A DNA stretch of 64,000 nucleotides, from NCBI GenBank assembly GCA_028829895.1, contig CM054179.1:45583391-45647390 (forward strand), given 5' to 3'. A program made the position numbers and the translations under genes. Below are positions 1 through 64,000 of the stretch, piece by piece. Below the pieces are notes generated by a model, which was not told where the DNA came from, searched no databases, and worked only from the letters and a program-made list of their open reading frames with translations. The DNA is from Sinotaia quadrata (Eukaryota > Mollusca > Gastropoda > Architaenioglossa > Viviparidae). The stretch's first letter is position 1. Each line of letters starts with the position of its first letter.

Positions 1-412
1 TACTGAGTAGATGTGTGATTCCTAAATTAGTTAAATTGCTGGTTACTGAGTAGGTGTGTGATTCCTAATTAGTTGAATTGCTGGTTACTGAATAGATGTG
101 ATTCCTAATTAAATTGCTGGTTACTGAATAGATGTGTGATTCCTAATTAAATTGCTGGTTACTGAATAGATGTGTGATTCCTAATTAAATTGCTGGTTAC
201 TGAATAGATGTGTGATTCCTAATTAAATTGCTGGTTACTGAATAGATGTGTGATTCCTAATTAAATTGCTCTTTACTGAATAGATGTGTGATTCCGAATT
301 AGTTGAATTGCTGGTTACTGAGAAGATGTATGATTCCTAATTAGTTGAATTGTTGGTTACTGAGAAGATGTGTGATTCCTAATTAGGTTAATTGTTGGTT
401 ACTGAGAAGATA
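1..412. repeat. Minisatellite, 38-42 bp unit, about 10 copies
   Basis: The motif GTGTGATTCCTAATTA followed by AATTGCTGGTTACTGA recurs from the first base to about 412, with some units carrying an extra AGTTG. A further partial copy lies at 761-815, after the retroelement fragment, so the array was probably one block that was interrupted. There is no coding sign. Confidence 0.9.
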
Positions 413-757
413 TTGAATTAGGCAAGCCATTGGGCCCTATGAAGAGCTATTGGCCATTGTGAAAAAACGCACAATGAAATGGTGTGGGCATGTCACACGA
501 TCAACAGGGCTTGCCATGACAATCATGCAAGGTAGTGTGCAAGGAGGGCAAAGGAGAGAAAGAAAGAGGAAAAGATGGGAGGATAACATCTCATAGTGGA
601 CAAGACTGAAACTGAGCAATACAGTAAGATTAGCAGAGAACAGAATGGAATGGAGGAATCTGATTGTCAGGTCATCACTGGTCCCCAACGGTCGACAAGG
701 CTAAGAGATGGATGGATGGGTGGGTGGGTGGATGGATGGATGGGGGGGGGGGGGGAT
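413..757 (+). mobile_element. RTE-like LINE 3' end (degenerate)
   Basis: In one frame from about 436 the translation reads GPYEELLAIVKKRTMKWCGH, then a segment with VQGGQRRERKRKRWEDN, then NRMEWRNLIVRSSLVP. This is the conserved C-terminal tail seen in endonuclease-reverse transcriptase proteins of RTE-type non-LTR elements in invertebrates. An in-frame TAG (after DNIS) marks it as dead. It ends in a GGAT/GGGT simple tail and a G run (743-755), typical of this element class. Only the 3' end is present, as expected from 5' truncation during insertion. Confidence 0.85.
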
Positions 758-760
758 GAC

Positions 761-1041
761 TGTGATTCCTTATTAGTTGAATTGTTGGTTACTGAATAGG
801 TGTGTGATTCGTAATGCAAGTTTCAGGCTGATTGGTGAATAATGAGTATGGTGAATAGGTGAGTGTTATTAGACATAGGCTAATAAAGTGATGAGGTGTA
901 TTGCTGAGTGATTGGTGGATGACTAAGTTAAGTTCCTTGTACCCAGAACTCAAGAATGTACACTGGCCTATGCTTTCAAGCTTGCTCATCAGATGGCCTG
1001 TAGCAGTGAAAAGTCATAATTTCTCACTATTTTTAATGCAG
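761..1041. other. Residual minisatellite, then intron end
   Basis: Positions 761-815 hold a leftover unit of the left-edge minisatellite. The rest is ordinary AT-rich sequence that should be the intron leading to the plus-strand exon at 1042; the acceptor is the AG at 1040-1041 after TTTTTAATGC. Confidence 0.5.
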
Positions 1042-1202
1042 GTTCCATGTGGACAAATTGGACTCTGGTAGGATCAGCAGGAATTGGTCTGCCACTTCTG
1101 ATGCTAATGAGAGAGCAATACAATCGACTGGAAATTGACAGGCGCAACCCTAACATGGACAACATAAACACAGATATTGTCATCCCACCTCCAGCTATAT
1201 AA
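1042..1202 (+). CDS. Terminal exon of an unidentified gene with a short hydrophobic segment
   Basis: The exon starts after the acceptor ATGCAG and reads in frame from two bases of a split codon: SMWTNWTLVGSAGIGLPLL, then MLMREQYNRLEIDRRN, then a short polar end finishing in PPPAI and TAA (1200-1202). The first half is hydrophobic enough for a membrane helix and is followed by a charged segment, like small mitochondrial or ER membrane proteins. I do not recognise the family. The rest of the gene lies left of the window. Two AATAAA signals follow the stop (1424 and 1498), which supports a true 3' end. An ATG at 1047 could also serve as a start, giving a 51-aa protein. Confidence 0.6.
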
Positions 1203-1510
1203 CATGTCACTTAAAAAAGTATTTTTCTCTATATAAGTGAATATTTTGAAACAGTTTCTTGATCGAGATTAATTCCCACATTACTGTATAGTCTTTGCTG
1301 CAGTGAACTAGTAAGTGGTTGCAGGCAGCCACGCATCATGTAAGCCTGTTATCTTTTTGCTCAGACATTCCAGCTTATATATATGTTTTTAACTTACAGG
1401 TTTCCACCTTGCTAGATATAGAAAATAAAACAGGCTGATATTTTGATATATTTCATTGTGGTGATATTTTGATATATTTATTACACAATCGTATTTTAAT
1501 AAAGCAATAG
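1203..1510 (+). terminator. 3' UTR with two poly(A) signals
   Basis: AATAAA occurs at 1424-1429 and 1498-1503, about 220 and 295 bases after the stop codon at 1200-1202. The sequence between is AT-rich and non-coding. Confidence 0.55.
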
Positions 1511-4016
1511 AGTTCTACTGCAACTTTTAAACAAATAAATTTACTTTAGTGTTTGGTTATTATCATTTTGTTTTTAATATATATCTAAAACTTTAATAAG
1601 TTACATGCATCATGACACAACACTTTTGTGTATACATTTATTAATTCTGAATAACATAATTATATCATCATTAACTGCTGAGGATTCATGTTTTGAAATT
1701 TGAATATCCAATTAAAAAATGTGCTATATTCCTCTTATCCTGCTTTGTTAACATGATCCTTCAACTCAGATCTGCTGATGATTGACATTTATATCTCCAA
1801 TCAGTAGTTTATGCCTTGTTTTGGTTGACATTTTTAACATATAGCACAAATAATTCCATCTTTTTTTTTTTTTTTAATTTAAAAAGAACCAAAACCACAG
1901 TTTCAACAGATTTGTAGTTGATAGCTTTTAATTTTTTTTTTTAAAAACTATTAAATCATTAATTCACCAACACTACGTACTCTCAGATAATTATTTTTCA
2001 CAAATGTGTTAGTGTTGTACCAAGACATTTAAGTGTCAGGCTTTTTTGTCAAACAGTATCAGTGATCAATTGTCAAATGGAAAAAAATGGCATTATAGGG
2101 CATTTTGAGGGTTCTTCTGCCTTCACATGTTATAAAGATAAATTTTATGAGATTATAAATAATTTTCCACATATTCAGTTCACAGTTCTGTACATTTGTA
2201 CTTTTCTTGTGAATGTCATTACAATTTACGTTTGTCTCTTTATGTCAGAAGCATATCTCATTATCTAAATTTCCACTGTTATTATTGTGGGTAAATGAAA
2301 CTGTAGGATTACACAACTGCTTAACACTTGAAATATAAATTCACTTTTTGGCTTAAATGATTTTTTGAGGATGACCAAATAATCACAGGAAGTCATAGTT
2401 TAAACTGCATAAGTATAATTTAAATCGAACTACTGTATTTTGTTTTAGAGCTCTGTGTGTCTTTATGACATTTTATATGCAGGTTGCACTGTTTCAGAAC
2501 TCAGTATGTGTCATGATATTTTGTATACAAGTTGCAGAGCTATTGCCTTAAAACCAGGAGGATATTGTGTATGCAATTTGCAGAGCTGTTTGAGAATTGA
2601 GCCTGTTTTTTGATATTTTGTATGTGAGTTGCAGAGCTAACATTTGAGAACTGAGCATGTTTTTGATATTTTGTATGTAAGTTGCAGAGCTGTTGTTTTA
2701 GAGCCAAGTATGTTATTTTTTTATATTTTGCATGTTAAGTTGCAGAGGGCCAAGTATGTTTTATGATATTTTGTATGCAAGCTCCAGATCTAAAATTATA
2801 CCACAAATGCAGAAAGTGCCACAAGAATTACAGTGATTCTTTAAACCAATACAAATGAAACCTTGCCAGCACAGCAACGACCTGTAGCTAACGCACCAAT
2901 ACAGGCACTTTAAAGAGACCTGGTGTGTTAATTAAGCTGCATGCTATTTTTTATATTAGTACTGTATACAAATGAAGCAAGGCAATGTTAAGACGAAAGT
3001 TGTGGCGAATCAACTGCCGTTTCAAGAATACATCATTTGCAAGATAAATTAGTTTCAATTCAAGGTACATTTACACAGTTGGTGTACTTCAAATCTAAAG
3101 TACAAAACTGATGAGAGTTGTGACATGAAAGCTTTAGTAACAGCCTATTCATGTAAGCCTATTGGAGGCACTGAGTTTTTTATCAACAGCAATCAGGTGG
3201 AGCCATGTTCACATCTATTTCTCATCCTTTTGCAAAGTGGCACAAGATGTTGTAAGCAAACATTTCTGCATATTATTTATACATTAATCTCATTCTAGAT
3301 TAAATTTAATTTGGCAGTGCACGTTCTGAGAGGCAGTGGTGAGTTGTGATGGTGAGTTGCTGTAGGAATACATCTCAGGGCATATTTTAACAGAAACTAC
3401 TGTGTATAATTATTCGCACATGCACATATGTATCTTTTATATTCAGTGTCGATAATAATTATTAACAATGCACAAGTGTATCTTAGTATTATCTGGCATA
3501 TGTGTAAAATATTGTACATATAACAATTAATGTGATAAAAAAAAATAATAATAATTGGTTGGTTCCAAATAAATACAGAACTAAACATGTTTATGTAGAT
3601 CAACATTTATATGTCGCAATACGGTGAAATTTATTACTTAGTGTATGTTGTTTCACCTTTACTATTTTGTAATTAAATGTAATAAATTATTATGTGTGAG
3701 TTGTTACCACTTTATTGCCCTATAATTAAATATTTTATTAACTATTATTCACAGAGTTGTAATGCTTTGACATTGTTCAGTGTGCTTGTCAGTAGTCTGT
3801 TACATCAGTTGGCAGTCACAGTAAGATATGCATCATACCACAACTGCAAATCACTGCCTCACCTCGCATCCTGTCTTAATCCTGTGTAGTTTTTGCTGTT
3901 ATTCAACACTGGCATGTCCTCACTCGTTTGGGTTTGTGAATGTCATGTGTCAACACACAGTTGGGGTCTGCGGATTGTGGTAAACAAACTGCTTAAAGAA
4001 CTCGTAATATTTACGT
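1511..4016. other. Intergenic AT-rich sequence with a degenerate repeat
   Basis: No supported exon on either strand. At about 2440-2790 a diverged unit of roughly 60 bp recurs (ATATTTTGTATGTAAGTTGCAGAGC and variants, five or six times). The remainder is AT-rich with poly-T runs near 1862 and 1932. The listed ORFs here have no codon or domain support. Confidence 0.5.
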
Positions 4017-4346
4017 AAACATTTTATTCCACATTCCAATCACTAGTGACCGTGGTAAAAAACAAACTATACAGTGAGGTCACCAAACATTTTATTCTAC
4101 GTCACTAGTGACCGTGGTAAAAATAAACTACACAGTGAGCTCACCAAACATTTTATTCTACGTCACTAGTGACCGTGGTAAAAATAAACTACACAGTGAG
4201 GTCACCAAACATTTTATTCTACATCACTAGTGACCGTGGTAAAAATAAACTACACAGCGAGGTCACCAAACATTTTATTCTACATCACTAGTGACCGTGG
4301 TAAAAATAAACTACACAGCGAGGTCACCAAACATTTTATTCTACAT
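4017..4346. repeat. Minisatellite, 61 bp unit, about 5 copies
   Basis: The unit runs from CACTAGTGACCGTGGTAAAA through ACAGTGAGGTCACCAAACAT to TTTATTCTACAT. Copies differ by a few substitutions; the outermost copies are the most diverged. Confidence 0.9.
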
Positions 4347-5622
4347 CCCAAGCACTATATTTAGTAACAAGCCCTTTATTCTCCACTCCAAGCACCTCGT
4401 GAATGGTATATAAATCTATTTACGCTGTTTGCGGATTTATGTTTGTAATCGTTTTTATCTGACTATATTGGTCTTAACACTATTGTTTACAACATACTGA
4501 GAAATTAAGTACGATATTCTTATGCAAGATAGCATAGCAAATTTGAAACGTTAACATTTTATTAATAATCAGTACAATAATCTTAAAAGTTTCTTGACTC
4601 GGTAATGATACGTCATTCAGCGCTGCGCATGTCAGTACAGTTTAACCAATAGCGAGAGGCGGGTCAAGATTCGTCACCACAACCACTATCCTTAATAAAC
4701 TTATCGCATTTTTTTATTAATCGTTAATTGATGACGATACTTTCTCCAAGGCGTGTTCTGGATTCGGTAACACTTGTACATGCAGTTCGGTCACTTGGTT
4801 CAGTCCACATGTGTCAGAATTATTTTTCATTATAGGTAATTGCCTACTGAACATGAATTTTTTTCCCCTACACATTTCGCATTTTGACTGCAATTTTCGT
4901 TACTTTGTTGCCATTAACAAAATTAATTCCAGTTTGCTGGTGGGCTGTATGCGGGTGTGTCTAATTAAAAAATAATAATAATAAATCCGTTTTTAGAATT
5001 TAAAGCTTCGGGTACAATTTTGCCTTCCACGGCCTCTGCGTCAGTTAATACTGGCAACTTTTTTTTTTGCTAACCATCACTGCGGTAAGGTTGCTGATCA
5101 ACCCCATGTCAACCCCCACCCCCTTTAGTGCCGGACCTTTCATTCTGATCGTTATGTGTGGCAATTTCTTTCTAAATGGCCACATCAATTGTCAGAATCA
5201 GGACCTCGAGCACTTTCACCTCTCAGTCCCTTCTGCCACAATATAGATGACACATTACGTATTGCCTTAATGACCCGGGTGCCCTCACTTCTAAAAGTCA
5301 AAGGAAATAGTAACAGATATTTCATAGAGAGGTACGCAAAGTCAATGACACCATGAAATTTCAGCGTCAGTATTTCAGACATTTTTTCTGCGAATTTATG
5401 ACCAGTTTGTAAACGAATATCCCATTGGCGCATTTTTTTTTTTTTTTGTACGTATAAAATCTTGACAGTTTTTCTACTCAATCGTCCGCGAAAGCGGCGG
5501 AAGCCGGAAGCGCCCCCTACACTCATCATCATCATACTCAATCATTCAGAGGCGTCATCCGACCTAGAGATCGAGGCTCAGAAAAACGATCACACTTCAA
5601 CTTGGTTATGAAACTCCAGCGT
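4347..5622. other. Region downstream of receptor C
   Basis: No supported exon. AT-rich sequence, a poly-T run at about 5433, and an interspersed repeat fragment near 5484-5535 (listed separately). The overlapping 118-aa minus ORF at 5185-5541 and the 66-aa plus ORF at 5156 cannot both be coding, and neither shows a domain. Confidence 0.45.
5484..5535. repeat. Interspersed repeat end shared with 62008-62060
   Basis: The run GCGAAAGCGGCGGAAGCCGG, then AAGCGCCCCCTACACTCA, is present here and again at 62008 with a single substitution. Both copies pass directly into a simple repeat, (TCA)n here and (ATCA)n there, in the same orientation. That is how the 3' end of a SINE or LINE usually looks. The full element is not recognised. 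Confidence 0.6.
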
Positions 5623-5882
5623 TTAAATGAACATATCAGGCTTTAACTCCAGCTGGACCATCAGCGTTTTGTTATCAGACGCTTTCTTTGTCACGATTGC
5701 AGTCACGTTTTTCTCTCCAGCAGAGCTCTGGACATGTTCAGTGTCATTTACTGGGCACAGATAGCTGTCGTAAGAGTGGTCAGCATCAGTCGCTGCGGTA
5801 TCTGTTTGTGCAGACCTCTGAATAGGGTCAATAGATGAGCCACTTGGAGGAGGTGGCAAAGGCCTGTTTTTGATGGCATCAA
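5623..5882 (-). CDS. Receptor C exon 6: proline-rich C-terminal tail
   Basis: The acceptor TTTGCAG precedes TTGATGCC. The split codon with exon 5 gives Val, and translation continues through IKNRPLPPPPSGSSIDPI to a stop at 5623-5625. Eighty-five further residues include HSYDSYLCP with two tyrosines. The proline run and the RSAQ segment align with the last exon of receptor B (NRPLP versus DRPLP, then RSSAQ). Confidence 0.85.
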
Positions 5883-8800
5883 CTGCAAACAAAGCGATAA
5901 GGAAATCTTTATTAAGCGAAACAAATAGAGCAACTTAGATTTGCATCTTGTGAGGCATCAGCATCCATCAATGGTTATGTTGCCTTTTTAGGTCCTGAGT
6001 GATTTTGTTTGTACGATTAATTTTTTTTCAACCCATGATCCTAGCAATCATGATCTTATGTTTCTCTAGAGGGAGAAAGCCGTTTTGTTGGATGTGTTTC
6101 ATGACATATCACTGGTCTTCAACTAGGATTTTTCACGAAAATACAACCCACCCACCCTTGACCTATTTATACTTGAAGTGTCTGGTCTTGATGCGTGCCT
6201 CCTCCTATGTCCCCAAGATATCGTTCATGTAAAGATCAGAGAGAAAGGGGAAGAACTCGGTAGAAAGAGAAGTAAAAAAGATATACGGTGATGATTCACA
6301 CACATAATTATAACACTTCTGAATCATGTACCCTGAAAGAGGACATGACAACTGTTCTGAGCACAAATTGCACTCTAGAGTCTAAAACCTGTATTGCCGT
6401 TAATGAAAGACAATTTAAGAACCATATCAATTATTGCATCACCATTCCTTATCACAATGAGGAAATATAATTTCTTATGTACAGAACTGGTACTCCAAGT
6501 TATTAATAGTTTCGGGGAAAATCCACATGTCTGACTTATTGAAAGTATGACCATACTCGTCAGGTAAGGGAAGATCATTTTGCCTTCTTAAATAAATTTC
6601 CAATTTATGAATAATTCTTTGGTAGAACCATTCCAAAGATTTAACGTGATAAAATGCTAGCCAGTTATATTCCAAGTCGTACAAAAATTTAATCGTGTCT
6701 TCTTTGTATACTCAAGGGCTGGTTTGCATGTACTGATGAAAAGATTGGATATTCGTTTGTTATAAAGTGATAATTCTCTACTGAAATAGAGCACTTAAGA
6801 ATAACAGAACACGAGTACCACAGCCATTGAAATATAACTTTTTTTTTGTATATCATTTTTTTTTTTTAATTTGAATAGATATGTTTTCCGTATATACAAT
6901 TTTCGCATACCTTTGTTGGAGTTATTATCTGGCACTTCAGTGATTTCTGTATACATTCCTCTTTCTGCTAACAAGGGACTGTAGTGCCCGGGAAGTGTAT
7001 ACAACGGGATATTGGTCGGCTTGGGTACCTCGTAGTTCAGAAGGCTTATTGGGGCAGCCGCCTGCTCCCTGGCTGGAAGTAAATATTTGGACTTCTTTGA
7101 AATTGATCACACCTAGCTTTGTTTTCTATCGTTGCTAATCGTTACTTCTTACCCAGTTAATAATTTTAACACATTCAGTATACTCTTTCTACTATTACTA
7201 CTACTATTGTAACAACTTAAGCAAGCAACCACTAATTGTTATTACGTCATTACATTTGAACATTAAATCAAACTAGACTAGACTAAACTTATAGTAACAG
7301 ATCTAGATGTAGGACGTATGCTGCGAAAAAGTCATGACTACTTTCTGGGTTCCGGTTTTGAAAGCATGGAAAAACTTTGTAGCTTGGCTTTATTGGCTTG
7401 CTTTCCATAAGTATACAATGCAACACAAAAATTCAAAATGCTTGATTTGTATACAGAACAAATACAATTAACTATGCAATAAGTATACAATGCAACACAA
7501 AAATTCAAAATGCTTGATTTGTATACAGAACAAATACCGTTAACTATGCAAAGCAAAAGAAGCAAGAATACAAAATGAAAATACAGAACCAGGTGTTCAT
7601 GTGTCTTATTCTAACCACATCTACTGTACAATTAGAATTTTTAAAATATAAATAAACTGAAAGCGCTTTGTTAGGTATTGGTCACAACCAATTAGAGCGT
7701 GCATGAAATAAAGTCACGATCTGACCTCCAGACGCTGGGCCTGCTTTGTATCGTGTGTGGCCGAAACTAATTAATTCTCGGCTTATAAGGGAGGTAACTT
7801 CTTTTTGTGTCCATGCAAAGTCGATGTGCTGAAAATTACGGTCATAAGGATAAACTCTTTCCATCATTCCCAGCACCCTTAGTGAGCGATAAAACCCCAA
7901 TGTGTACTCCAATCTTGGCAAATATCTTTTATCGTTCTCATTGTCCAAGAACAGACTTGTCTCCCTTGGCTAAGGAAATAATATGCCAAGGTTAAAAAAA
8001 AAGGATCGCGAACGGATTGATTAAATCTGCCACATCAAGGTGAGAAAATCTATTTCAATTTGCAATGCAGGAATTATAAATTATATTTTAAACAGAATAA
8101 TATTTCATTATTAGTAATTTAAGATACATAAAACGTTTGTTCCATCAATTGCTAAATTAATATTTACAATTGTTTCATTGTGTTTGTAAACTAACACACA
8201 TTGATTATTTTATACATTCATGTTCTTTAACAAACTTATGTTCTCTTAATAATATTAAAAACCAATTGCTAACTGTATTTGAATAGTGTACATGTGTTTA
8301 ATAAATACTTTAATTAATTAATTTAATTAATTAGTATAATGCTTGTGAGGAGTGTCATGTCATATTATGTCATGTCAATTGATGTCCCATTACATATTTT
8401 TCAGGTCACCCTGTTGAATAACCTTATGCATTATTCAGTAGTTATCATGTTGACTGTCGTGTCTGAGAGAGATCTGTAGTCATTATTATTATGATTAATT
8501 TTGCTTTTTCTCTCAATTAAAACTGTTAATTTTTAAACCATTTCTTTCTAAACACAATCCATGTCGCAATACGCAAAGAGAAGATAACTTGTTGCAAACT
8601 TAATTGGCGGACTGTGCATTTCCCACCGCTGGCAAAAGACGATAAGGTAACCTAAAATCATGAGTTGTTTCTTCAGTCAGTATGTTTGCCTGCTAAAACT
8701 TTTTGTTGTTTGCTTGCTGACTCGTTATTGTCTCTTCAATCAGTGTGTTGTCTGTTGCTCTTAAATAACAACAACAAAACCCCCGAAGAAATAAATCCAA

Positions 8801-8982
8801 GACAATAAATAAATTCATACAAGATAACGGCAAAGGGGTTAAATCAAGTGACCACCCCTTTCCTCCACCACTCTCTTTCTTCATCATCCTTTGGATCTTT
8901 CAGCTTGACCTTATCATTTTAAAATATTTTACTTCTATGCGAAGGTTTGACTGATCTTAAGAAATTACGTGCCTGTTTGTGA

Positions 8983-9028
<46 letters not shown>

Positions 9029-10614
9029 AAACACTGTACCAAATTGCAATTTATTTTCACTTGATTATTTATCATTATAATAAATCTTATTTTACAAATC
9101 ATCATTGGATTGCGATGAAAGAATGGCAGTCATGTGTCGCCCACGGCGCTGCCCACTGACCTGGTCGTGACCTGCAGCCTATGCAGCAGATGTAGATCGA
9201 ACAAAAGACAGTCACACCACAGCCAAGCACTCCGGCGATGACCGGTATGAGAAGAGAACTCTCTGCTGGCTGTGAACCTGCAATGGAACCATATCAACAC
9301 ACTCGTGAATCTGCAATGGAACCATATCAACACACCTGCGAATCTGCAATGGAACCATATCAACACACCCGTGAATCTGCAATTAAACCATATCAACACA
9401 CCTCCGAATCTGCAATGGAACCATATCAACACACCCATGAATCTGCAATGGAACCATATCAACACACCCGTGAATCTGCAATTAAACCATATCAACACAC
9501 CTCCGAATCTGCAATGGTACCATATCAACACACCCGTGAATCTGCAATGGAACCATATCAACACACCTCCGAATCTGTAATGGTACCATATCAACACACC
9601 CGTGAATCTGCAATGGTACCATATCAACACACCCGTGAATCTGCAATGGTACCATATCAACACACCCGTGAATCTGCAATGGAACCATATCAACACACCC
9701 GTGAATCTGCAATGGTACCATATCAACACACCCGTGAATCTGCAATGGTACCATATCAACACACCCGTGAATCTGCAATGGTACCATATCAACACACCCG
9801 TGAATCTGCAATGGTACCATATCAACACACCCGTGAATCTGCAATGGTACCATATCAACACACCCGTGAATCTGCAATGGTACCATATCAACACACCCGT
9901 GAATCTGCAATGGTACCATATCAACACACCCGTGAATCTGTAATGGTACCATATCAACACACCCGTGAATCTGCAATGGTACCATATCAACACACCCGTG
10001 AATCTGCAATGGTACCATATCAACACACCCGTGAATCTGCAATGGTACCATATCAACACACCCGTGAATCTGCGTCCAGAAAGAGACCGCATGAGATGAA
10101 GACACAAAATGGTCGAAGTTGTTTACTGGATTGTAGCTTGACACTGCAAGCAAGAAGGAAGTGAAAGCAATGTCGTTTTATCTCGGGTTGATGATGGATG
10201 GAAGCGAAGAAATAGATTGAGAGATTGAGGAGAGAGAGAGAGTTTACAAAGCTGTCATTTACTCACGATGCGTTCGTTGGTGTGTTTGTGGAGTCTTAAT
10301 GTCAAACAGGATCCAATAAAACCCTCCACACTTACGGAACTTGTAAGATAACGTTATAAGACTGGCTGAGAAAACGGCATTCGTGAACATCGTTATGATC
10401 GCTATTAAAACGCATCGCTTTAGTGTAGCATTTTACACATTTATTCGATACAGATGAATTGAGGTCCCATTATATAATTATATGCATTTAAAGAACCACT
10501 TAAATTTTTTAATATAAGTATTAGTTTAAGATATATTGATAGACAGACTGACAGCTAGATAGATATACAGATAGATGGAGAGACATAGATAGATAGACAG
10601 ACAGACAGACAGAG

Positions 10615-10661
<47 letters not shown>

Positions 10662-11975
10662 TAGATAGATACGCATACTTACAATTATCATACTTTGAAT
10701 CAGTTTTTAAGAAGCATTCACATGTGACACTGCTGTCATTCTCTCGTGAACATGTATAACAGTGGTAAGTATAATTACTGCAAGGACTTCCTGAAATAAT
10801 TAATATTATCGTTGCAATTATAATAGAAGAATAACTATATACTATTCACTGATTCTTTGACTAACTCACTTCATCAGTTAGACATAAATGTTAATGTTTG
10901 TGAATACATAACTATTATTTCAACATAACAACGACATTTTATTTTACTGATGTGCTAATTTTATAATATTGCACTCAATTACGTTTTAAAAGGGGCGCCA
11001 TAAGCTATGGATGTATAAATCTTATTACAAACTAATTTCTGTTTAGTGACGATATTTATTTTATCTTTCATGTCCTAGGTTGCCATAGCACGCACTTAAT
11101 ACGCGTTTATTTTCTGCTGTTTGATACCTGTATTCGTATAAAAATAATTATCTGATTGAGACGTAAGCAAACACACGACGCGCATTTTGTCCAAGGAGAA
11201 ACAACAACAACCCCTCGTGTAGTATATATATTGATTCTCTTAAATAATGGATTCTGTGATGTTCAACAATCAATACTGAATTACTCGTGCAGTTCGCCAG
11301 TGGATACTTTCGATACTGACTCTATGGCATGTTAAGATGTTTGTGTATACGGAATTATTAAACTCAAGATGGCTCTATGGCATGTTAAGATGTTTGTGTA
11401 TACGGAATTATTAAACTCAAGGTGACTCTATGGCATGTTAAGATGTTTGTGTATACGGAATTATTAAACTCAAGATGGCTCTATGGCATGTTAAGATGTT
11501 TGTGTATAAGGAATTATTAAGCCCAAGGTGGCTCTATGGCATGTTAAGATGTTTGTGTATAAGGAATTATTAAACTCAAGGTGGCTCTATGGCATGTTAA
11601 GATGTTTGTGTATAAGGAATTATTAAACTCAAGTGGCTCTATGGCATGTTAAGATGTTTGTGTATAAGGAATTATTAAGCTCAAGGTGGCTCTATGGCAA
11701 CTCTCATTCAGAATGGCGATATGCGAGCCCCGTTACGTACCTTAATCGTGCTAGAAAGAGCTGTTACAGTGTTACATAGTGAGTGGTTTCAGTTGTTGGG
11801 TGACATTTTGTTGTTGCATAGTAAAAGGAAATGTCCTTTGTGCTAGAAATGGCTTATGCAATGAGATAAATTGGTAACAAAAATTCATTTATTTAGTAAT
11901 CTTAAATAAAATCATAATATGCGTGTATATATTCGTATGAGTGTTCGTAATTGTTATTATGTGTGTTTTGTGCCG

Positions 11976-12044
<69 letters not shown>

Positions 12045-13404
12045 AGAGAAAGGAGGGAGAGAGGAAAAAAGCAAGCAAACTTGAATACAGATATCTCATG
12101 TATTAAGGAAAGAGTTTGTTTGTTCATTTCCGTTACCAGTACAACGGCTGTTTCCTTCCACGATACATAGACACGCATGCCCGGATGTATTGTTGTCAAT
12201 ACACATCGGTGTGTCATTAGTACAGGTGTGAACTTCATCTGTGCACGAAAGTCCTGTAGAAGCAAGCAAATTCACAAACAGCTCAGAAAATAACTTCTGT
12301 TTCTACTATCTCTCTCTTTTCTCATAATATGCATCTAAAAATTAATCCCAAATGTAGCTAACAAACAAAACTCATCAACAAGCAATAAACAATCAGCGAT
12401 AAACAATCAACAACATATACTAAGTCTGGCACTTTGCAAACAATTAACTAAAGCCATTTTGTTAAAATAAACCGAACAAAACACTGTTTGTCACTTTTTC
12501 AGCACTTCAAGCAAAACTAGATTAAAAACGGATTTATCTTCTCCTTTGGTAAGAAGTTTTCCACCTTTAGAAATATTGTGACAGTGAATGTTTGTCTTTA
12601 ATGTTGTGGAAGAGAGGAAACATTTATAGTACCCGCATATCCGCCAAGTGAAAAAGACTAGTGGTGTCTTCATGAGAATTATTAATGACATAAATTAAGA
12701 TTTTCATCACTTGTAATTATTTTTGGATGATTAATAATAATGATCGTAACCAATAACTAGGTGGCATAGTGTCACACAATCCTAAATATTAATGGTCTTT
12801 ATACAATCCTATATATTAACGGTCTTCATATACAATCTTGATATCTAAATATTGACTATCTTTATATACAACCCTAGATATTCACTATCTTCATACACAA
12901 TCCTAGATAAAAAGGTCGTCATCGGTAATCCTAAATATTAACTGTCTTCTTAAGTAATCCTAGATTTTAACTGTCTTATTATACAATCCTAAATGAAAAG
13001 GTCATAATAGATAGTCCTAGATATCAACTGTCTTCATATGTAATCCTTTATATTATTAACTCTCTTCATATTCAATCCTAGATGTTAACTGCCTTTGTTG
13101 GTAATCCTAGATGTTCTTCATATGTAATTCACTATCTTCATACACAATCCTAGATAAAACGGTCATCATCGGTAGTCCTAGATATTAATTGTCTTCATAG
13201 GCAATCCTTCATATGCATCTTTCTTCATTTACAATCTTCTCACGGGATTTCGTGGCCACGCACTCACATCTACACTGTCTTCATCTTATTAACTTTTCAG
13301 AATAAAGAAAGTTACTTGACAACAAAAGGAACAATTTGTTTATAATATTATTTCGTAAAGCCTCATATGCCTATCAACATAGACTGCATAATTTAATTTT
13401 TTGT

Positions 13405-13464
<60 letters not shown>

Positions 13465-15044
13465 AGGGGGAATGTACAAGTCCCGTATAGGAATTCAGAT
13501 ACGTGCGGATTCCTATTACGTAATTGGTTGGCTGAAAGGAAAATGTAATTCGCGATAGTTGAAGATAGATTACCTGTAACAATGTGTGTAGCCAGCAGCA
13601 GTGCCACCCAAGAACACAGCAAGGTCACTCGTCTATTCCACGAACAATGAGCTGAAACGGAGAACTTAACGTTCTTGAATGCAGCTTACGAACCTTACAA
13701 ATTCAAAAGAAGGGGTGGGGGACGCGCACACTACATATCGTAATTTGTAAGCCCACATTGTGCAGCGAGGAGGAGTGTGAGGGGGGCTGGGGTGCATTTG
13801 AGGGCAGTATATGTAAAATCGTATATTTTTCTCTAAAAATATGAAGTGGAATGCGATTGACGAAGTCCAGAGTCATCTCTGTTTAGAAGAAAACGAGTCT
13901 AGTAAGCAAGGGGTGGGGTGGGGGTTCCACTCTCATCTCTTTGTTTCCTAATCTTCACATTACAGAAATACTTTAAAAATAACTCAGAAAAACGTTGGCT
14001 TTTGAACTCTATAGACTTCTATTCTGAATTTTATAGAGAAGGAACTAGCATAAATAAATACTGCTTAGAGCGGTAAGGCGAATTGTAGCGCTAGTCAGGC
14101 AGGTAAAATACTACTGGAACTAAGGTCAAATCGCCGTTTCACTATGCTTATAAACTATATAAATGTGTGTAGGTAAGCATGTCAACAAATACACGTTCCT
14201 TCTCATTGCTCAAAATTAACAAGAACACAACAACAAGTAATTTTTCATATAACGTCACCAGTAGTAAATCCTGTAAATAATGTAAATAATATAAATAGTG
14301 TAATTAGTTTAAATAATGTAAATACTATAAATAATGTACTAAAAACATTCAGACAAATCTTTGGAAAACACTAAAAAAAAAAAAAAAGTAATATTTCATA
14401 TAACGTCACCAGTAGTAAATCCTGTAAATAATTTAATTAGTGTAATTAATGTAAATACTGTAAATAATGTACTAAAATCATTCAGACAAATCTTTGGAAA
14501 ACACTAAAAAAAAAAGTCATATTTCATATAACGTCACCACTAGTAAATCCATCTTTTTTTTTTAAAATCACTTTAAAGTATAAAACCTGTCGCACAATAC
14601 CTTTCTGTCTGCTGTCCATAGCGTAGTTAACAATTCGCGATGAATTACCCTTCCTGGTTAGGATTATTTGCAGGGGTGGGGTTGGGGTTGGGATTCCACG
14701 GTCCGTTCATGAGAAAACATTTTTTAGTTTAGATTTCAAGTTTGTTAATTGTATAAGTCCGTACTTCACGCGGACTTACGTCAGTACCCCAAAGTGTTGC
14801 TAGTTTTGTTTGGTCACAGAGTTGTTGTTCTTTGTAATTACTTTAATTAAACAGGCTAGATTCTCATTGAAGAAACCTAACTAAACGGATCTGAGCGTGA
14901 CAGAACAGGGAGATTTTAATACATCGATTTAATGTACTTGAAAATCAAAATGATAACTTCCCTATCTTTGTGAAATGACTCGACGTGTAGATCAGCTCAT
15001 GTCACTTCTCATTGCTCAGCACCGAGCAGTGTTGCGCGCGCCAT
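5623..15044 (-). CDS. Receptor C: small EGF receptor with an ITAM tail (251 aa, 6 exons)
   Basis: Minus-strand exons join as 15044-15023, 13651-13574, 12253-12137, 9277-9161, 7072-6911 and 5882-5623. They sum to 756 bases and every junction matches in phase. The product has a hydrophobic signal (about residues 16-33), one EGF-like domain (37-71), a membrane helix (about 83-105) rich in Cys, Gly and Val, and a 145-residue tail. The tail has NYEVP, a YSPL-x6-YTEI pair at 142-155 that fits the ITAM consensus exactly, and RPLPPPPSG, a possible SH3 ligand. This is a single-pass signalling receptor in miniature; Draper/MEGF10-type receptors signal through such tails and Src/Syk kinases. The function is inferred. 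The first exon is the weakest part of the model (donor GTGCTG). Paralogue B at 52432-48619 shares the last three exons. Confidence 0.75.
6911..7072 (-). CDS. Receptor C exon 5: ITAM-bearing tail
   Basis: Acceptor TACTTCCAG, donor AAAG/GTATGC; phase 1 at both ends. It encodes LLNYEVPKPTNIPLYTLPGH followed by YSPLLAERGMYTEI. YSPL and YTEI are separated by six residues, which meets the YxxL/I-x(6-12)-YxxL/I rule. Receptor B has the matching exon at 49946-49755 (YERPKTDTLIPIYTIAQHY) but without the second YxxL. Confidence 0.88.
7073..9160 (-). other. Receptor C intron 4
   Basis: AT-rich intron. It holds an imperfect direct duplication of about 85 bp at 7405-7555 (TATACAATGCAACACAAAAA unit), an 88-codon open stretch at 7682-7948 that looks like an interspersed repeat rather than a gene (it contains GGGAGGTAACTT), and a CT run at 8985-9026. 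No exon signal found. Confidence 0.5.
8985..9026. repeat. (CT)n microsatellite
   Basis: Uninterrupted CT dinucleotides over about 42 bases, inside intron 4 of receptor C. Confidence 0.97.
9161..9277 (-). CDS. Receptor C exon 4: transmembrane helix
   Basis: Acceptor CCATTGCAG/GTTCAC, donor CGACCAG/GTCAGT, phase 1 at both ends. It encodes SQPAESSLLIPVIAGVLGCG then VTVFCSIYICCIGCRSRP: a short stalk, a helix, and a Cys/Arg stop-transfer end. Receptor B exon 52432-52315 gives PIITGIAACGVTVLCIICIL followed by CAGCRSRRG, a close match. The acceptor is the last unit of the adjacent 33-bp array. Confidence 0.88.
9278..10074. repeat. 33-bp minisatellite of splice acceptor units, 24 copies
   Basis: On the minus strand each unit reads ATTCACGGGTGTGTTGATAT followed by GGTACCATTGCAG. 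The last unit next to the membrane exon is the working acceptor, so every copy carries the same CCATTGCAG 3' splice site and a TTGAT branch-like motif. Units near the exon vary more (GGTTCC, TTAAACC forms); distal units are almost identical. Because 33 is a multiple of three, the array is open in several frames on both strands, which explains ORFs of up to 325 codons here; these are not genes. Paralogue B has the equivalent intron end in one copy. Confidence 0.95.
10537..10672. repeat. (AGAT)/(AGAC)n microsatellite
   Basis: Interleaved AGAT and AGAC tetranucleotides, imperfect at the left end. Confidence 0.93.
11321..11700. repeat. Minisatellite, 53 bp unit, 7 copies
   Basis: The unit TCTATGGCATGTTAAGATGT, TTGTGTATACGGAATTATTA, AACTCAAGGTGGC is repeated with few changes (TATACGG versus TATAAGG forms). 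Confidence 0.95.
11982..12040. repeat. (GA)n microsatellite
   Basis: About 59 bases of GA, roughly 100 bases from the donor of receptor C exon 3. Several long ORFs across it are simple-repeat artefacts. Confidence 0.97.
12137..12253 (-). CDS. Receptor C exon 3: EGF-like domain
   Basis: Acceptor CTTCTACAG/GACTTT, donor TGTACTG/GTAACG, phase 1 at both ends. Encoded cysteine pattern: C-x6-C-x6-C-x9-C-x-C-x7-C, six cysteines with the CxC signature of EGF domains (C-terminal half: HACLCIVEGNSRCTG). There are two N-glycosylation sequons (NDT, NTS). It is the only extracellular domain in the model. Confidence 0.85.
12485..12765 (-). mobile_element. Interspersed repeat, inverted copy of 28685-28950
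   Basis: About 270 bases here match the reverse complement of 28685-28950 with roughly 80-85 percent identity by eye. Shared blocks include AAATTAAGATTTTCATCACT and the CATATCCGCCAAGTGA region. The two copies sit in introns of two different receptor genes, in opposite orientation. Class not identified. Confidence 0.7.
12765..13235. repeat. Degenerate array, about 33 bp unit
   Basis: A motif like CAATCCTAGATATTAACTGT plus CTTCATA recurs about a dozen times with heavy divergence. Confidence 0.8.
13407..13463. repeat. (GT)n microsatellite
   Basis: About 57 bases of GT in intron 2 of receptor C, 111 bases from the donor of exon 2. Confidence 0.97.
13574..13651 (-). CDS. Receptor C exon 2: signal peptide
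   Basis: Acceptor GTTTCAG/CTCATT, donor GTTACAG/GTAATC, phase 1 at both ends. It encodes NRRVTLLCSWVALLLATHIV, basic then strongly hydrophobic, as expected for a signal sequence. Receptor A exon 2 has the same layout: a separate exon for the hydrophobic core, the same phases, and a short coding first exon. Confidence 0.8.
13652..15022 (-). other. Receptor C intron 1
   Basis: AT-rich. At 14240-14552 a 130-150 bp unit (CATATAACGTCACCAGTAGT, AAATCCTGTAAATAA onward) is repeated about 2.2 times, with TGTAAATAA sub-repeats and poly-A runs. No exon signal found. Confidence 0.5.
14240..14552. repeat. Tandem duplication, about 130-150 bp unit
   Basis: Two full copies and one partial copy of a unit beginning TTTTCATATAACGTCACC and ending in a poly-A run. 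TGTAAATAA sub-repeats within the copies account for the length difference. Confidence 0.85.
15023..15044 (-). CDS. Receptor C exon 1 (candidate start)
   Basis: ATG at 15044-15042 in a good context (AACAGCATGG), seven codons (MARATLL), then a donor CTCG/GTGCTG. It leaves one base, which joins exon 2 in phase and makes the total length divisible by three. The donor is weak, so another first exon further upstream is possible. Confidence 0.4.
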
Positions 15045-17289
15045 GCTGTTGTATGACTTGATGCTGAGGGCGACCGATATTTACTCACGGGCACGGACGA
15101 CTCAGAATTTCAACATCTGTCTACATTTAGAATCCTTCCTCTGCTTACGTCATCAATGACGACTGTCCTATTTGAAACCACGTACAGCTATCTTCCCTAT
15201 CCTTCCAAAGCGGTTGTTGGCTTCGAAGCTTTACTGTGGGCCTACTTTACGAACCAAGTTCTCTCCATGACGCCCACAAACAGTAGGGGAAAGCTATAGA
15301 TGCTGTCCAAGTGTGTATTTATTGTCTGACTTTTGGTCATTCTTGTTTCGCCGGAGATAAAGCATTAGTGTCTCCATGTGAACATCTTTAGTAAGGTAGC
15401 GATATAATAATTTGGCGTTTTATTTGAGAAAGTTAAAAACTTAGAGTGTATTATAAATTACTTACTGGTACATAAATTTATATTATCATTAGTCTAGAGT
15501 TGAACTCATATCATTTTGTTCCGCAGAATGCATTCTTGCTGTTCTAAGGTAAATAGATGAAATTTACAGTTCATTTTCGTTAGGAGTTAATCATCACTGT
15601 CTTTACCATCATCAACAACGTTTGTGTGGTAGCAACCATTATCGTCGTCATCTTCGTTGTGTCTTCTTACCATTAGTCTTTACGCTGGCTATTGTCGTGG
15701 TTTTATTAGTACTTTAGTTACTTTTAAATTGACCGCTACTACTTATGCACCGCACCCTGGCTATTGAAAGTTATATCCAAACACCAATGGCAATTTCGAA
15801 CCCAGTTGACCCTAGTTTCAACATTTTGCATCATGCAAAATCAGTCAAGGACACCATGAACTGAAGATGGCATTTTTATTAAGTTGACTAAGATCCTTAT
15901 CGACCTACTGTAGACTTCTAGGTCAAATGCACTGAGACAAGCAGAGAAGGAAAAATATTATCTTTCAGGAAGACGAAACCTGTAGAACGGGTATCCAGGC
16001 TCCCGGCATCCCGCCCTTTGTTTACACCCACAACACGAGGAAAAAAGGCCCTTTCGAGATGGAAATATGTCAGTGAATCGTTTTGTTTGTTTTCCGAATT
16101 TTTTCTTTTCCGTTAGGTACGAGAAACTACTTTCAGTTAAATAGTCAGGACTCTATGCATGATGATACTTCTATCTATCTATCTGTCTGTCTATCTACTT
16201 ATAGCTTTCATAACAGTAAGTTTGTGTTTCAATTTTATATTTTAATATTATATTTATTGAGTGTGTCCAGGCTAAATTAATAACCTGATCTCTAAAGGGA
16301 ATGACACTATCTATATATCTCTACCTACCTACCTATCTATCTATCTATCTTTAGAAGACAGAACGGCAATGATGTATATTAGAAAATAACGCAGACTGCA
16401 CAAGAGAGAGGGAGATGAAATATAATTCTAAGAATTAAGATTATAATTAGGCTAGGAAGTGGACGCAGATTAAAATACGACTAGATTAAATAAGTAGGAA
16501 TGTGTCAGTTTAATTTAGATTACGTAATTCAGAAAGATATATAGACAGAGAAACAGACTTTAGTGTTGTGTTAGTGAGTATACTATTTTAAAAACTTTTT
16601 GTTCGTAAGGTATGAGTATTGCTGATTGCAAAGTGACTCACATTTGATGGAACACTATACACATATATTCTAATTTATAATTCTTTTTTAGTAGAGTGAA
16701 AAGTGCAACCCAGGGGAACAGCCTTGGGGCATATTTACAGTTAATTATTTGTTACTAAAATCTATTGATTGCAGGGTTCCAGTGTTTCAGTTTTGTTTTG
16801 ATTTCTGATCAAGTTTTTTTCTCGAAATTCTAGTTCCAGTCTCCAGTCTAGTTTCTTCTTAGTTGGAACTGAGTTGAGAAAGATTCTGTGTGACATTGTG
16901 CTTATGGAAAATCCAGTTGAGGGATCCTATGTGTTACGATTGTTTGAAGCAGACGACACCAGCCAGGTACAGAACCACATGTAGCCGATGGCAGTGTATG
17001 TTTTACCTTTGAACATTAGTTTAGAGAAGCACGTGATTTCACTCAGATTTTAGTATCAAGAGACAAGTTACTTCAAGAGACAAACTCTTATAGAAGAATA
17101 GTAACACCTTTCATTGAAATAATTCACAAATAGTAACCAGACTTTAGAGATGGTTAGGTTAATTATTTAAATTGTAATCACTGTGTATTTGGACTGACTT
17201 TTGATTTATTTACTTTTATTAATTTTTTCATTCACTTTTCTTCTCATTCTTTACCATCCCCATTTCATGTAAATTCATCTTGTAATGAG
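15045..17289. other. Upstream region of receptor C, no gene seen
   Basis: It should contain the receptor C promoter, but I see no confident TATA box or initiator. Small ATCT runs occur at about 16168 and 16310. No supported exon. Confidence 0.4.
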
Positions 17290-18037
17290 TATATAGCAGT
17301 AAAACCCTGGCTGGATAAGGTATTGTGTGATTGGTTAGGTTTTATTATGATTCTATATGCTATGTTTATTTTGAACATGTTAACATTTCTTTCTTTCAGA
17401 GGCTTGTGCCAAACTTAGTATTTATTAATAGAGCAATTGACTCTGTTTCAGGGTTTCTGGCTTTATTTTGGATTTTGTTTTGGTGTTGATTCTGATTTTG
17501 ATTCCAACGTGAGATTTGGAATCTATTCCTGATGTGACGTCATGTACTACTGAGAGTCTACCAGCGTGTGTACGTCACTCCAGGCATCAGATAAGTTGTG
17601 ATCACGAAAGTGACTACAGTGTGGCTTGAACTTGCACTATGATGAAATGTGTTACTTATTTTTCTAAATCTTGTTAACTTTTCTTTTATTAAAATTCTTG
17701 TTATTATTTTAATCGGTATTTGTTATTGAAGTCATTTATATCGTTTGAAGTGATAATCTAATGATTAGTCTTGTTCTCTGTTCGTCTATTTATAAGTGTC
17801 ATACATCTATCTATTCATTAACATTGATACTCAGCGAAAACTGAGTTGGGGGGCCGGGAGCCAACTTGGTGGCGTGTCCGCGTAACAGTTGCAGATATAC
17901 ATATTTAACCAGTGACCCATACTCTGCATCGGCACTTGTAGATGTCTTGTATCATAACAAATTACTAATATTTACTAATTACTAATATTTACTACTAATT
18001 CATTATTACAAAGTCGCCCCAGGGTACAGCTGCGACA
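17290..18037 (+). mobile_element. LTR-like repeat, copy 1 (diverged)
   Basis: It shares an ordered set of blocks with 38585-39921 and 55250-56465: CTTGTGCC near the middle, TAACTTTTCTTTTATTAAA, GATAATCTAATGATTA, ACTGAGTTGGGGG, CATATTTAACCAGTG, CATACTCTGCATCGGCACTT, and an end with GTACAGCTGCGACA. Copies 1 and 2 stop at the equivalent CA. That fixed end suggests a solo LTR or similar terminal repeat. Confidence 0.6.
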
Positions 18038-18410
18038 ATGGGGGACTGACAGTATGCATAAATGCCCATGGATATGCTTATACACAGTTTACTTTGTTAA
18101 GACTTTGCATTGTATAAAGTACTAACACATGACAATTTTCAACTTCCTCATTATACATGGAAAAAGCATACTATCCTTTAACTGTTGAGAAGCTAACTTC
18201 CTTATTATATTGAAGAATGAATGAACTTGCTGTTTGAGCAGTGTTACTTTCAATTTTAATAGCTCGGAGCATACTCCTTAGATTTTTCAATTTTAATAGT
18301 TTGGAGTAATCTCCCATTGAAATAGTCATGATTTTCTGCATTTGTTTCTGTAGTTCTCAAATGCTGTAGGCAATATCAGTCTTAGTAGACGGCATTTCAG
18401 ATTATAAAAA

Positions 18411-18502
<92 letters not shown>

Positions 18503-18835
18503 CATGCCAGGTAGAATATAAATTGTTTCAGTATATACTTATGCCTTTCTAAAGTAACGCATTTGCTAATATAAAACAAAATCATTTTAGACATAATTAC
18601 AAATTAATAAGATTTATGTGGAAATATCTAAGGATATATTTTAACTAAATCGAGCTTTACAATTATATATTAACTGATTTAGCAGAGTAGATAAGAATCA
18701 ATTCGCATTATTTAATGTTCACATTGAAATACACAACTATCTGATATTGCATTCATTCAGGAAAGAATAGTCAAGAAGAACACCTGGAACAGTTTTATTT
18801 GGAAAAGTCTCAATGTATATCAAGTCCTGCTCGAC
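18038..18835. other. Intergenic, CT microsatellite only
   Basis: AT-rich sequence around a long CT run (18414-18499). No exon signal on either strand. Confidence 0.5.
18414..18499. repeat. (CT)n microsatellite
   Basis: About 86 uninterrupted bases of CT. Confidence 0.98.
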
Positions 18836-19497
18836 CATGTATCTATACAATCCTATTTCTCTGCTACCCGTTAAGGCTGTTTCATGTATCTATAGAATCC
18901 TATTTCTCTGCTACCCGTTAAGGCTGTTTCATGTATCTATAGAATCCTATTTCTCTGCTACCCGTTAAGGCTGTTTCATGTATCTATAAAATGCAAGTTC
19001 TCTGTTACCCGTTTCATGTATCTGTAGAATCCTGTTTCTCTCCAACCAGTTAAGGTTGTTTCAAGTATCTGAAGAATCCTGTTTCTCTGTTACCAGTTAA
19101 AGCTGTATCGTGTATCTGTATAGTCCCGTTTTCTCGGCTACCCGTTAAGGCCGTTTCATGCATCTGTAGAATCATGTTTCTCTGTTACCAGTTACGGCTA
19201 TTTCGTGTATCTGTAGAATCCTGTTTCTCTGCTATCCGTTAAGACTGTTGCAAGTATCTGAAGAATACTGTTTCTCTGTTACCAGTTAAAGCTATTTAAT
19301 GTATCTGTAGAATCCCGTTTTTCTCCTACCCACTAAGTTGTCCATGTAGACTGTAGAATCCTATTTCTCTGCTACCGGTAGGGACTACTCTTTCATGTGT
19401 CTGTAGAATCCTGTTTCTCTGCTAGCAGTTAAGGCTCTTTCATGTATCTGTTGATGCCTGTTTTCTCTGCTACCCGTTAAGGCTGTTTCATGTTGCG
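18836..19497. repeat. Minisatellite overlapping the end of a tail exon
   Basis: Units of about 50-60 bp (CATGTATCTGTAGAATCCTG, TTTCTCTGCTACCCGTTAAG, GCTGTTT) recur about 12 times. On the minus strand the unit contains ACATGAAACAGCCTTAACGG, and its first copy supplies the last codons (MKQP) and TAA stop of the exon at 19817-19477. The array continues into what would be the 3' UTR. Confidence 0.9.
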
Positions 19498-19817
19498 GGA
19501 TGGAAGCTCGGGAATGGAAGTCAGGTAATCTCCCTTGAAATTGGACATGTTCTTCCGCTTGGAGGAGTCCGGCACTGCAGGCACAAAGTCATCACGCGCG
19601 TGTACTCCGGCAGTTAAATTCGTGTCCCTGGCAGTTAAATATGTGTTCATGGCATTTAAATCCGTGTCCCTGGCAGTTAAATATGTGTCCCTGGCAGGAG
19701 TTTTCAAAGTAAGGCAGGGTCGCGGAAGGGGGGCAAAGGAACTGAGTTGAAAAGGTGTATCTCTGGAAACGGCCATTTTGTTTGAAGTAGAGAGTGAAGG
19801 CCGCAAATATCGATCCC
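19477..19817 (-). CDS. Candidate alternative terminal exon of receptor A
   Basis: Acceptor TATCTTTCCAG/GGGATC, then 112 open codons to TAA at 19479-19477. It begins with two bases that complete a split codon, the phase left by receptor A exon 12 (which would give Arg). It holds a seven-residue repeat (ARDTYLT, ARDTDLN, AMNTYLT, ARDTNLT), a basic SSKRKN and a GDYLTSIPEL end. No membrane exon lies between it and the receptor A stop, so it is either a second tail for receptor A or a stray exon of a lost paralogue. No recognised domain. Confidence 0.5.
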
Positions 19818-20611
19818 CTGGAAAGATAAGATATTTATTGTGAATATACTCTTGAAGTAGCAATAGAAGCCTATAACTCTTGCGACGTCACGGACTAATT
19901 ATTTTTAAAATAACACGCACACGAAATCAGTAAACAATTACAATTATTAGACAAATTGCACGTCGAGACAAAACATAATGCGTCTTGTTGTCACGTGATT
20001 TATATCTGGTCTAAACAAGGACGCCCATTTCTTGCTGTGTATCAAAATTTCAGGAACATTAGTTTTTGTATTAAAGCAATTCTTATCATGTAAGAGATTC
20101 ATTAATTATTTACATACAAGGGAGAATACTGTAAAACCAATACTTTGCAAATAAGTCTAGAACAAAGGCGATTATACTCTTACATTTATGATTGCTCGAG
20201 AAAAACATCAACCTTAGAATGTAATAACAGTTTTAAAATCTTTCAAATCCTTTCTCCACCATTTATCGTCACATTCACACACACATACACACACAAACAA
20301 ACACATACACATACACACACACAAACACATACACACATACACGCACACACATACACACACATACAGAGTATGAAACAAACAAAAGAAGTAAAACAACATT
20401 CATGAAGACGGCTGACAGCGCAAATACATTACTACAAAGAAGACACTTTTGGGCTACCATACACACTTACTGTCATCTCATGGAATTTACCGTCAGTGGC
20501 ACTTAAACTGTCGTTGAACTATTATGACTACAACCTCTTCCTCCCCTTCCATAATAAATATTTTCATCTACCAGTGCACACATAAATAACAATTCGATGC
20601 TCTTCCTAACG
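19818..20611. other. Stretch between candidate tail exon and satellite
   Basis: It would be intron if the alternative tail is used. A CA-rich block at about 20274-20362. A donor-like GACA/GTAAGTGTGT occurs at about 20470 on the minus strand, but no exon could be built on it. Confidence 0.4.
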
Positions 20612-21200
20612 ATACACACAAGTAGTGTTTTTATAGGATTATGCAAACAGTAATCTAGATATTAGTACACACAAGTAGTGTTTTTATAGGATTATGCAAA
20701 CAGTAATCTAGATATTAGTACACACAAGTAGTGTTTTTATAGGATTATGCAAACAGTAATCTAGATATTAGTACACACAAGTAGTGTTTTTACAGGATTA
20801 TGCAAACAATAATCTAGATATTAGTACACACAAGTAGTGTTTTTATAGGATTATGCAAACAGTAATCTAGATATTAGTACACACAAGTAGTGTTTTTATA
20901 GGATTATGCAAACAGTAATCTAGATATTAGTACACACAAGTAGTGTTTTTATAGGATTATGCAAACAGTAATCTAGATATTAGTACACACAAGTAGTGTT
21001 TTTATAGGATTATGCAAACAGTAATCTAGATATTAGTACACACAAGTAGTGTTTTTACAGGATTATGCAAACAGTAATCTAGATATTAGTACACACAAGT
21101 AGTGTTTTTACAGGATTATGCAAACAGTAATCTAGATATTAGTACACACAAGTAGTGTTTTTATAGGATTATGCAAACAGTAATCTAGATATTAGTACAC
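20612..21200. repeat. Satellite, 53 bp unit, 11 copies
   Basis: The unit ACACACAAGTAGTGTTTTTA, TAGGATTATGCAAACAGTAA, TCTAGATATTAGT is nearly invariant; the only common change is TATAGG to TACAGG. The homogeneity suggests recent expansion. Confidence 0.97.
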
Positions 21201-21285
21201 ACTTTTGGCAGCTATTGCAATAGTAAAACAACGAAATAAGACTTGGCTCTCAGCCCTCATTTATGACTAAAAGAGCATTTTGTGA

Positions 21286-21690
21286 ATACCATTGTATACT
21301 AATGATTACATCAGAAAACAGTACCTTTATACATCAATGACTACCACGTCGCAAAACAGTATCCTTTTATATCAAAGACTACCAATTCACAAAACGCTAT
21401 CCTTATACATCGATGACTACCACGTCATAAAGCACTGTCCTTATATACCAATGACTACCACGTCACAAAACGCAATCAGTATACATCAATGACTACCATC
21501 AGTCACAAAACACTGTCCTTGTACATCAATGACTACCATCAGTCACAAAACACTGTCCTTGTACATCAATGACTACCATCAGTCACAAAACACTGTCCTT
21601 GTACATCAATGACTACCATCAGTCACAAAACACTGTCCTTGTACATCAATGACTACCATCAGTCACAAAACACTGTCCTTGTGCATCAAA
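21286..21690. repeat. Minisatellite, 38-40 bp unit, about 10 copies
   Basis: The regular right half repeats ATCAATGACTACCATCAGTC, ACAAAACACTGTCCTTGTAC five times; the left half (21286-21490) is a diverged form. Confidence 0.93.
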
Positions 21691-21740
21691 GGCTACGAAA
21701 TGACTACGATCATACACATATGAGTATCCTCGTGCACTAA

Positions 21741-21937
21741 TGATATACAGTTTTATTTGTAAAGACTGCCATCATACATTAATGACTTACAACTACATGT
21801 ATAAAGACTGCCATCATACATTAATGACTTACAACTGCATGTATAAAGACTGCCATCATACATTAATGACTTACAATTGCATGTATAAAGACTGCCATCA
21901 TACATTAATGACTTACAACTGCATGTATAAAGACTGA
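21741..21937. repeat. Minisatellite, 42 bp unit, 4.5 copies
   Basis: The unit GACTGCCATCATACATTAAT, GACTTACAACTGCATGTATA, AA is repeated; TGACTTACA and TGACTACCA suggest common origin with the preceding array. Confidence 0.93.
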
Positions 21938-22214
21938 CATCTGAAACGATTGCTAGCAAAGGCAAAAGACTACCATCTCACACTTAACGACTAACACTAT
22001 CAACTAATGACTACTATTTCACATACTAACTACAGCCATATATATATATATACTAATGACTTCCAGTGCAACACTAGTACAGGAAGCGGCTAGTGCAAAG
22101 TACCGCAAAACACCATCTTTAATAAAAGTGCAAAACTGTTATAATATAATATACTCTTACAATAGTAAGATACTTTTAATAAATTGATATAATGGTGAAA
22201 GGGGAAATAAAAGT

Positions 22215-22290
22215 GACATAGATTCACTGGGGATTCAAACAGAACAGTGCGCAAAGCCTGTGCTAACCATTAGGACTGAATTAGTTTCAC
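22215..22290 (-). repeat. tRNA-like (pol III promoter) fragment
   Basis: On the minus strand TGGTTAGCACAGG resembles an A box and GTTTGAATCCCC a B box, about 30 bases apart, as in tRNA-derived SINE heads. No complete cloverleaf could be drawn. It lies in the 3' flank of receptor A. Confidence 0.35.
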
Positions 22291-22367
22291 AAAATCGCTT
22301 AAACCAGAAGAAAAACAACAGAAAGACTTATTATTACACAGTCCCAGTCATCTCCCTTTAAGATGCT

Positions 22368-42500
<20,133 letters not shown>

Positions 42501-43187
42501 AACAACTCGTCAGAAATAGCATACTCCGATTTACCTTACAATATCTAAAATCTTAGTTGCTGATATAAAATCGCTTCGAGAAGAGGAACAAAGTAAGTTA
42601 TTAGCAGTTGCAGACTGTTCACCTTTACACGTTACACCTGTTCCTTTGGTTTGGATTGTGTGACACGATGGATTTTTCCTAAGCATGGGAGGGCGGGAGT
42701 ATATTTGTGCTTGAGAAGTTGGCTCACAAATGGATCCACAGAAAGTAATATTTCGTTGCTGTTATCTAACCGTCGACTATTAACAGTGAACTAAATTCCT
42801 GTTTTACAGTTGAGCTCGCCTCCGTCCTTTTCCACACCCCACGCTTATTTCCATCAGTCGGCCTTAGAGCAAACAGTATTTTCCTCCTTTAATTTTCATT
42901 GTTGCTGCATTCACAACCTGCGCTCCACCATCCCTAGTGCACCTAGTTCCACAATAATGAGACTGCTCAAGAGCTCTACTGGACCACGTAAGTAAAGAAA
43001 CCTTTGACCTTGCATACAAGTGCGAGCGTTCTCGTGTCAAATTTGGTGTTGATTTTAGAAACGCCCTGCTCAGTAGTCGTAGTAGTCGCTGCATCCTTTT
43101 GATCATCGTGAGTTTGCCGCATCTGATGAATTGTCTCACTTTACTTCCGCGCATGTCTCCTGGTGCACAACAGGGTGACTGCCATTA

Positions 43188-43430
43188 TATGTCAATGATT
43201 TCTTTGTTGCCATTAGCCGTTAATGATTTCTTTGTTGCCATTAGCCGTTAATGATTTCTTTGTTGCCATTAGCCGTTAATGATTTCTTTGTTGCCAGTAG
43301 CCGTCAAAGATTTCTTTGTTGCCAGTAGCCGTCAAAGATTTCTTTGTTGCCATTATCTTTCAATGATTTCTTTGTTGCCAGTAGCCGTCAAAGATTTATT
43401 TGTTGCCATTAGCCGTCAAAGATTTTTCTA
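43188..43430. repeat. Minisatellite, 28 bp unit, about 9 copies
   Basis: The unit TTAATGATTTCTTTGTTGCC ATTAGCCG, with a TCAAAGATTT variant. Confidence 0.93.
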
Positions 43431-43733
43431 CTCTACTTCTGTATTTATACCTTGTCTATACATCTAAAATCATTACTACTGTGTGGGCTGCGAGTTTGGT
43501 TTCCTATTTAAATTAAAGTACACTAAGTGATGCTTCGAATAATATTATTTCCTATTTAAAACAAATAGATAAACTTAGCAACGAAAGGCGATAACTAAGG
43601 TCTAAAATCACTCTAATCTAACCATGGGATTAGAAAATCATTTCATTAAGTGAGCTGACTGCAGACGAGGATGTCATTCATATTTTACTGGAGACTGCGC
43701 CGTTTTATGTGTGTGTGTGTATATGTTTGTATG

Positions 43734-43778
<45 letters not shown>

Positions 43779-44849
43779 ATGCACATAGGTATTTATTATA
43801 TTTGTTCAAAATGTTTACCGAAATTAGTACGTATGAATTGAAACATGTAGTGGTAGAGAAATTAATCATATTTCTAACATTTACTTTTAAAATCGCAGCA
43901 CAGCACTTTGATATTCTTGGAAAGTTAACAAGCCACGTTGGTAAACCAGAATCATACGCTGTAGAACGCGTTTATTTCACATACTTCGTAGAGTCCAGAA
44001 TAATCCAGTATCAGTTAACCAGTGACTCGCTCAGTGAACTTTGACATTTATTTTACATACTTCCTAGAGTCCAGAATAATCCAGTATCAGTTATATATAA
44101 CCAGTGACACGCCAAGTGAACTTTGACATTTGCATAAATGTATCTTTCTCACTGCACGTACGTTTATTTCGAAGAGAAGCCTCAAGATCTGAGTCAGAAC
44201 AAAACTAATCGAAACATTTTGACAGTTAATGACAATATGTGTCTGCGTACTTTCTGTTTCTATTACAATTTTCAGTCTGTGAAAGCAGAAATTATCGACG
44301 TAACGATAGTGTCATATAGCAAACATTGTGTTAGTCACTTGATTGCCATTCGTGTTGGTTGTTATATTTAAAGGCTTTATTATAATTCGTAACTGTTTTC
44401 AAATTATTTAAGAGTTGACGGTGAAATAACAGACACACACACGTATAATGCACTGAACAGCGATCTTAACTCTACGGATCTTTAGAAACTTCATCAAGAT
44501 TCGAATGATGCGGTCAGACCTAGGGAAATCATCAAAGTAGGTTGACACAAAACAAAATTGCGGGGTTTTTTTTGTTTTGTTTGGGGGGGGGGGCTGTTTT
44601 ATTGTTTATTTGTTAAGGCCTAGTGCTGTCAACAAAGAAAGGGGAGATAAACAAAAGTGACGCCACACGCTTGTCTCTATATTTGTTTTTTCTCCTTACC
44701 TTGTTAGATAGAACCCTTGAAATAATTTTCAGGTGCTAGAAAAACCCTGCAAAAGTTCTTTATATAACAATTAATGGAGACTAATGCCATTATTATTATA
44801 TTTATAATTCCTTATTTAAACGATATGTTCTGAGTTATTCTAATAATGT

Positions 44850-45065
44850 GCCGGAAAGAGTGTTCTCTCACACCAGAAGCCGCAATAGACCTTTCATCTT
44901 CACTATGTTCTCAGTCTTGGGCTGCTTCTGGGGGAGCCCAACAGCCTCGCTGAGGTGGAGGGCTGGCGGAAGTGGGTGAAACAGGTCGCACCTAGTTTGG
45001 CGTACACCTTCAACCGCCCTCTGTCGCTGTGGGAGTAGGGGCCGAAGCCTCTATGCCGGAAAGAA
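44850..45065. other. GC-rich segment between short direct repeats
   Basis: About 190 GC-rich bases flanked by TGCCGGAAAGA at 44850 and again at 45054, in otherwise AT-rich DNA. The direct repeat could be a target-site duplication. No reading frame resembles a known protein. Confidence 0.4.
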
Positions 45066-45574
45066 AATTAGAAAGGCTCTTGTTTTAAGGAGCAGACTAC
45101 AAAACGTGTGGTGATTGGCTAGTATTTAAAATTGATTGTGAGTGTGCGTGCATACGAAATCTTAGATTAAAGGCAATGCTTCTGTCTTTGAAAGCGAGAA
45201 TGTGTTTGGTATATTTATCATGCTTACAATTATCCATTTTGGTAATCACCAGAAGGAAATATTTGGGTAGAAATATAAACTTTCTTCTCTCGTTTGTGTG
45301 TGTTTAACGTTTTTCACCGTCATATTTGAAAGTACTATGTGCGCACTTGGAATTGTGGTTCACGTATGCCCCATACGGTCACGTGACATTTAAACAAAAC
45401 ACAATGGACATACATATTATTGGTTTAGTTTACTACAACTTCATAATAGATTACATGCACATGAATCTTTCTAAACAGTTTCAAAAATTAACTTTTCATT
45501 GTAGGTCAACATTTTAACACGGCGACTTCGTTAACAAAGTAAAAATGTTTAAGGACATGTATGGAACAGTCTCA

Positions 45575-46088
45575 GCATCATATGCTTCATTAGTAGCGAG
45601 AACACTGTGTTTGTACTCATACCTACTTCATGAACAGTCTCACTTCATTAGTAGCGAGAACGCTGTGTTTGTACTCATACCTACTTCATGAACAGTCTCA
45701 CTTCATTAGTAGCGAGAGATCTGTGTTTGTACTCATATCTACTTCATGAACAGACTCACTTCATTAGTAGCGAGAAATCTGTGTTTGTACTCATATCTAC
45801 TTCATGAACAGACTCACTTCATTAGTAGCGAGAAATCTGTGTTTGTACTCATATCTACTTCATGAAGAGTCTCACTTCATTAGTAGCGAGAGATCTGTGT
45901 TTGTACTCATATCTACTTCATGAACAGACTCACTTCATTAGTAGCGAGAAATCTGTGTTTGTACTCATATCTACTTCATGAACAGACTCACTTCATTAGT
46001 AGCGAGAGATCTGTGTTTGTACTCATATCTACTTCATGAACAGACTCACTTCATTAGTAGCGAGAAATCTGTGTTTGTATTCATACCT
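45575..46088. repeat. Minisatellite, 58 bp unit, 9 copies
   Basis: The unit CATGAACAGACTCACTTCAT, TAGTAGCGAGAAATCTGTGT, TTGTACTCATATCTACTT is highly uniform. Confidence 0.96.
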
Positions 46089-46182
46089 AGCATAGGTACT
46101 GGAAATGGTGCCTGCATATTGTGTGTTTCAACCTAGTCTCTGTCTTAATAACACCATCTCGCTCTTTTCCACACAGCACTTA

Positions 46183-46234
<52 letters not shown>

Positions 46235-46245
46235 TGTGTATGTGT
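46183..46245. repeat. (GT)n microsatellite
   Basis: About 60 bases of GT with a few GTAT interruptions at the right end. Confidence 0.96.
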
Positions 46246-46482
46246 GTATGTATATATCATGCTTCGGCCAAGTGAGGTACACTTTGTATTGTCTCCAGCA
46301 TCAGAGAGTGGTCTTGATCTTTCATCATACTTTTGAGTTTCTTGTATCTGGATGCATCGGTTAATATGCAACACGGCAAACGTACTTCTCATGACCACGC
46401 ATCATTATGCATAGTTAATTTTACTAACATTCATCATACCTTGAGATGTAAGAATATCATTTCTCCTTCTTATTTCGACTTC

Positions 46483-46901
46483 TCTTTCTCTCACACAGAC
46501 ACACTCTCTCACTCTCACACTTTCACCCTCTCACTCTTTCATAGACAATCGTTCATATACACACGCACACATAGCCATACGCTCACTCAAACACTCGCAT
46601 GCACTAGCACACACACTTTCATACTCTCTCACTCACTAAAATTTTCTCTCTTTCTCTCACTCACTCAAAGCATTCACTCACAAGCAACCTCTTCCATTCA
46701 CTGCCTCATTCTGGCCCTAACTCTCTCTCTCTCACACACTTCCTATCACACATTCACGCTTGTGCACTGCATCACACTGCATTCACACATTCATACACAT
46801 TTCTCTCACTCTCACTTTCACAATCATTATGTCAATTCTCTCTCTCCCACACTCATTCACTCTCTCATCCCATCACACTGGCTCACACACTCACAAAAAC
46901 G

Positions 46902-46932
<31 letters not shown>

Positions 46933-46934
46933 TT
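46483..46934. repeat. Degenerate (CTCACA)/(TCACTC)n region
   Basis: Some 450 bases of CT- and CA-rich, loosely hexameric sequence. It lacks stops in one frame and so produces a 208-codon ORF of Ser, His, Thr and Leu; this is low-complexity DNA, not a gene. Confidence 0.85.
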
Positions 46935-47776
46935 TCTTAATTTTTATTCAGTAATATAATGTCCACGATAACTTTTTAAAAATCTGATAGATTTAATGCT
47001 GTAAATTTATCTTTATTATTTAAACATCAGTTAAATTAAGGGATAACTATTACAAAATCCAATGCACGCCAATGCTATTCATTACAAACAGACATTCCTG
47101 TGTCTTGCTTTAGTTCAATCTACTCTCCGACACAATCCTTCTTCATTGTCTTAACTTGGGATGGCGGCAGCTTCCGGCCTGGGGCGATTTCGCTGCCTGG
47201 CGCTAAATGCGCTATTGGAAGGTTTCTGATGTGGATGGACAAAATGGAGTGGAGCGTGGTTGATAGAAAAGTTGAAAGGATAACAATATTAGATAGGAGT
47301 GGAGGAAAGCCAACTCTTGCTGCTTGTTATTTTACTTTTGAGTCATGCAAACCAAAGTGAGTGCTTTCATTTTCAAGGTCTGGTGGTACTTGTTGAATCC
47401 TATTTTGTATCTCCCCTCCCCCCTCCATTCTCTAACTTATTTCCATTGGACCGTTTGATATTTATTTTATCTCTAATAGCTATAAGTTTAAGAATTTTAG
47501 GTTTACATTTTGTGCTTGTTTTAAATTTGCTGTGATATTTTAACTGGTTAATTTTGGTATTTAGTGGTCCTCCCAATCATTATTTACTATAGGTAGTTTT
47601 GGGGGAAACCCTGGGCGTGGTGGGGCGGTAGGGACCATCACCGTAAGGCACAGATGGAATGTAATAAAGAACAAACCTCTTGGATGCAAGGGGCTAGTAC
47701 TGAAAAATATTTATAGACAACACCAAGAATTCAAACACCACTTAGTCCTTCGATTCATAACACTGGAGACACACAC

Positions 47777-47779
<3 letters not shown>

Positions 47780-47852
<73 letters not shown>
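47780..47852. repeat. (AC)n microsatellite
   Basis: About 72 bases of AC. Confidence 0.97.
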
Positions 47853-47855
<3 letters not shown>

Positions 47856-48560
47856 GTCCAGTCCAGGGGCGATGGGAATCATTGGTTCATAACCCGACAC
47901 TAGCTTCCAACTCATTTCCCGGGTGAGTTCCTGGATAGGTGGCAGACTGCCAGCACAGAGATGATCCATATTTCCATGACCAAGATGTCAAATGATTTTA
48001 AATTAGTGACGATCAATACGAACTCTATGGATGTCTATGTGTTCTTCACAAAGGAATATCATTCTATGTCCAAATAGTCCAAATAATATCTTGTCTGAAG
48101 GCTTCTCATGCATGCACGAGTATAGGTATGCCTTATCTGTCGGATAGTGTAGGAACTCGCTAGTCGATTTCAATAGTGCTTTCTGTTCAAAGTTAACACT
48201 ATGCCTGCAGGCTATGGTCTCACTGTATTGCGAAATGTTATATATTCACAGTTGCGTATGTATGTGTGTCTTTGTTTGAATATTGAATTAAATCATTATC
48301 ATAACTATAATTTAATTGCTTTCGGATACATTTTCATTTAAAATATTTTTTCAGGTCTTCCTATAGAAGACAGTGTAACCCGATCTTTCTTGTTCTTAAC
48401 TGAAGCCGTAACATAAAAATCCAATCAAAACAATGGACCTATCAATAAACAACAAGTTATATACTAAACTGTTATAGGCCGATTAACCTAAAGGTGAAGT
48501 GTAAGTTTCCTTGAGATTTCCTGAGGTGTTTTTGTTCTACCTACTCCCACCCTCTCTAAT

Positions 48561-48566
48561 TTTATT
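48561..48566 (-). terminator. Poly(A) signal of receptor B
   Basis: AATAAA on the minus strand, about 53 bases after the TGA at 48621-48619. Confidence 0.5.
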
Positions 48567-48618
48567 TTTTAAATTATAGTTTATCTGACATTATGTTCTT
48601 CAGTCGTGATAGGTTGTC

Positions 48619-48776
48619 TCATGTATAGCTGACTGGGCGCAAATCACCTTGCCCAGAGGTTTCTGCTCTTGACAAACCTGATGTTCTTTGTGCAGAGCTC
48701 CTATTGGTGTTCATAGACGGGTCACTCGGAATGGAAGGTAATGGTCGGTCTTTGCAATTGTCATTTGCATTCAAAC
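48619..48776 (-). CDS. Receptor B terminal exon
   Basis: Acceptor TAATGTACAG/GTTTGA; the split codon with the previous exon gives Gly. It encodes LNANDNCKDRPLPSIPSDPS and then NRSSAQRTSG to a TGA at 48621-48619 (51 codons). It aligns with receptor C exon 6 over RPLP and RSAQ but is about 34 residues shorter. Confidence 0.75.
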
Positions 48777-49576
48777 CTGTACATTATTATTTCAAAAGAT
48801 GTTAAATTGCATTTTATTAATTTATTAACTTTTATAACGCAATTCTAAAAATCATTTCGTCCTTTATTTTCTCCCTTTCGTTTTTATTGGGGTGTGGTAC
48901 TTTATAGACATAACGAAGCACGGAAGAGATTTTCTTGAAAATTATTCAAAGGGAATTTAATTTTATAAAAAAGTCAATGGAAAATAGTACATGATCTAAA
49001 ACTCTAAATGAATAGAAAGATATATTGTAGATATGTGTGAATTTCTAAAGCGCAGAAACACTGCTACCTCTGAATTAAACATGACAAATATAAAAGTTAG
49101 AAACAGATATACCTGTAAAAGAATAAAACTTCATGAATAAAATTGATGAAATTGTATTTAACGCCATTTGAGGAGAGATCTTTCATAACATGTCGTCAAC
49201 GACTGGGTTTCTATCTGTCATTCTGAGGAGACTGAAATTGCCCCAAACAACTGGGTTTCTATCTGTCAATCTGAAGGGAATGAAATTGCCCCAAACCGAC
49301 ATTTTATGCCTTCCAGAAACAAAAAGTGCACGAATCCTTAAATCCTCCACAGAATTTTGGGATTTGTAAATAATTATGGATATTTGAAAATAAGAAACAT
49401 TAATCTGCAAAATGATTTTAGGCATATTTTGTTCCACTAAAGTGTGATACAGTCGGATATCATTAAAAGTAGATAAGTGTTAAAAATCCGCACTTGCTCT
49501 TTTCATTTGGACGTTACACATCCGCTTTCGTAATGGGAGGTAAGTCGAATAAATTTATATCTATCTATAATTATAT

Positions 49577-49615
<39 letters not shown>

Positions 49616-52432
49616 CGTGCGTATGAGCCTGATATAAAATAGCTAATTGCGAGTAATTACCAGATATTTAAGGAATTAATTATGAGTAATGCTACTGTGT
49701 TCTATTTGTAATAGTTTAAAATCTATTTTTAGAATTCTTTAGCAATTAGCGTACCTCTGCCTGTCGATCTAAGGGGGGCCTCATATATTTCATTTTCTTC
49801 AGTCCTGTGATGGTAGTGTTGAGCAATTGTATATATTGGGATCAGTGTGTCGGTCTTGGGTCTTTCGTACTCAGAGTTGTTATCAAAGTTGTTCCCGTCG
49901 TACTCAGGGTTGTTATCAGGGTTGTTCCCGTCTAGTGTTCGTTGACCTAATGTGAACGAAATTTATGTCAGCGTTTGACTTTGGTAAATGGTAGAAATAA
50001 GAATTTATCTCTTAAATAAAGCACCAAGCCAAACAATTGCCATGAATAAATTAAAAACTCATTTATCACTTCACACATACAATAAGTAAATAAGTATACA
50101 AGACCCACAAGCAATGATGACATTGATAAAAAGGAAAATGATGACGGTTTGATACTATGTTACAAGTCTGATAAAATCCGTGTCATGACTTCTTGACCCA
50201 CTTGCTGTTTTCAAAAATTAAACTTTGAAACTTCCTTTGTTAAAGTTCTCCCATGATACATCAGTATCGAGAAGCTTCTAGCAAAGAGGTCAGGACGTTA
50301 TGTAACTTTAGGCCATTGTCTAGATTCTCGAACCAACTACATACCACGTGACCCGTCACGTGACGCGCTTTATGCATTTTTAATAAATACAGACACGCAC
50401 TCCAAAATTGTCACTCCGATCCAGAAAACGGCGACCGTCGTACCGTCGCATATTCGTGAGTCGATAGAGGAACCCGACGCTATTTTGCTCTGAAGGTAAC
50501 ACTTCGACTTCTCGCAAAGGTACTGCATTTATTTAATTGTATCTTGCATTTTGAACCATGTATGTAATTTTGTGCTATTCATTGCTACTTTAGCTTCGCT
50601 TGTAAATGACAAAACCTATAAGTTATTGTATATAAGTTATTGTAACTCTTTTCCATTGTAACTTTAATTTATATAACTTTAAATTCACTAGTGCCAGAAG
50701 CACCTGTGCACGACATGAATTTCCTATGTAATTCAAATTATTGCGTGTAATTTTAATGTTAAATTGTGAAGCGCTTTGCTTGATTTGAATTGTTCCTTTG
50801 TATGAACTCTAAATTTTAACGTTGTAAATATTTGGTAATTCATACGTCATGTACTGTTAAATGTAACATACGTGAAATCATTTATATTTTCGAATCTAAA
50901 TTGTAAACGATGCGTTAGTCGAATTTCTAACTCAAAGCATTTAAATACGAATCGTGCTTAGGTTGGGCGAACCTTAAACACAGAACGATTATGAGAACAT
51001 TCTTGTTTTCAGGTCGGTTCTTGGTTCCTAGTTTCGATGCCTAGTTCCGAACTCCCAGAGTCGAGTTCTACTCCAATTACAGTCCTACTGCCATTGTTGG
51101 AAAGGTGCTGACGAGCAGGTCTGCACATCCTTTGTCTACACTTACATTCTTCGTCCGGCGTGATAACTGAGAGACAGTTTCCGTTTTTGCTGTGTGCATT
51201 TGCTGGCGAACGATTAAGTGAGGTGGACCGGTTTGGACTGGATCAGGAACCCATGTGGTATCAATCAAAAGTTAAGTAATAACTGGTGGATCAAAAATCA
51301 CAAGGAACATTTCTTGGCATATTTCTCAAAGAACATTGACAAGCATTATTTAATTGCCGAGTAGAATTAGACTTCGAGCTCGTGTATTGATTATCTTGTT
51401 AATTGTTAAAACTTATTAAATCTTATTTTTAAATTGTTAAACCTTTTCGTAGTACATTTTTATGCATAATAGACCTAAAATTACATGGTTTGGATGGGGG
51501 CGATTGAGCTGAATGACGTAATGAATGCATATTAATTAAGAGGAATTTAACGACTCCAAGCCAGCTTTTGTACGCAAGTTGTCAGTTCGTAAATCTGTCG
51601 TCTTCACTACAAAGACGCATTTTTAATGTCAGTCGAATGATAATTTGGGCAACCAGTCTGTGTAAGATAGGGAGAAGGAGTTAATTTAATCTAAACACAT
51701 TTAAGTCCTTAAAATCTTATGCAGGGTCTATAAAGAAATACTGGAAACGTAACATACTACAACTTTGAAGACGAGGACCCGGTTGATAAAGACAATGACC
51801 AAACTAATGTTATGTAAGGAACATCAATATATATTTACAGACTTAACAAATTACTATGAAATTCATTGTAAATATAAATTAAATATTCATATGTAATGCA
51901 ACTACAACAACAATTAGGGTTATGACTGCAACGATTACTACAATAATAACAAACTTCTTTTAACACAACATTGTTAATACCCTACGTGTAAACAATGCAA
52001 TAGTATTGTAAGTTACAATCGAAGGAAATTTATATTCCAATTGTATTTTCTATCAAAAGGAATTAGTTCAGTTTACATTTAAATAATAAAAAGAATTAAT
52101 TAAGTTTGCATTGAAAATGCGTTTTCTAAAAGAGGGGATTAATTAAGTTTACATTTAAAGTGTATTTCCTAATAAAGCGATTAATAAAGTTTACATTTAA
52201 AGTGTATTTTCTAATAAAGGGGATTAATGAAGTTTACATTTAAAGTGTCTTTTTCTAACAAAGGGAATTAACTATGCTGAGATTTCGGCAAGATGCCAGT
52301 CGCCAGGTACAGACCTCTTCTAGACCGACAACCTGCGCACAGGATGCAGATTATACACAAGACAGTCACGCCACAAGCAGCTATCCCCGTGATGATTGGA
52401 ATAATGTCAGGCATCCCCCATGGATAGCGGAT
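48619..52432 (-). CDS. Receptor B: membrane helix and tail, 5' part not found
   Basis: Three exons (52432-52315, 49946-49755, 48776-48619) join in phase to give the last 155 residues of a receptor paralogous to C: membrane helix, tyrosine-rich tail, proline-containing end. The tail has NNPEYD (an NPxY motif, used for PTB adaptors and endocytosis; CED-1 signals through one), NNSEYE, PIYTIAQHY and NEIYEAP. No EGF or signal exon could be found between 52433 and the right edge, where retroelement debris is dense. Also, the membrane exon needs phase 0, whereas C uses phase 1. So B is either a gene with distant 5' exons or a decaying copy. Confidence 0.6.
48777..49754 (-). other. Receptor B last intron
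   Basis: AT-rich, with a GT run at about 49579-49612. At 49190-49290 a 55-base segment (ACTGGGTTTCTATCTGTCA) is duplicated. No further exon found. Confidence 0.5.
49755..49946 (-). CDS. Receptor B tail exon with NPxY
   Basis: Acceptor TTCACATTAG/GTCAAC, donor GGCAGAG/GTACGC, phase 1 at both ends. It has an 11-residue repeat, GNNPDNNPEYD then GNNFDNNSEYE, encoded by a 33-bp tandem duplication, followed by RPKTDTLIPIYTIAQHY and NEIYEAPL. The part from YERPK to QHY matches receptor C exon 5. Confidence 0.85.
49947..52314 (-). other. Receptor B intron with promoter-like sequence on the plus strand
   Basis: At 50340-50365 two CACGTG palindromes lie 6 bases apart, followed by an AATAAATA stretch, a GC-richer segment and a donor-like GCAAAG/GTACTG at 50520. 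A TTTTCAG acceptor occurs at 51012. Only a 24-codon ORF follows, so this is either a non-coding RNA start or an LTR. A diverged 42-50 bp array lies at 52090-52266 (AGTTTACATTTAAAGTGTAT unit). Confidence 0.4.
52090..52266. repeat. Degenerate minisatellite, 42-50 bp unit, 4 copies
   Basis: The unit GGATTAATTAAGTTTACATT, TAAAGTGTATTTTCTAATAA recurs close to the donor of the receptor B membrane exon. Confidence 0.85.
52315..52432 (-). CDS. Receptor B transmembrane exon
   Basis: Acceptor TTCCGTTTGCAG/ATCCGC, donor TCTAGAAGAG/GTCTGT. Read in phase 0 it encodes IRYPWGMPDIIPIITGIAAC then GVTVLCIICILCAGCRSRRG. The matching exon in receptor C enters in phase 1; if B were entered in phase 1 it would stop after eight codons. 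Confidence 0.8.
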
Positions 52433-55249
52433 CTGCAAACGGAACCACATCAACATGCAAATGTCAGTACGTCCATGTGTAACGCTATTGCAAAATATAT
52501 TTCAAACAATAATATGTACGCTAACAGCATCACAACATGCTGCAGCATAATTTTTCTCAGTGCTGCATGAATTGTCGCTGAGGGGCAGACGTAGTGTTAT
52601 TGAAGTTTGGATCCATTTAGCCGCAAATTGTGACTGCAGCAAAGTTTGGATCCATTTAGCCGTAATATCGTGACTGCAGCAAAGTTTGGATCCATTTAGT
52701 CGTAAATCGTGACTGCAGCAAAGTTTAAAGGTTAAAAATAAAGTATGCTAAGACTTGTTTTATTAGGGTAGGATTACGGTTCGAGATGAGCTGGGAAGAT
52801 AGCGAGGAGAAGAGGACTAAATTTTACTATGGATTTCTTCGTTTTATGTCACTACAGTGTCATAATGCTCCATCTCAGGTCCAGAGGTGTGTCATAACGT
52901 TCCGCCTTTGCTCGAGGAGTTTGTCAAAATGTTCCATCTCCGAGAACAAGGTGTATGTCATACCATTCCACCCCTGCTTTAGGAGCCTGTCATAATGCTG
53001 CAATTCTGCACACGATATGTGTCATAATGTTCCACTTTTTAAGAGAAGCCTGTCATAATGCTCCATCTCAGGTCAAGAGGTGTGTCAAAACGTTCCATCT
53101 CTGCTCTGGAATTATGAATTATAGTTAATGTGAATCTGATTAAAGTAAGATAATAATGAACTTAACAAAATTTTAAAAACAGACCATTTGATTCAAGACA
53201 AAACGGAAAAACGAGCATTTGATTGAGGACTTATGTCTTTGAACTTTGCATATTTTATTTCATTAATAGTCTTGCATGTATTTAACTTCTATTATTATTA
53301 GATGAGAGGTGTTTTTGAGTGACTAATAATTCTTAGTAAACTGAGGCGTTATCCTAACTGAAATGAGCTGCGGACTTCCCGAAGTTAATACGTTTTATTG
53401 ACTTGTCTCTGTACTTTTCCATAGTGTTTTCTGTGTAGTTATACCGTTTACCTCACTGTTAGAGTGAATAATAATTATAATCAACCATTACTGCATTCAT
53501 TTTATTTTCAGAACATGTCTATGTATTTCCTGTAATCTGTGACAGATCCTCATGTGTCTTTGAGGATTTTTTTTCTTATTAAATATTTCCTGGACAAGAT
53601 TGATATCTTCCTACGTCATTGTTCTCTGTATCTGTGACGTCATGGACTCGTAAATACGGGATGAGGGTAAAGTAGAAGTACTTGGGAAGATATTTCCATT
53701 TAGTTAAGAGCTAGCTTTTAACTCGGGGATTTACGTGTGTAATATTTATTGTTTTAATTAATATCGTAATATAACATAAACGCATCGGGAATGACTAGTA
53801 ACCTCCAGGTTTAAGACACAGTTTATATGTGTATCGCATGCGTGTTCATGTAAATGCCTGTCAGCAAGACGTAATCTGATACTTATTTCTTTTGTGTGAA
53901 ATATAATGTGTTTCATGTTTGTGAACTCCAGTTTATGTCCGAATATTTGTCTGCATCCTGACTGACTGACATACAAATATTCTAAAACGAAAGAATGTGC
54001 ACGTAAAGTAAGTGAGTATGTATTTGATAGAAACTTGGGCAAAGACAGGTATTTAAATAAGGCTCGAGCCGCCCCCTTTGAGTTATCATTCAACCATTTC
54101 TCATACTTTGAACCGTGAACATTCCTAAGCAGTAACTTAACTGTTGAACGTTATAAAACTTAGCAAAGACAGTTCATATATTAGCATTTCTTTTCTTCTT
54201 TCTTTCCACACCCTGAAAGTTGAAATAAATTACTATAAACTCACATTTGTATACAGAAAACCTTGTACAGTACCTTCGGATTTACGTTCTTTGTTATTCC
54301 CAAGCGAAGTCTTTATACTTCCTTATTCAAGGCCTCCCAGTGCCCTGTGCAGTCCTCTATTTCAAACTTACTTTCTAATGTCTGGGATGGTGTGAATGGA
54401 ACTTTAGTTTGTTTTGCTTTTATTTTTGTCGTTAGCTAACTATTCCGGTCTAGGCCAATGTACGAGGATGCTGGTAGAACCGTTTGAACATTCTGCATTG
54501 CACTGGGATGCGCTAATGTTTTGCTAATTCGACTGAAACGTGCGTTATCGAAACAAGTCGTGCTTGACTGGATACGATATATAGAAATGTGAGTAGACAG
54601 GTAAGAATTATAAAGGGCACAGTAGAGAGATACTTCCGTCTTGGTGAATAGTAAACGATATGTAAAAGATTAGTAAACGATATGAAACCGCTTTATTTAG
54701 CAGCAACACCGCTAACTTAGGAAAGCGAGTTTCTTGAAAATTATTGACGATTCATTCATGTAAAAAGACGGCTTGGGGAGATAACTGTAGCGTCCACTCA
54801 TGCAGTACAAGAAAAACAGTGAGTTATTTCTGGGGTCTCCATGGAGTGACGTCATTGCTCGCATAATAATGCAGTGATAAGTTGATCTCTGACGACCGGT
54901 AACCACGAATCTAAGTATACCTGTAAATGTCGCCTGCTCTGTACACGTTTCTGCTACCTTTTAAATGGTATCTGCTACCTATAAGTATTGTCGCACACCT
55001 ACGTATGCTTGTTATTACCTATGAGGGCTTTTCCGCCTCCATTATGTGTTTTCTGCTTTATAAAAGTATTGTCTATCCTATGAATGGGGAATTTTCTCAT
55101 ATAAAAGTACTGTCTCTCATATATATGAAGGAGAATTGTCCCTCATAAAAGTATTGTCTATCCTATGAAGGTGAATTTTCTCTAAAAGTACTCTCTCATA
55201 TATGAAGGAGAATTGTCCCTCATTAAAAGTATTGTCTGTCCTATGAAGG
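52433..55249. other. Upstream of the visible part of receptor B
   Basis: No EGF or signal exon seen. It holds a 43-bp triplicate (52605-52728, AGTTTGGATCCATTTAGCCG), a degenerate array (52855-53105, TGTCATAATGCTCCATCTCA-like) and small duplications of TATGAAGGAGAATTGTCCCT at 54950-55250. Confidence 0.5.
52605..52728. repeat. Tandem triplicate, about 43 bp unit
   Basis: AGTTTGGATCCATTTAGCCG, TAAATCGTGACTGCAGCAA repeated three times. Confidence 0.9.
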
Positions 55250-56465
55250 AGAATTTTCCCCACATATTTTTAATATAAATTTTCATATTTTGTTCTATAA
55301 TTTTTTTAATGAGATGCTACTTGTGATTTGTATGATGTATAAAGTTTATTTCTGAAGCCAATGTCCAGAATGGACAGGGGTGGAGATAAACTGAGTGAGT
55401 ACGCACAAAGTAGTAGCCGAGGGATAAGACTATTATTATTGTTCATGAGAATACTAGATCCCTGGCATCTAAGCAGTAGGGGTTTGGCTTATAACATTAG
55501 ATCTACAGTCTTTGTTTTGATCTGGTTGTGTGTTATGCAACTTTTAGGCTGATACAATTGTGAACTTGTTTATGGATGGGTGACCAGTGTTGACAGAATG
55601 TGAGTTGGAAGATGCTAGAAAGTCATAAATGTTAATTAGCTCTAGGCTGAGGAAGTTATACATGCTAATTAGCTTTAGGTGGATTCTTAAATTTGATTGA
55701 GTTAAAGTGTTAGTCTAGGTAGAGATGGGTGTGGTTTCAAATCTAAAATAAAACAGGGTGGAAATTCTATGCTTTTCTCTTTGCAAACGACTCTTTGGGC
55801 GAACGTTAAGACTGAGTCCCTCCCTATAATTTTGGGCTGTACATGAAACAAAGAACACCCTTGGTTCGATAATGTAAAGACGTCTGTGTATTGTGTGAAT
55901 GGTTTTGTTTCATTAGGAACGTCAAACTTTTTGAAACATGTTGAACTTTAATTTGTTGCAGTGGTATATGCCAAAATAAGTATATATTAATGTAGTAATT
56001 TGCAATACACTTAGACTTTGCAATTACATGCATTTCAGTTCAGTTCTATCTTTATTCTTAAATCTATGATGTGGCCTTTGGGTGCCTTTTCGTTTTATTC
56101 ATGGTGTGCCCTAGTGAGCACCTACCAGCATGATGTAGCTTGTGCATCACAAACTGAAGCTAACTTGCTTTGGCAATGACTCCCAAAATTAACTGTTTAG
56201 TTTGATTTGCCTTATGATGAGAAAATGGGACAATATATTTCGCTTATTCTTTATATATATATTTGTTAAACTTTACTTTTAATTAATTTTTTTATTAATT
56301 GTTTAGACTTGCATATCAGTTAGTATAATGTTACTTCTTTGTTTCTTAGCATCAATTGTAGCAATACTCCATTATTATATCTTGTTCTCTCTCTTTCTAT
56401 TTAATATTTTATAAAATATATTTCTTGGTATAAATTACTTAAATCACTGAGTGAGGAGCCATGAG
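55250..56465 (+). mobile_element. LTR-like repeat, copy 3 (truncated at the right)
   Basis: Matches 38585-39921 from its left end (TTAATATAAATTTTCATA, AAGTTTATTTCTGAAG) through CTCTTTGCAAACGACTCTTT and GTATTGTGTGAATGG to GGAGCCATGAGT, then diverges before the conserved CA end. Confidence 0.6.
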
Positions 56466-57395
56466 TGTGTGTGCTACAAAACTTGTGCGCGGAATTTTGA
56501 AACTGCCTAGGGACAGCTGAGCTGTGCGGCCGCGCATCTTAGAGGAAACATTGCCTAGGAATATTTTCTTTGTCCTGGGATTATTTTCTTTGTTTGGCTT
56601 TATTTGGGATTATTGTCTCGTACTTCTGTTTTCTGACTTTTTTCTTTCTTATAACTTGGGATTATTTTTATTTGACATGTTCTTGAATCTTGGAATTATC
56701 TTTTTGTATTATTTTCTTATATCTTTTAACTATTTCCCTTCACTTTTTTCTATTTTCTTTATTTCGATACTGTTTCCTATTCTCTTGGAACCATTTTCTT
56801 TTATCTTGAACTAGATTATTTTATTTGGAACTGTTACTATTGTCTTATGCATTTAAGTCTTTCCAGTCAACGATTTTCCATCGCATAAGACGAGTGTATG
56901 TGTTTTGTTTGGGCTTCCTATTGAAATAGGTATTGTAACGAAAATTTCACTGATTATAAACATTTTGAAACCCATTTGCCTCTTGATGGATTAAATATTT
57001 CTATGAACCAAATATTTTCACAACTTGTGCATTCCTTATGGATTAAATATTTTCACAACCCGCGTGTGTTTATACCTGAAGAATTAAATGTTTCAATGGA
57101 TTAAATATTTTCACAACATATGTATGTATTCTTGATGGATTAAATATTTTCATGACGTGTGTATTTCTAATGGAATAAATTTTGCACTGGATTACATATT
57201 TTTACAACCTGTGTATTCCTGATGCAGATTAATCAAGGTAAGGAATATTTTCATGATCTATGGACCTTTCCTTTCGACTTGGAACTATTTTCTTTTATCT
57301 TGAACTATTGCATTTATCCCTTGCTACTTTCCCTTTTTTCTTGGTACTATTTTCTTTTGTCTTAGTACTATTTTCTTTTACCTTGAACTGTTGGT
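56466..57395. repeat. Degenerate low-complexity repeats
   Basis: Loose repeats of CTTGGAACTATTTTCTTTTA and GATTAAATATTTTCACAACC without clear order. Similar CTTGGAACTATTTT units reappear at about 61700-61980. No coding sign; the 96-codon ORF is hydrophobic low-complexity sequence. Confidence 0.6.
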
Positions 57396-58840
57396 ACCCC
57401 CCTAAATACGGATATCTAGGACGGACAACAATTTGAGGACGTCACTTCCGGCAACTCGTATTGAGTTGTTGTGATTTTTCCACAGTGGGCCCACACACAG
57501 GATTTTATTTCCCAGTTTATCATAACTCGGGATTTATCTGTCATATGTTCACCGGTCATCTGGCTGAGACCTCGTACTCAAGCATTTGCATTCAACTACC
57601 GGGTCGTTCATGGTAATGGCTGCTGCTTTGTGCCTGTCTGCCGACAGAGTCAAACACCATCAACAGTTCTCCCCAGGGTTCTTGCATTAAACTGAGGGGG
57701 ATGGGTTGTATGAAGAAATGATATTTTTCAACCATACACTCATCTGGTCTTCACCAATGTTTGCTTCACACTTTTCAGTGTGAAGGATTTCCTTTGTTGT
57801 TCAGCAAGGGAGAGCAATTGGGTTATCACCCTTTGTGATGCAGTCCACTAGTCAGTGCTAGCCTCAACAATTTTGCCTACATTTATGTGCATTGTTTCAT
57901 TCTTTAGCAGGCCCATGTATCTACCCATAACTTCCGTGTTATGCCAGATGTCGGCAACTGTGTAACTGTGTTTTTATTTGCCAGTGTGTTGGGCAGGTGT
58001 GACCAGGTTTTTCATTGTTCATGCAGACTTGTGTTCATGCAGGTGTATTTCAGCATTTGGCTCTTAACATTTGTGAGTAGTAACATTAGATAGTGATGCA
58101 TTCATTTAGGTAGTTTATTATAGATTATTAATTATTTAGAATTTTATTATTATTACTGACTATAAGGGTTTTCACCCTGAACACTTTTGTTGAATATTTA
58201 AGTTTTGTAAATTATTTTATTGAGATAATCTTTGCAGTCTTCACTGATATTTTGAATTTATTACATATTATCTGTGTTGGGTCTTCGCCCACATATTTGT
58301 AATATTAAATTTTATTAACATATGATAATATTTGCAGTTTTTACTGCTGTTGTGATTAATCTTTATTTGTATTGGGTTTCACCCATATAATTGTGCCACC
58401 CTTATTTTTTCAGTGGTTATAGCAGTCTTCACTGCAATTCAGTGAAGACTGTTGTTGATTGTTGCTAATTTTATTTTCTGTTATTTATCATTTTCATTGC
58501 TCTTGTTCCTCCCCCCTTCCCAATGTTATGTATGGACGATTCTGAATGAATGACTAACAGCTGTATGGGAGTTAGCCCCTTTTTAGAATAAATTTCTCTT
58601 AACTTTTTCAAGAGTTGGACTTGATTCAAGAGTTGGACTCATTGTGAGAAAGTGCATTGGTTTGGTAGATTGTTCGTTCCATTCATCCTTCAGTTTACAT
58701 TTATAACCTCATACTCACACTCACCACCGACTTTTACACTTTACCCCACATTTACAGAATAAAGTATTCCTCCATCCGAACAAGAATATCGTGGTCTGTA
58801 TGTGAGAGTAGTTATTTTTTTTTTACATCTTGCCGCTCGG
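57396..58840 (+). mobile_element. Probable 5' LTR and leader of a Gypsy-like element
   Basis: Non-coding sequence directly upstream of a gag remnant in the same orientation. It ends in a T-rich run and TCTTGCCGCTCGGTTTG. The limits are a guess from position; the matching 3' LTR was not found. Confidence 0.35.
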
Positions 58841-59099
58841 TTTGTTGTGGCATCGCAGCTGATCCGAGCCCCCACCCATCCAGGAGGAGAGGCAAGCCCA
58901 GTACCGCAACATTCTTGATGACCCTGATGTGATATCTAGGGTAAGATTTGTGTGGTGTGAGTGCATCATTTCCTTTTCTTCTTTCCTTTTATCATCACCA
59001 TTGGTATTGCATTTGCATTCTGATTTTATGCTGTGATTTTTGTGTGTCATTTTTTGTTTGTTATTGATTGTGTGCAGTTAGGATTCTGACTTTTTTCTG

Positions 59100-60030
59100 T
59101 ACACGTATTAGGCAATCTCAGACTTTTTTTGATTGACTGGTGTTGTTGTTAGGACTGTGACATTACGATGGCTTTGTGAGTTAAGGCTCGAAGGGGAGAT
59201 GAGAGAGAGGGGAAGAGACTTGGGTTGACAGGGGATGACTTAACATAACAAGTGAATAATGAGCTGGAAAGGGAGGCAGAACTAGAGGAGAAGAGACTGT
59301 TAGGGTTAGAAATAGAAGTCTAGAAATGGAGCTAGAGGGGTTGGGTGCAGGGAATATTTTAGAGTTGGAAAAGAGCAGAATAGACTCAGAAGACAGAGAG
59401 AAAAACAGATGGATTACCCTAGAGGTAGTGAAGATGAAGACAAAGAGGGAGGAGATGAAGGCAAAGACTGCCTTAGAATACAGAGGATGAGGACAGAGAC
59501 AGAGTTGTCGAGATAGGCTGCAGACAGAGTAGACAAGACAAGGATAGGAAGATACAACAGGAACAACAACTTCACATAGCCAATGAAAACTTACGACTTA
59601 AGACAAAGAAGATAGAAGACAACAGACAACATGCAGAACTAAGCATACCTAAGATACACTTAGCTTTTTCTAATATTGAGACATCAATGAGTTCCTAACT
59701 TGTCACAACAGATACATAGCCATCTACAGACTTAGAGACACCAACACGAAATGTCAGCTGGGTCAAGTCCTACAGGGCGAGGATTCAAGGGTGTTTGTAG
59801 ACCTGACTCATGAACTCATGATCCCATCATGACTTTCAATGATGTTAGAACAGGACTGATGCAGACTTTTCAGTGTACAATGGAAGGATTCCACAAATGG
59901 TTCAGACATTTGACGCCAAGGACCAGAGATGTGATGCCAGGTTACAGAGCTTGCCTGCGACATTACTTAGGTGGATCGATCTTACCTAATACTTTTAATG
60001 GACTGTTGGGTCTTCAGTGATCAATTCATA
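59100..60030 (+). pseudogene. Ty3/Gypsy gag remnant
   Basis: With several frame breaks, the translation gives a start region (KARRGDERERG, LGLTGDDLT), an acidic/basic coiled-coil with many E, R and K, then LMQTFQCTMEGFHKWFRH and GYRACLRHYLGGSI. The order of a short LGL/TG start, a charged coil, then F-x-x-x-x-EGF-x-x-x-FR and a YL-containing helix is that of Gypsy gag in many invertebrates. In-frame stops show it is dead. No pol follows; the element is cut near 60030. Confidence 0.65.
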
Positions 60031-60129
60031 CACCGGATACCACACATAATGGATTTACTTGAGATGTAGACTGCCAAAAACAAATCCTCATACTAACCAA
60101 CTCACTAACATCACTAGAATGTTTAATAA

Positions 60130-60660
60130 TCCATTTCTCTCAATCAAACATGTATCATGAACAATATAATCACTGAACTCACCAAGCTCCAGGTATAAGA
60201 TATTAAAACAAAACTAATGTGGATCCCCAGCCACTGCAATATAGCGGGAAACGAAAAAGCAAACAAGGGAGCAAAGTTTGAGAAATATATGGCAAACACC
60301 TTAAAACACCACTTCGCATAACAGATATACACTAAAAAATCACCAGCATATTTAGGAAAAGGCACACTCCACCCCCACCACTACTCATAAAAATCAAATG
60401 CACCAACCATGTCCGAGCACTCAGCAGACTCAGACTAACTCCACACTATACATCCATAAGCCAAAACTATCAACCTACAACATGCACCACCTTTGCAGAA
60501 CGACAACACCGTATAACTCTTCCTTTCACACTGCACTTCCCACCAAGATTACAGGGAAATAATAAAAATATCAGTCACCATACTACAGCTACCTTCCACC
60601 ACTATCCTGCTTTCCCACCCAAGGAAAAGAAGTTATGATCCACTAGCACTCTTCCTATTG
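60130..60660 (+). pseudogene. Non-LTR retrotransposon RNase H remnant
   Basis: KLMWIPSHCNIAGNEKANKG followed by AK is the conserved C-terminal RNase H motif (WxPxHCxIxGNExADxxAK) of Jockey/I-type elements. Downstream, LRLTPHYTSI and a TTF-type stretch recall the end of these ORFs. Frame breaks follow quickly. It is fused to the gag remnant, so the two elements are nested. Confidence 0.8.
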
Positions 60661-62002
60661 AAAATAAACACATTATACCTGCTATAAAACAAAAAAATTC
60701 TAATACACCCCCACTAGAAACACCCTCACCTCATCCACCTTGAGCCAAAGCTACCTACCCACCACAACAACACCCAACTCCACAAAAAAGCTACAGTTAC
60801 TCCACCCCTATTAACGAACACACCCCATCCACCTTGAGCAAAAGCTACCCACCCACAAACTAGAAACCAGCACATTACACCATCCTAAACAAAAAATTAA
60901 ATTGCACATACACTCCTCCTACTTGGAACAAATGCTACACCCACCCTAAACCCAAACCCACCCATATACACTCATAATTGGAAACAATCACTATATTCAC
61001 CATAAAACAGGCAATCTTAAAATAAAAGACAGCTCTCCAAATACACTCACAAGTGGAAATAAACACTGTATTCTCCATAAAACAAAGAGGCAATCTTAAA
61101 ATAAAAGGCAGCTCTCCACAAACACCAGTCAAGCCTGGAACCGAAGACAGTTGCAACCCAGTTGAAATTACTGTCAGAGTCTCAAAGTCAGTGACAAATC
61201 AATCGCCTGCAGTCCTTCAATGGTGCGAAACTGAACTACATAAAAAATATAGAAATAAAAATAATTTTAATAAAATTTGGAAAAATGAGTACAACATTAG
61301 AGCCAGCACCGAGCATGCACAAGAGTGAAACGAAGCACTATCCCTCTCTGCCACCCACCCTGAATACTTGTGAGGGGAGGCAGTCCCACTGGAGCACTAG
61401 AGATCAGATAAGATCTGATGATGATGTGATCAACGAAAGCTCGAGTGGTGACGTTAAGCTTGTAATTGTAACCACCACCACGACCGTTCAATGATATTTA
61501 AAACAAGAAATTTATAGGCCTTATAGCTCAGTCGTTCATGAATTCCTTCTCTAAGACCACACAAACAGGCACATGTATGTTTTTTTAATTGTTTATTCCA
61601 TGGATTTTCTTTTTGTTATGGGAGTAGTGTCTATTATCTTGGGACCTTTTCTTATAGCATTTTACCAATTTAATTCATATGGCAAAAGTTTGCTTGAAAA
61701 TATTGTCTCTGGATTTTGGACTCTTCCTCCTTTCTTATCGTTTTACTACAGTATTTCCCTTTTGCCTTTTTTATTTGCTTTCATCTGGTGACTATTTCCT
61801 TTTGTGTTAGAACTATTTTCTTGCAACTTGAACTATATTATGTTGTCATTGAATAGTAGCTGGGTTGGAATTGATACCTTTATCGTAAGCGTTTAATTTG
61901 TTAGACAGTTTCCTTAAATCTTGGAACTATTTTTTGTGTCTTCTTACAATATTTTATCTTGAAACTATGTTACTATATAAAGCCATGACTCAGTTTAGCA
62001 AC
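60661..62002. other. Repeat-rich intergenic sequence
   Basis: Includes a segment duplicated at 60985-61110 (GGCAATCTTAAAATAAAAGR near-copies) and CTTGGAACTATTTT units to the right. No supported gene. Confidence 0.45.
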
Positions 62003-62060
62003 TTATAGCGCGAAAGCGGCGGAAGCCGGAAGCACCCCCTACACTCAATCAATCAATCAA
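62003..62060. repeat. Interspersed repeat end, second copy
   Basis: GCGAAAGCGGCGGAAGCCGG, AAGCACCCCCTACACTCA, then (ATCA)n; same as at 5484 with one base difference and the same orientation. Confidence 0.6.
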
Positions 62061-62140
62061 ATAGCAACTTATAGCTCCGCTAGAAAGAAATAAGCATTTT
62101 ATTTGGGGTAAAACAAATCATTACATTAACTAGGTTACTC

Positions 62141-62330
62141 TCAGAAAGTAACCACGTTCATAATGGTAAGTTTATTTTTATTTGTGCATCGGCAATTGAT
62201 AGGTTTGTTGTTAAAAGGGCAAACACACACTAGGTCATCACAGCAGTCTTCAAACATGGCGAGTGGAAGGCAGAAATCGTATAGATAGCGACAAGTCGCC
62301 TGTTTGCGAGATCTTCCCAAAACTTGCATT
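62141..62330 (-). CDS. Knottin-like eight-cysteine secreted peptide, terminal exon
   Basis: Acceptor TACTTTTGTTGACAG/AATGCA, then an open frame to TGA at 62143-62141. A basic stretch GRSRKQ (a probable propeptide cleavage site) is followed by eight cysteines spaced C-x6-C-x8-CC-x4-C-x-C-x8-C-x-C and a 14-residue tail. The CC-x4-CxC...CxC arrangement is that of inhibitor cystine knot peptides of the agatoxin-like type; conotoxin framework XV has the same order. Such peptides are found both as venom toxins and as neuroendocrine or defence peptides, so no toxicity can be claimed. The exon with the signal peptide was not found and may lie beyond the right edge. Confidence 0.6.
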
Positions 62331-63134
62331 CTGTCAACAAAAGTACAAAGGCAGAAATTTAGCCATGTAGGGTATCAATAGTGTACTGTGTAAAGCACAC
62401 ACGTATGCACGCACACCTGCTCATAAAAGGATGATAGAGGGTTAAATATCTAAATAAATTGACTCTGGCATAAACACATTTAAAGAATAGGTCAACTATT
62501 TAAATAAATAAAGATCGACAATACTCCACTAAATTTATTAAACCTTTCTCGCTTGCGTCGATTTCGCACTAGACACAGAGAAATACTTTGAGAACTGAAG
62601 TGTTGAAAACGTTTCATTTTTTTTAGGTGGGAGGGGAAGGATCCGAAGAAAGAAGCGCCAATAGGAAATGATCACGTGGATGAAACAGCAGCACAAGTCC
62701 GATTTTTTAGACCGTTACCCCGTCATCCATGCTGGCTGGTTGTCACAGGAAATGAGGGACAGAAATTATATTTTATTTCATTTTAAAAAACCGCTAACAA
62801 AACTAGTTGAAGTAATCCGAGTTTTGTTATTTTTCGTATGTAGCATGTAATTCCAGTAACGGTCACCTAAGATCTCTTTAGTAGACAGACGTTCGTGACG
62901 CAGTGTGTGTTAATTATCATATTGAATATATATATTAGTTTATGAAGAATATGTATATTAAATAAATTGGGACAACTGCGCACTACGGTCACATGTTGTT
63001 GACGAGAGAAATGGCCAGTGCGCATTAGAATTGACCACAGAAAAGCGTGCATCACGATTACCACTATATATCCAAGGCAAAAATCGTGTCACAGGACATA
63101 GCTTCTGGAAGTTTTGGAAACCTTCAGTGAAAGC
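62331..63134. other. Region between knottin exon and plus-strand ORF
   Basis: Should contain the intron upstream of the knottin exon. No convincing signal-peptide exon on the minus strand. A CACGTG box lies near 62673. Confidence 0.4.
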
Positions 63135-63140
63135 TATATA
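63132..63140 (+). promoter_or_regulatory. TATA-like box
   Basis: CTATATAAG at about 63132-63140 would place a start near 63165, 200 bases before the ORF at 63372. Confidence 0.35.
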
Positions 63141-63371
63141 AGAGGCAAAATGAAGACTTTATTCTCAATGTTGAAAACGTCGATTCGTCTGAAGCCAGTC
63201 TAACTTCACGTATGAATTATCTCATGTACAGAGATTTCATAAAGGAAAGCTGCAATAATCTCTTTCCATCCGTTTTCCATCCGTCTGATGCCATATATTG
63301 AGTAACGAGGCAAAATTACTCAGTATAACTTTTGGCAAAGTGGAAAGTTCACTGTCAAGAAAAACCCATGC

Positions 63372-63749
63372 ATGCGACGCTGGTTGTATGCAGTTAACGA
63401 CACGAGGGACCAATTTTGTCTTCCCCCGTCTGAGTTCGTTTGGCAGTCTATCCCGCAAATTGAGAGGCTAGCACCGAGATTTTCTTACAGATATACGGAT
63501 TTCTACACTCAATGTAATGCGACGACACATCCCACTGGACGACTCCACCCGATAATGCTAAACGTCGTTGGGGTGTCCGTTTCCACGACAACCGGTACAA
63601 CGATAATTATCGACGCTGACACCAGTCAGCTAAATTTCAGATTTCTCCCCAGTGATAATCTGAAAGTGGTGCCTAGATTCTGCAGAATCTTCACCTGTAA
63701 TGCGACGCCTCAATTGCGTCCTATCTTCACTTTGAAGTGCCGCTTATAA
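63372..63749 (+). CDS. Possible single-exon gene, 125 aa, unknown
   Basis: ATG-led ORF that is more GC-rich than its surroundings, with a TATA-like box 235 bases upstream. It contains TQCNATTHPTGR and CRIFTCNATPQL, both with the odd CNAT sequence, and five cysteines. No family recognised. ORFs of 110-120 codons occur by chance elsewhere in this window, so support is weak. Confidence 0.3.
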   Translation: MRRWLYAVNDTRDQFCLPPSEFVWQSIPQIERLAPRFSYRYTDFYTQCNATTHPTGRLHPIMLNVVGVSVSTTTGTTIIIDADTSQLNFRFLPSDNLKVVPRFCRIFTCNATPQLRPIFTLKCRL

Positions 63750-64000
63750 GTGACGTGTGAGCTTACGTCATCTCCTTGGAACTCTGACATTAATAGTGAG
63801 TAATAATTAGCACGGCTAACGCGCACATACTTAAACTCTAGGACTCGAAGAAAATGAACACTATTATATCGTTTGCAAAATAAGAACTTTAATGTTAAAA
63901 GTAATGCTTATTTTACATGTGAACTATTGTTAAAGCGGCCCCATTTGCCGCATAAGAATTGTGTAATTAATCTTTATTTTATATTTTGAATTTCATCATT
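63750..64000. other. Right edge, nothing seen
   Basis: AT-rich sequence without exon signals or clear repeats. Confidence 0.5.

Follow-up and report, generated by a model that had tools for sequence, protein, structure and literature searches.

How an exon comes to be preceded by two dozen copies of a 3' splice site, and what those copies might do to the transcript, is the question raised by a minisatellite in the snail Sinotaia quadrata. The array lies in the 64,000 nucleotides of contig CM054179.1 analysed here (hereafter the window, numbered from its first base), directly before the exon that encodes the membrane helix of a putative receptor, receptor C. On the minus strand, positions 10069 to 9278 are made up of 24 whole, head-to-tail units of 33 bp when registered on the last AG (9279-9278); TRF places the array at 9272-10073, with a period of 33, 24.3 copies and 94 % matches. 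As the initial annotation had described, the branch-like TTGAT is present in all 24 units, as is the terminal CAG. The branch-like A stands 16 nt from the G of the AG, and the positions of branch motif and AG are invariant across the 24 units. The same annotation had every unit ending in CCATTGCAG, which is accurate for 20 of the 24, two of the others ending in TTTAATTGCAG and two in CCATTACAG; the variant units are dispersed along the array. The terminal unit (9310-9278) had been taken for the acceptor of the membrane exon, and this held up: its AG opens the 117-nt exon 9277-9161, which is open, enters in phase 1, encodes the helix SQPAESSLLIPVIAGVLGCGVTVFCSIYICCIGCRSRP and has a paralogue starting at 52432, with a homologous acceptor at 52433. 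It is also the only unit followed by an exon-side G, which none of the 23 other copies (hereafter decoys) has. In short, each unit carries splice-site sequence and the neighbouring exon has its own site in the end unit, two marks of a splice-site minisatellite, while the site is an acceptor and not a donor as in the IFI6 type. The array is a genuine oddity, and a well-rooted one.

Other identities for the stretch were considered and rejected. As coding sequence, the array has several of its six frames open, yet a 33-bp unit holds a whole number of codons; every unit puts a stop into the frame that leads on to the helix, and the frame reading IHGCVDMVPLQ closes near 9482. A U12-type intron finds no match, since none of the seven exact occurrences of RTATCCTT in the window falls within 9278-12253 and the upstream donor is ATT/GTAAGT. 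A tandem acceptor of the NAGNAG type has its AGs 3 nt apart, and those of the array are spaced 33 nt. As a separate feature, GGTACC occurs in 15 of the 24 units (9509-10069, minus strand), where ATGGTACCAT forms a perfect palindrome between the branch motif and the AG; the terminal unit is without it.

The consequences of using one unit or another depend on the gene around the array. On the minus strand, the exon directly upstream is 10790-10683, with five cysteines and a sixth split T/GT across the junction, and farther upstream lies a cysteine-rich exon, 12253-12137. Both appear to be EGF-like, the nearer by cysteine spacing only; the farther has a weak tblastn match (E 0.001) to an EGF exon elsewhere in the cluster. 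Beyond the membrane exon (phase 1 to 1, donor CAG/GTCAGT) follow the first cytoplasmic exon, 7072-6911, also phase 1 to 1, and the final exon, 5882-5623, which contains the stop codon; these two are open over 162 and 260 nt, respectively, and their phases agree. Pfam returned no family for a translation that joins the upstream exons to the membrane exon, and no protein homologue of receptor C was found among 408 candidates with E up to 10. In the window, the putative entry phases of the transmembrane exons of receptors C (9161-9277), A (52315-52432) and B (23642-23754, all minus strand) are 1, 0 and 2, and the introns downstream of them are of phase 1 in all three receptors. The cytoplasmic exons 22421-22657, 6911-7072 and 49755-49946 (minus strand), one from each of the three, contain several tyrosine motifs each, which we take to resemble those of tyrosine-phosphorylated signalling receptors.

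Exon 10790-10683 ends in the donor ATT/GTAAGT with its next codon split T/GT, and the sixth cysteine is completed only if the next exon starts with GT, as is true of the terminal acceptor only among the 24 of the array. The membrane frame is likewise kept by the terminal copy alone. All 23 decoys run into the same TGA after five codons, ahead of the helix, which confirms the earlier proposal that every decoy would lose the helix in the same way. That proposal had spliced the array to exon 12253-12137, one exon too far upstream, the nearest being 10790-10683, and had given the resulting tail as Asp-Ser-Arg-Val-Cys followed by TGA. The common TGA stands, and from 12253-12137 the tail is indeed DSRVC for 18 of the 23, the remaining five being variants (DSEVC three times, DSQVC and DSWVC once each); from the nearest exon the corresponding tails are YSRVC (18/23), YSEVC (3), YSQVC (1) and YSWVC (1). 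By arithmetic, the decoy stop lies at least 133 nt upstream of the next exon junction. A stop that far upstream of a junction makes a transcript a substrate for decay under the vertebrate rule.

The source of the 33-bp unit can be sought in the paralogous transmembrane exon of receptor A (52315-52432, minus strand), which is preceded by a single-copy acceptor. Within the window, the membrane exons of C and A are 54 % identical over 37 residues (E 1.2e-7), and 74 of 120 aligned nucleotide positions match. The receptor A acceptor, TGTTGATGTGGTTCCGTTTGCAG, and the terminal unit, TGTTGATATGGTTCCATTGCAG, are identical at 20 of 23 aligned positions; among 1824 YAG sites on the same strand, with the array excluded, the receptor A acceptor was the top match (score 13, the next being 8), and in 200000 random pairings of YAG sites, which take in other repeats, a score this high came up 241 times. 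The next two introns of the A/C pair (cyt1 and cyt2) are unalike, with scores of -1 and -2. Exact copies of a 15-base core of the unit, TGTTGATRTGGTTCC, number 14 in 984 Mb: seven in the array, one at the receptor A acceptor and six elsewhere. With one mismatch allowed, the core shows no enrichment genome-wide (193 places against 232 for the reversed word), and an array of the unit was found solely here among the matches listed (about 100 of the 193). Because the A and C acceptors are alike, the neighbouring introns are not, and the exact core is rare, the array unit is, judged by its sequence, a descendant of the membrane exon's own acceptor. The receptor A acceptor is itself a putative splice site; its exon has a predicted phase 0 entry, against phase 1 in C, and the upstream exon of receptor A was not found. 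No transmembrane-exon paralogue besides that of receptor A was present in the 264 kb formed by the window and 100 kb on each side. Since the unit and the exon share the start xTTCAC, the comparison suggests that about six bases of exon were duplicated along with the end of the intron.

The reading that we favour, and hold to be probable though far from certain, is that the array is a junction minisatellite that formed passively and that the exon-adjacent copy is still the working acceptor. The 33-bp founder would have taken in some 27 nt from the 3' end of the intron, with the branch-like TGTTGAT and the TTGCAG, and probably about 6 nt of the transmembrane exon. It would then have been tandemly duplicated and have grown to 24 copies, presumably toward the intron side. 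The exon-adjacent copy is most likely the working acceptor, as it alone has the exon-side G, alone keeps the helix frame and alone completes the sixth cysteine. It may be marked for the splicing machinery by that G, by its short distance from the donor of the same exon and by the exposure of its AG, for which the predicted single-strandedness is the highest of the 24 (0.65, against 0.26-0.56 for the others); predicted exposure of branch and AG is otherwise nearly equal from unit to unit. In RNA folding, the eight distal units beat shuffled sequences by a weak signal (z -2.5, with 1 of 200 shuffles as good), and the six proximal units with the exon were not above shuffles (z +0.7). The remaining 23 copies would be decoys which, if used, give the five-residue tail and stop, the RNA being either degraded or translated to a short soluble form. 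Decoy use would presumably be under no selection, of which the decoys show no sign, a 24-unit array being too homogeneous for the invariance of its units to mean much.

Passive capture presupposes that arrays are common enough to fall on splice sites unaided. The window holds 30 non-overlapping minisatellites (period of at least 15, three or more copies) amounting to 8.0 kb of the 64 kb, and the 264 kb hold 91, amounting to 22.8 kb. For an array edge to fall on an exon edge in the window, P was 0.29 under free placement and 0.16 with arrays kept off exons. With 14 exons and TRF edges, one array lay within 6 bp of a boundary (P 0.16), and a limit of 17 bp brought the count to two (P 0.045); when the donor array of receptor B was re-registered to 31458, two arrays lay within 6 bp (P 0.013). 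With 16 exons, one of them found by looking beside an array, three arrays lay within 17 bp (P 0.021). Over the 264 kb, 2 of 91 arrays lay within 6 bp of a boundary (P 0.084) and 4 of 91 within 17 bp (P 0.038), one of the four on the doubtful automatic acceptor 134996. The evidence for enrichment of arrays at splice sites over random placement is mixed, P ranging from 0.013 to 0.29. Counted the other way, 5 of 107 automatically placed boundaries lay in or at arrays, and of 20000 positions drawn at random outside exons 1913 did so (9.6 %), which is no enrichment; the five include two untrusted automatic acceptors, -74494 and 134996, and exclude donor 31459, the TRF edge there being 17 bp off. 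Nor were local repeats enriched at donors (5/55, against 24/275 control windows) or at acceptors (2/52, against 27/260). Arrays appear to capture splice sites at about the same rate as the rest of the sequence, or more rarely.

Junction arrays recur nearby, mostly at donors. In receptor B, the stretch 31458-31088 (minus strand) is a donor minisatellite with a 23-bp unit (spacing 23-24 bp) and 16 copies of GTCAGT, the first of which serves exon 31719-31459 as its donor; a G at -1 is confined to that copy next to the exon (1/16). From the third copy onward, the sites lie past an in-frame TAG. The 3' end of the same gene's coding sequence is the start of another array, of 14 copies of 47 bp (19493-18836, minus strand), whose first unit takes in the final codons and the stop; the 32 bases that span the end of the coding sequence recur exactly inside it. 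In the flanks, 100 kb on each side, four donors carry two to eleven tandem copies. Two of these, L013 (-59921, plus strand) and L025 (124112, minus strand), belong to paralogues of exon 31719-31459 and repeat their own donor, CACAG/GTAAG, in a short tandem run with a first spacing of 21 bp, in frame; the donor is thus duplicated in three paralogues of this exon family, with sequences unlike one another. The other two are inverted paralogues that differ in copy number. L011 (-75197 to -74744, plus strand) is an EGF-exon donor array of 41 bp x 11, each unit with about 29 nt of exon and 12 nt of intron, and L026 (138630-138867, minus strand) is one of 39 bp x 6.1, whose first copies are in frame at 13 residues per unit. 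In arrays with exon sequence in the unit, the extra donors match the first in quality, so that marking by an exon-side G is not general. As to their setting, the loci L009-L028 form clusters of closely similar EGF exons that flank the window in opposite orientations, from -75 to -45 kb on the plus strand and from +72 to +139 kb on the minus strand.

Genome-wide, three successive copies of the donor word CAGGTAAG at 10-40 nt spacing gave 850 matches where the reversed word gave 525; the matches overlap, one array yielding several, and those listed fall in at least 31 places, all on one contig (C1). An upstream open frame of at least 40 codons preceded 7 of the 20 donor-word arrays that were taken from these 31 places, against 86 of 400 control positions. 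Five of the 20 were judged by eye to adjoin coding exons: L030, clearly an fn3 exon (Pfam E 1.8e-10); L042, a homeodomain match below the cut-off (Pfam E 0.0022) in a frame that has an earlier possible donor; L033, a weak CUB match, also below the cut-off (Pfam E 0.056); L029, with no meaningful Pfam match; and L045, with no match in Pfam or among PDB sequences. For the acceptor word TTTGCAG, triples, whose matches likewise overlap, showed no clear excess (2977 against 2608 reversed), and none of 20 such arrays adjoined an exon recognised by eye, a result of little weight for so unspecific a word; an open length of at least 40 codons was found at 5 of the 20, against 86 of 400 controls. Single-word counts in the 264 kb, word against reversed word, were 11 against 11 and 52 against 36. 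It is the background rate of arrays, together with the recurrence of donor arrays, that favours passive capture. The tests are not wholly null, though, and two of them (the P of 0.038 over the 264 kb and the excess of donor-word arrays) speak against it.

Passive capture also has to contend with the number of the decoys. Scanning for the first AG starts from the branch point, according to the passages of PMC1431707 that deal with it. If so, each unit would be a self-contained competitor and 23 decoys should cost the gene heavily; such costly decoys could be tolerated since they are used. One way of using them, put forward in the initial annotation, would be for the 23 to compete for branch point and AG, so that a fixed fraction of transcripts is diverted into a product that stops short of the helix, with copy number tuning that fraction. 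Every unit does have its own branch-like motif 16 nt before the AG, the stop is uniform, and the cysteine of the decoy tail falls four residues past the lost sixth cysteine, so that a soluble EGF-like fold is conceivable; an intronic VNTR is also reported, in the part of PMC11830802 concerned with it, to shift the isoform ratio of human TERT, by another route. Even so, this use of the decoys is unlikely: the distance from the decoy stop to the next junction predicts decay, splice boundaries within arrays are no commoner than the background, and of selection keeping the decoys there is no sign, in an array too homogeneous to tell. The wider version, in which the genome employs junction-straddling minisatellites as copy-number-variable splicing modules and the array length of receptor C sets the balance of a membrane form and a short soluble form with a substitute cysteine, seems to us distinctly improbable. 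If the 23 in-register competitors ahead of the helix exon are instead simply harmful, the expansion would have damaged receptor C, with membrane transcripts rare and the gene heading for loss or for a soluble function; but the cytoplasmic exons are still open and their phases match, and we hold such damage to be improbable.

The stretch just upstream of the array raises a different difficulty for passive capture. Two acceptor-like sites, with exon starts at 10143 and 10069 (minus strand), have pyrimidine runs of 10 and 9, which exceed those of every unit (2 to 4). Were either the main site, the array would be exonic. An ORF at 10177-9482 allows about 220 codons from 10143 through much of the array, ending near 9482, and reads across it as the 11-residue repeat IHGCVDMVPLQ; a secreted form would result. 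Open frames across a 33-bp repeat are, however, expected by chance, and several of the six are open here; the helix and the sixth cysteine would be lost; and the intron upstream in receptor A (about 365 nt aligned) has no matching sequence above shuffles. This use of an upstream site is about as improbable as damage to the gene. Lastly, assemblies often go wrong in long tandem arrays of near-identical units, and the copy number could in part be an artefact; the scattering of variant units through the array and the chromosome-scale contigs (26 contigs, 984 Mb) make this very improbable. Passive capture with a working terminal copy is the reading carried forward here.

Among known systems, the nearest is the human 6-16/IFI6 minisatellite, which supplies multiple splice donors (Turri 1995, as cited in passages of PMC3618361 and PMC4526556); downstream repeat units act as donors and yield several mRNAs, according to the same passage of PMC4526556. 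The likeness is that minisatellite units supply splice sites to an adjoining exon; the difference is that the site is a donor in IFI6, whereas in receptor C it is an acceptor and the use of the decoys is putative. Tandem repeats at the exon-intron boundaries of human duplicated genes have also been linked to alternative splicing, and the portion of PMC2812944 describing them recalls the present case in that minisatellites, with a mean unit of 30 bp, have expanded where exon meets intron in recent paralogues. Those repeats number about four on average and are read there as formation of novel introns, whereas the receptor C array has 24 units; that portion of the account includes no array of acceptors in front of a membrane exon. 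The statement in the initial annotation that no case of this kind had been described was thus too strong in view of IFI6 and these boundary repeats, although a search of the open-licence literature found no acceptor minisatellite. TERT VNTR6-1 is comparable in being a VNTR inside an intron that is linked to the ratio of isoforms but, as presented in the relevant part of PMC11830802, it lies about 3.5 kb from the exon and is proposed to act through G-quadruplexes, not by way of copied splice sites. In NAGNAG acceptors several AGs likewise compete for one exon, but these are 3 nt apart in the description drawn on from PMC3250501, whereas in receptor C they stand 33 nt apart, each copy with a branch-like motif. 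In Caenorhabditis elegans, a minisatellite is enriched near multiple splicing decisions, as stated in a passage of PMC4039745.

The array provides a naturally occurring set of 24 almost identical 3' splice sites that compete at one exon, with a single-copy homologue 43 kb away. How an acceptor is chosen, be it by the first AG, by the base on the exon side or by how far the donor of the exon lies, could be addressed there in a native setting. The genome is, moreover, rich in perfect donor-word arrays, at least one of them on a certain exon, and could show the rate at which splice sites are captured as well as the effects on transcripts. Minisatellites also occur within coding exons of the window, one with ARDTYLT-type repeats in the tail of receptor B (19609-19697, minus strand) and another, of 33 bp x 2.1, in the tail exon of receptor A (49865-49932, minus strand).
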